A stretch of 64,000 bases of DNA from NCBI GenBank assembly GCA_017454905.1, contig JAFTCB010000054.1, positions 31,828 to 95,827 of the forward strand, written 5' to 3'. Position numbers and translations under genes: made by a program. The stretch is from Bacteroidales bacterium. Its GTDB lineage: Bacteria > Bacteroidota > Bacteroidia > Bacteroidales > UBA932. Below the pieces are notes generated by a model. It was not told the DNA's origin. It searched no databases and saw nothing but the letters and a program-made list of their open reading frames with translations. This document shows positions 1 to 64,000 of the stretch, one piece after another (position 1 is the first letter of the stretch; each line of letters begins with the position of its first letter).

Positions 1-2
1 CG

Positions 3-2630
3 TCCGGGATCACGGCGGCGGAGCTCCGGCGGGCGATATCGGACGCATACGCGGAGGAAATCGCCGGCGTGACGCAGCTTGGCGGGGAAGCTTTCGGGGT
101 GCGGCTGCGAAACCGACGGGCACCGGACTTCGGCTCCATCCCCGTGAAACGGGTGGGGGACCGGGTGGTCCACCTGGGCGAGCTGGCCACTTTCCGCTAC
201 CAGGAGGCACTGCCGAATTCCTACTACCGCGTCAACGGGCTCAATGTCCTGACGGTGGCCGTAGAAGTGAGCGCGGACGCCAACCTCCTCGGCGTGGTGC
301 AGGCCGTCAAAGACCGCATGGCGCAGCTGCAGGCCGGTTTCCCGGACGAGATCGGCGTGTCGGTGGGCTACGACTACTCGGAGTACATCGCAGACGAACT
401 GGACAAGATCTATTTCCGCACGGCGCTCTGCCTGCTGATCCTGCTGCTGTTCGTCTTCGTGACGGCGCGCTCGTGGCGCTACATGCTGGTGATTGCCATC
501 ACGCTGGCGGTCAATCTGCTGATCAGCGTGGCGCTGTACTATTTCCTGGGGCTCCAGATCCACATCTACACCCTCGCAGGCGTGACGGTTTCGCTGGGCA
601 TCATCATCGACAACAGCATCGTGATGATCGACCATTACGTCCGCTGCGGCGACCGCAAGATCTTCCCCTCGCTGCTCTGTGCCGTGATGACCACGGTGGC
701 GGCCCTGCTGGTGATCCTGCTGATGCCCGAGCAGGAGAAGGCCAACCTGACGGATTTTACCTGGGTGATCGTGATCAATCTCAGCGTGTCGCTGGGGGTG
801 GCGTACCTGTTCGTGCCGGCGCTGCTGGATTATTTCCCGGTCCCGGCCGGGGGCGCGGCAGGACAGCGTCCCGCGCGTGTGCGCCGCCGCGCCCGCCTGC
901 GTGCCGCCTACGGCCGCTACATCGGCTGGGGGGTACGCCACCGCTGGGTCTATTGGGTGCTGCTGGTGGTCCTGTTCGGCATCCCGACCTGCCTGCTTCC
1001 CGCGAAGTTCGGGGACGAGCGGGAAGCGCCGCTGAGACGCTATGAGGTGGTACTCAACCGGATCGTGGGCTGGCGGCCCTATGCCGACAACAAGGCAGCC
1101 GTCGACAAGGTCCTGAGCTCGACTTTCGGTCTCTTCCACAAGGCGATGTCCCGTTCGGACTTCTACCGGGAGCCGGCCCGGCCGCAGCTGACGATTCGCG
1201 CCGGGATGCCCGAGGGCTGCACCGTGCAGCAACTCGACGAGGTGATGCGCAGCATGGAGAATTATCTCTCGCACTACGACGAGATCGATGTGTTCGAGAC
1301 CCGCATCACGGCCTACAACAACGGCACCATCACGGTCTGGTTCAAGCCGGAGCATGAAGGGACCTGGCTGCCGTCCCGCATCAAGGGCGAGGTCATCTCG
1401 ATGGCCACGAACTTCGGCGGGGCCAACTGGAGCGTATCCGGCATCGATGACAGCTTCTTCAACAACAATATCGTCACGGACTCCCGCTCGCACAGCATCA
1501 CCCTGACGGGCTATAATTTCGACGAACTGAACGCCTACGGCGAACAGCTGATCACGCATCTGCGGGGAAACCGCCGCGTTTCGGATCCGGAGATCTGGGG
1601 CAGCGGCTGGAGCGACCGGCCCCGCACGGAGTTCAACCTGCGCTATGATTTCGAGGCGCTCAGCGCCCGGGGAATCAGTCCGTATGCCTATTATGCGGCG
1701 CTCCAGTCACCGCTTTACGACGCTTCGCTGATGCGGCTCCCGCAGGACGGGCGCTATGTCGGCGTACGGCTCGTTTCCTCGGCCAGGGACGAACTGGACC
1801 TCTGGCACATTGACCATTCGGCCGTGGCCGTGTCGGGGGAGCAGAAGATGAAACTCTCCGAGGTGGGCAGCATCTCCAAGGACCGCACGGGCCTGCCGAT
1901 CCAGAAGGAGAACCAGGCCTACACGGTCACGGTGCGTTTCAATTTCATCGGCTCCTACCAGCTGGCAAGCAAGGTGATCGAAGAGGCGGTGGACTGGATG
2001 AATCTCGAAGTCCTGCCCATCGGTTTCCGCGCCGGCAGCGACCGCAGCGGCTGGTACTACAATGCCCGGCAGAACTACGCCTGGCTGATCCTGCTGGTGA
2101 TCGCCATCATCTTCGTGATCTGCGCCGTGCATTTCAACTCCCTGCGGCTGCCGCTCGCCATCATCCTGATGATCCCGCTGTCGTTCGTGGGGCTGTTCCT
2201 CGCTTTCGGCCTCAGCGATTTTACCTTTGACAAAGGCGGCTTTGCGGCTTTCGTGATGCTCTGCGGCATCACGGTCAATGCCGGGATCTACCTGGTGTCG
2301 GAATGGCTTTCCTGCCGCTACGGGAGATGGCCGGTCGCAGCCGGCCATGACCTCTCCTGTCACCCCGACTTCTCCTGTCACCCCGACTTCTCCTGTCATC
2401 CCCGGCCTGACCGGGGATCCCTCCGTGCGTACCTCCGCGCCTTCAGCCACAAACTGCGTCCCGTCTCCCTGACCATCCTCTCCACGGTCCTGGGCCTCGT
2501 CCCCTTCTTCTTCGACGGTCCGTCCGAAGTGTTCTGGTTCGCCTTCGCCGTCGGCACCATCGCCGGGCTGCTCTTCTCCGTGCTCGCCCTGCTTCTCTAC
2601 CTGCCGGTCTTCGCCCTGAGGCGGAAATGA
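3..2630 (+). CDS. RND efflux pump inner-membrane permease (5' truncated by window edge)
   Basis: The frame is open from the left edge, so the true start lies outside; 875 residues are visible of the roughly 1000-1050 usual for RND permeases. A first membrane cluster follows residue 140 (ALCLLILLLFVFVTARS and later helices) and contains the RND-type helix GIIIDNSIVMIDHY. A large periplasmic region follows, and a second membrane cluster fills the last 180 residues. By family this is a proton-driven exporter working with a periplasmic adaptor and a TolC-like channel, which would lie upstream. Helix 4 carries IDN rather than the DD of drug exporters, so substrate class cannot be assigned. A 20-25 residue Cys/His/Pro-rich insertion near residue 785-810 is encoded by repeat DNA (see 2353-2418). 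Confidence 0.88.
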   Translation, partial: SGITAAELRRAISDAYAEEIAGVTQLGGEAFGVRLRNRRAPDFGSIPVKRVGDRVVHLGELATFRYQEALPNSYYRVNGLNVLTVAVEVSADANLLGVVQAVKDRMAQLQAGFPDEIGVSVGYDYSEYIADELDKIYFRTALCLLILLLFVFVTARSWRYMLVIAITLAVNLLISVALYYFLGLQIHIYTLAGVTVSLGIIIDNSIVMIDHYVRCGDRKIFPSLLCAVMTTVAALLVILLMPEQEKANLTDFTWVIVINLSVSLGVAYLFVPALLDYFPVPAGGAAGQRPARVRRRARLRAAYGRYIGWGVRHRWVYWVLLVVLFGIPTCLLPAKFGDEREAPLRRYEVVLNRIVGWRPYADNKAAVDKVLSSTFGLFHKAMSRSDFYREPARPQLTIRAGMPEGCTVQQLDEVMRSMENYLSHYDEIDVFETRITAYNNGTITVWFKPEHEGTWLPSRIKGEVISMATNFGGANWSVSGIDDSFFNNNIVTDSRSHSITLTGYNFDELNAYGEQLITHLRGNRRVSDPEIWGSGWSDRPRTEFNLRYDFEALSARGISPYAYYAALQSPLYDASLMRLPQDGRYVGVRLVSSARDELDLWHIDHSAVAVSGEQKMKLSEVGSISKDRTGLPIQKENQAYTVTVRFNFIGSYQLASKVIEEAVDWMNLEVLPIGFRAGSDRSGWYYNARQNYAWLILLVIAIIFVICAVHFNSLRLPLAIILMIPLSFVGLFLAFGLSDFTFDKGGFAAFVMLCGITVNAGIYLVSEWLSCRYGRWPVAAGHDLSCHPDFSCHPDFSCHPRPDRGSLRAYLRAFSHKLRPVSLTILSTVLGLVPFFFDGPSEVFWFAFAVGTIAGLLFSVLALLLYLPVFALRRK
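2353..2418 (+). repeat. In-frame repeat insertion (family A, copy 1) in the RND gene
   Basis: Two perfect 18-bp direct repeats (2353-2370 and 2371-2388, each starting TCTCCTGTCACCCC) and a third partial unit run into the palindrome ATCCCCGG-CCTGA-CCGGGGAT at 2398-2418. The frame is kept: the repeats encode SCHPDF units in a cytoplasmic-side loop between two membrane helices. The same palindrome, in opposite orientation, is found at 10192-10212 and 12304-12324. Confidence 0.85.
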
Positions 2631-2646
2631 TTTTTTTGCAAAGGGG

Positions 2647-2677
2647 TTGATTTTCACGCGGAAAAATGCTATCTTTG
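2647..2677 (+). promoter_or_regulatory. Promoter of gap
   Basis: A TTG at 2647-2649 and TATCTTTG at 2670-2677, 20 bp apart, match the Bacteroidota -33/-7 promoter. It lies 64 bp before the gap start, leaving a leader of about 60 nt. Confidence 0.75.
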
Positions 2678-2720
2678 CGGCGCTTTTGAGGTTAGAAGCT
2701 TTAAGCAATTGATTTATTAA

Positions 2721-3740
<1,020 letters not shown>

Positions 3741-3765
3741 TCCGGAATCCACAGACATTTTTCAG

Positions 3766-3796
3766 AAGGATGGCAGGAATCTGCCATCCTTTTTTT
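3766..3796 (+). terminator. Intrinsic terminator after gap
   Basis: Perfect 11-bp stem AAGGATGGCAG / CTGCCATCCTT with a GAAT loop and a following T tract. The T tract runs into TATATTTG (3795-3802), a possible -7 box for the next operon, though no good -33 box sits at the right distance. Confidence 0.85.
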
Positions 3797-3831
3797 ATAT
3801 TTGTATCTGAAAACCAATTTAAGTCGAAACA

Positions 3832-5034
3832 ATGAAGAAATTCTTCCTGTTCGCCGCCGCCCTGGTATGTATGGGCATGACGGCCGGAGCACAGCAGCGC
3901 GCTGCTGCACCTGCTTTCCCTGAGTACACCTTCACCACCGTGAAGGCCGCTCCGATCACTTCCATCAAGAACCAGGCGAGCAGCGGGACCTGCTGGTCCT
4001 TCTCTGCCATCAGTTTCCTGGAGTCCGAGGCCATCCGGCTCGGCAACATCAAGGACGAGGCGAAGTATCCCGATTTCTCTGAATTCTACGTGGTCTCCAA
4101 TTCCTATAAGGAGCGTGCCGAGAAATACATCCGCCTGGACGGCAAGCTCGGCTTCAGCGCCGGCTCCGGCTGCGGCGACGTGATCGAGGTCGTCCGCGAC
4201 CACGGCATCGTCACCAACGAGGCCATGACGGGCATGAACTACGGCACCCCGCTCCCGCAGCAGTCCGAGCTCGACGCCGTGCTGCTCGGCTATGTGCAGG
4301 CCGTCTCCAAGAGCCGCACCCTCACGACCGCCTGGAAGCGCGGCTTCAACGCCGTCGTGGACGAGTACCTGGGCAAGGCTCCCGAGACCTTCACGGTGGA
4401 CGGCAAGACCTACACTCCGGCTTCCTACCGTGATGCGATGAAGATCAACCCCGACGACTACATCGAACTGACCTCCTTCACGCACCATCCGTTCTATACC
4501 TGGTTCGCCCTGGAAGTCTGCGACAACTGGCGCGGTTCCCGCTCCTACAACGTCCCGATCGACGAACTGATGGCCGTCCTGGACAATGCCCTGGAGAACG
4601 GCTACACCGCCTGCTGGGGTGCCGACGTGAGCCACACCGGCTTCACCCGCGACGGCCTGGCCATCCTGATCGACACCAAGGCCACCGCTGCCGCAGCCGC
4701 CGGCTCCGACCAGGAGCACTGGGTGGGTCCCGCCGAGCCCGGCAAGCCCGCACCGCTGACCAAGATCATCGAGGCCGTCCCCACGCAGGAGTCCCGCCAG
4801 ACCGAGTTCGACAACAAGACCATGACCGACGACCACGGCATGCACATCTTTGGCATCGCCAAGGACCAGGACGGCAAGAAGTACTACATGGTCAAGAACT
4901 CCTGGGGTGAGACCGGCAAGTACAAGGGCATCTGGTACGCCACCGAGGCTTTCGTGAAGGCCCAGACCCTGGACATTACCATCCACAAGTCCGCCCTGAC
5001 TCCGGACCTGAAGAAGAAACTCGGCGTCAAATAA
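3832..5034 (+). CDS. Secreted C1 (bleomycin hydrolase/PepC-type) cysteine peptidase
   Basis: 400 residues with a signal peptide (MKKFFLFAAALVCMGMTAGA). The papain-like catalytic Cys is in NQASSGTCWSFSA, the His in DDHGMHIFGIA and the Asn in MVKNSWGE, in the order and spacing of the C1B aminopeptidase C group. By family it trims peptides as an aminopeptidase; the signal peptide places this one in the periplasm or outside, where it would process dietary or turnover peptides. Its stop codon overlaps the pssA start by one base, and it is the first gene of a tightly packed run to 9093. Bacteroidota often annotate this family as aminopeptidase C; true specificity cannot be read from sequence. Confidence 0.9.
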   Translation: MKKFFLFAAALVCMGMTAGAQQRAAAPAFPEYTFTTVKAAPITSIKNQASSGTCWSFSAISFLESEAIRLGNIKDEAKYPDFSEFYVVSNSYKERAEKYIRLDGKLGFSAGSGCGDVIEVVRDHGIVTNEAMTGMNYGTPLPQQSELDAVLLGYVQAVSKSRTLTTAWKRGFNAVVDEYLGKAPETFTVDGKTYTPASYRDAMKINPDDYIELTSFTHHPFYTWFALEVCDNWRGSRSYNVPIDELMAVLDNALENGYTACWGADVSHTGFTRDGLAILIDTKATAAAAAGSDQEHWVGPAEPGKPAPLTKIIEAVPTQESRQTEFDNKTMTDDHGMHIFGIAKDQDGKKYYMVKNSWGETGKYKGIWYATEAFVKAQTLDITIHKSALTPDLKKKLGVK

Positions 5035-5753
5035 TGACGCTTCGCAAGTACATACCCGATTTTATCACCTCGATGAATCTCGTCTGCGGACTCATCGGGG
5101 TGATATTCGCGATACAGTCCCGGCTGGACCTCGCCTTCTACTGCATGCTGGCGGCTGCCGTGTTCGATTTCCTGGACGGCTTCGCCGCCAGGCTGCTGAA
5201 CGCTTATTCCGACATGGGCAAGGAACTGGATTCGCTCTGCGACCTGGTCAGTTTCGGCGTGCTGCCGGGCCTGATGCTCTGCCGCCTGATGCAGCTGTTC
5301 CGCTTCGGGGAGGACTGGCTCTGCTGGCTGCCCCTGGCCCTGGCGCTTTTCAGCGCGCTGCGCCTTGCAAAGTTCAACGTGGACCCGCGGCAGTCGGAGG
5401 GCTTTCTCGGCCTGCCGACGCCTGCTGCCGCCCTGCTTTGCGGGGCCCTGTGCTGCTATTGCAGTTATTCCCCCGTGGAGTTCCTGTCCACCTGGGTGGC
5501 CGGACCCGTGTTCGTCCCGGTGCTGGCCTTCTGCCTCTGCGCCTTGCTGGTGAGCGAGATCCCGATGTTCTCGTTCAAGTTCCACAAGGGGGACGCCCGG
5601 GCGCTGACCATCAAGCGCCTGACGCTGGCCGTGTTCATGCTGGCTGCGCTGGTCTGGTGCCTGGCCGCCGGGCACCACTGGTCCCTGGCCGTGCTGCTGG
5701 GCTTCGCTTTTTATATCCTGAACAACCTCGTCTACGCGTTTTTCCGCCTATGA
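5034..5753 (+). CDS. pssA: CDP-diacylglycerol--serine O-phosphatidyltransferase
   Basis: 239 residues. It makes phosphatidylserine from CDP-diacylglycerol and serine, the first step to phosphatidylethanolamine. The CDP-alcohol phosphatidyltransferase signature is visible as DFLDGFAARLLNAYSDMGKE followed by LDSLCD, giving the DG..AR...G...D...D pattern. Several hydrophobic segments follow (VFMLAALVWCLAAG, LAVLLGFAFYILNNLVYAFF). It overlaps the preceding gene by one base and the following lipoprotein start by four (ATGA), pointing to translational coupling. Confidence 0.93.
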   Translation: MTLRKYIPDFITSMNLVCGLIGVIFAIQSRLDLAFYCMLAAAVFDFLDGFAARLLNAYSDMGKELDSLCDLVSFGVLPGLMLCRLMQLFRFGEDWLCWLPLALALFSALRLAKFNVDPRQSEGFLGLPTPAAALLCGALCCYCSYSPVEFLSTWVAGPVFVPVLAFCLCALLVSEIPMFSFKFHKGDARALTIKRLTLAVFMLAALVWCLAAGHHWSLAVLLGFAFYILNNLVYAFFRL

Positions 5754-6862
5754 TCCCGATGTTTGTCCGCCGTGCGGTCCGTCCGCTGCTGCTCCTGACG
5801 CTCTTGCTTCCCGTCGCCTGCCGGCGGCAGGTCGTGGAGACGCGTCCCACCATCCCGCTGGTGCGGGAAATCCTGGCCGACCGCGATGATCCGCGGGCGC
5901 GGATGCTGCGGGGCCGCGGCCCCAGGCCGGCGGAAGACATTGCCATCATCGGCTCCGAGTTCGCCTGCGACCGCCTGGCGGAGCATCTGTCCTACCGGGA
6001 CCAGAAGGACAATGTGGATGCGCAGGTGGAGTTTGACGGTTTGCCGGACTTTGCCGGCGAGACCTTTGTCTGCATCGAGGATACCATCCCTTACCGGACC
6101 GTGCTCCGCCAGGGGGAGGAGGTGCTCCGCACGCAGACCGTCCGGCGGGTACTCGCCGCGCTGGACACGGTGGCCCATATCAGCCCCTACGACCAGGTGG
6201 GCCTGGCCACCAAGCTTCCGGCCAAGGCCGTCATCCTGGCCGACCCTTACCTGGCGGAATACGGCGGATTCGACGTGGACACGCTCTTCCGCAGTACCGG
6301 ATGCACCGTGCCGGTCTTCAGCTCCATCGACCTGATGCTGGACCGCGCCTTCGACGAAGGCGGACGGACGGACCTGTCCGTCGGCATCCTCTGCGATCCC
6401 CAGTTCGACGCTACGGGCATCTACGAGCGGATTTTCGCCCGCAAGGCCGCGGAGCGCGGACTGAAGGGCGCGAGCTGCGTCGTCAAGAGTGTCGCGCAGC
6501 GCGACAGCGTCCTGTCCGTCTTTTTGCGGAAATATCTGGAAGACGGCAATACCAAGCCGTTGGATGTCATCGTGATCGACGACCTGTCGCTCCGGCCCGA
6601 GACGCTGAAGACGGAGCTGGCCGAGATCGTCTCCGTGATGAACGAGAGCTCGATCACCTACGGCCGCCTTTTCCCGCGGAACTTCTTCTTCGTCAATGTG
6701 TTTGATGAGGTGGCTTCCGCCTGCTACGGTTTCCTGCGGGAGAATAACATGTTTACCCACAATATTGCTAAACCTCAGGTGTCGATCCTGCGTCCGGTCG
6801 CCCGACCCGGCGCCGACGACGGTTCGCTCATCCTGATCCCCGGTTCGTATGTTCAAAATTAG
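5750..6862 (+). CDS. Uncharacterised lipoprotein
   Basis: The start chosen is the ATG overlapping the pssA stop (ATGA); it gives a lipoprotein signal peptide (MIPMFVRRAVRPLLLLTLLL then PVAC) and 370 residues. I do not recognise a catalytic family. The body alternates hydrophobic strands and helices (AKAVILADPYLAEYGG, TDLSVGILCDPQF, LDVIVIDDLSL), which resembles the two-lobed fold of periplasmic binding or receptor-ligand proteins; that is inference only. It overlaps the next gene by 14 bases, so it is part of the pepC-pssA-exonuclease-rlmI transcript. Envelope location follows from the lipobox. Confidence 0.8.
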   Translation: MIPMFVRRAVRPLLLLTLLLPVACRRQVVETRPTIPLVREILADRDDPRARMLRGRGPRPAEDIAIIGSEFACDRLAEHLSYRDQKDNVDAQVEFDGLPDFAGETFVCIEDTIPYRTVLRQGEEVLRTQTVRRVLAALDTVAHISPYDQVGLATKLPAKAVILADPYLAEYGGFDVDTLFRSTGCTVPVFSSIDLMLDRAFDEGGRTDLSVGILCDPQFDATGIYERIFARKAAERGLKGASCVVKSVAQRDSVLSVFLRKYLEDGNTKPLDVIVIDDLSLRPETLKTELAEIVSVMNESSITYGRLFPRNFFFVNVFDEVASACYGFLRENNMFTHNIAKPQVSILRPVARPGADDGSLILIPGSYVQN

Positions 6863-7604
6863 CATCCTGCCTGAAGAGATAGAGAAAATGCCGCTGGGAT
6901 CGTTCCCCGGCCAGATTTGTGTCATAGACAAGATGGGATTGGAGTTTGTCAGGGCGGTTGCTTACCTGCGAACCCAGAAAATCATCGGATTCGATACGGA
7001 GACCCGGCCGGTCTTTTCGCCGGGCCAGCACCACAACCATGTGGCCCTGCTGCAGTTGTCCGGCCCGCGGAAGGCTTTCCTGTTCCGGGTAGGCCTGGTC
7101 GGGATGCCGAAACTGCTGTGCAATCTGATGGCCAATCCGCGCATCCTCAAGGTCGGCGCTGCCGTCCACGATGATGTGCGCGGGTTGCAGTATTACCAGG
7201 AATTCAAGGCCCAGGGCTTCGTGGACCTCCAGAAGATCGCCTTCGAATGGGGCATCCGCGACAAGAGCGTGAAGAAGATGGCGGCCAACATCCTGGGCGT
7301 ACGGATCTCCAAGTCGCAGCAGCTTTCCAACTGGGAGGCGGAAGAACTGTCGGCCGGGCAGCAGATGTATGCCGCGACGGATGCCTGGGTCTGCCGGGAG
7401 ATGTATCTCAAACTGCTCCAGTGCGAGAAGCATCCGCTGACGCCGGAGCAGTTGAATCCGCCGCAGCCGCAGCCCCAGCCGGTGAAAGAGGCGGCTCCGG
7501 CCCCTGCCGTCGAGGAAGAAGTGAAACCGAAGCCGAAGCGGCGGCGCCGCCACCGCAAGCCGAAGGCCAAGAAGGTGCAGGAGGCACCCGCAGACAATGG
7601 TTAA
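6849..7604 (+). CDS. RNase D-like 3'-5' exonuclease
   Basis: 251 residues with the three DEDD-type motifs: GFDTETRP (Exo I), VGAAVHDDVRGLQYY (Exo II) and YAATDAWVCREMY (Exo III, DEDDy type). This is the single-domain 3'-5' exonuclease group that trims RNA or DNA 3' ends with two metal ions; no HRDC domain is present, so it is not classic RNase D. After residue 200 comes a Pro/Gln-rich linker and a very basic tail (KPKPKRRRRHRKPKAKK), likely a nucleic-acid contact. It overlaps its neighbours on both sides (14 and 8 bases). Confidence 0.88.
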   Translation: MFKISILPEEIEKMPLGSFPGQICVIDKMGLEFVRAVAYLRTQKIIGFDTETRPVFSPGQHHNHVALLQLSGPRKAFLFRVGLVGMPKLLCNLMANPRILKVGAAVHDDVRGLQYYQEFKAQGFVDLQKIAFEWGIRDKSVKKMAANILGVRISKSQQLSNWEAEELSAGQQMYAATDAWVCREMYLKLLQCEKHPLTPEQLNPPQPQPQPVKEAAPAPAVEEEVKPKPKRRRRHRKPKAKKVQEAPADNG

Positions 7605-9093
7605 GGTCTATCTGAAGCCGGGCCGCGACGAGTCGTTGCGCCGCTTCCATCCCTGGGTGTTCAGCGGGGCCGTGGCCCAGGTGCAGGGCTCTCCCGCCGA
7701 GGGCGACATCGTCGGAGTCTACAGCGCCGAGGGGCAGTATCTCGCCTCCGGCCACTGGCAGATCGGATCGATCGCCGTCCGCATCCTCTCCTTCGACGCC
7801 GACCCCACCGCCCCCGAATTCTGGGAAATCTCCATCCGCCGCGCCCTCGCCGTCCGCGAGGCGACGGGATTGTACCAGGTCAGCGGAGTTTCAGAGCCGG
7901 TCGGCGAACTGTCTCTGAAAACGTCCGGCTGCGCCGGACCCCTCCCATCTGACGATGGGCCCCTCCCTCTTACGATGCCGAGGGTGGCACGCTTTTCTGA
8001 GGCAGTTGCCGACCCGGCTGATTCTGAAACTCCGCTGACGACCTGTTTCCGCCTGGTCCACGGCGAAGGCGACGGTCTCCCGGGACTGATCATCGACTGG
8101 TACGACGGCGTCTGCGTCATGCAGGCCCACTCCGTCGGCATGTTCCGCGCCAAGGCGCAGATCTGCGAAGCCCTCCGGGCCGTCTTCGGCGAACGCCTCA
8201 AGGCTGTCTACGACAAAAGTTCCGGCACGGCCCCCTTCAAAGCCGGCCTGGACCTGGTGGACGGCTACCTCTGGCGCGCCCCGGACTTCACCGCCTCCGA
8301 AACCGTCGTCTGTGAAAACGGCCGCAGGTTCCTGGTCAACTGGGAAGAAGGCCAGAAAACCGGCTTCTTCCTCGACCAGCGCGACAACCGCGCCCTCGTC
8401 GGCAAATACGCCGCCGGCCGCCGCGTGCTCAACCTCTTCTGCTACACCGGCGGCTTCAGCATCTACGCCCTCACCTCCGGCGCCGTCTGCGTCGACTCCG
8501 TCGACTCCTCCGCCAAAGCCATGTCACTGGTAGAACGCAACATCCAGTTGAATTCCGGCGGAGCGGAGACGGCAGTCCCCTTGCAGGACCGTGCCACCCT
8601 CGGCACCGTAAGAGGGGGGACCGCAAGCGAAGCGCAGCGGTGGGGTCCGACGAAGGAGGACGTCCGGCAAGGAGAGCTGCCGCGCAGCGAAGAACGAGCG
8701 GAATTCAACGGCGGTGCGGCTGAATTCAACAACTACTGCGAAGACGCCATCGAATTCCTGCGGAAGACCCCGGAAGGCAAATACGACCTGATCATCGTCG
8801 ACCCGCCGGCATTCGCCAAACACCGCGGCGCCCTGAAAAACGCCCTCCGCGCCTACCAGCGCCTCAACGCCGCCGCCATCGCCAAAGTGGCGCCCGGCGG
8901 CCTCGTATTCACCTTCAGCTGCTCCCAGGTCGTCGACAAGATCACCTTCGCCAACACGGTCTTCTCCGCCGCCGCCCAGACCGGCCGCGGCGTCCGGATC
9001 CTCGACCGCCTCTGCCAGGGCGCCGACCACCCGGTCAGCATCTACCACCCCGAAGGCGAATACCTCAAAGGCCTGCTGCTCTACGTCGAATAA
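7597..9093 (+). CDS. RlmI-like 23S rRNA (cytosine-5) methyltransferase with two repeat-derived insertions
   Basis: 498 residues against about 390 for the family. The N-terminal PUA-type domain (about residues 1-75) is followed by a class I SAM methyltransferase domain: VLNLFCYTGGFSIYAL (motif I), IIVDPPAFAKH (motif IV) and FTFSCSQVV. The excess of about 108 residues is accounted for by two insertions of about 54 codons: residues 95-148, just before FRLVHGEGDGLPGLIIDWY, and residues 318-371, between NIQLN and YCEDAIEFL. Both are palindromic repeat elements of family B (7879-8039, 8548-8708) and both keep the frame. Removing them restores family length. Whether the enzyme is still active cannot be told; all core motifs remain. 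Confidence 0.88.
   Translation: MVKVYLKPGRDESLRRFHPWVFSGAVAQVQGSPAEGDIVGVYSAEGQYLASGHWQIGSIAVRILSFDADPTAPEFWEISIRRALAVREATGLYQVSGVSEPVGELSLKTSGCAGPLPSDDGPLPLTMPRVARFSEAVADPADSETPLTTCFRLVHGEGDGLPGLIIDWYDGVCVMQAHSVGMFRAKAQICEALRAVFGERLKAVYDKSSGTAPFKAGLDLVDGYLWRAPDFTASETVVCENGRRFLVNWEEGQKTGFFLDQRDNRALVGKYAAGRRVLNLFCYTGGFSIYALTSGAVCVDSVDSSAKAMSLVERNIQLNSGGAETAVPLQDRATLGTVRGGTASEAQRWGPTKEDVRQGELPRSEERAEFNGGAAEFNNYCEDAIEFLRKTPEGKYDLIIVDPPAFAKHRGALKNALRAYQRLNAAAIAKVAPGGLVFTFSCSQVVDKITFANTVFSAAAQTGRGVRILDRLCQGADHPVSIYHPEGEYLKGLLLYVE
7879..8039 (-). repeat. Composite palindromic element, family B copy 1, in frame inside the methyltransferase gene
   Basis: Perfect 17-bp terminal inverted arms GTCAGCGGAGTTTCAGA (7879-7895) and its complement at 8023-8039, continued imperfectly inward. 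On the minus strand the core starts GCCACCCTCGGC at 7988, then TAAGAGGGAGGGGCCC, then two small hairpins (CCCATC/GATGGG and GTCCGGC/GCCGGAC). The core order is the same as at 41848-41911. It is 161 bp and, with one more base, exactly 54 codons without a stop. Confidence 0.85.
8548..8708 (+). repeat. Composite palindromic element, family B copy 2, in frame inside the methyltransferase gene
   Basis: Outer arms TTGAATTCCG (8548-8557) and CGGAATTCAA (8699-8708), inner arms CGGCAG..CCTTGC..GGAC and GTCC..GCAAGG..CTGCCG. The core from 8593 reads GCCACCCTCGGC, then TAAGAGGGGGG, then hairpins ACCGC/GCGGT and GTCC/GGAC. Core orientation is plus, opposite to copy 1, yet both are read through without stops. 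A nearby direct repeat GAATTCAAC (8701-8709 and 8722-8730) lies on its right flank. Confidence 0.8.
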
Positions 9094-9123
9094 CCGGGCC
9101 TCCGCCCGCCACCACGATACACC

Positions 9124-12100
9124 ATGAAAAGACCGCTGACCCACACTATGACGGCCTTGGGCCTGTCCGTCCTGATGATCCTGCCGCTCCTGCCGGGCTG
9201 CCGTCCGCAAAGCGGGAACGAAGAAACCACCCGCGGCATCGGGATCTACCCCGGCGACCCCGCCGAATACAGCGGCCCGGAACTCGTCCCGGGCGGAGAA
9301 ACCTACCGCAACCTGGCCCTGCGCCGCATCGCCCGGCACTCCTCCAGCTACGACTACAACCTGACCGCCCAGCTGGCCACCGACGGCATCCCGGCGCGGC
9401 AGGCGCCGACCTGGCTGGAACTGCAGGCAAACGGGATCCCCGTCACGCGGCAGGACCGCGAAAAACTCTTCGACAGCAACACCTGGACAACCCTCTCCCT
9501 GCCGGGCGGCGGACAGACGGAGATCCTCCTGCTGCTGCACGGAGGCAGCGTGACGGCGGACCGCCTGTCGCTCTCCGGCACGGCCCGGGGCGTCGCAGGC
9601 CCTGCCTCCCTGACGGTGGAGATTTCCCCGGACGGGGAACGATGGACGGAGGCCGGCGTGCTGGCGGAGCGGGATTTCCCCGGAGGGAACCTGCCTCGCC
9701 GCTACCACGGCGACCGCAGCCGCAATTTCTACTGGATGGTCGACCTGCCTGCGGAGCCCTTTGCCGCCGCCCGGCTGACGCTGGCGGCCCCGGGCGTCGG
9801 GCAATGGGAGCTCCAGCAGTGGGACTTTTCCCGGGCAGGGGAGCCCGTGGACATCCTCCCGTCCGCGCGCTTCTGCAGCGCCTGGATGGCCGCAGGCACG
9901 GAGGATGAATGGCTCAGCGTGGATCTGGGCGCGGCCGCCCGTTTCGACAAGCTCGTGCTCTCCTGGGTCGAGCGCCCGGAAGGCGGCGTCGTGGAGACTT
10001 CTGCCGACGGCGTGCGCTGGATGCAGATCGCGGAACTGCCGCAGGTAGGCCCGCTCATCGAGGAGATTCCCGTTCACGGAAGGGGACGCTATGTCCGCCT
10101 GGCGGGGCTGGAGACTTCTCCCGGCAGCCGGATCGTCCTCGGTGAGATGGAGGTCTGGGGCCGCGGGGGCGTCGTGCCGCAGCCGCGGGAGATCCCCGGT
10201 CAGGCCGGGGATGACCAGTGTTTGGCTGGGGATGCGGGCGTGGATGGCTTGACCGGAGGTCCCGGCCGCCTGGACCTGCGCGGCGGAGCCTGGCGGCTGC
10301 AGCGTGCCAGCGAGGTTTCCGAGCCGGGCACGGCCCTGTCCGTCCCGGGCTACCCGGCCGATGGTTGGCTGCCCGCGACAGTGCCCGGCACCGTACTGAC
10401 TTCTTACTTCAACGCCGGCGCCGTCCCGGACCAGCGTTACGATGACGACCAGCTGCAGATCTCCGAATCCTTCTTCCTGGAGGATTTCTGGTACCGCGAC
10501 GAATTCGACCTTCCGGCCGGCTGGGATGGCCGGGAACTCCTGTTGCATTTCGACGGCATCAACTGGAAGGCGGAGGTGTTCGTGAACGGCACCCGGGCCG
10601 GACAGATTGACGGCGCCTTCACCCGGGCGGCCTTCGACGTGGGCGGGCTCGTCCATCCCGGTCGCAACGCGCTGGCTGTCAGGATCCTGAAGAATGCCCA
10701 TCCGGGCATCGTCAAGGAGCAGGACCGCCGTTCGGCGGATCTCAACGGCGGCGTGCTGGGCGCCGACAACCCCACCATGCACGCGACCATCGGCTGGGAC
10801 TGGATCCCGACCGTCCGCGGGCGCAACATCGGCATCTGGAACGATGTCTGGCTGTCCGCGCACCGCGCGGCCGTGACCATCGACGATGTGTTCGTGGATA
10901 CGGACCTGCCGCTGCCGTCCGTGGATTATGCGATGCTGAAGCCCGTCGTGACGCTGACCAATCATGGCGCACAGCCGTGTGAGGCGGGGATTTCCCTGCG
11001 ATTCGGGGACCTGCTGATTTCGGGGGAAGCCGCCCTGGCCGCGGGGGAGACCCGCGATGTGCCCCTGCCGGAAACCTGCCTGGAGCATCCGCAGCTCTGG
11101 TGGCCGGCCGGCTACGGGGAGCCGCATCTCTATGCGGTGCAGACGGACGTCAGCGTGGACGGGGTGCTTTCCGATACGCGCGCGCAGTTCTCCGGAGTCC
11201 GGGAAATGTCCTACCGCGAGGATAGCGGGGTGCTGGACTTCTACGTGAACGGACGGCGCCTGATCGGCAACGGCGGCAACTGGGGCTACCCGGAAGTCAA
11301 CCTGAATTACCGCGCCCGCGAATACGACATCGCCGTGGCCTACCACGCGGACATGCATTTCACGATGATCCGCAACTGGGTGGGAATGACCGGCGACGAT
11401 GAGTTCTGGGAGGCCTGCGACCGCCACGGCGTGATGGTCTGGCAGGACTTCTGGCTGGCCAACCCGGCCGACGGCCCCGAGCCGGCCGACGAGGCGATGT
11501 TCCTGGCCAACGCGGAGGATTTCCTCCGCAAGATCCGCCACCATCCCTGCCTGGCGCTGTATTGCGGGCGCAACGAGGGCAATCCGCCGGCGTCCCTGGA
11601 TGCGGGGCTGGCGGAGCTGGTGTCGCGGCTCCATCCGGGCCTGCACTACATCCCGCATTCCGCGGACGGTCCTGTCAGCGGCGGGGGCCCCTACCGGGCG
11701 CTGCCTCCGGCGGAGTATTTCGCGCTGGAGCGCGGGGCGGACCGCTTCCACAGCGAACGTGGCATGCCCAACGTCCCGACCGTGGAGAGCCTGGAGCGGA
11801 TGCTTTCTCCCGCGCATCGCTGGCCGCAGGATGCGGTCTGGGGGATGCATGATTACTGCCTGGAGAGTGCGCAGAGCGCGGCGACCTTCAATGCGATGGT
11901 GGCGAAGGCCTTCGGGGAGCCTGCTTCGCTGGAGCAGTTTGCCGCTTGGGCGCAGTGGATCGATTACGAGGGCTACCGCGCCATCTTCGAGTCCCGCAGC
12001 GCGCAGCGTAAGGGGATCCAACTGTGGATGAGCCATTCCTGCTGGCCGTCGATGGTCTGGCAGACGTATGATTATTATTTCGCGCCGACGGCGGCGTATT

Positions 12101-12777
12101 TCGGGGCCAAGAAGGGGAGTGCGCCCGTACGCATCCAGTGGAATCCGGTCCGGGAACAGGTCGAGGTGGTCAACAACAATGCCGGCGACCTGCGGGGACT
12201 CACGGTGCAGGTCGTTGTCGTGACACCGGACGGTACGGTCCTCTCCGGGCAGACCGCCGCGCTGGACGCTCCGGAGGACACCACGACGCCGGTGCCCGTT
12301 GAGATCCCCGGTCAGGCCGGGGATGACGGTGGCGTCATTCCCGATCTGACCGGGGATGACGGTGGCGTCATTCCCGACGCGATCGGGAATCTCCTCCTCC
12401 TGCGCCTCCGCCTGATCCAGGACGATCGCGAACTCGCCGACAACTTCTATGTCCTCAACCCCGCCGATCCCGGCAACCTGCAGACCCTCCGGGACATGCC
12501 TTCCGCCCGCGTGGAGCTGCGATACGATTTCCGGCTGGAAGCCGGGCAGTGGCGGACGGTCGCCATCCTGGAGAACCGTTCATCCGTGCCTGCCCTGATG
12601 CTGCGGCTCAACCTTGTCGGGGCGCGGGACGGAGAGCAGATCCTGCCGGTCTTCTACGAAGACAACTGGATCTCCCTGCTCCCGGGCGAGTGCAAGGAAC
12701 TGACCGTGCGCTGCGCCGCCTCTGACACCCGCGGCGGTCGCCCCGCCCTGCGGCTCAGCGGCTTCAACTTGCGGTAA
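9124..12777 (+). CDS. Glycoside hydrolase family 2 lipoprotein with N-terminal discoidin-like region
   Basis: 1217 residues, beginning with a lipoprotein signal (LPLLPGC). Residues about 40-350 look like carbohydrate-binding F5/8-type (discoidin) beta-sandwiches (for example FDKLVLSWVE and YVRLAGLE). The GH2 part follows: sugar-binding domain from about 380, Ig-like domain, then the TIM barrel with the proposed acid/base Glu818 in YCGRNEGNP and nucleophile Glu878 in FHSERGMPN. This pattern is closest to beta-mannosidase / exo-glucosaminidase-type GH2 enzymes rather than LacZ. It would act on the cell surface on oligosaccharides. Two REP-like repeat insertions lie in frame at residues about 357-363 and 1061-1089, both in inter-domain or loop positions. 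It starts 30 bp after the methyltransferase stop and may be co-transcribed. Confidence 0.9.
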   Translation: MKRPLTHTMTALGLSVLMILPLLPGCRPQSGNEETTRGIGIYPGDPAEYSGPELVPGGETYRNLALRRIARHSSSYDYNLTAQLATDGIPARQAPTWLELQANGIPVTRQDREKLFDSNTWTTLSLPGGGQTEILLLLHGGSVTADRLSLSGTARGVAGPASLTVEISPDGERWTEAGVLAERDFPGGNLPRRYHGDRSRNFYWMVDLPAEPFAAARLTLAAPGVGQWELQQWDFSRAGEPVDILPSARFCSAWMAAGTEDEWLSVDLGAAARFDKLVLSWVERPEGGVVETSADGVRWMQIAELPQVGPLIEEIPVHGRGRYVRLAGLETSPGSRIVLGEMEVWGRGGVVPQPREIPGQAGDDQCLAGDAGVDGLTGGPGRLDLRGGAWRLQRASEVSEPGTALSVPGYPADGWLPATVPGTVLTSYFNAGAVPDQRYDDDQLQISESFFLEDFWYRDEFDLPAGWDGRELLLHFDGINWKAEVFVNGTRAGQIDGAFTRAAFDVGGLVHPGRNALAVRILKNAHPGIVKEQDRRSADLNGGVLGADNPTMHATIGWDWIPTVRGRNIGIWNDVWLSAHRAAVTIDDVFVDTDLPLPSVDYAMLKPVVTLTNHGAQPCEAGISLRFGDLLISGEAALAAGETRDVPLPETCLEHPQLWWPAGYGEPHLYAVQTDVSVDGVLSDTRAQFSGVREMSYREDSGVLDFYVNGRRLIGNGGNWGYPEVNLNYRAREYDIAVAYHADMHFTMIRNWVGMTGDDEFWEACDRHGVMVWQDFWLANPADGPEPADEAMFLANAEDFLRKIRHHPCLALYCGRNEGNPPASLDAGLAELVSRLHPGLHYIPHSADGPVSGGGPYRALPPAEYFALERGADRFHSERGMPNVPTVESLERMLSPAHRWPQDAVWGMHDYCLESAQSAATFNAMVAKAFGEPASLEQFAAWAQWIDYEGYRAIFESRSAQRKGIQLWMSHSCWPSMVWQTYDYYFAPTAAYFGAKKGSAPVRIQWNPVREQVEVVNNNAGDLRGLTVQVVVVTPDGTVLSGQTAALDAPEDTTTPVPVEIPGQAGDDGGVIPDLTGDDGGVIPDAIGNLLLLRLRLIQDDRELADNFYVLNPADPGNLQTLRDMPSARVELRYDFRLEAGQWRTVAILENRSSVPALMLRLNLVGARDGEQILPVFYEDNWISLLPGECKELTVRCAASDTRGGRPALRLSGFNLR
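10192..10212 (+). repeat. REP-like palindrome, family A copy 2, in frame inside the GH2 gene
   Basis: ATCCCCGG-TCAGG-CCGGGGAT, the reverse complement orientation of the copy in the RND gene. It encodes EIPGQAGDD in the linker between the discoidin-like region and the GH2 sugar-binding domain. Degenerate GGGGATG-type sequence continues to about 10260. Confidence 0.85.
12304..12390 (+). repeat. REP-like palindrome plus 33-bp tandem repeat, family A copy 3, in frame inside the GH2 gene
   Basis: ATCCCCGG-TCAGG-CCGGGGAT at 12304-12324 is followed by two 33-bp units starting GGGGATGACGGTGGCGTC. Each unit itself ends in a half-palindrome (ATTCCCGA..). Because 33 is a multiple of three, the units encode GDDGGVIPDLT and GDDGGVIPDAI. 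The site is a loop of the C-terminal Ig-like domain, between VPVEIP and LLLLRLRL. Confidence 0.85.
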
Positions 12778-12808
12778 AGGCCGCCCAGCTGCTTTTATGC
12801 CGCTGCTA

Positions 12809-12916
12809 CCGTGGCGCGGAAGTACTTGATTATTAGTATTGAATGAAATCTCGGGTGCCATTTTGAGGTGCCCGAGATTTCAGTTTTTGTTGACCACCAG
12901 CGGCTTGCATGTCACG
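12809..12916 (+). repeat. 108-bp intergenic hairpin element, family C copy 1
   Basis: Begins CCGTGGCGCGGAAG and ends GCATGTCACG. Centre is a hairpin at 12845-12881, GAAATCTCGGG / CCCGAGATTTC with further pairs. Copies 2 (58721-58828) and 3 (63748-63855) are colinear and exactly the same length. It lies between the GH2 stop and the TPR regulator promoter. Confidence 0.85.
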
Positions 12917-12966
12917 ACTGTTGTCGGCCTCGTGAGAGCGCATTGTCCTGGAATAAAGCAGGGGAG

Positions 12967-12998
12967 TTTGCTTATTCGGGGGGAATTGCGTATTTTTC
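12967..12998 (+). promoter_or_regulatory. Probable promoter of the TPR regulator
   Basis: TTTG at 12967-12970 and TATTTTTC at 12991-12998, spaced 20 bp, resemble the Bacteroidota -33/-7 boxes with one mismatch in the -7 box. The gene starts 14 bp later, so the leader is very short. Confidence 0.55.
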
Positions 12999-13012
12999 AG
13001 TGTAAAAGAAGG

Positions 13013-14707
13013 ATGCTCATGAAGCGGCTCATATTTGTTTTATTATTAACAATATCTGTGTTGTTTCCGGGTTGCCGGCCCCAATCGGTGAATCCTCGTC
13101 GCGTAGCCGCCGTGCTGGACGATGTCGAGACCTACATCAACGAGCGGCCGGATAGCGCCCTGGCCGTGTTGCGGGCCCTGGACAGCACGGCCGTCCGGGG
13201 TCGGGCCTTGCGTGCCCGAGTCTCTCTGCTTCATTCGATGGCGCTCGACAAGAACTATATCGACCTCAAGACCGACAGCATCCTGGCACCGGCCGTGTCC
13301 TGGTACAGCCGGCATGGCTCGCCGGACGAAAAACTGAAAACCCGCTATTATCTGGGGCGCTTGCAGTACAATGCCGGGAACTACCAAGAGGCTATCGTGA
13401 CTTACACGGAAGCGTTGGAAATGACAGCAAAGGCGAAGGACCTGAAGTATGTCGGTTTTGTCAATCAGGCAATAGCTGATACTTATGCGTCAACGTATCA
13501 ATATGGCGATGCTACACAGTTTTTATCAAAAGCGTATGAAGTCTTTCTTCAAATTCCAGATTCAATTTTGGCGAAGAAAACACTATATAAGAAGGCGCTT
13601 AACTATTCGAATCAAAAAGAATGGAAGGAAGCTGAGAGACTCTTCTCCTCTCTCCTTTCTTTCCCTAGCGGAATAGAATCTCTTGTTCCCAAAATAAAGG
13701 CAAATTATGCTCTTTCTTTAGTTCAAAAAGATTCACATAAAAGTAAAGAAGTAGTTGAATTGTTCCAAGAGGTATTACAAGAAGTTGGGTCGTTACCTTC
13801 CCCAAATCACTGGGCAGCCTTTGCTTACTGCTTGTCAAGAGAGAATGAGGCTTCGAAATCCAAGGCCTTATTTGACCAATTGAAAGCCATGTTCCCTGAG
13901 GATAAGCGTATTGCTTATTGGCTCAGTTGCGCCGAACATGAAAAAGGAGATTCAGGCAAAGCATATGATTTGTTCCATTCCGCTATGAATTATCAAGACT
14001 CTATTTTGAGGGTTCAACTTGAGCATTCCACGATGCTTGCCCAAAAAGAATACTTTGAGAATAAAGCCCTGTTGGAGCAAGAGCAAGCGAATAGAAGGAT
14101 GTATTTATTGTGGATCGTGATCATTTCATTCGTATCCATAACCGCTGTTGCCTTTTTCATCATCAGGGACCTGATGAGAAAAGCCAGGAACGAGCGTCTC
14201 CGTCTGTTGCAGACAATCGAAACGGTCAGGCAGAAAGCCGCGCACATGAAAAGTGTTTCCCAAGATCAGGAAAATGCGAATCAACGCTGGCAGCGGCAGT
14301 ACACGCTGCTATTCCAAGACTATTTCAATACATTGGGCCAGATCTGTGCAGACTATGAGGAGGGGTCTCTTGCATATAACAGGTCATCAGATCGCGCAAT
14401 CATACGCCGCCTGGACCGGATAGTAGCGGACTTCAGCGGGAATACAGGAAATCACGAAGCTTTTGAACAGATGCTGAATCATCATTTGGACAACATCATG
14501 TCGGACTTCAGACACGATTATCCCAATATGCAGGCCCAAAGGTACCAGTTGATCAGTTATATATTTGCCGGAATCGACATGCCCACGGCGAGCGTATTGC
14601 TGGGTGTAGATGTGGATGCGCTATACGCTCGAAAGTACAGGATAAAGAGTTATATCTCGGGTTCATCGGTCCCGGGAAAGGAACGGTATCTTCAATTCTT
14701 TAATTGA
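13013..14707 (+). CDS. TPR-containing membrane-anchored regulator
   Basis: Start set at 13013 (MLMKRLIFVLLLTISVLF; an ATG two codons later is equal), giving 564 residues with a lipoprotein-like signal ending PGC. TPR-like helical repeats cover about residues 25-340 (YYLGRLQYNAGNYQEAIVTY). A membrane helix MYLLWIVIISFVSITAVAFF follows near residue 365, then a coiled-coil stretch, then a cytoplasmic C-terminal domain ending in a helix-turn-helix-like segment (LISYIFAGIDMPTASVLLGV then ALYARKYRIKSYI). This is the architecture of Bacteroidota TPR transmembrane regulators. Base composition changes inside the gene: GC-rich to about 13440, then clearly AT-rich, so it may be a recombinant. It heads an island with the DUF3244 and metalloprotease genes, its likely targets. 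Confidence 0.82.
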   Translation: MLMKRLIFVLLLTISVLFPGCRPQSVNPRRVAAVLDDVETYINERPDSALAVLRALDSTAVRGRALRARVSLLHSMALDKNYIDLKTDSILAPAVSWYSRHGSPDEKLKTRYYLGRLQYNAGNYQEAIVTYTEALEMTAKAKDLKYVGFVNQAIADTYASTYQYGDATQFLSKAYEVFLQIPDSILAKKTLYKKALNYSNQKEWKEAERLFSSLLSFPSGIESLVPKIKANYALSLVQKDSHKSKEVVELFQEVLQEVGSLPSPNHWAAFAYCLSRENEASKSKALFDQLKAMFPEDKRIAYWLSCAEHEKGDSGKAYDLFHSAMNYQDSILRVQLEHSTMLAQKEYFENKALLEQEQANRRMYLLWIVIISFVSITAVAFFIIRDLMRKARNERLRLLQTIETVRQKAAHMKSVSQDQENANQRWQRQYTLLFQDYFNTLGQICADYEEGSLAYNRSSDRAIIRRLDRIVADFSGNTGNHEAFEQMLNHHLDNIMSDFRHDYPNMQAQRYQLISYIFAGIDMPTASVLLGVDVDALYARKYRIKSYISGSSVPGKERYLQFFN

Positions 14708-14846
14708 ATTTGCCGGAAAGAGGGATGACCGTCAGATTTATTTTTGTTGAGTTGTAGAGAAGCGGCTATCAATAGCCTGATAATCAAAATATTATATTTA
14801 TTCCATTTACGCGGCCTCCGTCAGATAGAATGTGCTTTCTTCATGG

Positions 14847-14854
14847 TACCTTTG
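14847..14854 (+). promoter_or_regulatory. -7 box before the DUF3244 gene
   Basis: TACCTTTG, a full match to TAnnTTTG, 22 bp before the start at 14877. No clear -33 TTG is present at 19-21 bp, so an activator may be needed; the upstream TPR regulator is a candidate. Confidence 0.5.
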
Positions 14855-14876
14855 CGAAATAATAATCGTTTAGACC

Positions 14877-15251
14877 ATGAGAAAAACAATCAGAACTTTA
14901 ATTGTGGGTTTAGCCCTACTTTTCCCTCCTTTCATTAATGCCTTGGGAGGAGACAACGATTACATCATCTTGAATTGTCAAGAAACAGTCGAAGAAGTCG
15001 TACACCGTTCTCCTATTCAAATTCCTTTGAGCTGCTTGCTCTTGACGGATTCTATTGTCGTCACGTTTATCTATGATTTAGGTACTATATTCATCGAACT
15101 TGAGAATCAATCTCTCGGAGAGTATAATCAATCTTGTGTCAATGCTCTTGCCGGTCCAATGATTCTCCCGATTTCCGGGACTCCCGGTCATTGGTTAATC
15201 CGTTTTACGCTCCCTTCCGGCGTTCAGTATTATGGTGAATTCGATATCTAA
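14877..15251 (+). CDS. Secreted DUF3244 family protein
   Basis: 124 residues with signal peptide (MRKTIRTLIVGLALLFPPFI). The body matches the DUF3244 pattern I know from Bacteroidota: a small Ig-like sandwich with IPLSC, VVTFIYDLGTIFIELENQ and a C-terminal GHWLIRFTLPSGVQYYGEFD strand pair. Function of the family is unknown. The next gene, a lipoprotein metalloprotease, starts 10 bp after its stop, so the two are almost certainly one transcript. GC content is low compared with the window. Confidence 0.82.
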   Translation: MRKTIRTLIVGLALLFPPFINALGGDNDYIILNCQETVEEVVHRSPIQIPLSCLLLTDSIVVTFIYDLGTIFIELENQSLGEYNQSCVNALAGPMILPISGTPGHWLIRFTLPSGVQYYGEFDI

Positions 15252-15261
15252 TATTTGTCTT

Positions 15262-16887
15262 ATGAAATCTTACAATTTTGTCCTTGTCTCACTATTAGTC
15301 TTTGCTATTTCTTGTAGTGATAATCTTTCACTTGTCAATGGTGACACTCCTCTGTGTGAGGAAGAAATGCTATATCAATTTGTTGAAGCACAAACTGTCC
15401 TGGGTGATAAAATAGAGATACCCTATACGGTGGATAATCTTCGGAAAGCATTGGAGTTGTTGCCGCCAGAAACCAAGTCTGCAATTACTGAAGAAGATTT
15501 TTCTCCGACTCATTATTATGTCCGCTTTTCTCCTGAAAACATAATGGAACTTGATTTGCTCAAGAATCTGTCGCCGCGCATTATTCTGAGTGAAGTCCCG
15601 TTAGACCGGGAGGTGAAGACAGGGGGCATTTACTATCATGATCCCAGCCTTCCAGCAGAGAGGCCTACATATCAATATGCGACCATTTCGATTAAACGTT
15701 GGGAAGAACTGGACACTTTATCCGTAAAACATGAGATTCTATTAAAGGCCTTTATGCCTGATTATAATGATATCCCAGATACAAAGTCAGAATCAAAAGG
15801 GTTTGAATTGCGCCCGGAATTGGAAGAATTGTTGAGAGCGGCATACAAGATGACCGGACATACGTATGAGGAATCCGGAGCTACAAAAGGCAATCCGTGG
15901 TATCCTTCAGGTTATATCAAGTCTTATGATAATTTTGCCGGAATGGTACCCGTCCCCAATGTCCGTGTGAGAGTATCTCGTTTCCTCACGGTGCATGAGA
16001 CATTAACGAATGATAACGGGTACTTTTATTTTGATTCTTTTAACAACTCGGTTACCTATAAAGTGATTTGGGAGTCCCCGGATTGGGATATCAGATATGG
16101 CTTAGTGGGTCAGGCGACATACGATGGACCCACGCTGAATGGCTCGCCGTGGAATCTGAATATTCCTGCGAACCAAACAGGAAGCACTCATATGGCTGCA
16201 ATGCATCGGGCCGCGAACAAAGTTTTCTGGGGGTTCAATAACGGAGTCAGCTGGCCGAATTACTCCCGAAAGATGAAAATGTCATACATGGAAAGTACGC
16301 TCGAAAATGGAACCGTCGGCGGGAGTTTTACTCCCGTAACGGGAGGTGGTACTGCTCCGGATATTCAAATCGCCGGTTATGATGCCGTTGGGGCGCGGAA
16401 TGTCTCTCGTGTTTTCAGCAGTACTTGTCATGAGTTAGGGCATGCGACTCATTACACAAATAGCAGTAGTTATAATAGTTCGTCTGATGTGGTAAAGGAG
16501 AGTTGGGCTCGTTTTTACCAATACTACATTACATTAAAGGAGTATACAGATTTGGGATATGCTTCTTCTTTGTTCCATTACAATGTCGCCGGGTTGATGA
16601 TTCCCGATTCAGACTATAATTTTCAGGTTCTGGCAACAGGTAGCAGCACACCGGTTTTTATTGATTTATATGATGACTATAATCAATTCTCATATTATAA
16701 CAATCCGGAGATTCCGAACGATGTGATTTCTGGTTTCCCTCCATCGGAGATTGAGAGTGTCGTCTTCAGTCATTATTCCATGATGGGAATAGAATATGCA
16801 CTTCGTGATTATGCTGAGGCGCATCCGGGTAATGTGTATAATATGACGACTCAAACAGTTTTTGATATATTCAAATTATATTATTAA
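15262..16887 (+). CDS. Secreted lipoprotein with HExxH zinc-metalloprotease motif
   Basis: Start at 15262 gives a clean lipoprotein signal (MKSYNFVLVSLLVFAISC); an upstream in-frame ATG at 15232 would overlap DUF3244 and spoil it. 541 residues. After a 200-residue N-terminal region comes a carboxypeptidase-regulatory-like beta-sandwich (VPNVRVRVSRFLTVHETLT then NDNGYFYFDSF). The catalytic motif is CHELGHATHY (His390, Glu391, His394); VVKESWARFYQYY about 25 residues later offers a third ligand Glu, a gluzincin-like layout. I do not recognise a named peptidase family. AT-rich codon use matches its upstream neighbours and differs from the genes after 16900, a sign of transfer. Confidence 0.8.
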   Translation: MKSYNFVLVSLLVFAISCSDNLSLVNGDTPLCEEEMLYQFVEAQTVLGDKIEIPYTVDNLRKALELLPPETKSAITEEDFSPTHYYVRFSPENIMELDLLKNLSPRIILSEVPLDREVKTGGIYYHDPSLPAERPTYQYATISIKRWEELDTLSVKHEILLKAFMPDYNDIPDTKSESKGFELRPELEELLRAAYKMTGHTYEESGATKGNPWYPSGYIKSYDNFAGMVPVPNVRVRVSRFLTVHETLTNDNGYFYFDSFNNSVTYKVIWESPDWDIRYGLVGQATYDGPTLNGSPWNLNIPANQTGSTHMAAMHRAANKVFWGFNNGVSWPNYSRKMKMSYMESTLENGTVGGSFTPVTGGGTAPDIQIAGYDAVGARNVSRVFSSTCHELGHATHYTNSSSYNSSSDVVKESWARFYQYYITLKEYTDLGYASSLFHYNVAGLMIPDSDYNFQVLATGSSTPVFIDLYDDYNQFSYYNNPEIPNDVISGFPPSEIESVVFSHYSMMGIEYALRDYAEAHPGNVYNMTTQTVFDIFKLYY

Positions 16888-16917
16888 TTTTACAAGAAAT
16901 TATTGATATTAAGAAAG

Positions 16918-17436
16918 ATGAAATCGTTTAGCAGAATTCTTTTTTGTGCGGCCCTGGTGTTGTGTGCGGCGGCCTGGAGTGCGCAGGCGCAGCGGGTGAC
17001 CGGGGCCGAGGACCTTACTTTCCGGAACGGAAAGTTGTATACCGGTGCCATGGCCCTGAACGGCCTGAATGCGGCCGACTATCTGTCTGCGCAGCAGGCG
17101 GACCGCTACCTGAAGGCGCGCCGGGCCGAGAATGCCGGAGCGGTGCTGGGCTGTGTCGGCGGTGTGGTAGCCGTCGCTTCCGGGATCAGCTGGGCCGTGT
17201 CGGCGTCTCAGTTCCATGGTTCTGGCTCCGATATCATGCCTGCAGGCATGACCGTGGGCCCGATGTGCTTGCTGGGCGGGACCGTGGTCGGCGTGGGCGG
17301 CCTGATCCTCTACCTGAGCGGACGCAACCGGGTCCGGCTGCTGGGCGAGTCTGTCCGCGCAGAAGGTGCGGTGTCGCAGGTTGAACTGAACGCGGGGGTG
17401 ACGCCCGGCGGCTTCGGCCTCGCGCTGAATTTCTAG
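16918..17436 (+). CDS. Small exported membrane protein of unknown function
   Basis: ATG at 16918 gives MKSFSRILFCAALVLCAAAW, a signal peptide cut after AQA; 172 residues. Two hydrophobic segments follow (GAVLGCVGGVVAVASGISWA and TVGPMCLLGGTVVGVGGLIL), so the mature protein is probably membrane-inserted. Composition returns to GC-rich here, marking the right edge of the AT-rich island. Its last four bases overlap the 3' end of the convergent ispG. I do not recognise the family. Confidence 0.75.
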   Translation: MKSFSRILFCAALVLCAAAWSAQAQRVTGAEDLTFRNGKLYTGAMALNGLNAADYLSAQQADRYLKARRAENAGAVLGCVGGVVAVASGISWAVSASQFHGSGSDIMPAGMTVGPMCLLGGTVVGVGGLILYLSGRNRVRLLGESVRAEGAVSQVELNAGVTPGGFGLALNF

Positions 17437-18680
17437 TGCTGCTGTTCGGCCTCGATGAGTTCCAGCAGCCGGTCGATGGCTTCGGAGTCGGGGATGTGGC
17501 GCAGGACGGGTTCATTCCGCCGGTAGATGGTGACCTTGCCGCCGCCTTCGCCGACGTAGCCCCAGTCGGCGTCGGCCATCTCGCCGGGACCGTTGACGAT
17601 GCAGCCCATCACGGCGATCACGAGGCCCTTGAGATGGGCGGTGCGGCGCTGGACTTCCTCGAAGGTCTCCTGGAGGTTGTACATGGTGCGGCCGCAGCCC
17701 GGGCAGGCGATGTATTCGGGCTTGTAGAAGCGGCGCCGCGCGGCCTGCATGATCTCGTCCCGGAGGTAATCGGACAACCCGGCCTCCGCAGGGATCTCAT
17801 CGATCTCCCGCTTCAGCAGCTTCGGGCCCCACTTGATCGCCGCATCTAGCATTGCCCCTTCGTCTGCCCGGGTGGACGAAGCGCCGCAGTTGGCAAGATA
17901 CTGCGCTACCGGGATTTCATTCACAGGAGGTTCCGTGAGCGAAACCCGGATCGTGTCGCCGATACCCTCCTGCAGCAGGGAGGCGATGCCCACGCAGGAC
18001 TTGATGCGTCCGCTGTCACCGCCGCCGGCTTCCGTGACGCCCAGGTGCAGCGGGAACACGACGCCGCGCTCCTGCATCCGCCGGGCCAGTTCGCGGTACG
18101 CCTCCACCATCACGACGGTATTGCTCGCTTTCAGCGAGACCACCACGTTGTAGAATTCCGCCTCGATGCACATCTCCAGCCACTCCATCGCCGCCATCGC
18201 CATCGCGTGCGGCGTATTGCCGTAGCGGTCGGTGATGTAGCGCCCGAGGGAGCCGTGGTTGAGTCCCACGCGCACGGCGGTGCCATGCTCCTTGCACACG
18301 CCGAGGAACCTGGCGAACTGCGCGCGCGCCTGCTCGTGGTCGGGATGGAAGTTGCCGGGATTGATGCGGACCTTCTCCACGACGGGGGCCACGGCGATCG
18401 CCGTCTCTGACGAGAAATGGATATCCGCGACCAGCGGTACGTCGCAGCCGGCGGCCCGTACGCGCGCCTTGATCTGCTCGACGCAGGGCACGTCCTGGCG
18501 GCCGGGCACCGTGATGCGCACCATCTGCGCACCCGCGGCGGCGAGCTCCAGGGTCTGGGCCACGGTCGCTTCCACGTCGGAAGTATGCGTGTTGCACATC
18601 GTCTGGACGACGATGGGATGTCCGCCGCCGATGACGAGATGCTCACCGACGCGGACGGGAAGGGTTTCAATGCGTGCCAT
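17433..18680 (-). CDS. ispG: 4-hydroxy-3-methylbut-2-enyl-diphosphate synthase (flavodoxin-type IspG/GcpE)
   Basis: 415 residues. It performs the iron-sulfur step of the MEP isoprenoid pathway. The TIM-barrel part shows VRINPGNF, GLNHGSLGRYITDRYGNTP and KASNTVVMVEAYR; the [4Fe-4S] ligands are in CPGCGRTMYNLQ and MGCIVNGPGEMADADWG. Segments such as DRYGNTP and LTEPPVNEIPVA look like the long IspG type of Bacteroidota and plants, which normally has an extra domain (about 600 or more residues in total). Here the stretch between EIPVA and CPGCG is only about 65 residues, so the extra domain seems reduced. It starts inside the 3' end of the outer-membrane protein gene upstream (14-base overlap). 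Confidence 0.93.
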   Translation of the reverse strand: MARIETLPVRVGEHLVIGGGHPIVVQTMCNTHTSDVEATVAQTLELAAAGAQMVRITVPGRQDVPCVEQIKARVRAAGCDVPLVADIHFSSETAIAVAPVVEKVRINPGNFHPDHEQARAQFARFLGVCKEHGTAVRVGLNHGSLGRYITDRYGNTPHAMAMAAMEWLEMCIEAEFYNVVVSLKASNTVVMVEAYRELARRMQERGVVFPLHLGVTEAGGGDSGRIKSCVGIASLLQEGIGDTIRVSLTEPPVNEIPVAQYLANCGASSTRADEGAMLDAAIKWGPKLLKREIDEIPAEAGLSDYLRDEIMQAARRRFYKPEYIACPGCGRTMYNLQETFEEVQRRTAHLKGLVIAVMGCIVNGPGEMADADWGYVGEGGGKVTIYRRNEPVLRHIPDSEAIDRLLELIEAEQQH

Positions 18681-19467
18681 AGACGATTTCCCGGGCCTGC
18701 CGGCGGAGTTCGCCGGTGGTCTTGCCCGAACGTTTGGTCAATTGGAAATAGACGCCCACCGAGGCGATGATGTCGATCGGATAGGCATAGCGGTAATAAT
18801 AAGGACTGGCGTAATCCGGCTTGTAGAGCGAGGACCAGGACCAGCGCAGCAGGGCGTTGAAATGGATCTCGATGGGATCGAACATCAGCGCGAAGCCCGC
18901 GCCGCCCTGCAGGCCGTAGTCGAAGCGGTTCTCGTAGGGGCGGAACGCGTTGGTATAAGCCGGGTCCAGGTGGGGGCCGCTGCGCGAAATGCTGTTGCGC
19001 CAGCCGCCATAGACGCCCACGTTGGCGAGGATCTTGCCGGGGTGGAAGTCCACATGGATCTGCGCCAGGGCCGGGATCTCGAACACCTCGATCTGGCCGT
19101 GCTCCGCATCATCCAGCGTCTGCGACCGGCCGGTCTCCGGGTCCTTCATGAAGCCGAAGCCCTCATAGCCGTGCGCAAAGCCCATCGTCAGGGCGAAATA
19201 CGGCAGGATGTCGAACATCTTGCTGTGCTTGGTGAACATCACGGAGATGTAGTTCGGCGCAAACTGCCAGGCGCGGTTGTGCCGGGCGGGCGAAAAGTAC
19301 ATGTTGGACAAGGTCACGCCGTAGTTGACGCCGATCAGGATGTAATCATTGATCGGGCGCTCCTTGGGCGCCGTGAAGGTGGTGTCGAACTGGACCTCCT
19401 GGGCCCGGGCGCAGAAGGCGCCGGCCAGGCAGGCGGTCAGCAGCAGGAGGACAGGTAGCTTTCTCAT
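18667..19467 (-). CDS. Outer-membrane beta-barrel protein (porin-like)
   Basis: 266 residues with signal peptide (MRKLPVLLLLTACLAGAFCA). The mature part is made of alternating amphipathic strands with aromatic girdles (DYILIGVNYGVTLSNMYFSP, ILANVGVYGGWRNS, IEIHFNALLRWSW, PIDIIASVGVYFQLTKR), typical of a small outer-membrane barrel of about 10-12 strands. Substrate unknown. It overlaps the upstream lipoprotein gene by four bases and ispG by fourteen, within the minus-strand operon that runs from the RelA/SpoT region. Confidence 0.8.
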   Translation of the reverse strand: MRKLPVLLLLTACLAGAFCARAQEVQFDTTFTAPKERPINDYILIGVNYGVTLSNMYFSPARHNRAWQFAPNYISVMFTKHSKMFDILPYFALTMGFAHGYEGFGFMKDPETGRSQTLDDAEHGQIEVFEIPALAQIHVDFHPGKILANVGVYGGWRNSISRSGPHLDPAYTNAFRPYENRFDYGLQGGAGFALMFDPIEIHFNALLRWSWSSLYKPDYASPYYYRYAYPIDIIASVGVYFQLTKRSGKTTGELRRQAREIVYGTH

Positions 19468-21269
19468 CTTGCGGCAGGCTGTTTGAAGAGTTCGCCGACA
19501 TTGACCGGCTGGACAAGTTCGGTGCTGGGCGGGATGTTGAGGTAGGAATTGCCTCCCAGCTGGAGAAATACCACGGTCTCGGGCTGGCGGTGCTCCAGGA
19601 GCGAACCGGTGTCCACGATGGAGTTGCGGTTGCCGTCGTCCGTGATGCGGATGCTGTAGCGGCCCTCCTTGAGGTAGGGGAAACGGACCGAGCCGTCGCT
19701 GTCGACGACATAGCTGCGGAGCACCCGGTCACGCTTTTCGCCCAGCAGTTCCACGATGATCTTGCGGTCCACGCCGCTCAGTTCGAGTTCCAGCACGCTC
19801 AGGGTTTCGTCCGTGGGAAGGCTGACCCGGACGACGGTGCTGTCGGACCAGAATCCGTTGATGTCGCGGAAGATCCGGTAGGGGACCCGCATCGAGTACT
19901 GGAAGCCGGGCTGCAGTTTGTCCTTGGGACGCAGGATGTAGCGCCGCAGGTTGAGGCTGTCCTGCTCGACGGTGAACTCCGCCTTGGATTCGCGCTGGCG
20001 CGTGTTGATGGCGCGGAAGTCCAGCGAGTCGAACCAGGCGGTGATGATCGGGTTGCGGAACTCCAGTTCGAAGCCGTTCTGCTCCACGGTTTCGGGCTGC
20101 GCCTTGAGCGAATACACGCAGATGGTGTCTTCGTGCTGGAGGTTGCGCCGCGAGCTCTTCGAGAAAGTCCGCTTGTCGGCCGGCATGGGCAGCTTGACAA
20201 TCTCCTGCGTCGGGGCAAGCCGGCCCAGGGAGTCTGTCTTGCGGTAGTTCACATAGATGCGCATCGTATCGGGGGCGGCGCGGCGGCTGTTGACCCAGAG
20301 CTCGAGACTGTCCTGCAGGATGTTGAACTGGCTGATGACCTGGTCGTCGCGGAAGCCCCGGATCCACAGCGAGTCGATCCAGGCGCCCGGCGCCTGGAAA
20401 GTCAGGTAGGCGGAGCGCTCCGCGGTGCGGACTTTCTTGACGATGTACTGCTTGCTGGGCTTCTCGCGGAAGAGCTTGAGTTCATACTCGCTCCGGCGGG
20501 CCTGGCAGCGCACGGTGTCGGTCATGTCGTATTTGAGCATTTCCGGCAGGGTGTCCGAGGACACCATCTTGGGCCGGATCAGCGAATCGATGAAGGCGAC
20601 GGTCTCCGACTCCGGGTCGTAGATGTTGTCCGGATTGGCGTCGCGGATGGCATACAGGCGGTACAGGGTGTCCTGGATGTAGGGGAGGACGAAGTAGCCC
20701 CAGTCGTCGGTCTTGACGGCGGCGTAGGGGCGGTGCTTGAAGAGGGCAGAGTCCGAATGGTCTTTGTGCAGCAGGACCGTGGCGCCCTTGACGGGGGCCA
20801 GGGTGTTGCAGTCCAGGACCGTGCCCGTGATCAGCATCGAGTCGATCTGCGATCCGGTGGAGAAGACATAAGTGTAGCCCGGGAACATGTTGCCCTCGTT
20901 GGTGTCCGCGATGGCGTCGGTGAAACTCAGCGTGTAGGTGGTGTTGGGCTGCAGCGGCTCTTCGAAGGAGACGATGAGGTTGTGCCCGCGGATGCGGGAT
21001 TTGGGGATGCGGTTCTGGGGCGGCGACAGGAAGATGTTGGCCGGCGTCTTGATGGACACGTATTCGTTGAAGGTGAATACGAAAGACGCTCCCTGGAGCG
21101 GCACGCCGACCGCGCCCGGCAGCGGCTTGATGTCGATGATGTAGGGCGGGATGGTGTCTTTCTTGCCGCCGGAAGGGGCTTCCGTCGTGTTGGCGCAGGA
21201 CGGGAAGAACAGCGGCAGCAGGCAGGCGGCAACGAGGGCGGCGAGGGGCAGGAATTTCGGGATCTTCAT
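19464..21269 (-). CDS. Ig-like domain lipoprotein
   Basis: Start at 21269 (MKIPKFLPLAALVAACLLPL then FFPSC) gives a lipoprotein of 601 residues; a longer frame to 21296 would only add residues inside the preceding gene. Residues about 40-145 form a bacterial Ig-like (SbsA-type) domain, DTIPPYIIDIKPLPGAVGVP to YTLSFTDAIADTNEG. Next comes a carboxypeptidase-regulatory-like region (ITGTVLDCNTLAPVKGATVL) and a long beta-rich tail. Homologues are widespread single-copy envelope lipoproteins in Bacteroidota without known function. It follows the RelA/SpoT gene by four bases. Confidence 0.83.
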   Translation of the reverse strand: MKIPKFLPLAALVAACLLPLFFPSCANTTEAPSGGKKDTIPPYIIDIKPLPGAVGVPLQGASFVFTFNEYVSIKTPANIFLSPPQNRIPKSRIRGHNLIVSFEEPLQPNTTYTLSFTDAIADTNEGNMFPGYTYVFSTGSQIDSMLITGTVLDCNTLAPVKGATVLLHKDHSDSALFKHRPYAAVKTDDWGYFVLPYIQDTLYRLYAIRDANPDNIYDPESETVAFIDSLIRPKMVSSDTLPEMLKYDMTDTVRCQARRSEYELKLFREKPSKQYIVKKVRTAERSAYLTFQAPGAWIDSLWIRGFRDDQVISQFNILQDSLELWVNSRRAAPDTMRIYVNYRKTDSLGRLAPTQEIVKLPMPADKRTFSKSSRRNLQHEDTICVYSLKAQPETVEQNGFELEFRNPIITAWFDSLDFRAINTRQRESKAEFTVEQDSLNLRRYILRPKDKLQPGFQYSMRVPYRIFRDINGFWSDSTVVRVSLPTDETLSVLELELSGVDRKIIVELLGEKRDRVLRSYVVDSDGSVRFPYLKEGRYSIRITDDGNRNSIVDTGSLLEHRQPETVVFLQLGGNSYLNIPPSTELVQPVNVGELFKQPAAR

Positions 21270-21273
21270 GGCG

Positions 21274-23454
21274 TCAGATGTCGGTTCGGACGACATCCGA
21301 GACGCCGTCGATCTTGGAGAGTCCTTCCACCATCCGCTCGAGATTCTTCTTGTCGCGGACGAGCAGTTCGATGAACCCCTCGAACAACTCGCCGTCCGTG
21401 GACAGCTGAAGCTTGCGCATGTTGATGCCGAGGGTCTGTGAGATGAAGCTGGAGATGTCGCTGAGCAGTCCCACCCGGTCGATGCCCTTGAGCGAGATCC
21501 GGATCGGGTACTCCTTCTGGACCGCCACCCACTGGGGGACGACCATGCGGTTGCCGTATTTGCTGGCGAGGCTCTCCGCGATGGGGCAGGATTTCTTGTG
21601 GACGATGACCAGGTTCTCCGCCGTGGAGAATCCGATCACCGGATCGCCGGGGATGGGGTGGCAGCATTCCGCGATCTTGTACTGGACGGCACTGTCCGCG
21701 CGGAGGATGTTCTTGCGCCGCTCACCCGTGGAGAGGTCCTTCTCGTCGATGATGGCCTTGAACTCTTCGGGACCGAGCAGGCCGAGTCCGATGCGGAACC
21801 AGAGCTCCTCCGGATCGTGGAGCTGGCTGTAGTCCAGGAACTTGCGGATCAGTTCCCGGCTGCTCTTCAGGCCCATCAGCCGGATGCGCTCCCCGAAGAT
21901 CCGCTCGCCGTCGGCGGCGATGGCGTCGAAGTCCTTGCGGAAATACTCGATGACGCGGTTGCGCGCGTAGCGGGTCTGCAGGAAGGAGACCCACTCCATC
22001 TTGGGGTGGGCGTTCTCCGCCGTGATGATTTCCACCTGGTCACCGGCCTTGAGTGCATGCGAGAGGGGGACCAGCCGCATGTTGACCTTGGCGGCGATGG
22101 CCCGGTTGCCGATCTCGGTGTGGATCAGGTAGGCGAAGTCCAGGGCGGTGGCGCCGTTCCGGATCGCGCGCTGCTCGCCCTTCGGGGTGAACACGACGAT
22201 CTCGCTGCTGACCAGGTCCTTGTGGATGATGTCCAGCAGCTCCAGGGCGCTGACGTCGTTGCTCAGCAGGATTTCCTGCACTTCCGCGAGCCACTTGTCC
22301 ATCTCGGAGTCGTTCTCGGAGATGTAGCCGTCGTTCTTGTAGGCCCAGTGGGCGGCGATGCCCTTCTCGGCGATGTCGTCCATGCGCTTGGAGCGGATCT
22401 GCACCTCCACCCAGAAGCCCGCGTGGCTCATCAGGGTGCAGTGCAGGGCCTCGTAGCCGTTGCTCTTGGGCTGGGAGATCCAGTCCCGGCGGCGGGTCAG
22501 GTTCTCCCGGTAGAGGTGGGTGATCGTCGAGAAGATCAGGTAGGCCTGGCCGCGCTCGGTCTGGATGCTGTTGTCGCTCGGCTCGAAGATGATGCGGACG
22601 GCGTAGAGGTCGTAGATCTGCTCGAAGGGAACGTGCTTCGTGCGCATCTTGTACCAGATGGAGTAGGGGGTCTTGATCCGCTTCTTGATGGTGAAACGGT
22701 AGCCGGCGGCCTGCAGGGCATTCTCGATCGGGGCGATGAAACTGTCGATGTCCTTGTCGCGGTTGGCGACGTTGCCCTTGATGCGCTCGGTGATGCGCTG
22801 GTATTCTTCGGGCTCCTTGTAGCGCAGCCAGATGTTCTCCATCTCCGACTTGACGCTGTACAGGCCGAGGCGGTGGGCCAGCGGGATGAAGATGAACATC
22901 GTCTCGGAGAGGATCTTGTCCCGCTTGTGCTCGGGCATGAATTCGATGGTCCGGCAGTTGTGCAGCCGGTCCGCGAGCTTGATCAGCACCACGCGCACGT
23001 CGTCGTTGAGGGTGAGCAGGATGCGCTTGAAGTTCTCCGCCTGGAGGCTCTCCGTGCTGGCGGCTCCCTTCCGGTCCTCGTTGTCGAGGACGGTCTTGAT
23101 CTTGGTGAGTCCGTCCACCAGGGAGGCGATCTTGTCGCCGAACAGGTTGCGGATGTCCTCCACGCTGTAGTTCGTGTCCTCCACGACATCGTGCAGGAGG
23201 GCGGCGCAGATGGACTTGCAGCCGAGCCCGATCTCGGTCACGACGATGTGGGCGACGGCCAGCGGGTGCAGCATATAGGGCTCGCCGGAGCGGCGGCGGA
23301 CGTTCTTGTGGGCCTGGTTGGCGAATTCGAAAGCCTTGCGGACGGTCTCCACTTCCGTCTCGTCCTTGCAGCGCGTCGCTGCGACTTCCATCAACGCGCG
23401 GTAGCTCTCGTCGATCAGGCGGTAATCATCGGGTGTGAACTGTGAGAAACTCAT
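21274..23454 (-). CDS. RelA/SpoT-type bifunctional (p)ppGpp synthetase/hydrolase
   Basis: 726 residues from the ATG at 23454, which overlaps the stop of the preceding gene by one base. Domains in order: HD hydrolase (HPLAVAHIV, LLHDVVEDT, LADRLHN intact, so hydrolase activity is expected), synthetase (IKTPYSIWYKM, YDLYAVRIIF, SNGYEALHC), TGS (VVFTPKGEQRAIRNGATALD), and a C-terminal ACT-like domain (YPIRISLKGIDRVGLLSDIS). It sets the alarmone level in the stringent response. Gene order with a BrkB protein upstream and envelope proteins downstream suggests a long housekeeping operon. Confidence 0.96.
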   Translation of the reverse strand: MSFSQFTPDDYRLIDESYRALMEVAATRCKDETEVETVRKAFEFANQAHKNVRRRSGEPYMLHPLAVAHIVVTEIGLGCKSICAALLHDVVEDTNYSVEDIRNLFGDKIASLVDGLTKIKTVLDNEDRKGAASTESLQAENFKRILLTLNDDVRVVLIKLADRLHNCRTIEFMPEHKRDKILSETMFIFIPLAHRLGLYSVKSEMENIWLRYKEPEEYQRITERIKGNVANRDKDIDSFIAPIENALQAAGYRFTIKKRIKTPYSIWYKMRTKHVPFEQIYDLYAVRIIFEPSDNSIQTERGQAYLIFSTITHLYRENLTRRRDWISQPKSNGYEALHCTLMSHAGFWVEVQIRSKRMDDIAEKGIAAHWAYKNDGYISENDSEMDKWLAEVQEILLSNDVSALELLDIIHKDLVSSEIVVFTPKGEQRAIRNGATALDFAYLIHTEIGNRAIAAKVNMRLVPLSHALKAGDQVEIITAENAHPKMEWVSFLQTRYARNRVIEYFRKDFDAIAADGERIFGERIRLMGLKSSRELIRKFLDYSQLHDPEELWFRIGLGLLGPEEFKAIIDEKDLSTGERRKNILRADSAVQYKIAECCHPIPGDPVIGFSTAENLVIVHKKSCPIAESLASKYGNRMVVPQWVAVQKEYPIRISLKGIDRVGLLSDISSFISQTLGINMRKLQLSTDGELFEGFIELLVRDKKNLERMVEGLSKIDGVSDVVRTDI

Positions 23455-24389
23455 TACTTGTTTTCGTTGTCCCAAGCGGAGACTTTATATTGGTCGACAT
23501 TCTGGAAACTGTATGTGAGCTGCGCCCCGTAGATGATGATCTGCCAGCTGAAATTCAGGAAGACCAGGAAGAGGGGGATGGCGGCGAGGACTCCGTAGGC
23601 CTGGTTGAGCCGCCCCACGAACATCTGCGTGTGCATATAGAGATACTGGAAGAGGATGAAGATGACGCCGGCGATCAGCGCCGAGCGGAAGGCGTAGCGG
23701 ATCTCGACCTTCGTCGCCGGGATGTACTTGTACATGACGGTCAGCGTGCCCACGAGGATGAGGTAGAAGGCGAAGTAGCCGAGCAGTTTGAAGATGAAGC
23801 GCATGTCCTTGAGGTCCAGGCCGTAGAGGTTGGGCAGGTTGCTGGTGTAGACGATGCTCGAACCGAAGATGATGACCAGGAAGGGCATGAGCAGCAGCAC
23901 CAGGAAGTAGAATCCGAAGCGCTTGTAGATCTTGCGCGGGATCTTGAGGATGCCCCAGACGTTGTTGAACACCCGCTCCACCTGGAACATCATCCAGAGG
24001 ATGGTCCACAGGAAGAAGATGGCGGAGACGAGGCCGAGCCCGCCGCCCTGGGCGGACTGCAGGATGCCGGCCGCCTTTTCCGACAGGAGTCCGGCCAGTT
24101 CGGGGTAGGTGGGGAGAACCATCTGCAGGAAGTCGGTGATCTTGTCGTCCAGCCCGAGACCGCCCGTGACCGCGAAGGCGAAGGCGATCAGCGGGACGAA
24201 GGCGAGGGTGATGAAGTAGGCGAGGGCGACGCACTGGAAGCCCATCCGGTTCTCCATGAAGGTGCTCAGGGTGATGCGGATGATCTTGACGACGCGGACC
24301 AGTTCTGCGTAAGCGCGGGTGGAACCGCTCGTATCGAGGGTCCAGATCCGGTCGGAGAAAAGGTCCGTTATCTTCCTGCCCAGTTTCAT
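23454..24389 (-). CDS. YihY/BrkB family membrane protein
   Basis: 311 residues with about six hydrophobic helices (VALAYFITLAFVPLIAFAFA, LGLVSAIFFLWTILWMMFQV, GFYFLVLLLMPFLVII, LGYFAFYLILVGTLTVMYKY, SALIAGVIFILFQYLYMH, GVLAAIPLFLVFLNFSWQII). The WTILWMMFQVERVFNNVW and YGVLAAIPLFLVFLNFSWQI segments are typical of the family, once mis-annotated as RNase BN. Role unknown, inner membrane. It follows ligA by six bases. Confidence 0.9.
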   Translation of the reverse strand: MKLGRKITDLFSDRIWTLDTSGSTRAYAELVRVVKIIRITLSTFMENRMGFQCVALAYFITLAFVPLIAFAFAVTGGLGLDDKITDFLQMVLPTYPELAGLLSEKAAGILQSAQGGGLGLVSAIFFLWTILWMMFQVERVFNNVWGILKIPRKIYKRFGFYFLVLLLMPFLVIIFGSSIVYTSNLPNLYGLDLKDMRFIFKLLGYFAFYLILVGTLTVMYKYIPATKVEIRYAFRSALIAGVIFILFQYLYMHTQMFVGRLNQAYGVLAAIPLFLVFLNFSWQIIIYGAQLTYSFQNVDQYKVSAWDNENK

Positions 24390-24395
24390 CTTCCG

Positions 24396-26980
<2,585 letters not shown>

Positions 26981-26981
26981 A

Positions 26982-27722
26982 TTAACGTAACATTCTTTGT
27001 GATAGGTACTGTTCGAAGGTTGGTTTGTATGCGTCAGAGACGTGGATAAGCGCGTCTCCGATACTGATGTCGTAGGAACCGCCGATCGAATCGATCTTGT
27101 CCAGGGCGACGATATAGGAGCGGTGGACCCGCATGAAGATGCCGGCCGGCAGCAGCTCTTCCACCGCCTTCATGGTGATGTGCGTGACCACCGGGCGCTT
27201 CTCCGAACACAGATACAGCAGGACATAGTCTTTCATGCCTTCGACATAGCGGATATCGGAGAAGAGCACCTTGCGCAGCTGTCCGTCGCTCTTGACGAAG
27301 ACCGAGGTCTTGTCCTCCTGGGTCAGCGTCGCCTGCGGGGCGTCGGCTGCGGCTTCGACCATCTCGAACCAGCGCCGGGCCTTCTCCGCCGCTTCCAGGA
27401 ACTTCTGGTAGCGGACCGGTTTCAGCAGGAAGTCCAGCGCGGACACTTCATAGCTGTCAAAAGCATATTGCTTGAAGGCGGTCGTGAAGATGATCCGCGT
27501 CTCGGGCGGCACCATCCGCGAGAGCTCCATGCCGTTGAGGTCGGGCATCTGGATATCCAGGAAAACGAGCTGTGGCTGTCGGTCCCGGATGGCCTCGAGG
27601 GCGGCTACGGGATCGGTGAAAGAGGCTTCCAGTTCGAGGAAGGCGGTCCGGGAGATGAAATTCTCCAGCATCTTGACGGCCAGCGGCTCGTCATCGACGA
27701 CCATGCATTTCAACGCTTTCAT
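26982..27722 (-). CDS. LytTR-family response regulator
   Basis: 246 residues. The N-terminal receiver domain carries the acidic pair in MVDDEPLAV, the phospho-acceptor Asp in VFLDIQMPDLNG and the Lys in LLKPV. The C-terminal LytTR DNA-binding domain contains VEGMKDYVLLYL and FMRVHRSYIVALDKIDSI. It overlaps the kinase gene by four bases. Regulators of this type bind pairs of short direct repeats about 21 bp apart; such a pair lies at 31378-31412 before the receptor gene of the same cluster. Confidence 0.95.
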   Translation of the reverse strand: MKALKCMVVDDEPLAVKMLENFISRTAFLELEASFTDPVAALEAIRDRQPQLVFLDIQMPDLNGMELSRMVPPETRIIFTTAFKQYAFDSYEVSALDFLLKPVRYQKFLEAAEKARRWFEMVEAAADAPQATLTQEDKTSVFVKSDGQLRKVLFSDIRYVEGMKDYVLLYLCSEKRPVVTHITMKAVEELLPAGIFMRVHRSYIVALDKIDSIGGSYDISIGDALIHVSDAYKPTFEQYLSQRMLR

Positions 27723-28771
27723 CCGATCAGGTTTTTGAGGACCAGGCGAACGGCATAGACGCCGTCCGCGGCGGTCTGTTCATAAGAATAGTTCTCCGGG
27801 TAGATCAGCTCCAGGCGGCGCTTGAGATTCTCCACGCCGATGCCGGATCCGATGTGGTCCTCGCCCGTCTTTTCGAACAGGGAGTTCTCGCAACGGAAGA
27901 CGAGATCCTTCCCCTCGGGGTGCAGGCTGATGTGTACGAACGAATCCATCCGGGCATTCACCCCGTGCTTGAAGGCGTTCTCGATCAGGGAGATGAACAG
28001 CAGCGGAGCGATTCTGACATCAGCCGGAGGAAGCTCCCAGGCGGTGGTGACCTCCGTCCGCTCATTGCAGCGGAGCTGCATCAGGTGGATATAGTTGTCC
28101 ATGAACTCCACTTCGCCGCTGAGCGGCACCTTGTCCGCGTTGGTGTCGTAGAGCGCATAGCGGAGCGTGTCGCTGAGCTGGCCGATGCTTTCCTGCGCCT
28201 TGTCCGGATCGATCTGCGTCAGGGAGGAGATGTTGTTGAGCGTATTGAACAGGAAATGGGGATTGAGCTGGTTCTTGAGCCAGGTCAGCTCCGCCTCCGT
28301 GGTCTTGCGCCGTTCCTCCTGGAGCTGCAACTGCATGTCGTTGGAGCGGAGGATGGAGCGGACGCCGATCGCCAGGAACACGAACAGGGTCTGGAAGAAG
28401 GCCGAAGACAGGAAGGCGACCAGGCGGAACGCCCAGATGTCGCGGAGCTTCAGGGCATTCATGACCTGCTCGGGGATCTGCTCCTGCGGCACCAGGATGC
28501 GGAAATTCAGCAGCAGGATGATAAGCGCGTTGGCTGCGATGAACCAGGCCGTCTTCTTGCGGAACAGCAGGCGCGGCACCAGCAGGATGTAGTTGGCGGC
28601 ATACACCACCAGCAGCGGCAGCATCATCATGACCGAACCGCGCAGGACCGGCGCTGCATGGTGGCTGTCCCCGGAGACCATCCAGTTGACGATGGCCGGG
28701 AGAACCATCACGCAGGCCCATACCAGGACCTGCGCAAGGTTGAGGATGAAATGGTTGCGCTTGCTCCCCAT
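27719..28771 (-). CDS. LytS/YehU-type sensor histidine kinase
   Basis: 350 residues. Four N-terminal membrane helices (LAQVLVWACVMVLPAIVNWM, VMMMLPLLVVYAANYILLV, WFIAANALIILLLNF, LVAFLSSAFFQTLFVFLAIG), a short coiled coil, then the His_kinase domain with the phospho-acceptor His in LNPHFLFNTLNNI, the N box in LIENAFKHGV and the glycine box in GSGIGVENLKRRL. There is no large extracellular sensor, so the signal is probably sensed in the membrane or through a partner. A -7 box precedes the gene, which starts 36 bp after the receptor gene stop. Confidence 0.94.
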   Translation of the reverse strand: MGSKRNHFILNLAQVLVWACVMVLPAIVNWMVSGDSHHAAPVLRGSVMMMLPLLVVYAANYILLVPRLLFRKKTAWFIAANALIILLLNFRILVPQEQIPEQVMNALKLRDIWAFRLVAFLSSAFFQTLFVFLAIGVRSILRSNDMQLQLQEERRKTTEAELTWLKNQLNPHFLFNTLNNISSLTQIDPDKAQESIGQLSDTLRYALYDTNADKVPLSGEVEFMDNYIHLMQLRCNERTEVTTAWELPPADVRIAPLLFISLIENAFKHGVNARMDSFVHISLHPEGKDLVFRCENSLFEKTGEDHIGSGIGVENLKRRLELIYPENYSYEQTAADGVYAVRLVLKNLIG

Positions 28772-28789
28772 AGTGAATCCGTTTTACGC

Positions 28790-28797
28790 AAAGATAG
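28790..28797 (-). promoter_or_regulatory. -7 box before the histidine kinase gene
   Basis: Minus-strand TATCTTTG, a perfect -7 box 18 bp before the kinase start. No good TTG at the -33 distance, which lies inside the receptor gene end; a secondary promoter is possible. Confidence 0.5.
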
Positions 28798-28807
28798 CAA
28801 TTCTTTC

Positions 28808-31318
28808 TTACATTCCGATGCCGGCGCCGCCGCCCATTCCTGCACCGCCGCCCATCAGGCTGGTGCCCAGGCTCTCGGTCGTGCTTTCGGCGTTGAGGAC
28901 ATCATCGTTGAGAATGGTCTTGCGGGTGCTCTTGACCCGGATGTTGCTCTGCTTGCCGAAGCTCCAGCTGATGCTGATGTTGAGGTTCTGCATCGGGATC
29001 ACGTTGATGCTCTCGGAGCGGAAGTCCTTGCCGGAGGTGTAGCTGCGCATCTCAAGGCCCTTGCAGCCGGTCAGCGGCAGGGTGTAGTTGATGCTGATGC
29101 CGAGCTTGTCGTCGAAGAAGGTCTTGGTCAGGCCGACCATGCCCATGCTCATGCCGGTGCTCCAGCCCTGCAGGGAGTAGTTGCGCCCGGTGGCGATCAG
29201 GTTGGCGCTCAGGCGGAAGTCGGCGGGCAGGGTCTGCTGGAAGCCGAGCATCGCGTTGTAATTCAGGCCGCTGTTCGCCTGGTCCAGCACCGCGCTGCGG
29301 AAGTCGCTGTAGGTGAGGCCGCCGTTGAGGTAGATGCGGGTCTTGGGACCGGCGTTCCAGTTGATGAAGGCGTTGAGGCCGGTGCTCGAGGAGCGGACGA
29401 TGTTGCCGTAGGTCGTGTTGAGCAGGTGGTCGGCGTCATAGAAGCTGTAGGAGGAGATGCCGTTCGCGACCAGGGACTCGCGCAGGGTCAGGTTGACCAT
29501 CCATTTCGGCGTGTAGAGGTTGTAGACGAGGCTGATGTTGTGGCCGCGCTCGACCTGCAGGTCACCGTTTCCGTAAGTGAGGGCCGTCGGGTCGGAGGTG
29601 TCCACGTAGGGGTTAAGGTAGCTGATGCCCGGGCGGCTGATGCGCATGTTGTAGGAAAGGCCGATGTTCTGGGTCTGGCTGAGGTTCAGCTGGAGGCTGG
29701 CCGTCGGCACGAGGCTGCCGTACTGCGTGCTGAAGTTCTGGCCCTGGCCGGCGGCGTAGGTGACGTTCTGCCAGGTGTGCTCATAGCGGACGCCGCCGAG
29801 CAGGCTCACGGAGCCGAGAGAGACTTTATATTCCGCGTAAGCGGCGCCGATGCGGTTGTAGAAGTTGTAATCGAGGCTGCCGGCGGCATTGTAGGTCCAG
29901 TCCGTACCGTTCCAGAGGTAGAACTGCTGGAAGGAGCTGCTGTGGCGGTCGATGTACTTGGCGCCGGTGCTCAGGGTGCCGGACAGGCCGAGCGGGGTGG
30001 TGAAGTCGAGCTGGGCGGTGTGGTCGAAGGAGCCCTGGCGGCCGTCCGTCTTGCGGTCGGTGAGGTTGAACCCGCCCTGCAGTGTGCCGTTGAAAGTGTT
30101 GGTGCTCAGGGTCGTGGCCGGGCTGCCGGAGAACTGGTAGGACAGGGTGAGGCTGCGTCCCGGGGTCTCGCTCCAGAGGTGCTGGTAGTCGATGCTGGCG
30201 GTGATGTTGTTCGTGGTCATGCTGGTCAGGGTGGTTCCGTTGTAGCTGATGCCCGGGCCGTACAGACCGCTGATCTGCGTGGAGGTCAGGCCGTCCATCG
30301 AGCTGCCCATGTGCATCAGGCCGACGGTCGCGGAGATGAGGTTCCGGCTGTCGATCTCGTAGCTGGCGCTCAGGTTGCCCATGCCCATCGGGAGGGTCAT
30401 CGCGGACTCGCTGTGGGTCTTGGTAACGCTGCCGGCCGGGAGCATTTCCCGGGTGACGTCGGTGGTGGTGCCGGGCATCTTCATGTACATGCCGTTGCCG
30501 TTGAGGCTCCAGGTGAATTTGCCGCTCTGCTGGCTCAGGAACAGGCCGCCGCCACCGCCGCGGGTGCTGCCCATCGCGCGGACCGTGCCGTAGAAGCCGT
30601 CGGCTGCGCTCTGGCCGCCCGTGGCCTCGCGGTTGGTCACCAGGTTGAGCACACCGCCCACGCCCTCAGCGTCATAGCGGACGCCCGGATTGGTGATGAC
30701 CTGGATGTCCTTGATGCTGCTCGCGGGCATCATCTTGAAGATCTGGGAAGGATTGCCCGAGAACATCTGGCTGGGCTTGCCGTCCACCGTGACCTGGAAG
30801 CTGGACGAGCCGTTGACGGTGATGTTGTCCTGGCCGTCCACCGTGACCATCGGGACCTTGCGGAGCATTTCCAGGACCGTGGCGGTCTTGGAATCCACGT
30901 CGTCCGCGACGTTGTAGGTCATGCGGTCCACGTCCATCTTGACGAGCGGGCGCTGGGCCGTGACCGAGGCGCTCTTCAGGGACTGGACGTCATCCTGGAT
31001 GAGGATCTCGCCGAGTCCGTGGTCTTCTTCTCCGTTGAGGGAGAAGGTGATGCGGCGGTCGCGGCGGCCTACGCCGGTGAACAGCAGGGTGTACTCGCCC
31101 ATGGACGGGAGGAGCTGGCAGAATTTGCCGTCCATGTCGGTGGTCGTGAAGGCGACGGGCTTTTCGGTATCCGGGGCCTTGAAGAACTGGATGACGGCTG
31201 CCGGTTCGCCCTGGCGGGTCAGGGAATCGAGGACGGCGCCACAGACGACGGTGCTCTGGGCTTTCAGGGCCGTAAGGCTGAGCGCGGCGAGGAACAGGGT
31301 TGCGAGAATTCGTTTCAT
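28808..31318 (-). CDS. TonB-dependent-type outer-membrane receptor (OMP_b-brl_3-like)
   Basis: 836 residues with signal peptide (MKRILATLFLAALSLTALKA). Order: a carboxypeptidase-regulatory-like domain (VVCGAVLDSLTRQGEPAAVI), a plug domain (TATVLEMLRKVPMVTVDGQD, ASSIKDIQVITNPGVRYDAE, GGVLNLVTN), then a large beta-barrel of the outer-membrane type. It ends with a Gly/Met-rich tail (MGGGAGMGGGAGIGM) instead of the usual terminal aromatic residue, which is odd. Ligand unknown; the class includes receptors with no identified substrate. It lies upstream of lytS/lytTR, and a candidate LytTR operator sits at its promoter. Confidence 0.87.
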   Translation of the reverse strand: MKRILATLFLAALSLTALKAQSTVVCGAVLDSLTRQGEPAAVIQFFKAPDTEKPVAFTTTDMDGKFCQLLPSMGEYTLLFTGVGRRDRRITFSLNGEEDHGLGEILIQDDVQSLKSASVTAQRPLVKMDVDRMTYNVADDVDSKTATVLEMLRKVPMVTVDGQDNITVNGSSSFQVTVDGKPSQMFSGNPSQIFKMMPASSIKDIQVITNPGVRYDAEGVGGVLNLVTNREATGGQSAADGFYGTVRAMGSTRGGGGGLFLSQQSGKFTWSLNGNGMYMKMPGTTTDVTREMLPAGSVTKTHSESAMTLPMGMGNLSASYEIDSRNLISATVGLMHMGSSMDGLTSTQISGLYGPGISYNGTTLTSMTTNNITASIDYQHLWSETPGRSLTLSYQFSGSPATTLSTNTFNGTLQGGFNLTDRKTDGRQGSFDHTAQLDFTTPLGLSGTLSTGAKYIDRHSSSFQQFYLWNGTDWTYNAAGSLDYNFYNRIGAAYAEYKVSLGSVSLLGGVRYEHTWQNVTYAAGQGQNFSTQYGSLVPTASLQLNLSQTQNIGLSYNMRISRPGISYLNPYVDTSDPTALTYGNGDLQVERGHNISLVYNLYTPKWMVNLTLRESLVANGISSYSFYDADHLLNTTYGNIVRSSSTGLNAFINWNAGPKTRIYLNGGLTYSDFRSAVLDQANSGLNYNAMLGFQQTLPADFRLSANLIATGRNYSLQGWSTGMSMGMVGLTKTFFDDKLGISINYTLPLTGCKGLEMRSYTSGKDFRSESINVIPMQNLNISISWSFGKQSNIRVKSTRKTILNDDVLNAESTTESLGTSLMGGGAGMGGGAGIGM

Positions 31319-31343
31319 ATCTTGTGTTTTTTTGTTTCTGCTG

Positions 31344-31374
31344 CGAAAATAAATCAGGATCCCGCGCGTGTCAA
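31344..31374 (-). promoter_or_regulatory. Promoter of the outer-membrane receptor gene
   Basis: Minus-strand TTG (31374-31372) and TATTTTCG (31351-31344), 20 bp apart; the -7 box has one mismatch from TAnnTTTG, consistent with activator dependence. The gene starts 26 bp downstream. Confidence 0.6.
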
Positions 31375-31377
31375 CGA

Positions 31378-31412
31378 ACTTTCGACGAACGCCCCCGGAC
31401 TTTCGACGAACG
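31378..31412 (-). promoter_or_regulatory. Candidate LytTR operator: two 14-bp direct repeats, 21 bp apart
   Basis: Minus-strand CGTTCGTCGAAAGT occurs twice without mismatch (31391-31378 and 31412-31399), the repeat period being 21 bp, two helical turns. The GTT core fits the known LytTR site pattern of paired direct repeats. The pair ends three bases before the -33 box of the receptor promoter, the position of an activator that contacts RNA polymerase. It also lies 40 bp upstream of the divergent phosphofructokinase promoter. Confidence 0.6.
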
Positions 31413-31451
31413 GCAGGGCCGGGCGCGGAAAACCGGGCAATGGGGATGCGG

Positions 31452-31483
31452 TTTGCTTTTCCCGGGGGAATTGTGTAAATTCG
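31452..31483 (+). promoter_or_regulatory. Promoter of the phosphofructokinase gene
   Basis: TTTG at 31452-31455 and TAAATTCG at 31476-31483, spaced 20 bp. The start codon is 42 bp after the -7 box. Confidence 0.7.
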
Positions 31484-31524
31484 CGGGATTTCCTGAAAAT
31501 CAAAACAGTTAGTTATAGTTACAC

Positions 31525-32754
31525 ATGAAAGATTCCATCATCATCCTTTGCGGCGGCGGCCCGGCTCCGGGCATGAACACCGTCGTCTGCTCCGTGGCCA
31601 AGACCTTCCTGGCCGGCGGTTATCGTGTCATCGGCCTTCATGAAGGGTACAGCGGCCTGTTCAATCAGCACCCGCGTATCGAAGACCTTGATTTCTACAA
31701 GGCGGATGCCTACTTCAACCGCGGCGGCTCCTACCTGCAGATGAGCCGTTTCAAACCTACGAATGAGGATTTCGAGAAAAACTTCAATCTTTCCCTGTTC
31801 ACCGACAACAACATCAAGCTCCTGGTGACCGTCGGCGGCGACGACACCGCTTCTACCGCCAACCGCATCGCGAAATTCCTGGCCGAGAAAAAATACCCCA
31901 TCGCCAACATCCACGTCCCCAAGACAATCGATAACGACCTCCCGCTGCCGGACAACGCTCCGACCTTCGGATTCAACTCTGCCAAGGACGAAGGCGCCCA
32001 CATCGCCCGCACCGTGTATGAGGATGCCCGTACCTCCGGCAACTGGCTGCTCATCAGCGCCATGGGCCGCAGCGCCGGCCACCTGGCCCTGGGTATCGGC
32101 GAAGCCACGCACGCCCCGATGACGATTATTCCCGAGATGTTCAACAAGACGGCCATCACCATCGACAAGATCATCAAGCTCACGCTCTCCGCCATCATCA
32201 AGCGCCGCATCATGGGCATCGGCTACGGTACCGTGGTCGTCGCCGAAGGCGTCTTCCATGACCTCGCCCCTGAGGATATCAAGGCTGCCGGCGTGCACAT
32301 GACCTACGACGAGCACGGCCATCCCGAGCTTGGCAAGATCTCCAAGGCGGTCCTGTTCAACGAGCTGCTGGAGAAGGAGATGAAGAAAATCGGCTTCAAG
32401 GCCAAGACCCGTCCGGTGGAGATCGGCTATGACGTCCGTTGCCAGGATCCGATCGGCTATGACCTGACCTACTGCACCGAGCTCGCCATGGGTGTGTACG
32501 AACTCTTCAAGAAAGGCGAGACCGGCTGCATGGTGTACGTTGACAACGCCGGCGAGGCCCGTCCGCTGTATCTCTCCGACCTGCAGAACGAGGAAGGCAA
32601 GATCCCGCCGCGCCGCGTCGATATCGCCAGCGGCACGGCGAAGAACTACTTCGACCATATCTGCCATGTCATCACGCCGGCGGACTACGAGGCTGCGAAG
32701 CAGTTTGTCCCTGATCCGGAAGAATACGACTTCAAGAAGATATTGAATTGGTAA
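31525..32754 (+). CDS. Phosphofructokinase, probably pyrophosphate-dependent
   Basis: 409 residues. It phosphorylates fructose 6-phosphate at position 1 in glycolysis. The phosphoryl-donor loop reads VGGDDTAS and the next motif PKTIDNDLP. In this family an Asp after GGD and a Lys in P-K-TIDND mark enzymes using PPi, whereas ATP enzymes have Gly at both places, so PPi is the likely donor and the reaction would be reversible. Substrate residues are seen in AMGRSAGHLAL and EGVF. It is monocistronic with a bidirectional terminator after the stop. Confidence 0.93.
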   Translation: MKDSIIILCGGGPAPGMNTVVCSVAKTFLAGGYRVIGLHEGYSGLFNQHPRIEDLDFYKADAYFNRGGSYLQMSRFKPTNEDFEKNFNLSLFTDNNIKLLVTVGGDDTASTANRIAKFLAEKKYPIANIHVPKTIDNDLPLPDNAPTFGFNSAKDEGAHIARTVYEDARTSGNWLLISAMGRSAGHLALGIGEATHAPMTIIPEMFNKTAITIDKIIKLTLSAIIKRRIMGIGYGTVVVAEGVFHDLAPEDIKAAGVHMTYDEHGHPELGKISKAVLFNELLEKEMKKIGFKAKTRPVEIGYDVRCQDPIGYDLTYCTELAMGVYELFKKGETGCMVYVDNAGEARPLYLSDLQNEEGKIPPRRVDIASGTAKNYFDHICHVITPADYEAAKQFVPDPEEYDFKKILNW

Positions 32755-32755
32755 T

Positions 32756-32795
32756 AAAAAGAAAGGGCCCCGCAAGCGCGGGGCCCTTTCTTTTT
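32756..32795. terminator. Bidirectional intrinsic terminator
   Basis: Perfect 18-bp stem, arms at 32756-32773 and 32778-32795, GC-rich inside (GGGCCCCGC) with A/T ends and an AAGC loop. It lies between the convergent phosphofructokinase and 5'-nucleotidase genes, with a T-rich flank in both directions. Confidence 0.9.
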
Positions 32796-32805
32796 GTGAT
32801 TATTA

Positions 32806-34242
32806 CTACTTCTTCGAGACACTCTGGAACGTACGCTGTACGCCCGTGTAGTCGATCGTTCCCTGGTGCTCCAGGTATTCCTGGATGATGGAGGCGGTGG
32901 TGCGGTTCAGCGCACGGCCCTGGTCCTTGCGCGGGGAGTCCGCGATGGATGCCGTGTAGCTGTTGGTTACGACCTTGTAGGTCTTCTTGAGGTCGAACTT
33001 GGAACCGTCGGGATTGGTGATCTTGAGTTCCTTGATCTTCTCGGGATGCTTCTTGTCGAAAACGACGTTGCAGATGATGCCGCTGACCTTCGGGAAGCCG
33101 TAGGTGTCATTGTAGGTCGTGGCGATGATCATGTCCTTGAGCTCCTGTCCGGTGAGTTCGAGCTGGACGGTGTCATTGCCGAACGGGTCGAGGCGCAGCA
33201 CGTCGCTGACCGTGAACGGTCCGGCCGGGAGATAGTCGTAGCGGACGCCGCCGGTGTTGGTGATGGCGACATCGGACCCCGTCTCCACGCGCCAGGCGTC
33301 GGTCATCATGCAACCGAGCTGCTCATAGCTGGTCATCGGGGCGGTGAGGGTGGCGAGCACGCGCTGGAATTCGGGGTTGTCGCTGAAATAGCGGACCACT
33401 TCCTCGACGACCTTGTTCTTCTTGGGATAGGTGGCGACTTCGATGTTCTCCGCCTTCTTGTCCACCACGCGGCCGTCCTCGACGGTCAGGGTGATGTGGG
33501 TGACACGCTCCAGGCGGTTGGTATTCTGGGTAATCAGGATGCCGTTGTGCATTTCGCCGCCGGCCAGCTGGGTGTGGGAATGACCGCCGATGATGAGGTC
33601 CACCCAGGGGAGCTCCGCGGAGATCTTGACATCGTCCTCGTAGCCGATGTGGGAGAGCAGGACGACTGCGTCGCACTCCTCGCGGATGCTGCGGTATTTC
33701 TCGACGGTCTCCAGGACCGGGGTGAAGGACAGGCCCACGACATTGTCCGGATGGGTGTCCGGGGTATGGCGCTCATTGATCTGGACCGCGCCCACGAAGC
33801 CGACGCGTACGCCGTCCACGTCGAAAATCTGCGTAGGACGGGGCATGACGCCCACTTCCGGAGCCGGCATCAGGTTGCAGCAGATGTAGCTGAACGTGGA
33901 CATGCGCATCAGTTCGCCGAGGCCCTTGGCACCCGAATCGAACTCATGGTTGCCCATCGTGGTGGCATCGAAGCCGACCATGTTCATCAGGACCACCATC
34001 GGGTAGGCCGGGATCTCATAGAGGTCGTTCAGCGGTTCGCCGGTGCGGTTGTCGCCGGCCGAGATGATCAGCAGGGAAGGATAGAGCCCGCGCAGGCTGT
34101 CCGCAATCGCGGCCAGCTGCGGGAAATTCTCGATCTTGGCGTGCATATCGTTGGCGGAGAGGATATGCACTTCCTTCTTTTCCGCGAAGGCTGCCGACGC
34201 GAGCAGGCAGACTGCGGCAAGGGTCAGAAACAGTTTTTTCAT
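32806..34242 (-). CDS. Secreted 5'-nucleotidase / UshA-type metallophosphatase
   Basis: 478 residues with signal peptide (MKKLFLTLAAVCLLASAAFA). The calcineurin-like metal site is visible as SANDMHAK, ISAGDNRTG, TMGNHEFD, LLSHIGYEDD and IGGHSHT. The C-terminal nucleotidase domain follows (NTGGVRYDYLPAGPFTVSDV, PFGNDTVQLELTGQEL). It would remove phosphate from extracellular or periplasmic nucleotides and feed nucleoside uptake, which fits the nucleoside hydrolases at 40.4-43.3 kb. It overlaps the upstream 66-residue gene by four bases. Confidence 0.93.
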   Translation of the reverse strand: MKKLFLTLAAVCLLASAAFAEKKEVHILSANDMHAKIENFPQLAAIADSLRGLYPSLLIISAGDNRTGEPLNDLYEIPAYPMVVLMNMVGFDATTMGNHEFDSGAKGLGELMRMSTFSYICCNLMPAPEVGVMPRPTQIFDVDGVRVGFVGAVQINERHTPDTHPDNVVGLSFTPVLETVEKYRSIREECDAVVLLSHIGYEDDVKISAELPWVDLIIGGHSHTQLAGGEMHNGILITQNTNRLERVTHITLTVEDGRVVDKKAENIEVATYPKKNKVVEEVVRYFSDNPEFQRVLATLTAPMTSYEQLGCMMTDAWRVETGSDVAITNTGGVRYDYLPAGPFTVSDVLRLDPFGNDTVQLELTGQELKDMIIATTYNDTYGFPKVSGIICNVVFDKKHPEKIKELKITNPDGSKFDLKKTYKVVTNSYTASIADSPRKDQGRALNRTTASIIQEYLEHQGTIDYTGVQRTFQSVSKK

Positions 34243-34439
34243 TTTATTTTGAATTTGAGGATTTGTCCTTCGTGAAGCGGGGCGTCGAGGCCGATGTCAT
34301 GCCCCCACGCATCCTGGATGCGGCCGGTCTTGAGCAGGGACTTGGCGAGGCGCCGGTGGACGAGATAGCGCAGTACGGCATGCTGCGATTGGGCTCCGTC
34401 GAAGATGTCGACGACAGTCCGGTTGACTTGTACTTTCAT
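34239..34439 (-). CDS. Small conserved-looking protein, possibly beta-grasp
   Basis: 66 residues, no signal peptide. It starts with a MKVQVNRTVVDIFDGAQ strand-turn pattern and ends DAPLHEGQILKFKIK, which recalls the beginning and end of small beta-grasp proteins (MoaD/ThiS/ubiquitin-like), but there is no C-terminal Gly-Gly. The fold is a guess. It has a consensus promoter and overlaps the nucleotidase start by four bases (ATGA), so the two are translationally coupled. Confidence 0.65.
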   Translation of the reverse strand: MKVQVNRTVVDIFDGAQSQHAVLRYLVHRRLAKSLLKTGRIQDAWGHDIGLDAPLHEGQILKFKIK

Positions 34440-34462
34440 CGGCTAGAAGGTTTTAATCCTAA

Positions 34463-34494
34463 CAAATATAAAGAATTCCCGCCGTAAATGCAAA
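34463..34494 (-). promoter_or_regulatory. Promoter of the small gene / 5'-nucleotidase operon
   Basis: Minus-strand TTTG (34494-34491) and TATATTTG (34470-34463), spaced 20 bp. The -33 box overlaps the T tract of the trpB terminator on the same strand, a very compact arrangement. Confidence 0.75.
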
Positions 34495-34525
34495 AAACGG
34501 CCGGCCGGGAACTCCCGGCCGGCCG
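34492..34525 (-). terminator. Intrinsic terminator after trpB
   Basis: Minus-strand 13-bp perfect stem CGGCCGGCCGGGA / TCCCGGCCGGCCG (34525-34513, 34510-34498), 2-nt centre, followed by six T (34497-34492). It begins 18 bp after the trpB stop. Confidence 0.88.
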
Positions 34526-34543
34526 CCAGACGACAAAGCGTCA

Positions 34544-35857
34544 TCAGTCGCCGGTATTGGCGAGCGTACCTGAAATGTACTGGTCGTAGGCGCTCATGTC
34601 CACCAGGCCGTGGCCGGAGAGGTTGAAGAGGATGACTTTCTCCTCACCGCTTTCCTTGCACTTGTTGGCCTCGCCTATGGCCGCCGCGATGGCGTGGCAG
34701 GACTCCGGAGCGGGGATGATGCCCTCGGCCTTGGCGAAGAGCACGCCTGCGGCGAAGGAATCCAGCTGGCGGATGTCCGTGGCCTCGATCAGGCCGTCCT
34801 TGAGCAGCTGCGAGACGATGGCACCGGCACCGTGGTAGCGCAGGCCGCCGGCGTGGATGTTGGCCGGACGGAAATCATGGCCCAGCGAGAACATCGGAAT
34901 CAGCGGGGTGAGCCCGGACTCATCGCCGAAATCATATTTGAACTCGCCCTTGGTGAGTTTCGGACAGGAGGCCGGTTCGGCGGCGATGAAGCGCGTCTTC
35001 TTGCCGTCCAGGATGTTGTGGCGCAGGAAGGGGAAGGAGATGCCGCTGAAGTTGGAACCGCCGCCGAAGCAACCGATCACGATGTCCGGGTATTCCCCGG
35101 CCATGGCCATCTGTTTCTCGGCCTCCAGGCCGATGACGGTCTGGTGCAGGCAGACATGGCTGAGCACGGATCCCAGCAGGTATTTGCAGTTCGGCGTGGT
35201 CATCGCGAGCTCGACGGCTTCGGAGATGGCGGTGCCGAGCGAACCCTGGTGCGTGGGATCGGCGGTGAGGATGTCCTTGCCGGCGCGGGTGGACATCGAC
35301 GGCGACGGGGTCACCAGGGCGTCGAAAACATGCATGATGCTGCGGCGGTAGGGCTTCTGCTCATAGCTGATCTTGACCTGGTAGACCGCGCAGTCGAGCC
35401 CGTAGAGCTTGGCCGCGTACGAGAGGGCGGCGCCCCACTGGCCGGCGCCCGTCTCCGTCGTGACGTTGGTGATGCCCTGCTGCTTGCAGTAGTAGGCCTG
35501 CGGGATGGCGGAGTTGAGCTTGTGCGATCCCAGCGGGTTGACGCTCTCGTTCTTGAAATAGATGTGCGCCGGGGTGCCCAGCGCCTCCTCGAGGCCGTAG
35601 GCGCGCACCAGCGGGGTGCAGCGGTAGTAGGCGTATTTCTCGCGCACGTCCTCGGGGATGTCGATCCAGCGGTCGGTCTGGTTGACTTCCTGGTTGGCGC
35701 ATTCCTGCGCGAAGAGGGGATAGAGGTCCTCGGCCTTGATGGGCTGCTTGGTGCCCGGGTGGATCATCGGCTGCGGCTTGTTGACCATGTCAGCCTGGAT
35801 GTTGTACCATTGGGTCGGGATTTCCGACTCCGGCAGGATGAATCTCTTCTGTTTCAT
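34544..35857 (-). CDS. trpB: Tryptophan synthase beta chain, TrpB2-type
   Basis: 437 residues from ATG 35857 (MKQKRFILPESEIPTQWYNI). It joins indole and serine with PLP. The PLP lysine is in NPLGSHKLNSA, followed by TETGAGQWGAAL; the phosphate loop is CFGGGSNFSG and the C-terminal part has EGIIPAPESCHA. The longer N-terminus and RPTPL-like segment YYRCTPLVRAYGLEEAL are of the TrpB2 kind, which usually stands alone without trpA, as here. It begins 13 bp after the threonine aldolase stop and ends with a strong terminator, so the two form an amino-acid operon; TrpB2 may scavenge indole or use other substrates. Confidence 0.92.
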   Translation of the reverse strand: MKQKRFILPESEIPTQWYNIQADMVNKPQPMIHPGTKQPIKAEDLYPLFAQECANQEVNQTDRWIDIPEDVREKYAYYRCTPLVRAYGLEEALGTPAHIYFKNESVNPLGSHKLNSAIPQAYYCKQQGITNVTTETGAGQWGAALSYAAKLYGLDCAVYQVKISYEQKPYRRSIMHVFDALVTPSPSMSTRAGKDILTADPTHQGSLGTAISEAVELAMTTPNCKYLLGSVLSHVCLHQTVIGLEAEKQMAMAGEYPDIVIGCFGGGSNFSGISFPFLRHNILDGKKTRFIAAEPASCPKLTKGEFKYDFGDESGLTPLIPMFSLGHDFRPANIHAGGLRYHGAGAIVSQLLKDGLIEATDIRQLDSFAAGVLFAKAEGIIPAPESCHAIAAAIGEANKCKESGEEKVILFNLSGHGLVDMSAYDQYISGTLANTGD

Positions 35858-35870
35858 ATAAAGATAACGG

Positions 35871-36908
35871 TTAAAAATTGTGTCTGATATACGCTTCCAG
35901 TTCCGCGATGGCGCGCTCCTCCGTGGCCCAGCTCGTGCAGAACCGCACGGCGTCCCGCTCCTCGTCCACGTGCTGCCAGCACTCGAAGCCGAATCCGGCG
36001 GACAGACTTTCGATGGCGGCGTGGGGGAGGATGGGGAAGACCTGGTTGGTGGTGTTCTCCACAAGGAAGGAGAACCCCTTGCTGCGGAAAGCTTCGCGTA
36101 CGCGGTCCGCCAGGCGGTCGGCGCGGCGGGCCAGCTGGAAATAGAGCCCCTCGTTCATCAGGACCTCATACTGGATGCCGAGCAGCCGGCCCTTGGCCAG
36201 CATGCCGCCGTGCTGCTTGATCAGGTAGCGGAAATCCTCGGCGAGCGCCGGCCGCGGGAAGACGACGGCTTCGCCGAAAAGGGCGCCCTGCTTGGTGCCG
36301 CCGACGTAGAAGATGTCGGAGAGCCGGGGCAGGTCCTTCGGGAGAATGTTGCAGCCGGAAGCCTCGAGGCCGTAGCCGAGGCGCGCCCCGTCGACGAACA
36401 GGGGGATCTCCCACTCCTGGCAGACGGTGTGCAGCTCCTCCAGTTCCTGGCGGGAATAAATCGTCCCGAGCTCCGTCGGGAAAGAGATATAGACCATCCC
36501 GGGCTGCACCATGTGCTCGCGGCTGAAGTCGCTATGGTGGGCTTCCAGGGCCTGGCGGACTTGCGCTGCGCTGATCTTGCCGTCCGTGGCGGGCAGGGCG
36601 AGCACCTTGTGTCCGCTGCTCTCCACGGCGCCGGTCTCGTGGATGTTGATATGACCGCTCTCCGCGCACAGGACGCCCTGGTGCGGGCGGAGCTGGGAAG
36701 CGATGACGGTCGCATTGGTCTGGGTCCCTCCGACAAGGAAATGGACCTCGGCCTCCGGGCAGTCAAACACATAGCGGATCATGTCCGCCGCTTTCTCACA
36801 ATGCGGATCCTCTCCGTAGCCCAGGGTCTGCTCCAGATTGGTCTGCCGGAGCGCCTCGAGGATCTGCGGACAGCATCCTTCCAGATAGTCGCTTTCGAAA
36901 TGGATCAT
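35871..36908 (-). CDS. Low-specificity L-threonine aldolase-type PLP enzyme
   Basis: 345 residues. It is a fold-type I PLP enzyme that cleaves L-threonine (and related beta-hydroxy amino acids) to glycine and aldehyde. Visible marks: FLVGGTQTNATVIAS, HINIHETGAVE (stacking His), LFVDGARLGYGLEA (PLP Asp) and the Schiff-base Lys in YVGGTKQGALFGEA. Length is normal. It is followed at 13 bp by trpB on the same strand and is divergent from ybaK. Some homologues are annotated as beta-eliminating lyases; the GTKxG pattern and length favour threonine aldolase. Confidence 0.9.
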   Translation of the reverse strand: MIHFESDYLEGCCPQILEALRQTNLEQTLGYGEDPHCEKAADMIRYVFDCPEAEVHFLVGGTQTNATVIASQLRPHQGVLCAESGHINIHETGAVESSGHKVLALPATDGKISAAQVRQALEAHHSDFSREHMVQPGMVYISFPTELGTIYSRQELEELHTVCQEWEIPLFVDGARLGYGLEASGCNILPKDLPRLSDIFYVGGTKQGALFGEAVVFPRPALAEDFRYLIKQHGGMLAKGRLLGIQYEVLMNEGLYFQLARRADRLADRVREAFRSKGFSFLVENTTNQVFPILPHAAIESLSAGFGFECWQHVDEERDAVRFCTSWATEERAIAELEAYIRHNF

Positions 36909-36954
36909 ACTACCAACTAAACGTTATTCTGTGCAAGATAAGAAAAATAATCCA

Positions 36955-36984
36955 TTGATTATACTGCGGGAATGATTATTTTTG
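36955..36984 (+). promoter_or_regulatory. Promoter of the ybaK leader transcript
   Basis: TTG at 36955-36957 and TATTTTTG at 36977-36984, spaced 19 bp. The transcript would have a leader of about 115 nt before ybaK, holding the hairpin at 37006-37033 and a 15-codon ORF. Confidence 0.65.
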
Positions 36985-37005
36985 TCTTGTGGTGCCGGAT
37001 ACGGA

Positions 37006-37033
37006 AAAAGCCGCGATTCACATCGCAGCTTTT
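37006..37033 (+). terminator. Terminator-like hairpin in the ybaK leader (possible attenuator)
   Basis: AAAAGC.GCGAT / ATCGC.GCTTTT with a four-base loop and one C.A mismatch; the stem runs straight into four T. It stands between the ybaK promoter and its start, so it can only act as an attenuator or 5' processing structure for this transcript; no minus-strand gene ends here. Confidence 0.5.
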
Positions 37034-37060
37034 CTCAATTCTAACCAAAATTATTAACCA

Positions 37061-37108
37061 ATGAAAATCTATTCGACACTACTATTTGCAAGCACTGTGC
37101 CAAAATGA
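37061..37108 (+). CDS. 15-codon upstream ORF overlapping ybaK
   Basis: ATG at 37061 reads MKIYSTLLFASTVPK and stops at TGA 37106-37108, overlapping the ybaK ATG as ATGA. The peptide looks like the beginning of a signal peptide, so it may be the remnant of a lost gene or a leader peptide that couples translation into ybaK. Existence as a translated ORF is not proven. Confidence 0.4.
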   Translation: MKIYSTLLFASTVPK

Positions 37109-37569
37109 TCAAGACAAATGCCGCCCGGTTGCTGGATGCTGCCGGAATACACTATGAATTAATTCCTTATGAATTTTCCGAAGAGGATCTTTCTGCGCAG
37201 CATGTGGCTGCGGAGCTGGGGGAGGACATCGACCAGGTGTTCAAGACCCTGGTGCTCCGCGGCGACCGCAACGGCATCTTCGTCTGCGTGATCCCGGGCG
37301 ATTTTGAAGTGGACCTGAAAGTCGCCGCCCGCATCTCCGGCAACAAGAGCTGCGAGATGCTGCATCTCCGCGAACTGCTTCCCACGACCGGCTACATCCG
37401 CGGCGGCTGCTCGCCGGTGGGGATGAAACGCACCTTCCCGACCTTCATCCATGAGTCGGCCCTGCTTTACGACTATATCTATATCAGTGCCGGACAGCGC
37501 GGACTCCAGTTCAAGATCTCCCCGCAGGACCTGTTCGCCTATACCGGGGCGGGCGTCTATCCGGTCTGA
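37105..37569 (+). CDS. ybaK: Cys-tRNA(Pro)/aminoacyl-tRNA deacylase of the YbaK/EbsC family
   Basis: 154 residues, normal length. It hydrolyses cysteine wrongly charged to tRNA-Pro, a free-standing editing function in the cytoplasm. Family marks: VFKTLVLRGDRNGIFVCVIP, a conserved Lys in DLKVAARISGNKSCEML, GYIRGGCSPVGMKR (the GxxSPxG active-site loop) and ISAGQRGLQFKISPQDL. It has its own promoter and an unusual leader, and is divergent from the threonine aldolase gene. Confidence 0.93.
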   Translation: MIKTNAARLLDAAGIHYELIPYEFSEEDLSAQHVAAELGEDIDQVFKTLVLRGDRNGIFVCVIPGDFEVDLKVAARISGNKSCEMLHLRELLPTTGYIRGGCSPVGMKRTFPTFIHESALLYDYIYISAGQRGLQFKISPQDLFAYTGAGVYPV

Positions 37570-37575
37570 CCCCAT

Positions 37576-37610
37576 AAAAACAACCGCAGCCCTGGGATCC
37601 GGGACTGCGG
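37576..37610 (-). terminator. Terminator for the histone H1-like gene
   Basis: Inverted repeat CCGCAG.CC / GG.CTGCGG (37584-37610) between convergent ybaK and the H1-like gene. On the minus strand the stem is followed by a T-rich run (TTGTTTTTA), on the plus strand it is not, so it serves the minus-strand gene. Confidence 0.6.
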
Positions 37611-37634
37611 CCGTATCTTGGAACCGCCGGTGAA

Positions 37635-37790
37635 TTACTTCACGCTGACTTTGCGGTATTCCTTGCCGAGCTTCTCGAGGGCGAGGGTAGCCTTGCGCAC
37701 GCGGGCCTGGGCTGCCTTGTTACCGACCTTGTCGATGTCAGCCTTGATAGCATCGAGTTGCTCCTTGATCTTGGCGATAATTTCTTCCAT
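37635..37790 (-). CDS. Histone H1-like DNA-binding mini-protein
   Basis: 51 residues, too short for many gene finders: it begins MEEIIAKIKEQLDAIKADID and ends GKEYRKVSVK. The segment GNKAAQARVRKATLALEKLG with a YRKVSVK end is the conserved pattern of Bacteroidota histone H1-like (Hc1-related) proteins, which are basic and bind DNA or RNA. A consensus promoter lies 40 bp upstream and a terminator follows. The next gene on the same strand upstream is HU, so two nucleoid proteins are encoded side by side under separate promoters. Confidence 0.88.
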   Translation of the reverse strand: MEEIIAKIKEQLDAIKADIDKVGNKAAQARVRKATLALEKLGKEYRKVSVK

Positions 37791-37829
37791 ACTGTCTAGA
37801 TTTTAGAGTTAATATATTTCTTTGCGATG

Positions 37830-37861
37830 CCAATTTACTGATTTTGTGTCAAAACGCCAAA
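37830..37861 (-). promoter_or_regulatory. Promoter of the histone H1-like gene
   Basis: Minus-strand TTTG (37861-37858) and TAAATTGG (37837-37830), spaced 20 bp; the start codon is 39 bp downstream. Confidence 0.65.
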
Positions 37862-37889
37862 AGAAAGTGAAAAAATCGGGCGAAAATGC

Positions 37890-38168
37890 CTATTTTTTGT
37901 TCACGGCAGCTTTGAATTTGTCGCAGGGCTTGAAATGAGGGACGTCTTTCTCCGGGACGAGGATGGTGGTCTTGGCGGTAATATTGCGTGCCGGCTTGGC
38001 TGCACGGTGCTTGAGTCCGAAGGTACCGAAGCCCCTCAGGAACACAGGCTCACCGGCGGAAACCGAGCCTTTGACGGATTCCATGAAACTTTCGACAATA
38101 GCCGCAACTTCTTTTCTTTCAACGCCCGTTGCTTCTGCTACCTCTTTTACAATTTCTTCCTTAGTCAT
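37890..38168 (-). CDS. HU family nucleoid protein
   Basis: 92 residues from MTKEEIVKEVAEATG at 38168; the longer frame from 38213 adds a tail unlike the family. HU/IHF signature: VERKEVAAIVESFMESVKGS helices, the turn GEPVFLRGFGTFGLKHR, and a DNA-binding arm ARNITAKTTILVPEKDVPHF with the Pro that intercalates DNA. It compacts and bends DNA as a dimer. It is monocistronic by its own -7 box and lies next to the H1-like gene. Confidence 0.95.
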   Translation of the reverse strand: MTKEEIVKEVAEATGVERKEVAAIVESFMESVKGSVSAGEPVFLRGFGTFGLKHRAAKPARNITAKTTILVPEKDVPHFKPCDKFKAAVNKK

Positions 38169-38210
38169 GATCTTGTGGTTTATTATTTGGAATTGTTTCT
38201 TTCTGGAGAA

Positions 38211-38218
38211 CAAATTTA
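38211..38218 (-). promoter_or_regulatory. -7 box of the HU gene
   Basis: Minus-strand TAAATTTG, a full match to TAnnTTTG, 42 bp before the HU start. No clear TTG at the -33 distance. Confidence 0.5.
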
Positions 38219-38287
38219 AGTAAAAAACCGCATTCTACCTAATCCGGTGGCACTTTTTTTCGATTTTTTGCATTTTTGGGGCACCCC

Positions 38288-39634
38288 TTAGAGCACTTTG
38301 TACTCGAAGCCGGTTAGTTGATCGTCTTTTCCCAGCAGGTATGCCGGACGGAGCGCGAAAAATCCCTGGTATACGTTGTGGTTGTAGCTGGAGACATCCA
38401 CTCCTTCCGCCACGGGGATCCATTCTCCGTCGCCGTTCCGCTTCCAGACGGAGACGATATTGCGTTCGTTGCGGATGCGCACGGAGAAATCCGCCCCGCC
38501 GCCGGTCGCACCGATCTGGGCTTTTTCATTATAAAAGAGGTATAAGCCGGCCGTTTCGCCCTTCGGGGCGTTGAACGTGGCCGTGATCTCGTAGGAGGCG
38601 TCCGGCGCCGTGGTGGTCCACAGGGTGCCGCCGGAGGGATGGCCGGGCTGCCATTTCGCCCAGAGGAGCGGGTTGGCGAAGTCGCGCAGGTAGCCGTAGT
38701 CGCCCTGCAGGCCTTCCTGCTCCCAGCGGGCGCCGTCCGGCTCGCTCAGCACCGGCCAGCCGTCGGCAGTCCAGTCGACGCTTTCGATGAGGGTGCTGCG
38801 CCCCAGGGTGTGGAATCCGTTGCGGTAGCCGTGGTAGACGATGTACCAGTTGCCGTCGGCATCGTCGATGAGGGTGCCGTGCCCCTTGGACCACCAGACC
38901 TCGTCGGCGCTGTAGGTATGGACGAGCGGGTTGTGGGGGCTGTTCTCCCACGGGCCGAGGGCGGATTTGCTGCGGGCCACCACGACCATGTGGCTGGTGG
39001 GAGGACCGGCGGTGCCACCTTCGGCGCTGACCAGGTAGTACCAGCCGCCGTGCTGCAGGAGCTTCGGCGACTCGAGCCACATGCCCTCGGTCTCCCACGC
39101 TGCGGGGAATTCCCAGCCGTCATAGACTTTCTGCGGCTTGCCCGCGGCGGCCAGCCCGTCGGGGGTCAGGGGCGTGACGAAGCCGTTGTTGGTGTAGAGG
39201 TAGCGGCTGCCGTCTTCAGCGACCACGTGTCCCGGATCGATGCCGCCCACGTCCAGTTTGACCGGCCGGCTCCAGGGGCCTTCGATGCGGTCGGCCGTGA
39301 CCACGTAGTTCTCTCCCCGGCTCGTCGGATAGTAGATATAGTACTTCCCGTCCACCTTGCATAGGTCGGGGGCGAAAATCGAATAGTCGCCGTCCTCCAC
39401 GGCGCGTGCTACGGGTTCCCAGTGGACCAGGTCCGTGGAGTGCCAGATCAGCAGGGCGGGGAAGTAGGTGAAGGAGGAGTGGGTGATGTAGAAATCTTTC
39501 CCGTCGCGCAGGATGGTCGGGTCCGGGTAGTCGCCCGGGAAAATGCAGGTCTTCAGGCGCGGAGCGGCCTTGGGGGTGCAGGCGCCGGCCAGGAGCGTGG
39601 CGGCGGCCAGCAGGGTGAAGAGGCGTGTTCTCAT
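38288..39634 (-). CDS. Glycoside hydrolase family 43 lipoprotein (beta-xylosidase / arabinofuranosidase type)
   Basis: 448 residues with a lipoprotein signal (LLAAATLLAGAC). The five-bladed propeller shows the catalytic base Asp38 in DYPDPTILRDG, the pKa-modulating Asp in GGIDPGHV and the acid Glu in WLESPKLLQ. The last 130 residues form a beta-sandwich (SYEITATFNAPKGETAGLYL, FEYKVL end) as in two-domain GH43 xylosidases. It would release xylose or arabinose at the cell surface. Own transcription unit, divergent from the PNPOx-like gene. Confidence 0.9.
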   Translation of the reverse strand: MRTRLFTLLAAATLLAGACTPKAAPRLKTCIFPGDYPDPTILRDGKDFYITHSSFTYFPALLIWHSTDLVHWEPVARAVEDGDYSIFAPDLCKVDGKYYIYYPTSRGENYVVTADRIEGPWSRPVKLDVGGIDPGHVVAEDGSRYLYTNNGFVTPLTPDGLAAAGKPQKVYDGWEFPAAWETEGMWLESPKLLQHGGWYYLVSAEGGTAGPPTSHMVVVARSKSALGPWENSPHNPLVHTYSADEVWWSKGHGTLIDDADGNWYIVYHGYRNGFHTLGRSTLIESVDWTADGWPVLSEPDGARWEQEGLQGDYGYLRDFANPLLWAKWQPGHPSGGTLWTTTAPDASYEITATFNAPKGETAGLYLFYNEKAQIGATGGGADFSVRIRNERNIVSVWKRNGDGEWIPVAEGVDVSSYNHNVYQGFFALRPAYLLGKDDQLTGFEYKVL

Positions 39635-39718
39635 CGGAGTTCAAATTGGTTCTGGACAAAATTAGAGAATTTGTCAAAAAAATGAAGCCGCGGGCATCCC
39701 ATGTAGCGCCCGTTGTGC

Positions 39719-39726
39719 TATCTTTG
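39719..39726 (+). promoter_or_regulatory. -7 box of the PNPOx-like gene
   Basis: TATCTTTG, perfect -7 box, 18 bp before the ATG at 39745. The -33 region has no good TTG. Confidence 0.55.
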
Positions 39727-39744
39727 CAACAAATTGACACGTAT

Positions 39745-40266
39745 ATGAAAAAGAGCATCATCCTGACTCTCTGCGCGGCCGTCCTGATGGCAGGCGCCTG
39801 CGCCCCCAAGCAGTCCGCAGACAACAAAACGACTACGACCATGATCGAACAGACCACTCCCAGCCCCGAGAATGCTGCGCAGGCGCAGCAGTTCCTCAAG
39901 AAGTGCGGCACCTATTACCTCGCCACCGTCGAGGGGGATCAGCCGCGCGTCCGCCCCTTCGGCACTGCCGAGATTTTCGAGGGCAAACTCTACATCCAGA
40001 CCGGCAAGGTCAAGAACGTGTACAAGCAGCTTGTCGCCAATCCCAAGGCGGAGATCTGCGGTTTCGCCGACGGCGAGTGGATCCGCATCCAGTGCGAACT
40101 GATTCCGGACGAGCGCATCGAGGCCAAGCGGGACATGCTGGAGAAGAACCCTTCCCTGAAGGGCATGTACAAGGAAGATGACGACAACACTATCGTTCTC
40201 TACTGCCGCAACGCCACGGCGACCGTCTCCTCCTTCACCGCTCCGGCGAAGACCTTCCAGTTCTAA
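39745..40266 (+). CDS. Pyridoxamine-phosphate-oxidase-like (flavin split-barrel) lipoprotein
   Basis: 173 residues from ATG 39745, which gives a lipoprotein signal (MKKSIILTLCAAVLMAGAC). The mature domain is a short split barrel: FLKKCGTYYLATVEGDQPRV, RPFGTAEIFEGKLYIQTGK, VKNVYKQLVANPKAEICGFA. These proteins usually bind FMN or heme in the cytoplasm, so export is unusual. An internal ATG at 39841 would give a cytoplasmic form of the usual size; the promoter position (18 bp before 39745) favours the exported form. A hairpin terminator follows the stop. Confidence 0.8.
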   Translation: MKKSIILTLCAAVLMAGACAPKQSADNKTTTTMIEQTTPSPENAAQAQQFLKKCGTYYLATVEGDQPRVRPFGTAEIFEGKLYIQTGKVKNVYKQLVANPKAEICGFADGEWIRIQCELIPDERIEAKRDMLEKNPSLKGMYKEDDDNTIVLYCRNATATVSSFTAPAKTFQF

Positions 40267-40285
40267 AACCCTGTCCCCGGACGAA

Positions 40286-40316
40286 ATGAAGGCGACTCAT
40301 CATGAGTCGCCTTCAT
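40286..40316. terminator. Perfect 15-bp inverted repeat, likely terminator
   Basis: ATGAAGGCGACTCAT, one base, then its exact complement. It lies 20 bp after the PNPOx-like gene stop. There is no long T tract, so termination may be weak or the element may be a repeat arm. Confidence 0.6.
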
Positions 40317-40427
40317 AATCATTGAGCACTGTTTACAGCGCTGATCGCAGCTCGGAGCGTGCGCGACGCAGGGGAGTTTGAGGGGGACCGCCCCCTCAAT
40401 CATTGAGCACTGTTTACAGCACTGATC
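40317..40427. repeat. Pair of 30-bp direct repeats around a palindromic spacer
   Basis: Two 30-bp direct repeats (40317-40346 and 40398-40427), starting AATCATTGAGCACTG, differ at one base and are separated by 51 bp. The spacer ends in GAGGGGG / CCCCCTC (about 40380-40397). Together with the hairpin on either side the whole 167-bp gap between genes is repeat-structured, as if an element inserted and duplicated its target. Confidence 0.75.
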
Positions 40428-40442
40428 AACAGATCAGTGCTG
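40417..40442. repeat. Inverted repeat over the nucleoside hydrolase stop codon
   Basis: CAGCACTGATC and its exact complement (40417-40427, 40432-40442) with a four-base loop. The stop codon of the minus-strand gene (40434-40436) lies inside the right arm, and the left arm is part of the second direct repeat. No T tract follows on the minus strand, so a 3' stability role is more likely than termination. Confidence 0.6.
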
Positions 40443-41804
40443 TATGGACATCAGCCGGATATATTTCAGGACGAAATCCGACCAGCCCTTGTCGCCGGGG
40501 AACTGATAGCGGGCATTGCCCTTGGGATCCTCCTTGAAGATGGTCTCGCCGGTGGGGGTGAGGGTCACCCAGCCGCGCGGAGAGAGCTTGTAGAAGATCT
40601 CGTCGCCCTCGACCGCATTGATGACGGCGAGCGGATCCCACATCTTCTGGAATTTGTCCTCGACGAGGAACTGGTAGATCCACTTGATCGGGTGGGCATC
40701 CGTCCAGTTCATGTCGGAGATGATGTCTGCGGCGCTATAGTAGAGCGGATCGCCGACCTCACCCGGAGAGAAGACGATGTCGATATCCTTGGGCAGGAGC
40801 TCGAAGAACTTCAGGGAGAAGTCGATGGCCGCGGTGAAGTTGTAGTCGTGCTCGAAAGAATCGCCGAACACGCCGCCCATCATGTAGATGTTCTTGATCT
40901 TCTTCTGCACGAGCTCCACGCCGCTGAGCGGAGAATATTCGTCCGGACCGGACTGGAGCAGGCGGGACAGGCAGGTCACGAAGCCCACGGAGGCGATGGT
41001 GACCGACTTGTCAGGCTGCTGGGCGAGGATCTTGCGGTACAGCTTGTAGCCGTCCATATACTCGCCGTTGTCCCCGACCGTACGCTTGAAAATAGGCCGT
41101 CCTTCGGTATCGCGGGCATAGGCCATGTTGTGGTAGGGGATGAAGATGCGCGGATCCTTCACACCGGCTTTCTCCAGGCCGATGGGAATGTCGGGATAGC
41201 CGTAATAATTGTTGAGCACGTCCACGGCATCGGCATTGGCGCGGTCCATGCGGTCCACGATGACGCCGAGCAGGGTGCAGCGCTTCATATCCATGTAGCG
41301 GTAAAGCATCATCAGCGCGAACAGATCGTCCGTAGAGGAACCCATATCACAGTCATAGATGACGCGGATATCCTTCTGCTCATAATTGGACTTGACATTG
41401 ATGCCGCGCTTCACGTCATAGACGGTATGCTGCCCGTTGGCGCGGGCAAAGGCCAGCGCCGCGGCGAGGCTGTCCTCCGGGAAACTGCGGGTGCTGTCGA
41501 AATAATAAAGCCCGGTGTCGGGGTCGCGCCAGCCGCCCACGATATTCTGGTGGGCACGGGCATGCTTGATCACGGACGGAAGGCTGGCCCGGTCGAAATG
41601 GTCCTGCGTGGCCTTGTAGGAGACCATCAGGCCCTCGGTGGGGAACTTCATGGCATCGATGTCGATGGTAAACCCTTCGGGATAAAGCTCCCGCATCGAC
41701 CAAAGGGTAGTGGCGAGGTCCTTGTCATTGACCTTCTGCTGCTGGCTGAACGCAGTGGCGGATGCTGCCAGCAAAACCGCCAAAATTAATACTATCTTTT
41801 TCAT
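40434..41804 (-). CDS. Secreted nucleoside hydrolase-like protein with extra N-terminal domain (paralogue 1)
   Basis: 456 residues with signal peptide (MKKIVLILAVLLAASATAF). The inosine/uridine-preferring nucleoside hydrolase domain starts near residue 145 with DCDMGSSTDDLFALMML, a spaced-out form of the usual metal-binding DxDxGxDD, and includes YYGYPDIPIGLEK and SVTIASVGFVTCLSRLL. Before it is a domain of about 120 residues (EGLMVSYKATQDHF, NIVGGWRDPDTGLYYFDSTR) that ordinary nucleoside hydrolases lack. It probably splits nucleosides to base and sugar in the periplasm. Downstream, same-strand paralogue of the gene at 41948-43315; the two are separated by a 120-bp repeat element. Confidence 0.82.
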   Translation of the reverse strand: MKKIVLILAVLLAASATAFSQQQKVNDKDLATTLWSMRELYPEGFTIDIDAMKFPTEGLMVSYKATQDHFDRASLPSVIKHARAHQNIVGGWRDPDTGLYYFDSTRSFPEDSLAAALAFARANGQHTVYDVKRGINVKSNYEQKDIRVIYDCDMGSSTDDLFALMMLYRYMDMKRCTLLGVIVDRMDRANADAVDVLNNYYGYPDIPIGLEKAGVKDPRIFIPYHNMAYARDTEGRPIFKRTVGDNGEYMDGYKLYRKILAQQPDKSVTIASVGFVTCLSRLLQSGPDEYSPLSGVELVQKKIKNIYMMGGVFGDSFEHDYNFTAAIDFSLKFFELLPKDIDIVFSPGEVGDPLYYSAADIISDMNWTDAHPIKWIYQFLVEDKFQKMWDPLAVINAVEGDEIFYKLSPRGWVTLTPTGETIFKEDPKGNARYQFPGDKGWSDFVLKYIRLMSIQH

Positions 41805-41817
41805 CTTGTTGATCTTG

Positions 41818-41937
41818 CCGTATGCCGCAGGCTGTCAGAAAGCTGCAGCCACCCTCGGCTCCATAAGAGGGAGGGGCCCACGGCTTGCCGTGGGAGAGGT
41901 CGCGAAGCGACGGTTTCTGACAGCCTGCGGCATACGG
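41818..41937 (+). repeat. Composite palindromic element, family B copy 3, intergenic
   Basis: Perfect 24-bp terminal inverted arms at 41818-41841 and 41914-41937 (outer ends CCGTATGCCGCAGG and complement). The core 41848-41911 reads GCCACCCTCGGC, TAAGAGGGAGGGGCCC, then hairpins CCCACGGC/GCCGTGGG and GTCGC/GCGAC. This core matches base for base in order with the copies inside the methyltransferase gene, while the arms are different at each place. Nearly the whole 143-bp space between the two nucleoside hydrolase genes is this element. Confidence 0.88.
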
Positions 41938-41947
41938 CGGAAAACTG

Positions 41948-43315
41948 TTAGTGCTGGATAGCCATTAAACGAATGTATTTGAGTACCATATCGCACCAGA
42001 CTGGATCGCCCGGATACTGATAACGCGCATTGCCCTTCGGATCCTCCTTGAAGATGGTCTCGCCATTGGGCGTAAGCGTCACCCAGCCGCGCGGAGAAAG
42101 CTTGTAAAGGGCATCACCCTCGACGGCATTGATGACCGCCTGCGGATCCCACATCTTCTGGCCGGTATCGCAGTTGAGGAACTGATAGGTCCACTTGATC
42201 GGATGCAGGTCAGTCCAGTCCATATCGGAAATGACCGTCTCGGGACGATAGTCCAGCGGATCGCCGACCTCACCCGGGGAGAAGACGATATCCACCTCCT
42301 TGGGCAGCAGCTCGAAGAACTTCAGCGAGAAGTCGATAGCCGCCTTGAAATTGTAATCCGGCTCGACCGCGTCGCCGAACACGCCGCCCATCGCATAGAT
42401 CTCCTTGACTTTCCGGCGGACCAGCTCTACGCCGCTGAGCGGGGAATACTCGTCCGGACCGGACTCCAGCAGGCGGGCGAGCGAAGTCACGAAGCCGATG
42501 GAAGCGATGGTGACCGACTTGTCAGGCTGCTCCGCAAGGAGCTTGCGGTAAAGCTTGTAGCTCTCCATGTACGTGCCGTTGTCGCCGACGCTGCGCTTGA
42601 ACATGGGCTTGGCGTCCCTCGAACGGGCATAGGGGAGGTTGTGGTAAGTGATGAACACATGCGGGTTCTCGATGCCCTTCGTCTCCAGGCCGATGGGGAT
42701 GTCGGGATAGCCGTAGAAGTTGTTGAGCACATCCACGATGTCGGCATTGGCCTTGCCCATGCGGTCCACGATCACGCCGATCAGGTTGCAGCGCTTCATG
42801 TCCATATAGCGGTAGAGCATCATCAGGGCGAAGAGGTCGTCCGTGGAGGAGCCCATGTCGCAGTCGAGGATGATGCGGATATCCTTCTGCTCATAATTGC
42901 TCCAGATGTTGATGTCCTTGGAGGCGACATATACCGTGTGCTGGTCGTTCTCGCGGGCGAACTGGACCGCGGCAGCCAGGCTGTCCTCCGGGAACATCCG
43001 GGTGCTGTCGAAATAGTACTTGTCCTCCTCGGCGTTGTACCAGCCGCCCACGAGGTTCTGGTGGGCGTGTGCGTGCTTGATCACGGCCGGGAGGCTCTTG
43101 ATGTCGAAGCTGTTCTGCGTAGCCTTGTAGGAGACCATCAGGCCCTCGGTGGGCTGACGCATCGTGTTGAGGTCCAGGGTGAATCCGTCAGGATACATCT
43201 GGCCCATGGCGTAGATGACGTTGACCAGCTCCTTGTCGGTCAGCTTGTGCTGCTTCTGTGCGAAGACGGGCAGCACGGCGGCGCAAAGCGCAAGAGCAAG
43301 AATCAATTTTTTCAT
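41948..43315 (-). CDS. Secreted nucleoside hydrolase-like protein with extra N-terminal domain (paralogue 2)
   Basis: 455 residues with signal peptide (MKKLILALALCAAVLPVFA). Same two-domain plan as its neighbour: N-terminal domain with EGLMVSYKATQNSF and NLVGGWYNAEEDKYYFDSTR, then the hydrolase domain from DCDMGSSTDDLFALMML. The two proteins are colinear and highly similar along the whole length, including the C-terminus (GWVTLTPNGETIFKEDPKGN, ending RLMAIQH), so this is a tandem duplication that has diverged mostly in the N-terminal part. A consensus promoter stands upstream, divergent from the DUF1593 gene. Confidence 0.82.
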   Translation of the reverse strand: MKKLILALALCAAVLPVFAQKQHKLTDKELVNVIYAMGQMYPDGFTLDLNTMRQPTEGLMVSYKATQNSFDIKSLPAVIKHAHAHQNLVGGWYNAEEDKYYFDSTRMFPEDSLAAAVQFARENDQHTVYVASKDINIWSNYEQKDIRIILDCDMGSSTDDLFALMMLYRYMDMKRCNLIGVIVDRMGKANADIVDVLNNFYGYPDIPIGLETKGIENPHVFITYHNLPYARSRDAKPMFKRSVGDNGTYMESYKLYRKLLAEQPDKSVTIASIGFVTSLARLLESGPDEYSPLSGVELVRRKVKEIYAMGGVFGDAVEPDYNFKAAIDFSLKFFELLPKEVDIVFSPGEVGDPLDYRPETVISDMDWTDLHPIKWTYQFLNCDTGQKMWDPQAVINAVEGDALYKLSPRGWVTLTPNGETIFKEDPKGNARYQYPGDPVWCDMVLKYIRLMAIQH

Positions 43316-43348
43316 TGTATGAAGGTTTAGAATGATTGCAGCTATCTG

Positions 43349-43379
43349 CGAATATAAGTTTTTTAGCCCGAAAAGTCAA
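43349..43379 (-). promoter_or_regulatory. Promoter of the nucleoside hydrolase pair
   Basis: Minus-strand TTG (43379-43377) and TATATTCG (43356-43349), spaced 20 bp, 33 bp before the start at 43315. Confidence 0.65.
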
Positions 43380-43399
43380 GTTTTCCGGTCCCGATTCAC

Positions 43400-43407
43400 T
43401 ATCTTTG
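43400..43407 (+). promoter_or_regulatory. -7 box directly before the DUF1593 gene (near-leaderless)
   Basis: TATCTTTG ends only six bases before the ATG at 43414, so transcription would start at or within a few bases of the start codon. The -33 region overlaps the divergent promoter. Confidence 0.6.
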
Positions 43408-43413
43408 TGAAAT

Positions 43414-44904
43414 ATGAAGAAGATTCTTTCCTTGCTTGGAGGCCTGGCGCTGCTGTGCGGCGCTGGGTGCTCCGCGCCCGGCCTGCAGGAGTCGCAGGAG
43501 CCGCAGCGGCCGCGCGTGATCGTGACAACGGACGGCGAGATCGACGACGAATGCTCGCTCGTGCGCTTCCTGCTCTACTGCAACGATTGGGACGTGGAGG
43601 CCATCATCACCAGCAGTTCGCAATACCACTGGCGCGGTCACAAGTGGGCGGGCGACGACTGGATGGACACCGTGATGGGCGCATACGCCCAGGTGTATCC
43701 CAACCTGGTGAAGCACGACGCCCGCTACCCCTCGCCGGAGTTCCTGCGGGAGCGCAGCTATCTGGGCAATGTGGACGCGGAAGGGGAGATGGAGCAGGTC
43801 ACCCCGGGCTCGCAGCGCATCGTGGAGGTCCTGCTGGACGACAGCGACCCGCGTCCGGTCTGGATCCAGGCCTGGGGCGGGGTGAACACGCTCGCCCGCG
43901 CCCTCAAGACCATCGAGGAGGAGCATCCCGAGCGGATGCAGGAGGTGGCGGACCGCCTGCGCCTCTACAACATCTGGGAGCAGGACTCCACTTACCAGAG
44001 CTACATCCGGCCGCATTGGGAGGCGCTCGGGATGCTGGTCATCATCAGCGACCAGTTCGAAGCCATCGCCTACCGCTGGCATACGGCCCAGCCGAAGGAG
44101 AACTGGCCCTGGCTGGAGAGCGCCTGGATGCGGAAATGGATCCTCGGCGTGGGGCCGCTCGGCGCCACCTACCGGGCCTGCGTGGAAGGGGAGTGGTTCA
44201 ATCCTACGAATGTCTCCGGCATCCGGCAGACCGACGCTTCCTTCCCCGTCGTGGAAGGGGATTTCCGCTCGGAAGGGGATTCGCCTTCCTATATGTACGT
44301 CATTCCGACCGGGATGAATGACCCGGAGCACCCCGACTGGGGAAGCTGGGGCGGACGCTATACGCGTGTCCGAGGAAATGTGTGGATGGATCCGGTGCCG
44401 GACAGCACCTGGACGTATCCCGAAGGCCGCATCTCCAGCGCCAACACCTGGGGGCGGCTGACGCTGAAAGGGGTGATCCCGGCCACGGAAGCTCAGGTGG
44501 CGGCCTATTTCCGGCCGATGGCCCGCTGGACACAGGCCTTCCAGAACGACTTTGCGGCCCGCATGAGCTGGACCGTCCTGTCGCCGGAGGAAGCGAACCA
44601 CCAGCCTGCCGTACAGCTGGAAACACCCTTCATGAATACGGCGAAGCCGGGGGAGAGCGTCACCGTCCGCGTGGCGGCGACCGATCCCGACGGTGATGCG
44701 CTGACCCTCCGCTGGTGGCAGTACCGGGAGGCCGGCACCTGCCCGCTGGAGGCGGAGATCGCCGCGCCCGGACAGGCCGAGGCCCGGATCACCGTGCCCG
44801 AGGAAGCCACCCCCGGCACCACGCTCCACTTAATCTGCGAGGTCACGGACAACGGCGAACCCGCCTTGACCCGCTATGCCCGGACAATCATAACGGTCAA
44901 ATAA
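43414..44904 (+). CDS. DUF1593 lipoprotein (nucleoside hydrolase-like fold)
   Basis: 496 residues with a lipoprotein signal (GGLALLCGAGC). The first 300 residues are a DUF1593 / nucleoside hydrolase-like domain: RVIVTTDGEIDDECSLVRFL supplies the acidic metal-site pattern, and VWIQAWGGVNTLARAL the conserved middle motif. The C-terminal part from about residue 400 is an Ig-like beta-sandwich (VTVRVAATDPDGDALTLRWW, TTLHLICEVTDNG). Members are found in polysaccharide-degrading Bacteroidota; activity is unclear, but its place beside two nucleoside hydrolases and GH36/GH3 suggests glycoside or nucleoside breakdown at the surface. Confidence 0.88.
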   Translation: MKKILSLLGGLALLCGAGCSAPGLQESQEPQRPRVIVTTDGEIDDECSLVRFLLYCNDWDVEAIITSSSQYHWRGHKWAGDDWMDTVMGAYAQVYPNLVKHDARYPSPEFLRERSYLGNVDAEGEMEQVTPGSQRIVEVLLDDSDPRPVWIQAWGGVNTLARALKTIEEEHPERMQEVADRLRLYNIWEQDSTYQSYIRPHWEALGMLVIISDQFEAIAYRWHTAQPKENWPWLESAWMRKWILGVGPLGATYRACVEGEWFNPTNVSGIRQTDASFPVVEGDFRSEGDSPSYMYVIPTGMNDPEHPDWGSWGGRYTRVRGNVWMDPVPDSTWTYPEGRISSANTWGRLTLKGVIPATEAQVAAYFRPMARWTQAFQNDFAARMSWTVLSPEEANHQPAVQLETPFMNTAKPGESVTVRVAATDPDGDALTLRWWQYREAGTCPLEAEIAAPGQAEARITVPEEATPGTTLHLICEVTDNGEPALTRYARTIITVK

Positions 44905-44935
44905 TAAAACATCCTGTTCATCGCAAAAAAAACGT

Positions 44936-44943
44936 TATCTTTA
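44936..44943 (+). promoter_or_regulatory. -7 box of the GH36 gene
   Basis: TATCTTTA, 20 bp before the GH36 start and 31 bp after the DUF1593 stop; one mismatch from consensus. No convincing -33 box. Confidence 0.45.
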
Positions 44944-44963
44944 CAGAAAACCCAACCTTTGCG

Positions 44964-47162
44964 ATGAACAGGATACTTCTATTCCTTGCCTCCCTGGCGG
45001 CCCTGCTGGCCCCTTCCGGACTGCTGCATGCCGGGTCGGACCCGGTGATCGCCGTGGAGACTTCCTCGACCAGCCTGGTCTTTGCGGTCCGCGACAACGG
45101 TGCCGTCTATCAGATGTATTACGGTCCCCGGATGGCGGCGGACGAGTTTGCCGCCGTGCCCATCCGCGACGGTCGCTACACCCCCGGGGTCTCCCAGGCC
45201 TACCCGGCCACGGGCGGCCGCTTCCTGGGGGAGCCGGCCCTGCACCTGCGCTACGCGGACGGCACGCACAACACCGAACTGGTGTATGATTCGCACACGG
45301 TGAGCCGCCGGCAGGGCACGGTCACGACCGCCATCCTGCTGAAAGACCCGCTCCGCAAAGTGGCGGTGCGCCTGGTCTTCGACGCCTACCCGGCGGAAGA
45401 TGTGATCGTGGAGCACACGGAGATCCTCAACGAAGGGACGCAGCCGCTGCGGATGCTCGATTATGCCTCCGGAGCACTGTCCCTGCGCGCGGACAGCTAC
45501 CTGCTCTCGCACGTCCACGGCTCCTGGGCGCAGGAAATGAAGCTGGAATCCGAGCCGCTCGGCAAAGGCGTGAAGGTGCTCGAGTCCCGCCGCGGCACGC
45601 AGAACACCCAGTGCGCCAACCCCTCCTTCGTGCTCAGTCTCGGCACCTCCGAACTGCAGGAGAATGCCGGTGAGGTGGTAGCGGGCGCCCTGGCCTGGAG
45701 CGGCAATTACCGCCTGGCCTTCGAGCACGATGTCGAAGGCCGGCTCAACGTGATCTGCGGCATCAACCCCTTCGCCTCGGCCTGGCCGCTGGCCGCCGGG
45801 GAGGAGTTCCGTACGCCCGACATGATCTGGACCTACTCCTGCACCGGCGCAGGGACTGCCTCGCGCAACCTGCACCGCTGGGCGCGCCGCTACGGCCTGT
45901 ACAGCCGGGGCGCGGTCAACCCCATCCTGCTCAACAGCTGGGAAGGGGCGTATTTCAGCTTCAACACCCAGACGCTGCTGCGGATGATCGACGATGCCGC
46001 CTCGATGGACCTGGAGATGTTCGTGCTGGACGACGGCTGGTTCGGCAACAAATACCCGCGCAACGACGCGGACGCCGGCCTGGGCGACTGGCAGGTCAAC
46101 CGCAAGAAGCTCCCGGAAGGCATCGACTACCTGGCCTCCTACGCCCACAAGAAGGGCCTCAAGTTCGGCATCTGGATGGAGCCGGAGATGGTCAACCCCC
46201 GTTCCGAACTGGCCGAGAAGCACCCGGAATGGGTGGTCCGCAGTCCGGGCCGGGAGATCTACATGGAGCGCGACCAGTGGGTGCTGGATCTGACCAATCC
46301 GCAGGTGCAGGACTTCGTGTTCGACGCCTTCGACGGCGTGATGAAGCTCTCGCCGTCCATCGACTACATCAAGTGGGACTGCAACCGCCCGGTCTTCTCC
46401 TTCGGCAGCGACGCCCTGGAGGACCAGGACAGGTTCTATGTGGCGTATTGCCAGGGATTATATAAGGTCATGGAGCGCATCCGGGCCCGATATCCCGACG
46501 TGCTGGTGCAGTGCTGCAGCGCCGGCGGGGCCCGCGTGGACTACGGGGCACTGAAGTATTTCAACGAAGTGTGGACCAGCGACGACACCGATGCGCTGGA
46601 GCGGGTCCGCATCCAGTACGCCACGAGCCTGATCTACCCGGCCTGCGTGATGGGGGACCACGTCTCCATCGTGCCGAACCACCAGAACGGCAACGTCACT
46701 CCGCTGAAGTTCCGCTTCGACGTGGCCTGTCAGGGCCGCCTCGGCCTGGAACTGCAGCCCAAGAACCTCTCCACGGAGGAAATGGCCCTGGTGCGCCGCT
46801 GCGTTGCCTCCTACAAGGGCTACCGGGACCTCGTCTTCGGCGGCGACCTCTACCGCCTCGGCTCGCCCTACGGGAGCGATTATTACGGGCAGCTGTACGT
46901 CAGCGAAGACCGCTCCCGCGCGGTGCTGTTCGTCTATTGCATCCGCTTCAACGCGATGGGCGTCGAAGGCCACCCGTTCCGGCTGCAGGGGCTCGACGCG
47001 GAGCGCCGCTACAAGGTCACCGAACTCAACGTGGACCGCTCCTGCTGGTGGGGCGACGGCGGCGTCTATACCGGTGCCTTCCTTGCGGGCGGGGCGTTCA
47101 ACCCTGCGATGGGCTCGCTCTACAGTTCGGCGGTATTCCTGTTGGAAGCCGAAGGGAAATGA
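44964..47162 (+). CDS. Secreted GH36 alpha-galactosidase
   Basis: 732 residues from ATG 44964 with signal peptide (MNRILLFLASLAALLAPSGL); an upstream in-frame extension overlaps the DUF1593 gene and is not family-like. It removes terminal alpha-galactose, as from raffinose-type sugars or galactomannan. N-terminal beta-supersandwich to about residue 310, then the TIM barrel: FVLDDGWFGNKYPRN, the nucleophile Asp472 in YIKWDCNRPV and acid/base Asp540 in VWTSDDTDALER. C-terminal beta-sheet domain is complete. It is followed 38 bp later by GH3 in the same direction. Confidence 0.95.
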   Translation: MNRILLFLASLAALLAPSGLLHAGSDPVIAVETSSTSLVFAVRDNGAVYQMYYGPRMAADEFAAVPIRDGRYTPGVSQAYPATGGRFLGEPALHLRYADGTHNTELVYDSHTVSRRQGTVTTAILLKDPLRKVAVRLVFDAYPAEDVIVEHTEILNEGTQPLRMLDYASGALSLRADSYLLSHVHGSWAQEMKLESEPLGKGVKVLESRRGTQNTQCANPSFVLSLGTSELQENAGEVVAGALAWSGNYRLAFEHDVEGRLNVICGINPFASAWPLAAGEEFRTPDMIWTYSCTGAGTASRNLHRWARRYGLYSRGAVNPILLNSWEGAYFSFNTQTLLRMIDDAASMDLEMFVLDDGWFGNKYPRNDADAGLGDWQVNRKKLPEGIDYLASYAHKKGLKFGIWMEPEMVNPRSELAEKHPEWVVRSPGREIYMERDQWVLDLTNPQVQDFVFDAFDGVMKLSPSIDYIKWDCNRPVFSFGSDALEDQDRFYVAYCQGLYKVMERIRARYPDVLVQCCSAGGARVDYGALKYFNEVWTSDDTDALERVRIQYATSLIYPACVMGDHVSIVPNHQNGNVTPLKFRFDVACQGRLGLELQPKNLSTEEMALVRRCVASYKGYRDLVFGGDLYRLGSPYGSDYYGQLYVSEDRSRAVLFVYCIRFNAMGVEGHPFRLQGLDAERRYKVTELNVDRSCWWGDGGVYTGAFLAGGAFNPAMGSLYSSAVFLLEAEGK

Positions 47163-47171
47163 TTATCTTTG
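47142..47171 (+). promoter_or_regulatory. Promoter of the GH3 gene
   Basis: TTG at 47142-47144 and TATCTTTG at 47164-47171, spaced 19 bp. The -33 box is inside the GH36 gene end; the GH3 start is 29 bp after the -7 box. Confidence 0.7.
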
Positions 47172-47200
47172 TGAACAAACACTTTAACTGATAGTATCCC

Positions 47201-49519
47201 ATGAAAAAAACCTTCCTGATGGCCGCTGCCGGACTGATGACCCTGTCCGCCCTGGCCCAGCCGCAGCTCCGCAAGGACAACATCGATGAAGTCCTCGGCG
47301 CCATGACCCTTCAAGAGAAAGCGACCCTGCTGGTCGGCGGCGCCCGCGCCGCAGTGGTCAACGGCGTCACTTCCGGTCTGATCAACGAGGTGCCCGGCGC
47401 AGCCGGCAACACCCGCCCGATCGCCCGCCTCGGCATCCCGGGGACCGTGCTGGCCGACGGCCCTGCCGGCCTGCGGATCAGCCCGACCCGCCCGGGTACT
47501 TCACAGACCTTCTATTGCACCGGTTTCCCTGTGGGGACGCTGCTCGCCAGCTCCTGGGACACCGCCCTCGTGGAGGAAGTCACCACCGCCATGGGCAATG
47601 AGGTCCGTGAATACGGCGTGGACGTGCTCCTCGCCCCGGGCATGAATATCCACCGCAACCCGCTCTGCGGCCGCAATTTCGAGTATTTCTCCGAGGATCC
47701 GCTCCTCTCCGGCAAGATGGCCGCCGCCTATGTGCGCGGCATCCAGAGCAACGGCGTGGGCACCTCCATCAAACACTTCGCGGCCAACAACCAGGAGACC
47801 AACCGCAATGAGAATGACGCCCGCATCAGCGAGCGCGCCCTGCGCGAGATCTACCTCAAGAACTTCGAGATCGCCGTCAAGGAAGGCGCACCCTGGACGG
47901 TGATGTCCTCCTACAACCAGATCAACGGCGAGTACACCCAGCAGAAGAAGGACCTGCTCACCACCGTGCTGCGTGACGAGTGGGGCTATAAGGGCATCGT
48001 GATGACCGACTGGGGCAACAAGGCCGGCACCGTCAAGTCCGCTTGGTCCGGCAATGACCTCATGGAGCCGGGCAACCAGAACGAGATCGACCGCATCATC
48101 ACGGGCGTCAAGGACGGCAGCCTTGACATCAAGGACGTGGACCGCAATGTCCGCCGCATGCTCGAGTACATCGTCCGCACTCCCGCTTTCGCGAAATATA
48201 AGTATTCCAACAAGCCCGACCTCACCGCCCATGCCGCCGTGGCCCGCCGCGCTGCCGGCGAGGCGATGGTCCTGCTGCGCAACGAGAAAGCCACCCTCCC
48301 GCTGAAGGGCAATGAGAAAGTGGCTCTCTACGGCATCTCCGCCATCGATTTCGTCGCGGGCGGCACCGGCTCCGGCGACGTCAACAAGGCCTATGTTGTC
48401 AATATGGAAGACGCCATGGCCAATGCCGGCTTCACCCTGGACAAGAACCTCATCGACTACTACAAGGCGTTTGCCTCTTTTGACAAGGCACAGACTGCGC
48501 TGAACGGCACCGGCAATGACTGGTTCCGCCGCCGCAAGCTCGCCGAGATCGCCATTCCTGCCAATGTCATCCAGAACGAGGCGAAGACCAATGACCTGGC
48601 CGTCATCGTCCTCGGCCGCAACGCCGGCGAGGGCGCCGACCGCACGATGATGGACGACTTCGAGCTCACCGCCATCGAGCGCGAACTCCTGCAGAACGTC
48701 AGCGCCGCCTACCACGCCGAGGAAAAGAAGGTCGTGGTCGTGCTCAATATCGGCGGCGTGATCGAGACCAACTCCTGGAAGAACCTCGTGGACGCCATCC
48801 TGCTGCCCTGGTCACCGGGCCAGGAGGGCGCCAACGCCGTGGCCGACGTGCTCACCGGCAAGGTCAACCCTTCCGGCAAGCTCCCGATGACCTTCCCGAT
48901 GGGCTTCATGGACCACCCGTCCTCCGTCAACTTCCCGTACGCCCGTATCCAGAACACCGGCCGCGGTCCGCGCGTACCGGTCAAGGACGTGGATTATACG
49001 GAGTATGAAGAAGGCATCTGGGTCGGCTACCGCTGGTTCAGCACCGTCGGCAAGGAAGTCTCCTATCCCTTCGGCTTCGGCCTGAGCTACACCAGCTTCG
49101 CCTACGGCAAACCGGTCGTGAAGGCCACCGCCGACGGCTTCGAGGCCAGCGTGACCGTGACCAACACGGGCTCCGTGGCCGGTAAGGAGGTCGTCGAACT
49201 CTACGTAACCGCCCCCGAGGCCGGTCTCTCCAAGCCCGCCTGCGAACTCAAGGCCTTTGCCAAGACCCGCAGCCTGAAGCCGGGCGAGAGCCAGACCCTC
49301 ACCATGAAGGTGGACAACTACTCCCTCGCCTCCTTCAACGAAGCGGATTCCGCCTGGGAAGCCCCGGCCGGCAACTACACCGTCCGCTTCGGCGCCAGCG
49401 TCCAGGATGTCCGCGCCCAGGCCGCCTATGTCCTCAAGAAGGCGCAGGCCTGGCCGGTGCACGACCTGTTCGAGCTGAACCAGCCCCTGCAGGAGATCAC
49501 CGTCGTCCGGAAAAAATAG
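47201..49519 (+). CDS. Secreted GH3 beta-glucosidase-type enzyme
   Basis: 772 residues with signal peptide (MKKTFLMAAAGLMTLSALA). Domain 1 holds LAPGMNIHRNPLCGRNFEYF, TSIKHFAANNQETNR and the nucleophile Asp270 in GIVMTDWGNKAG. Domain 2 is the alpha/beta sandwich (RAAGEAMVLLRNEKATLPLK, LLPWSPGQEGANAVADVLTG). The C-terminal fibronectin-III-like domain is seen in YPFGFGLSYTSFAYG and KEVVELYVTAP. It hydrolyses terminal beta-glucosides or xylosides in the periplasm. Highly biased codons suggest good expression. Convergent with the DUF4249 gene, two bases apart. Confidence 0.95.
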   Translation: MKKTFLMAAAGLMTLSALAQPQLRKDNIDEVLGAMTLQEKATLLVGGARAAVVNGVTSGLINEVPGAAGNTRPIARLGIPGTVLADGPAGLRISPTRPGTSQTFYCTGFPVGTLLASSWDTALVEEVTTAMGNEVREYGVDVLLAPGMNIHRNPLCGRNFEYFSEDPLLSGKMAAAYVRGIQSNGVGTSIKHFAANNQETNRNENDARISERALREIYLKNFEIAVKEGAPWTVMSSYNQINGEYTQQKKDLLTTVLRDEWGYKGIVMTDWGNKAGTVKSAWSGNDLMEPGNQNEIDRIITGVKDGSLDIKDVDRNVRRMLEYIVRTPAFAKYKYSNKPDLTAHAAVARRAAGEAMVLLRNEKATLPLKGNEKVALYGISAIDFVAGGTGSGDVNKAYVVNMEDAMANAGFTLDKNLIDYYKAFASFDKAQTALNGTGNDWFRRRKLAEIAIPANVIQNEAKTNDLAVIVLGRNAGEGADRTMMDDFELTAIERELLQNVSAAYHAEEKKVVVVLNIGGVIETNSWKNLVDAILLPWSPGQEGANAVADVLTGKVNPSGKLPMTFPMGFMDHPSSVNFPYARIQNTGRGPRVPVKDVDYTEYEEGIWVGYRWFSTVGKEVSYPFGFGLSYTSFAYGKPVVKATADGFEASVTVTNTGSVAGKEVVELYVTAPEAGLSKPACELKAFAKTRSLKPGESQTLTMKVDNYSLASFNEADSAWEAPAGNYTVRFGASVQDVRAQAAYVLKKAQAWPVHDLFELNQPLQEITVVRKK

Positions 49520-49521
49520 CG

Positions 49522-50502
49522 CTACTCCAGTTCCGGAAGCGCCAGGCTGATGCCGGAGGCGGACGCGATGCTGACGAAGCCGAGTCCGCCTTCGACGTTG
49601 GTGGGGAAGGTGACGGGCTCCGTGAGGAAAGCGCCGTCGAATCCCCACACCTCCCCTGCGTTGAGGGCATTGAGGTAGCTGTATTCCTCGAGCGAGAGCG
49701 TCATCAGGCTCAATTGCAGGGCCGGGTGGGTGGAAGTCTCCCAATTCTGCCGGACAAAGCGGATGTTGTTCTTGGGGACATGGATCTCCACTTCGCCCGT
49801 GCCATCGGCAAATTGCCTGTCGGAAAACGAACAGAAAGCATTCTTGGGCGTCTGTCCGATGTCGAGGGCGTCCGAACTCTTGTAGCCGTCGTTGAGGATC
49901 GGGTCCCGGGAGAAGCCGAAACGGATGGAGTGGTGACCGCTGTCCGCCGCCAGGTCCACGCACAGGCGGTACCAGTTCTGCTCTCCCGGGCGGTCCTCCA
50001 GCCGGAGCCGGCAGACGAGGGTTTCGGTGTATTCCGCACCGTAGGAAGTGTAGTAAACCGTGTAAGGGGAGACCGGGATGGAGAGCGTGTCCGCGGCGGC
50101 GATCCGGGCCGTTTGGGGCGCCCGGACCGTGGCCCGGGCGTGCAGCGCCCCGGCGGAGGCTTCCAGACGCACTTCATCGCCGGGCCGGATGTCGGCATCG
50201 AAGAGGTACTCGGTCGCATAATGATACCCCAGGTAGAAGGAGACGCTGATGCTGTCTTCCGGACAGCGCCGGGCCCGGGTGACGAATTCCCCGTTGACAT
50301 AGCAATCCACTTCTCCGTCCGGCAACGGCTCGACCAGATTGATGAATCCGCGGGACAGGAAGACGGAATGGCATGTCTCGTCCGTGCGCAGCTGTGCGTT
50401 CATGATGATCATCTCCGGCTGCTGCCCGGCCGTGTAGTCAAGCGGATTGGTGCAGGCGGCCAGGGCGGGAAGGAGGAAAAGCAGGGCTTTCAGGTTTTTC
50501 AT
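49522..50502 (-). CDS. DUF4249 lipoprotein
   Basis: 326 residues with lipoprotein signal (LLFLLPALAAC). The N-terminal part has the DUF4249 pattern (MIIMNAQLRTDETCHSVFLS, DGEVDCYVNGEFV, ADIRPGDEVRLEA) and the C-terminal part the typical DALDIGQTPKNAFCSFSDRQ stretch. Members are outer-membrane-associated lipoproteins always found next to a FecA-like TonB receptor, and the gene starts five bases after the receptor stop here. It probably works with the receptor in binding its ligand. Confidence 0.88.
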   Translation of the reverse strand: MKNLKALLFLLPALAACTNPLDYTAGQQPEMIIMNAQLRTDETCHSVFLSRGFINLVEPLPDGEVDCYVNGEFVTRARRCPEDSISVSFYLGYHYATEYLFDADIRPGDEVRLEASAGALHARATVRAPQTARIAAADTLSIPVSPYTVYYTSYGAEYTETLVCRLRLEDRPGEQNWYRLCVDLAADSGHHSIRFGFSRDPILNDGYKSSDALDIGQTPKNAFCSFSDRQFADGTGEVEIHVPKNNIRFVRQNWETSTHPALQLSLMTLSLEEYSYLNALNAGEVWGFDGAFLTEPVTFPTNVEGGLGFVSIASASGISLALPELE

Positions 50503-50507
50503 AGCGG

Positions 50508-53147
50508 TCAGAAATTGAGGGTGTAACTGAAGGACGGGAGGATGGGCAGGACCGTGATCTTGTTGAGCTGGATCCTGTCGGAAGTGCTGTAATAGAGCGA
50601 ACTGAGTTGCGAGCCTGTCATGACGAAATTGGGATTCATGGCGTTGTAGGCGTTGTACACGCTGATGTTCCAGACCACTTCATTGCCCCTCCGGGTCGTG
50701 TGGCGCAGGTTCACGCCGAGGTTGAGCCGGTGGGTCGGGGGCAGGCGGTAGTTGTTGCGGCTGCCGATGTTGTCGGCGGAGCGGATGTAGCGCTCGAAAC
50801 GGTCGCTGTCCGGCACCAGGATGGCCGTCGTCCGCGTTGGGAGCGTCATGGTCCCGCCCGTGGCGAGAATCCAGGAGGCGGACAGGTCGACCTTTTCCGA
50901 GAAGCGGTGGCTGACCACCAGGTTGACGCTGTGCCGGCGGTCATATTTATAAGGGAAGGGGCGGCCCATGTTGATGGACCCGTCCGGGAACCAGCGGTCG
51001 CTCTTGGCGAGCGTATACGAGATCCAGCCGGTCGTCTTTCCGGAGGTCTTCCGGACGAAGAACTCCACCCCGCGGGAGCGTCCGCGTCCCATTTCCACCT
51101 GGGTCTCCCATTCATCGGAATTGGCCAGGAAGATGACGCCCTGCTTGTATTCCAGCAGATTGTACATCTCCTTCCAATAGCCCTCGAGGGAGAACTGCCA
51201 GCCCGGAAGGCCGTCGTAGTACAGCCCCAGGGAGAACTGGTCGGAAGTGACCGGCCGGATGTCCTTCGTGATCGGGACCCAGAGGTCCAGGGGCAGGGCG
51301 ACCGTCGTGCTGGAGAGCAGGTGGACGTATTGCGCCATGCGTGCATAGCCGGCCTTGAAGGCCAGCCCGTTGTCCAGGGCAATCCGGGCGGAGACGCGCG
51401 GCTGGAGAGAAAGGTAATCCTGGCCCTGGGTATGGAACCAGGACACCCGCAGGCCGGGATCCAGGCTCACGTGGGCGCCCAGGCTCAGGTTGTCCTCCAG
51501 GTAGAGGGAGGCCTCGCTGCCGGGATACCTTTTGCCCAGGACGTACTCCTGCGGCTGCGAGATCGTGCCGTCGCCGCTGAGGGTCGAGATCTGCTCCGGA
51601 TAGAAGCGGTGCAGGAGGAACTCCGCCCCGAACTTGACCAGGTGCGCGGGCGAAGGGGTCCAGTCGAAATCGGTCCGGGCGCCGAAGTCCCGGATGCCGG
51701 AGCGGTAGCTCAGGGAGAAGGCGTCGGAACTCGTCACTCCCTCCCGCGTGGTCGTGCTCTCGCGGGCGACGTCCGCCAGCATGCGGAAGCGGTTGTATGA
51801 CAGGGTCGTGTTGGCGAAGAGCCGGGGGTTGAAGATATGGTTCCAGCGCAGGGAGGCCACCGTGTTGCCCCAGGCCAGGCTGAGGTCCCGCTCGCTGGCC
51901 TGGTCCGTGGCCGTGATCCCCTCACCGCCCATGCTGACCTGGTCCTGCTCGCTGAAGCCGCCCCGGTCCGCCCCGTGATAGACGCCCAGGTAAAGGCGGT
52001 CCCGCGGCCCGGCCTGCCAGCTGAGCTTGCCGTTGAGATCATAGAAATAGTAGCCGTAGTATCTGTCCTTCAGGAACAGCCGCAGGAGCGGGTCCGCGAG
52101 GATGGAATGCAGGCCCCGGGCGCTCAGGGAATAGCTGAGCCGGTCCTTGACCAGCGGGCCCTCCAGGTGGAATTTGTCATTGAGCAGGCCGACCGTCAGC
52201 GAGCCGTGCGTCTCCTTGCGGTTGCCGTCGTTGGTGCGGATGTCCACGATGCTGGAGATGCGCCCGCCGTAACGGGCCGGGAAGGCCCCCTTGTAGAGCG
52301 TGACGTCCTTGACGGCCTCCGGCTGGAAGATGGAGAAGATGCCCAGCATGTGGTCCATGTTGTAGATGGGCACACCATCCAGCAGGACGAGGTTCTCTTC
52401 CGGTCCGCCCCCGCGCACATGCAGGCCCGAGAAGCCCTCGAAGCCGCCCTGCACGCCCGGCAGCAACTGCATGGCCTTGATCACGTCCGCTTCCCCGAAC
52501 AGGGCGGGCGTGTTGCGGATCTGCTCGACCGGGACCTCGAGCGAACCGGCATAGACCGACTGCAGGCCTGCATCCTTGCGGTCCACGATGCGGGCGGCCG
52601 TCAGCTCATTGTTTGCAGTCAGGGCGACATCCAGCGTCGTGTCCCGCTGCAGGTCGAAGGTGAAATCCTGCCGGTCGAAGCCGAGATGCGAGACGCCGAC
52701 GGCGTTGACGCCGGCAGGCAGGGTGAGGGAGTAGAACCCGAATTCGTTGGTCACGGTGCCGAGCGTCCCGGAGAGGATGCCGGCCCCGATCAGGGTTTCG
52801 CCGGAGGCGGCGTCCGTGATGTGGCCGCTGAGCGTGACGCGCCGGATGCGCGGAGCCGCCGGGCGGACAGGGGCCGCCTTCAGCACCACGCTCCGGCCGC
52901 GGACCTGCCAGCTGAGGCCCTTGCCGGAGAACGAACGCTCCAGCGCTTCCTCCAGCGGAAGGGTTGCAGACAGGAAAAGCGTGTCCGCCGGCTGCTCCAG
53001 GGCGGCGCTGAGCGCGGCGTCATAGACGAAACGGATGCCGTAGCGGTCCCGGAGCCGCTCCAGGCGGCCGGACAGGGACTCCTGCGCCGCGGCGCTGATG
53101 ACCGCAAGATGCAGTACGAGCAGGAAAATGCCGAGTATCTTTTTCAT
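50508..53147 (-). CDS. TonB-dependent receptor with STN domain
   Basis: 879 residues with signal peptide (MKKILGIFLLVLHLAVISAA). N-terminal STN/secretin-like domain (about residues 25-95, LRDRYGIRFVYDAALSAALE to GLSWQVRGRSVVLK), carboxypeptidase-regulatory-like domain (LSGHITDAASGETLIGAGIL), plug (DVIKAMQLLPGVQGGFEGFS, LHVRGGGPEENLVLLDGVPI) and a 22-strand-type barrel ending SFSYTLNF with terminal Phe. The STN domain signals ligand occupancy to FecR, so this is a transducing receptor that controls its own operon. Ligand unknown (iron complexes, glycans or peptides are all possible). Confidence 0.92.
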   Translation of the reverse strand: MKKILGIFLLVLHLAVISAAAQESLSGRLERLRDRYGIRFVYDAALSAALEQPADTLFLSATLPLEEALERSFSGKGLSWQVRGRSVVLKAAPVRPAAPRIRRVTLSGHITDAASGETLIGAGILSGTLGTVTNEFGFYSLTLPAGVNAVGVSHLGFDRQDFTFDLQRDTTLDVALTANNELTAARIVDRKDAGLQSVYAGSLEVPVEQIRNTPALFGEADVIKAMQLLPGVQGGFEGFSGLHVRGGGPEENLVLLDGVPIYNMDHMLGIFSIFQPEAVKDVTLYKGAFPARYGGRISSIVDIRTNDGNRKETHGSLTVGLLNDKFHLEGPLVKDRLSYSLSARGLHSILADPLLRLFLKDRYYGYYFYDLNGKLSWQAGPRDRLYLGVYHGADRGGFSEQDQVSMGGEGITATDQASERDLSLAWGNTVASLRWNHIFNPRLFANTTLSYNRFRMLADVARESTTTREGVTSSDAFSLSYRSGIRDFGARTDFDWTPSPAHLVKFGAEFLLHRFYPEQISTLSGDGTISQPQEYVLGKRYPGSEASLYLEDNLSLGAHVSLDPGLRVSWFHTQGQDYLSLQPRVSARIALDNGLAFKAGYARMAQYVHLLSSTTVALPLDLWVPITKDIRPVTSDQFSLGLYYDGLPGWQFSLEGYWKEMYNLLEYKQGVIFLANSDEWETQVEMGRGRSRGVEFFVRKTSGKTTGWISYTLAKSDRWFPDGSINMGRPFPYKYDRRHSVNLVVSHRFSEKVDLSASWILATGGTMTLPTRTTAILVPDSDRFERYIRSADNIGSRNNYRLPPTHRLNLGVNLRHTTRRGNEVVWNISVYNAYNAMNPNFVMTGSQLSSLYYSTSDRIQLNKITVLPILPSFSYTLNF

Positions 53148-53156
53148 AGTTGTCGT

Positions 53157-53999
53157 TTATTGGCGTGTGATTGTGAGATCGAGCGCTTCTTCGATCAGAC
53201 TCAGGATCTCATCGGGCGCAGTGCCTTCGAATTCGCCGGAGAGGCGCCGGTCGGGCTGGTCCGTGCGATAAGTCTGCCCGAACTGGGCGGAGAGTTCCTG
53301 CAGGACTTCGGAGAGCGGGGTGTCCTCGTAGCGGAACAGGTGCGAGGCCCAGGCGGCCGGGTTGGCGGTCTGGGCCGGGACCAGGGCAGGCTGCGCGGCG
53401 CCGGAGGGGAGTTCGGCGTGCATCCCGCGAGTCAGCACCAGGCCGTCCTGTTCGCGGACCGGGACGCCCTTGCGGGCGCTGCGGCCCTGCCGCCGTCCGT
53501 CCGGGACGTGGGCGAAGAGCACGCGTCCGTCCACGACGTCCACGCGCGTGCCGGTGCTGTCCGTCTCCACCTGGAAGCGCGTGCCGAGCACGCGGACGAA
53601 GCCTTCCGCGGCCGTGATCTCGAAGGGCAGCTCCTCCTGGTGCGCTACAGCGAAATAGACCTTGCCCGCCATCCGGACGCTCCGGTTCCGCCGGCCGAAT
53701 CCGTGGCGGTAGAAGGCGAGGGTAGCGCCGGGGGCGAGGGTGGCCTGCGTGCGGTCTGGCAAGACGACGGTGCGGGCCGTCGCGGCACTCCCGACGGTCG
53801 TCCAGGCGTTGCGTTCAAACAGGAAAATGCCGAGCACCAGCGCGGCAAAGGCGCCGGCGAGGGCGGCGTAGCCCCAGGCAAAGGTCCGGACGCGGCGTGT
53901 GCGGCGGAAGCGCCGCCAGCCCCGCCGGGGCGAAAACAGCCCGTCCCGGAAATGCCGGGCGACAAAGTTCAGCTCGTTCTCTTGGATCTCTTTCATCAT
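53157..53999 (-). CDS. FecR-type anti-sigma factor
   Basis: 280 residues. N-terminal cytoplasmic part with basic stretch, one membrane helix (TFAWGYAALAGAFAALVLGI, about residues 44-65), then the periplasmic FecR domain: VVLPDRTQATLAPGATLAFY, VRMAGKVYFAVAHQEELPFE, FVRVLGTRFQVE. A C-terminal DUF4974-like domain that contacts the STN domain follows (YEDTPLSEVLQELSAQFGQT). It holds the sigma factor encoded just upstream until the receptor is occupied. Confidence 0.93.
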   Translation of the reverse strand: MMKEIQENELNFVARHFRDGLFSPRRGWRRFRRTRRVRTFAWGYAALAGAFAALVLGIFLFERNAWTTVGSAATARTVVLPDRTQATLAPGATLAFYRHGFGRRNRSVRMAGKVYFAVAHQEELPFEITAAEGFVRVLGTRFQVETDSTGTRVDVVDGRVLFAHVPDGRRQGRSARKGVPVREQDGLVLTRGMHAELPSGAAQPALVPAQTANPAAWASHLFRYEDTPLSEVLQELSAQFGQTYRTDQPDRRLSGEFEGTAPDEILSLIEEALDLTITRQ

Positions 54000-54066
54000 G
54001 CAAAATGATTTTCTGTATCCAAGACGGAAAGAATCCGGAAAAGTACCACGCCCGTCCTGTAAAAAA

Positions 54067-54597
54067 TCATACGGCCGGGAGGGTGAAGAAAAACAGGATG
54101 AAGTCCAGGATCCGCTCCGACTCCGCCCGCAGGGCCTTCAGGGCGCGGCTGATCTGGTTGCGCACCGTGTTGACGGAAAGCCCCCGGGCCCGGGCGATCT
54201 GCTCGTAGCTCAGGCCGTCCCGCTTGCTCATCAGCAGGAGTTCGCGGCGGGCGCGCGGCAGCCTTTCGACGGCTTCCCAGAGCCGGGCTTCGACGGCGGA
54301 GCGCTCCACGGCCTGCTCGTCCGTGATCTCTCCCGAGAGGTCTTCCGGACGGAGCCGTCCGCCGTCCCGGTCCTGCCGGCGCAGGGCATCGATGCAGCGG
54401 TTGCGCACCATCCGGTAGAGGTAGGACCCGGGGCTGCCGATCTCCTCCGGGCCGGCGGATTTCTGCCAGAAGGCGGTGAAACTCTCCTGGACGATGTCCT
54501 CCACGGCATCCGCATCCTGCAGGTAATGCAGGGCATACAGGCACAGCGGCCTGTAGTAGCGCAGGAACAGTTCCTTGATGTCGCGTCCGGAATCCAT
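54067..54597 (-). CDS. ECF sigma factor, Bacteroidota FecI-like family
   Basis: 176 residues from ATG 54597 (MDSGRDIKELFLRYYRPLCL). Region 2 holds YALHYLQDADAVEDIVQESF and TAFWQ; region 4 has the helix-turn-helix GLSYEQIARARGLSVNTVRN. It directs RNA polymerase to the receptor operon and probably to its own. Gene order sigma, FecR, TonB receptor, DUF4249 is a complete cell-surface signalling module. It is divergent from the GH2 beta-galactosidase gene, which may be part of the regulon. Confidence 0.94.
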   Translation of the reverse strand: MDSGRDIKELFLRYYRPLCLYALHYLQDADAVEDIVQESFTAFWQKSAGPEEIGSPGSYLYRMVRNRCIDALRRQDRDGGRLRPEDLSGEITDEQAVERSAVEARLWEAVERLPRARRELLLMSKRDGLSYEQIARARGLSVNTVRNQISRALKALRAESERILDFILFFFTLPAV

Positions 54598-54699
54598 ACG
54601 CGGCAAAGGTAAACAAATCCTGCGCCCGCTGCAAGCCGGATGACCGGAATCGTTCAAATTGTTCCATTTATCGGCCAGGGCGGCAGAGGTGTGCGGATT

Positions 54700-54719
54700 T
54701 TTCCCTAATTTTAGGGAAA
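54700..54719. promoter_or_regulatory. Perfect 9-bp inverted repeat, candidate operator
   Basis: TTTCCCTAA, two bases, TTAGGGAAA. It lies 16 bp before the beta-galactosidase start and overlaps TAATTTTA (54706-54713), which could be its -7 box. A dimeric repressor bound here would block the promoter. Nothing else in the window was seen with the same palindrome. Confidence 0.5.
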
Positions 54720-54735
54720 TTGATTATTGTACCCT

Positions 54736-57700
54736 ATGTACCATCGCATGCGTATGCTCGCAGCCCTGGCGGCTGCGGTGACCCTCGGAGCGGGCCTGCC
54801 CGCCTCCGCGCAGGAATTCCGTACCCTTCCGGACGGATTCCCCGACCTGCCGTATTATGTCAGCAACCTCGAGGTGTTCGAGGTGGGCCAGGAGGAAGGC
54901 CGTGCCTTCCATATCCCCGACAAACAGCTGTCCCTGAACGGGACCTGGCGCTTCCGTTACTACGAAAGCCCGCTCGATGTCCCGCACGACTTCTTCAAGC
55001 CGGGCTACGGCGACAAGAAGTGGGACCGGATCGAGGTGCCCTCCAACTGGGAGATGCAGGGATTCGGCCAGGCGGTCTTCCGCAATGTCGCCCTGCCGTT
55101 CCCGCACCGGATGCCGCAGGTCCGCCTGGACCACTACCGCGCCCTGGTGGAGGGGCGTGTACCCGGCGCATCGCAGCGCGAGATCCGCATGGCGCAGTAC
55201 AACCTGAACTCCGTCAACGATGACCCCTTCGCCGTGGCCGTCCCGGACTCCCCGATGGAATTCAACCCCACCGGCGCCTACCGCACCTCCTTCACCCTGC
55301 CGCGCGACTGGAGCGGGGACGAGGTGTTCCTGCGCTTCGAGAAGGTCGCTTCGGCGAGCTTCGTCTGGGTCAACGGCACGCTGATCGGCTACAACGAAGG
55401 CGCGCAGGAGCCCGCTGAATACGATATCACGCGCTACGTGGGGCCGGGCAGCAACAGCCTGGCGGTGCTGGTGCTCAAATACTGCGACGGCTACTACCTC
55501 GAGGACCAGGACTACTGGCGCCTCGCGGGCATCTTCGACGACGTCTGGGTCTACGCCACCCCGAAGGCCCGCCTCTGGGACTGGCAGGTGATCACCGATT
55601 TCGGCGAAGACTACAAGGACAGCGACCTGTCCGTGGACGTGAGCGTGCGCAGTTTCGCCGGCGGAGCCGGGCAGTATACGGTGACGGGCATCGTCAGCCG
55701 CGACGGCCGGGAAACCGCCCGCATGACCGCGCCGGTGAGCCTCGGCGACCGCGCGGAAGGCAAGGCCTCCCTGAAGGCGCACGTGGCCGCTCCGCTCAAA
55801 TGGACGGCCGAGACGCCCGAGCTCTATGACCTCGAACTCCGGCTCACCGACGCCGGCGGCAAGCTCGTCGAAACCCTCCGCAAGAAGATCGGCTTCAAGA
55901 AGACCGTCATCCGCGACGGCGTCTTCTATCTCAACGGACAGCCCCTCAAGCTCAGCGCCCAGTGCTCGCACATGCAGCATCCCACGATGGGTCACCGGAT
56001 GACCGAAGACGTGATCCGCCGGGATATGGAGATCCTCAAGCAGTTCAACTTCAACGCCGTACGTACCTCGCACTATCCGCCCGTCAACCGCTACCTCGAG
56101 TTGGCCGACGAGTACGGCCTCTACATCATCGACGAGACCGGCGACGAGTCGCACGACACGCAGTATGTCTGCGACATGCCGGAGTTCGCCCCGATGTACC
56201 GCGAACGCGCACGCCGCATGGTCCTGCGCGACCGCAATCACGCCAGCGTCCTCTTCTGGAGCGCAGGCAACGAGAGCGGCGAGGGCCAGAACATCACCGA
56301 GGTGGTGAAAGAAGGCAAAAGCCTGGATCCCACCCGTTACTGGATGTACGGCGGCAACGCCGCGAAGCATCCGGCCGAGGACATCGTCGGCCCGCGCTAT
56401 CCGTCCCCGTTCGAGCTGGAGCTGGGCTACGGCCTGGACACCCTCGACCTGCGGCCGTCCTTCATGGACGAATACCTCTCCGTGGCCGGCAACGGCGGCG
56501 GAGCGCTGGATGACTACTGGGATGCGATCTGGGCCCATCCGCGCCTGCTCGGCGGCGCTGTCTGGGACTTCGTCAGCGTCGGTCTCGACGCCCCCGTGCG
56601 CGCCCTCGCCGACCGCTCGCCCTACCGTACCCCGGCGCACATCATGGGGCAGGCCCGCCTCGTGAAAGGCCCCACCGGCCTGGCGCTCGACCTGATCAAG
56701 CAGGACCAGTGGGTGCAGGTGTACCGCGCCGACAACGTGGAGATCAGCGGTGACAAGCTCACCCTGACCCTGGACGTCTTCCCGCGCAAATTCAACCGCA
56801 GCGGCGGTTACTTCATCACCAAGGGCGCCCACCAGTACGGCCTGCGCCAGCACCGCGACAAACTCGAATTCTACATCGACAACGGCCGTACCCTCACGCT
56901 GGAAGCCCCGCTTCCCGCGGACTGGGAGAACCGCTGGCACAACCTGACGGCCGTCTATGACGGCTCCGCGATGCGCCTCTTCGTGGACGGGCAGGAACTC
57001 GCCTCCCAGCCCGCCTCCGGCCGCATCCGCAACCTGCCGCTGTCGCTGTGCATCGGCCGCAACGAGGAGATCGGCGGCCAGGACATTGAAGACTATGTCT
57101 GCGACGCGCTGCTGGACAACGTCGGCGTTTTCGCGGATGCCGTCCTGCCCGGAGAGGGCTTCGATCCCGCCCGGGCTGCGCTCTGGCTGGATTTCGAAGG
57201 GGAGAAGGAGGAAGGCCGTTTCTGGACCTACGGCGCCGGCGCCCGCACCTACGGCAGCATCTGGCCCGACCGCACCCCGCAGCCGGAGATGTGGCAGATG
57301 AAGAAGATGGCGCAGCCGTTCCGCTTCACCCTCGTGGACGAGGACGGCGCGGTGGAGATCCTGAACCGCCAGTATTTCACGGACAATTCCCGCTACGAGA
57401 CGGTCTGGACGCTTTCCGCCGACGGCAAGACGGTGCAGCAGGGCTCGCTGGACGCCCGCATCGCCCCGCAGGCCGCACAGGTGGTCCGCATCCCCGTCCG
57501 GCGCTCCGGCCTCGAGCCCGGCAAGCACTACTACCTGACGCTCAGCATGCGCCTGCGCGACAAGACCCTCTGGGCACCGGCCGGGCATGAGATCGCCTGG
57601 GAGCAGTTCGAACTCGCATCCTGGTACACACCCGCCGTGCCCGCGCCTGTCCGGGGCCGCGCCTCCCTGCGCCGGGAAGACGGGCGTGTCATCGCCGAAG

Positions 57701-58611
57701 GCGAGGGCTTCGCGTACACCTTTGACGCCTCGGGCGAACTCATTTCCGTCGTCTACGACGGACGGGAAATCCTGACGCGCCCGCTCGCGCTCAATGTCTG
57801 GCGCGCTCCGCTCGCCAACGAGATCGACGGCTGGAACGGCCTGAGCGCCGGCCGCGCCTCCGTGGAGGGCTACGGCAGCATCGGCCACGCCCACGTGCTG
57901 GCCTCCCACTACTACGCCGCCGGCCTGGACCGCATCCGCCGTGTGCCTGCGGGCATGCAGGCCCGTGAGGCGGACGGCACCGTCGTCGTCGAAGTGCGGG
58001 ACCTGAATGTCCTGGGCAGCAACATGACGCAGCTGGACGCCTACATCATGGGCATGTCCTACAACGGCTTCGAGGAGATCTGCCGCTACCGCATCGACGG
58101 CGCGGGCACGCTCACGCTGGAACACACCGTGCGCCCGCAAGGCAATATGCCCGGCTGGCTGCCGCGCATGGGCCTGACCCTGGGTGTCCGGGCGCAGCTG
58201 GACCGGGTGGCCTGGCTGGGCCGCGGCCCGCAGGCCAACTATCCCGACCGCAAGACCGGCTACCGCATCGGCTCCTATGAGACGACGGTGTCGGAAATGT
58301 ACGAGCCGTACCTGATCCCGCAGGATTATGGTCTGCGCACCGACAACCGCTGGGTCCGTCTGACGGATGCCGGCGGCCGCGGCATCGAATTCTCGATGGA
58401 CGCCCCGTTCGCCTTCAATGTCTATCCCTACACGACGGACAACCTGACCAAGGCCGTCTACCAGTACCAGCTGCAGCCGGCGGATGACATCACGGTCAAC
58501 CTCGACTACGCCACCAGCGGCGTGGGCGACACCGCCCGCGGCATCCTGGGACCCTACCGCGTCTACCCGACCGCCTTCCACCGGACCGTCACGCTCCGCC
58601 CGGCACGGTAA
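54736..58611 (+). CDS. Secreted GH2 beta-galactosidase with LamG-like insertion
   Basis: Start at ATG 54736 gives a signal peptide (MYHRMRMLAALAAAVTLGAG); ATG 54748 is an alternative. About 1291 residues, larger than LacZ (about 1020). Sugar-binding and Ig-like GH2 domains to about residue 390; TIM barrel with the acid/base Glu513 in SAGNESGEG and nucleophile Glu579 in FMDEYLSVAGNG; then a LamG/concanavalin-like domain at about 650-790 (GGYFITKGAHQYGLRQHRDK, LFVDGQELASQPASGRIRNL) that is not in LacZ; then the DUF4981 and small-chain C-terminal domains (WLGRGPQANYPDRKTG). It releases beta-linked galactose or related sugars; the LamG domain may bind glycan. Confidence 0.94.
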   Translation: MYHRMRMLAALAAAVTLGAGLPASAQEFRTLPDGFPDLPYYVSNLEVFEVGQEEGRAFHIPDKQLSLNGTWRFRYYESPLDVPHDFFKPGYGDKKWDRIEVPSNWEMQGFGQAVFRNVALPFPHRMPQVRLDHYRALVEGRVPGASQREIRMAQYNLNSVNDDPFAVAVPDSPMEFNPTGAYRTSFTLPRDWSGDEVFLRFEKVASASFVWVNGTLIGYNEGAQEPAEYDITRYVGPGSNSLAVLVLKYCDGYYLEDQDYWRLAGIFDDVWVYATPKARLWDWQVITDFGEDYKDSDLSVDVSVRSFAGGAGQYTVTGIVSRDGRETARMTAPVSLGDRAEGKASLKAHVAAPLKWTAETPELYDLELRLTDAGGKLVETLRKKIGFKKTVIRDGVFYLNGQPLKLSAQCSHMQHPTMGHRMTEDVIRRDMEILKQFNFNAVRTSHYPPVNRYLELADEYGLYIIDETGDESHDTQYVCDMPEFAPMYRERARRMVLRDRNHASVLFWSAGNESGEGQNITEVVKEGKSLDPTRYWMYGGNAAKHPAEDIVGPRYPSPFELELGYGLDTLDLRPSFMDEYLSVAGNGGGALDDYWDAIWAHPRLLGGAVWDFVSVGLDAPVRALADRSPYRTPAHIMGQARLVKGPTGLALDLIKQDQWVQVYRADNVEISGDKLTLTLDVFPRKFNRSGGYFITKGAHQYGLRQHRDKLEFYIDNGRTLTLEAPLPADWENRWHNLTAVYDGSAMRLFVDGQELASQPASGRIRNLPLSLCIGRNEEIGGQDIEDYVCDALLDNVGVFADAVLPGEGFDPARAALWLDFEGEKEEGRFWTYGAGARTYGSIWPDRTPQPEMWQMKKMAQPFRFTLVDEDGAVEILNRQYFTDNSRYETVWTLSADGKTVQQGSLDARIAPQAAQVVRIPVRRSGLEPGKHYYLTLSMRLRDKTLWAPAGHEIAWEQFELASWYTPAVPAPVRGRASLRREDGRVIAEGEGFAYTFDASGELISVVYDGREILTRPLALNVWRAPLANEIDGWNGLSAGRASVEGYGSIGHAHVLASHYYAAGLDRIRRVPAGMQAREADGTVVVEVRDLNVLGSNMTQLDAYIMGMSYNGFEEICRYRIDGAGTLTLEHTVRPQGNMPGWLPRMGLTLGVRAQLDRVAWLGRGPQANYPDRKTGYRIGSYETTVSEMYEPYLIPQDYGLRTDNRWVRLTDAGGRGIEFSMDAPFAFNVYPYTTDNLTKAVYQYQLQPADDITVNLDYATSGVGDTARGILGPYRVYPTAFHRTVTLRPAR

Positions 58612-58720
58612 AGGCGGCGGTGTCGCTGATGCGGGAACGTGGTTGCTGGCGGATGGGGCTGCTGTGGCGGGAAGGTAGATGCTGGGTGGTATGGTGGCCG
58701 CTGCCGCGGGAAAGCGGTTG
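58612..58720. repeat. G-rich degenerate repeat between beta-galactosidase and element C
   Basis: No gene. The sequence has about three loose repeats built on GCTG..GCGGGAA..GGTTGC, roughly 30-38 bp each, leading into element C copy 2. A similar tandem repeat stands before element C copy 3, so the two may belong together. Confidence 0.5.
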
Positions 58721-58828
58721 CCGTGCCGCGTAAAGTATTGATTTTTAATTAGAACTGAAATCTCGGGTGCCTTTTTGGGGTACCCGAGATTTCAATTCAT
58801 GCTGACCACCAGCGACTTACAGGTCACG
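58721..58828 (+). repeat. 108-bp intergenic hairpin element, family C copy 2
   Basis: Begins CCGTGCCGCGTAAAG and ends ACAGGTCACG. Hairpin at 58757-58793: GAAATCTCGGG / CCCGAGATTTC with a T-rich loop; the pair next to it changes from that in copy 1 while pairing is kept. Followed by the aldo/keto reductase promoter. Confidence 0.88.
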
Positions 58829-58836
58829 CCAGCCCC

Positions 58837-58867
58837 TTTGTTTTTGTTTTGTTTTTGTGTACATTTG
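58837..58867 (+). promoter_or_regulatory. Promoter of the aldo/keto reductase gene
   Basis: TTTG at 58837-58840 and TACATTTG at 58860-58867, spaced 19 bp. The start codon follows 26 bp after the -7 box. Confidence 0.75.
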
Positions 58868-58893
58868 TTAAGAACCCATTATTTGCAACAATC

Positions 58894-60276
58894 ATGGAAG
58901 AGAAAATGACCCGCCGCGAGGCCCTCAGGGGCCTGTTCTTCGCAGGCATGGGACTCGCCGCCGGCGGTCCGCTCCTGCAATCCCTCGGTACGCCTGCCGC
59001 CGCAGCCACGGTGCCTGCCGCCCCCTGGACCGAAGCGCCGGAGGGCACGAAGATCGATACCCGCACCTGGAGCAAGATGGGGGAGACCCTGGGCCTGCTC
59101 GGACTCGGCTGCATGCGCCTGCCGACGCTGGGCGGAGGCGGCGGGGGCGGATTCGGCCGCCGTCAGCCCCTGGACCAGGAGGCCGTCAACGCGATGGTCG
59201 ATTACGCCATCGCCCACGGCGTCAATTACTTCGACACTGCGCCCGCCTATGGCGAATCCGAGGTGGTGACGGGCAAGGCGCTGAGCCGCCACCCCCGCGC
59301 TTCCTTCAAGATCGCGACCAAGATCTCCAACATGGGCGGCCGGGCCACCCTGGAAGCCGGCAAGCAGATGTTCGAGACTTCGCTGAAGAACCTGCAGGTG
59401 GACTACATCGACTTCCTGTTGCTGCACAACCTGCAGAACATGGAGGGCTACAATTCGCGCTTCCGCGACAACGGCCTCTTCAAATGGCTGCTGGAGCAGA
59501 AAAAGAAAGGTCGCATCCGGCACATCGGCTTCTCCTTCCACGGGAGCAACGCCGACCTGCCCGGCCTGGTGGGCCTCTACGACTGGGACTTCGTGCAGAT
59601 CCAGCTCAACTACGCCGACTGGAAGGAGATGTCGCGCGGCTGGGGCTCCGGCGGCGGGAACGAGACCAGCTCGGAATACCTCTATAATTATCTGGTCGGC
59701 AAAGGCATCCCCGTGCTGGTGATGGAGCCGGTGAAGGGCGGTGCGCTCGCCAATGTCAGCGAAGGCGTCGCCGCCGTGCTCCGCGAACGCCATCCCGACC
59801 TCACGCCGGCCGCCAACGCCCTGACCTTCGTGGGCTCCCTGCCGGGCGTCATGGTGACCCTGAGCGGCATGTCCAACATGGCGCAGCTCAAGGAGAATGT
59901 CTCCCTGTTCACGGGCTTCAAGCCTTTCGACGAGAAGGAGCACGCCTTCATGCTGACCGTCGCGGACCTCTACAAGTCGAAAGGCCAGATCCCCTGCACG
60001 GCCTGCGCCTACTGCATGCCTTGTCCGGCGGGGGTGGACATCCCCGGCAACTTCAAGATATTCAACAGTGCCAGCGACGCCCTCACGCTCTCCGATACCG
60101 GACGCAAGGACCTCGCTGACAAGCAGAAAGCCTTCTTGAAACTCTACAACGACCAGGACAAAGCCATCCGCGCCGACGCCTGCGTGGGCTGCAACGCCTG
60201 CCTGCCCAAGTGCCCGCAGCACATCAGCATCCCGCAGCACATGACCCGCATCCGCGAAATCGTCGCAAAGCTGTAG
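58894..60276 (+). CDS. Tat-exported aldo/keto reductase with C-terminal ferredoxin-like domain
   Basis: 460 residues from ATG 58894. The N-terminus MEEKMTRREALRGLFFAGMG has a twin-arginine signal. The AKR barrel shows GLGCMRLPTLGG, VNYFDTAPAYGESE (catalytic Asp, Tyr), KIATKISNMGG (Lys) and FLLLHNLQNMEGY (His). A C-terminal Cys-rich part holds CTACAYCMPCPAGVDIP and CVGCNACLPKCPQ, so one or two Fe-S clusters. It is the 4Fe-4S aldo/keto reductase group of anaerobes; substrate unknown. Tat export suggests folding with cofactors before transport. A Gly-rich stretch (LGGGGGGGFGRRQ) near residue 80 is an oddity. Confidence 0.9.
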   Translation: MEEKMTRREALRGLFFAGMGLAAGGPLLQSLGTPAAAATVPAAPWTEAPEGTKIDTRTWSKMGETLGLLGLGCMRLPTLGGGGGGGFGRRQPLDQEAVNAMVDYAIAHGVNYFDTAPAYGESEVVTGKALSRHPRASFKIATKISNMGGRATLEAGKQMFETSLKNLQVDYIDFLLLHNLQNMEGYNSRFRDNGLFKWLLEQKKKGRIRHIGFSFHGSNADLPGLVGLYDWDFVQIQLNYADWKEMSRGWGSGGGNETSSEYLYNYLVGKGIPVLVMEPVKGGALANVSEGVAAVLRERHPDLTPAANALTFVGSLPGVMVTLSGMSNMAQLKENVSLFTGFKPFDEKEHAFMLTVADLYKSKGQIPCTACAYCMPCPAGVDIPGNFKIFNSASDALTLSDTGRKDLADKQKAFLKLYNDQDKAIRADACVGCNACLPKCPQHISIPQHMTRIREIVAKL

Positions 60277-60282
60277 GCGCAG

Positions 60283-62013
60283 CTATTTCTCCGCAATAAA
60301 CGGCTGGAGGTATTCGCCGATGCGGTCGAGCCAGGTGTAGCTGCCCGTGCCGGGAGAGGCTTCGCGCTGGAAGCAGTGTGTGCGCAGCGCAAGGGTGTGC
60401 AGCTCGCTCTGGATGCCCATCGCGCGCATCTTCTCCCAGGATTTCACCGAAAGCATCGAAGCGATGCTGTCCGCGTCGCCGTGGATGAAGAGCATCGGTG
60501 CGGTGTCCGGGTCGAAGGTGAACTCCGGCGCGAGGAAATCCGTGTCCTCATTGCCCCCGTGGGCATTCCGGCCGTCCAGGCCGTCCGTCAGGCCGTAGGC
60601 GGGATAGATGCCGATGCCCCACTGGACCTTGCAGGAGACCTTGTCGATCTCGTCGATCGGCAGGTAGGCGCGGTGGCGCGAAGAAGTCACGCCCAGCAGC
60701 GCGAGATGGCCGCCCGCGGAAGAGCCCATGATGCCGATCCGGTCCGGATCCAGCCCGCGCGCAGCCGCCTCGCTCCGCACGATGCGGATGGTGCGCTGGA
60801 GGTCTTCCCACGCAGTGGTGTGTTTCGCGAGCCCCTCGGGGCGCGGCGTACGGTATTTCATCGTGACGACGGTCACGCCCATCGCATTGAGGTAGCGGCG
60901 CGCCGGGGCGACCTCGAAGCCGTTCTCATCCGTGCCCTGGTAGGAGCCGCCGGAGAAGATGATCTGGATGGCGCGGGTCTTGCGCTCCGCCGGGATGAAC
61001 CACTCCAGATAGGGCTGGCACTGCTTCTCGCGGGCGTCCGGCATTTTCCCTTCGGGCCAGACCTCCTCGCGGATGCGCGTCACGCCCGGGCATTCCTCCG
61101 GGAAACGGCTCATCAGTGGCACTTCCGGCTCCAGCGCCCCCAGGAAGCCCATCTGGCGCAGGAACTCGATGCCGCGCTCGAAGCCATAGGCGCCGTGCGG
61201 CTTGTTGGGATAGAGGTGCAGCTCGGCCGGGATGCCCATGCGCCGCAGCTGGCGGTACACGAGGGTGGACCCATTCGGGGAATAAGGATCCGCGCCGCCG
61301 TGGTGCAGGCTCATCGGGCAGGTCTTCCCGTCGAACTTAAAGACGCTGCTCAGCTTCACGTCCGCGCCGTAGCCCTCGCGGGCTGCCGGAATACCGGCCT
61401 CATCCGCGTCGGTGGTCACGTACGCCGGCGCGTTCACGATCGCGAAATTGATATGGCAGGGGGTGTCGTCCAGCTTGTCGATGCGCGCGTAAGCCGGTGT
61501 CAGCGAGCTCGTTGCGAGCAGCAGCGAAAGGTGGGAGCCGGCGGACATGCCGACCACGCCGATGCGCTCCGGATCGAAGCCGCGCCGGGCCGCTTCGCTG
61601 CGCACCATGCGCACCGCACGCTGGCCGTCCTCCCAGGCGGTCTGCCAGTAGGGGATGCCCTCGGGGCGGGGGGTGCGGTACACGAGGTTGACGCACTGCA
61701 CGCCCGCGGCGGTCAGCTCCTTGTGCCATTTGTCGATCAGACCCACGTCCACGGTGCCGTTGTAGGCGCCGCCGGAGATCAGGATCATGCAGGCGCCGTT
61801 GCGCACGGAGGCGTCCGGCGTCTCGAACCACTCGAGGAACGGGGCCCGGTGTTCGTCGGCCTTGAAGCCCGGCGTGCGGATCTCGTCGGTCATCGCGGCA
61901 ATCTGCCGGGGCTGGCTGTCGGGCATCTTGCCCTTGGGCCAGAGCGGCTCGCGCTCGAAGGCATTCAGCTGGAGCGCGGAGAAAACAAGCAGGAGAGCAA
62001 AAAGGTTTTTCAT
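60283..62013 (-). CDS. Secreted double-domain alpha/beta hydrolase (esterase-like)
   Basis: 576 residues with signal peptide (MKNLFALLLVFSALQLNA) and two complete alpha/beta hydrolase domains. Domain 1 (about 20-305): oxyanion region ISGGAYNG, Ser in GVVGMSAGSHLSL, Asp in HHGGADPYSP, His in YPNKPHGAYG. Domain 2 (about 320-576): FSGGSYQG, Ser in GIMGSSAGGHLAL, Asp in IHGDADSIA, His in ALRTHCFQ. Both have the repeated opening WPxGKMPD and the YRTPRPEG segment, so the gene arose by internal duplication. This subfamily contains carbohydrate esterases (acetyl or feruloyl); a role in removing ester groups from plant glycans fits the neighbours. Convergent with the aldo/keto reductase gene. Confidence 0.87.
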   Translation of the reverse strand: MKNLFALLLVFSALQLNAFEREPLWPKGKMPDSQPRQIAAMTDEIRTPGFKADEHRAPFLEWFETPDASVRNGACMILISGGAYNGTVDVGLIDKWHKELTAAGVQCVNLVYRTPRPEGIPYWQTAWEDGQRAVRMVRSEAARRGFDPERIGVVGMSAGSHLSLLLATSSLTPAYARIDKLDDTPCHINFAIVNAPAYVTTDADEAGIPAAREGYGADVKLSSVFKFDGKTCPMSLHHGGADPYSPNGSTLVYRQLRRMGIPAELHLYPNKPHGAYGFERGIEFLRQMGFLGALEPEVPLMSRFPEECPGVTRIREEVWPEGKMPDAREKQCQPYLEWFIPAERKTRAIQIIFSGGSYQGTDENGFEVAPARRYLNAMGVTVVTMKYRTPRPEGLAKHTTAWEDLQRTIRIVRSEAAARGLDPDRIGIMGSSAGGHLALLGVTSSRHRAYLPIDEIDKVSCKVQWGIGIYPAYGLTDGLDGRNAHGGNEDTDFLAPEFTFDPDTAPMLFIHGDADSIASMLSVKSWEKMRAMGIQSELHTLALRTHCFQREASPGTGSYTWLDRIGEYLQPFIAEK

Positions 62014-62271
62014 CTTACGGAAGTGATTAGTTTATACAAATATAAATAATTCAGGGGATTTTAAATATCATTCAACGCCTTTTTTGAAAGGCACGCAGGA
62101 CGCAAATTGAAACAAGATTTGAAGAATTTGCAAAGTATCTTATAGATGAGGTTAAATGGAATTAAAATCGAACTTTTATCTTTGCGTTAGAAAAAACGTT
62201 GACAGAAAGATACATCATCAAGAGATGATTCTTTTGGGAAAACGGTTATGATAATTGGTTGATTTGGTTTT

Positions 62272-62307
62272 GCGCCGGGGACCCTGTGACAGGATCCCCG
62301 GTTGCGC
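62272..62307. repeat. GC-rich inverted repeat before the radical SAM gene
   Basis: GCGCCGGGGA and TCCCCGG..GCGC flank a 13-bp centre. The CCGGGGA / TCCCCGG arms resemble the family A palindromes but the centre is different, so kinship is uncertain. Confidence 0.55.
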
Positions 62308-62327
62308 GTTTTTACGCGGGAAATGTC

Positions 62328-62335
62328 TATCTTTG
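62328..62335 (+). promoter_or_regulatory. -7 box directly before the radical SAM gene (near-leaderless)
   Basis: TATCTTTG ends seven bases before the ATG at 62343. The nearest TTG (62302-62304) is 23 bp upstream, slightly long. If used, the mRNA would start at or next to the start codon. Confidence 0.55.
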
Positions 62336-62342
62336 CCGGTGT

Positions 62343-63626
62343 ATGGCGGATACCTTCCAGCAAACCCTCACCCTCGGCGACGCGCAGCGGCTGACCGGCC
62401 CCCGGGCTTTCAACATCATGCTGAAGCCGGCGGGTTCGCTCTGCAACCTCGACTGCGCCTACTGCTATTACCTCGACAAGGCGGAGATCTACGGCGGCCG
62501 CGAGCCCCGCATGAGCCTGGAGATGCTGGAGAAGGTGGTGCGCGACTACATCGCGGCCAACGACGTCCCGGAGGTGCAGTTCGTCTGGCACGGCGGCGAG
62601 CCGCTGGTGATGGGCCTGGACTTCTACCGCCGGGCGGTGGAGCTCCAGCAGAAATACGCTGGCGGCAAGCTCGTGCACAACAGCCTGCAGACCAACGGCA
62701 CCCTCATCACGCGCGAGTGGGCGCGGTTTTTCAAGGAAAATGATTTCCTGCTGGGCGTCTCGCTGGACGGCCCGCAGGACATCCACGACCGCTTCCGCCG
62801 CGACAAGGGCGGCGCCCCCACCTTCGACAAGGTCCTGCGCGGCATCGAGCAGCTTTACGCCGAAGGCGTGCCCTTCAACACGATGTCCACCGTCAACGCC
62901 TGCTGCGAGGGGCGCGGGCTGGAGGTCTATCATTTCCTGAAAGGGATCGGCAGCCGCTACATGCAGTTCATGCCGGTGGTGGAGCACGTCCGCTATCCGC
63001 TCGTGAACGGCCGCGAAAACCGCAAGGGACGGCCCTGGATCGTGGATCCGGGTACCCCGGGCGCGAGCCTGGCACGCTGGTCGGTGAGCGACGTGGGCTT
63101 CGGGCGCTTCATGTGCGACATCTTCGATGAATGGGTCCGGCAGGACGTGGGGGACTACTACGTCAACCTCTTCGACGCCACGCTGGCCGGCTGGTGCGGG
63201 GTGCGGCCCGGCCTGTGCGTCTACGGCGAGACCTGCGGCGAAAACGCGAGCCTCGAGCACAACGGCGACCTCTATCCCTGCGATCATTTCGTGTACCCGA
63301 AATACCTGCTGGGGAACATCACGCAGCAGGGCATCGCCGAAATGATGGAGTCCGAGGCGATGGTGCGTTTCGGGCTGTCCAAGCGCACCGGCCTGCCGCG
63401 GGCGTGCCGCGCGTGCGAGTGGCTGCATCTCTGCCACGGCGAATGCCCCAAGCACCGCTTCAACCGCACCGAGGCGGGGGAGACCGGCCTCAATGCCCTC
63501 TGCGCCGGCTACCGCGCCTTCTTCGCCCACACCGCCCCCTATATGGCCAAGATGAGCGAACTCCTCTCCCAGGACCTCGCCCCCGCCCTCGTCATGCCCT
63601 GGGCCCGGCTGCGCCGGGAAAAATAG
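62343..63626 (+). CDS. Anaerobic sulfatase-maturase-like radical SAM/SPASM enzyme
   Basis: 427 residues from ATG 62343; the frame is open upstream but that part overlaps the promoter. The radical SAM cluster motif is CNLDCAYCYY, followed by VWHGGEPLVMG and LQTNGTLITREW. The C-terminal SPASM domain has a Cys-rich series (CGVRPGLCVYGETCGENASL, YPCDHFVYPKYLLGNI, CRACEWLHLCHGECPKHR) for two auxiliary [4Fe-4S] clusters. Enzymes of this type convert an active-site Cys or Ser of sulfatases to formylglycine; sulfatases of gut Bacteroidota depend on it for mucin or glycosaminoglycan use. No sulfatase is in the window, so its substrate lies elsewhere. Confidence 0.92.
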   Translation: MADTFQQTLTLGDAQRLTGPRAFNIMLKPAGSLCNLDCAYCYYLDKAEIYGGREPRMSLEMLEKVVRDYIAANDVPEVQFVWHGGEPLVMGLDFYRRAVELQQKYAGGKLVHNSLQTNGTLITREWARFFKENDFLLGVSLDGPQDIHDRFRRDKGGAPTFDKVLRGIEQLYAEGVPFNTMSTVNACCEGRGLEVYHFLKGIGSRYMQFMPVVEHVRYPLVNGRENRKGRPWIVDPGTPGASLARWSVSDVGFGRFMCDIFDEWVRQDVGDYYVNLFDATLAGWCGVRPGLCVYGETCGENASLEHNGDLYPCDHFVYPKYLLGNITQQGIAEMMESEAMVRFGLSKRTGLPRACRACEWLHLCHGECPKHRFNRTEAGETGLNALCAGYRAFFAHTAPYMAKMSELLSQDLAPALVMPWARLRREK

Positions 63627-63636
63627 AACTGCGCCT

Positions 63637-63749
63637 GTACCATTTCTCCACATCCGCCACCAGGGTTACGCCCGTGCCATTTCTCCGCATCCGCCAACCT
63701 GGTTTACGCCCGTGCCATTTCTCCACATCCGCCAACTAGGGTTACGCCC
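63637..63749. repeat. Tandem repeat, three units of 37-38 bp
   Basis: Units start GTGCCATTTCTCC (first GTACC) and end TTACGCCC. The next bases GTGCCACGTAAAA open element C copy 3, so the last unit boundary is the left end of that element. Too few and too close for a CRISPR array, and no spacers. Confidence 0.85.
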
Positions 63750-63855
63750 GTGCCACGTAAAATGCTGAAAATCAATTAAAACGAAAAACTTGGGGGTCAA
63801 ATTTGGGACCCCGAGAATTCAGTTATTGCTGAGAATCAAACACTTCCATGTCACG
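63748..63855 (+). repeat. 108-bp intergenic hairpin element, family C copy 3
   Basis: Begins CCGTGCCACGTAAAA and ends CCATGTCACG. The central hairpin at 63783-63820 has different bases from the other copies (GGGGGTC / GGACCCC) but still pairs, which is covariation. It lies 48 bp before a transposase-like ORF. Confidence 0.82.
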
Positions 63856-63903
63856 CCTCCCTGTATCGTCCTGAAAAAAGTTTACCAAAAAAGGTAAAAA
63901 AGA

Positions 63904-64000
63904 ATGGAAGCAAGAAGCTGCCGGGCGATGCAGCGAGCCCAAGCAAAGATGCTGCGCGAATACTTCTCCGGAGTTCCCGTGGAGAGCCTGTCGAAACGAT
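63904..64000 (+). CDS. Start of a helix-turn-helix protein, transposase-like (3' end outside window)
   Basis: ATG 63904 reads MEARSCRAMQRAQAKMLREY then FSGVPVESLSKR and is open at the right edge. The segment EYFSGVPVESLSKR looks like the first part of a helix-turn-helix of IS transposase (OrfA) or resolvase type. Only 32 codons are visible, so the assignment is tentative. A purine-rich stretch (AAAAAAGG, 63882-63900) precedes it. Confidence 0.4.
   Translation, partial: MEARSCRAMQRAQAKMLREYFSGVPVESLSKR

Follow-up and report, generated by a model that had tools for sequence, protein, structure and literature searches.

Within the 64,000-nt stretch of DNA from an uncultured gut Bacteroidales bacterium analysed here (the window), a gene for an RlmI-like 23S rRNA (cytosine-C5) methyltransferase, with the Pfam domains PUA_3 and Methyltrans_SAM, contains two palindromic elements in frame (Table 1). 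Matches of its product to NCBIfam models of RlmI type, which span 383–396 positions, were broken into 2–3 separate stretches. A 58-nt inverted match (74%) is common to the two elements, so that their cores are oppositely oriented, and an open frame runs through each element on both strands. The original prediction, made from these letters without database searches, was of two stop-free palindromic inserts in frame in one RlmI-like gene, their common core being oppositely oriented; the ORF, the arms, the core and the existence of empty relatives confirm it. Its limits for element 1 stood, whereas arm alignment places element 2 at 8547–8709 instead of 8548–8708; likewise there are indeed two blocks, but the expected excess of about 108 codons in blocks of about 54 becomes a net gain of ~48 codons at site 1 (relative to the empty site of locus L171) and ~51 at site 2 (relative to that of L133).

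Table 1. The RlmI-like gene, its two elements with their parts, and a third copy of the element in the window.
Feature	Position	Strand	Remarks
RlmI-like 23S rRNA (cytosine-C5) methyltransferase gene	7597..9093	+	498 codons; hosts both elements
Element 1	7879..8039	- (core on minus strand)	Outer arms 7879-7904 and 8014-8039, 85% complementary
Predicted pseudoknot part, core 1	7965..7990	-	GTGCC-A-CCCTC-GGCATCGTAA-GAGGG (minus-strand reading); family covariation
Element 2	8547..8709	+ (core on plus strand)	Outer arms; limits from arm alignment
Predicted pseudoknot part, core 2	8591..8616	+	Sequence; family covariation
Left arm of element 2, native gene sequence	8547..8568	+	Aligns with empty site of L133
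Inverted copies of native left-arm start, element 2	8698..8730	+	11 nt ending 8709; 9 nt 8722-8730
Third window copy (locus L027)	41817..41938	+	Outside long ORFs; arms 25/25 paired

Judged by comparison with relatives, both blocks are insertions. The gene was present in 57/61 genomes of the genus; among the matches listed, that of the own genome alone bridged both blocks, that of genome G057 bridged the second, and the rest fell into pieces. Both sites were empty in 22/27 parsed gene rows, from a survey of 30 loci of which 7 gave no successful parse, so that the orthologue comparison proposed at the outset did find empty sites in most parsed relatives; seven of eight insert-free orthologues are 395–397 residues long, the eighth (L160) being 409 residues with an N-terminal extension. 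The inserted segments did not appear as conserved protein sequence in distant RlmI orthologues. Site 1 carries an insert in the window gene, L053 and L133, but not in L092 or L171. Site 2 is filled in the window gene and in L092 and L171 (where the cores are oriented opposite to the window copy), is empty in L133, and in L053 holds a different insert with no recognisable core. At the empty site 1 of L171 (G057) lies a small palindrome, CCAGGCGTCGCCTGG, possibly the footprint of a lost element; a longer nested palindrome occurs within the central hairpin of L053, L062, L133 and L158.

If the blocks were ordinary species-specific loops, palindromic by chance, one would expect length to vary at both sites within the family, as it does, and alignment to E. 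coli YccW (3c0k) to break at the insert sites, which do coincide with such breaks between conserved blocks. Against this stand an identical core at many unrelated loci and arm pairing far above control (see below); the dispersed copies already refute the loop explanation, to which we attach practically no probability.

BLAST of the own genome with the two elements gave 8 and 13 matches, self-matches and fragments included, with matches elsewhere down to E 2e-28 for element 1 and 2e-33 for element 2; reading the places of these matches indicates about a dozen element copies. Among named genomes the exact core occurs in at least 118 stretches, and 79 of 80 listed titles are Bacteroidales, Bacteroidia or Rikenellaceae, many from ruminants. 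Within the family it was present in 20/299 genomes and 2/25 genera, at up to 28 per genome, the reversed control giving 0. A relaxed core was found in 81/300 genus genomes, compared with 2 for the reversed control, where single matches may include chance ones (for example, G033). One dinucleotide variant of the core dominates several genomes (13/13 listed in G304, 8/9 in G338), others being mixed, and such dominance is as expected after recent bursts. The exact core gave 0 matches in IMG/VR. The core thus has genomic copies beyond rlmI, and the suggestion that the elements are mobile is backed by dispersed copies, empty sites and genome-specific variants; a description of this core in Bacteroidota, of which the original prediction knew none, was not found in open-licence PMC literature either.

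Several individual copies may be recorded here. The trmB gene of the own genome (L002/L012, C42:245638-246338) carries two elements at once, as does rlmI, and a locus of another genome, L068, looks orthologous to the third window copy, with flanks 78–88% identical. Variant cores in the own genome (L019, 1440-1640, and G000:C34:17673-17700; ATCC/GGAT stem and CCCAT/ATGGG stem) hint at older subfamilies. The one remaining listed title, L127, is labelled Lachnospiraceae, has poor arms and is probably misbinned.

From sequence comparison the core is predicted to be an H-type pseudoknot, with two crossing, covarying stems, accompanied by two hairpins. It has a stem xGCC/GGCx′ and a loop, CCCTC, that pairs with GAGGG across a CGTAA linker (P2); a variable central hairpin and then a third hairpin follow downstream, and a closing stem surrounds the core. 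For the whole core structure the covariation score was 0.375, compared with 0.120 for shuffled and at most 0.078 for slid controls, in an alignment (A1) of 56 of the 67 non-redundant copies, 11 whose central parts were long or unusual having been dropped by eye. The outer pair of P1 was AU in 23, UA in 20 and GC in 10 of the 55 rows with letters there, in an alignment biased by a search pattern that had fixed P2 and GCC/GGC. Since that first pattern had fixed P2, the search was repeated with P2 free in the query: 30 of ~150 listed rows departed from CCCTC/GAGGG, and these comprised 24 fully paired in five other forms (CCCAT/ATGGG, CCCGC/GCGGG, CCCGT/ACGGG, CCCAC/GTGGG and TCCAT/ATGGA), 3 with a wobble and 3 with a mismatch, one of the last being a likely chance match. 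A sister core at the FAD-protein site (L213, L216, L219), GTGTCC-ACCCCC-GGACAC-GGGCA-GGGGG, has, as read by eye, the same layout in other letters (GTGTCC/GGACAC, CCCCC/GGGGG). No Rfam family reached its gathering score over the window, and under permissive settings 4 matches appeared in 7850-8750, all far below gathering scores.

Such a core would fold as single-stranded RNA or DNA. Mismatches of G.T versus A.C type numbered 35/35 in outer arms, 34/19 in inner arms, 53/2 in central hairpins and 0/4 in third hairpins; the central excess lies mostly at one position (19/55 distinct hairpins), and is for that reason taken only as a hint of RNA-level selection on the core. This weak wobble evidence for RNA counts against a retro-element, in which a reverse transcriptase, or a polymerase switching to RNA, would copy core RNA as DNA. 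Such a route would explain a conserved structure with a covarying pseudoknot and the absence of orientation preference, and RVT_1 matches were found in 8/11 element-bearing genomes compared with 3/11 element-free ones; genomes G333, G332 and G015, however, have cores but no RVT_1 match, and we think a retro-element unlikely.

The arms are locus-specific yet mutually pairing. Of 131 core matches, 120 were kept as unique and with flank long enough; comparison of left with right of the core gave a median of 27 identities/pairs and a median local score of 40 for own arms, against a median score of 16 when arms were exchanged (left of one copy versus right of another). By eye, inner arm parts are common to the copies of the own genome and outer parts are not. 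Pairing also persists through change: among 393 aligned arm pairs of orthologous inserts, 21 had changed doubly with Watson-Crick pairing kept (~3.7 expected if changes were independent), alongside 66 single changes and 12 double changes without pairing, these counts coming from 15 related, non-independent comparisons to which homogenisation and selection for pairing possibly both contribute.

Few close empty sites were examined for target duplication, and an inverted host copy was seen at two only, the RibF site of L070 and RlmI site 2. At the RibF site, which is empty in L162, the left arm of L070 aligns with the native gene and its right arm is an exact 21-nt inverted copy of the native left arm, overwriting native letters that are still kept in the sister L125, which has the same insertion. 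At RlmI site 2 of the window the left arm is native, by comparison with empty L133, and the right side holds inverted copies of 11 and 9 nt: the former scores 22, the best of 300 random draws being 19, while the latter scores 18, within the random range and alone not above chance. Outer arms of the TrmB copies L104/L138 could not be traced to native neighbours. L155, considered as a clean inverted host copy, was rejected because both its arms overlap native ends of two convergent genes, as orthologues L226-L236 show.

Locus-specific arms bear also on transposase-driven movement of MITE or REP-like kind, in which a Y1 transposase (RAYT) or another would move hairpin single-stranded DNA and the arms would be diverged terminal repeats. 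The element is palindromic and short, as this would have it, and Y1_Tnp matches occurred in 16/22 genomes tested, more often in element-bearing (10/11) than element-free (6/11) ones. However, outer arms are not common to the copies of one genome, and no direct target duplication was seen at those few empty sites that were inspected. Many copies are located within ORFs, and neither a Y1_Tnp nor an RVT_1 match occurs in G333, a genome with 28 exact cores. This reading is improbable in our estimate; as movers, Y1_Tnp and RVT_1 were both set aside, their association with the elements being weak and contradicted by G333.

Both core orientations are present among relatives at five common sites, namely TrmB, MiaA, RlmI sites 1 and 2, and the FAD-protein site. 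The last was filled in 10 and empty in 12 of the 22 loci parsed out of 25, and the filled loci comprised 7 with this core and 3 with the sister core. In L061/L202, at the same site, the insert has roughly double the length and apparently contains two opposite cores. Opposite orientations at one site could stem from repeated insertion as well as from template switching that flips the core; L161 and L098 have arm sequence in common and opposite cores, which favours flipping there.

Inverted copies of native arms, together with both core orientations, fit template switching between inverted repeats. Polymerase template switching of this kind is described in yeast coding genes, where it homogenises arms, inverts spacers and in one case lengthened the arms of a repeat from 5 bp to 16 bp (PMC8604942); PMC7202029 and PMC8794818 deal with quasipalindrome template-switch mutation in E. 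coli and with hairpin creation through template switching. We regard as probable a short mobile element with a pseudoknot core that survives in frame, its arms shaped and its core flipped by template switching, a cause that would fit by analogy with these systems. The element would be a mobile unit of rumen-type Bacteroidales, mostly ~110–200 bp long with its arms, present in genes and spacers. During insertion or later, template switching in replication from one inverted arm to the other would make the arms match, would lengthen them outward by copying adjacent host sequence in inverted form, and would flip the core. Within genes, stop-free in-frame insertions in permissive loops would survive, and the host protein would carry ~40–60 extra residues.

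A more radical variant, possible though doubtful, would dispense with a transposase altogether: a stalled fork would take up the structured core as RNA or single strand, and snap-back copying would build the arms from the host gene. Each insertion would then hold its own target in inverted copy, and the surrounding gene bodies would be subject to continuous rewriting.

The in-frame character of the insertions is not confined to rlmI. Under an ORF rule that asked for an open frame of 200 codons or more and a copy lying 30 or more codons within it, 80/117 copies were intragenic (L001 fell outside owing to a longer antisense frame); most of a bacterial genome is coding, so a preference for genes over spacers is not claimed. 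The longest frame lies on the wrong strand for L070_4215 and L125 at least (Pfam finds RibF on the opposite strand in L125, as does similarity in L070), and orientation is therefore quoted from the Pfam-confirmed set, in which 19/32 host ORFs are antisense to the core. Open frames numbered 3.5 in the in-ORF copies compared with 2.6 in dinucleotide shuffles, and 3.0 compared with 2.2 in the remaining copies. The suggestion that the elements are selected to be readable thus holds insofar as open frames modestly exceed shuffles, but the same excess is found outside ORFs, and survival of readable insertions suffices to explain it. The search pattern itself closes the TAA frame in every one of the 80 in-ORF copies, and since these were selected for an open frame their tally cannot test translation.

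A frame comparison that required no ORF was available at the FAD-protein site, where two flanking motifs were sought on one strand near the site: they were in the same frame in 22/22 loci, including 10/10 filled ones, which partly share ancestry. Only 7 cases from a wider tblastn comparison could be used: the frame was kept in 4, and the other 3 (L052, L065, L121) were flagged as split. We think the splits spurious, that of L052 arising from a wrong-strand query and those of L065 and L121 looking like low-similarity matches. In rlmI, dN/dS was 0.04–0.14 outside the inserts (window gene versus L171, L092, L133 and L053) and 0.5–1.05 inside them, where alignments are uncertain and dS partly saturated; low values outside and higher ones inside indicate continued selection on RlmI, in which the insert is most likely filler.

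The proposal that the insert is removed from mRNA, by self-splicing, or skipped in translation, leaving a normal protein, gained no support. A conserved RNA-like fold in the core and poor conservation of the insert as protein are what it would predict; the frame kept in the filled FAD orthologues points the other way, as do the antisense host ORFs, given which no sense-RNA excision signal could serve all, and by eye no clear conserved gene was split out of frame among the 37 copies outside the ORF rule. The evidence thus leans against excision or bypass, which we think very unlikely, and the inserts are probably translated in the cell.

Pfam assigned families to 33 of 50 host ORFs submitted, mostly one per similarity cluster, and 32 of these are credible, the NAD-GH match of L080 being presumably a spurious antisense match. 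Ten of the 33 are RNA-modification families (Methyltransf_4/TrmB, IPPT, two SpoU, RsmB/F, TruB, QueH, PseudoU_synth_1, PseudoU_synth_2 and tRNA_Me_trans), with RlmI in addition; RNase R and MetRS are further hosts. RNA-modification genes make up perhaps 2–3% of a genome, against which the host genes seem rich in such enzymes. For intragenic REPs and the Rickettsia element RPE-1 a similar bias to nucleic-acid enzymes is reported, genes for tRNA pseudouridine synthases being among those named; the intragenic REP copies that are reported often lie in such enzymes, tRNA synthetases included, and RPE-1 is inserted even in truB (PMC3733652).

The closest known kind of element is the Rickettsia palindromic element (RPE), and the original likening to it is supported as an analogy. 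RPEs are described, as here, as dispersed palindromic repeats of ~150 bp, in frame in many unrelated genes (PMC10969869, PMC3733652), and a short palindromic repeat in frame in protein genes is what is seen in RlmI and in the 10/10 filled FAD orthologues. The Bacteroidales element belongs to another phylum, and in this comparison, made with RPEs by description only, a covarying pseudoknot, locus-specific inverted arms and two orientations per site are stated for the Bacteroidales element only. REPs and the GTAG- and CGTC-tagged palindromes with RAYT are likewise palindromic, but REPs are described as 20–40 bp long and mostly intergenic (PMC3733652), whereas the present element is longer, is often inside ORFs (80/117 copies in long open frames, rather than mainly extragenic) and has no consistent RAYT. 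MITEs resemble it in being short and non-autonomous, with inverted ends and possible in-frame fusions (PMC10969869); unlike them it has no common terminal repeat at its outer ends (own arms 40, exchanged 16), and a search for Y1_Tnp and RVT_1 found no parent IS. Quasipalindrome template switching likewise homogenises arms and inverts spacers within coding genes (PMC8604942); here the arms are homogenised within the genome and the spacer is inverted at fixed sites, for which repeated insertion would also account. The yeast quasipalindromes, however, have spacers of 2–5 bp between native repeats (PMC8604942), whereas the spacer here is a mobile element of ~60–110 nt. What is new is the family itself, its predicted pseudoknot core, the locus-specific arms, the two core orientations and the recurrent sites.

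Most of what is known of palindromic elements in protein genes comes from Rickettsia, with scattered REP cases besides. The gut Bacteroidales family is large and patchy. It offers numerous sites both filled and empty, variants in core orientation and changes in the arms, and comparison of these makes the spread and persistence of in-gene elements testable. Some outer arms resemble inverted copies of the host gene; these link a mobile element to a known DNA-copying error and, if template switching does shape them, the element would be a seed for the rewriting of coding sequence.
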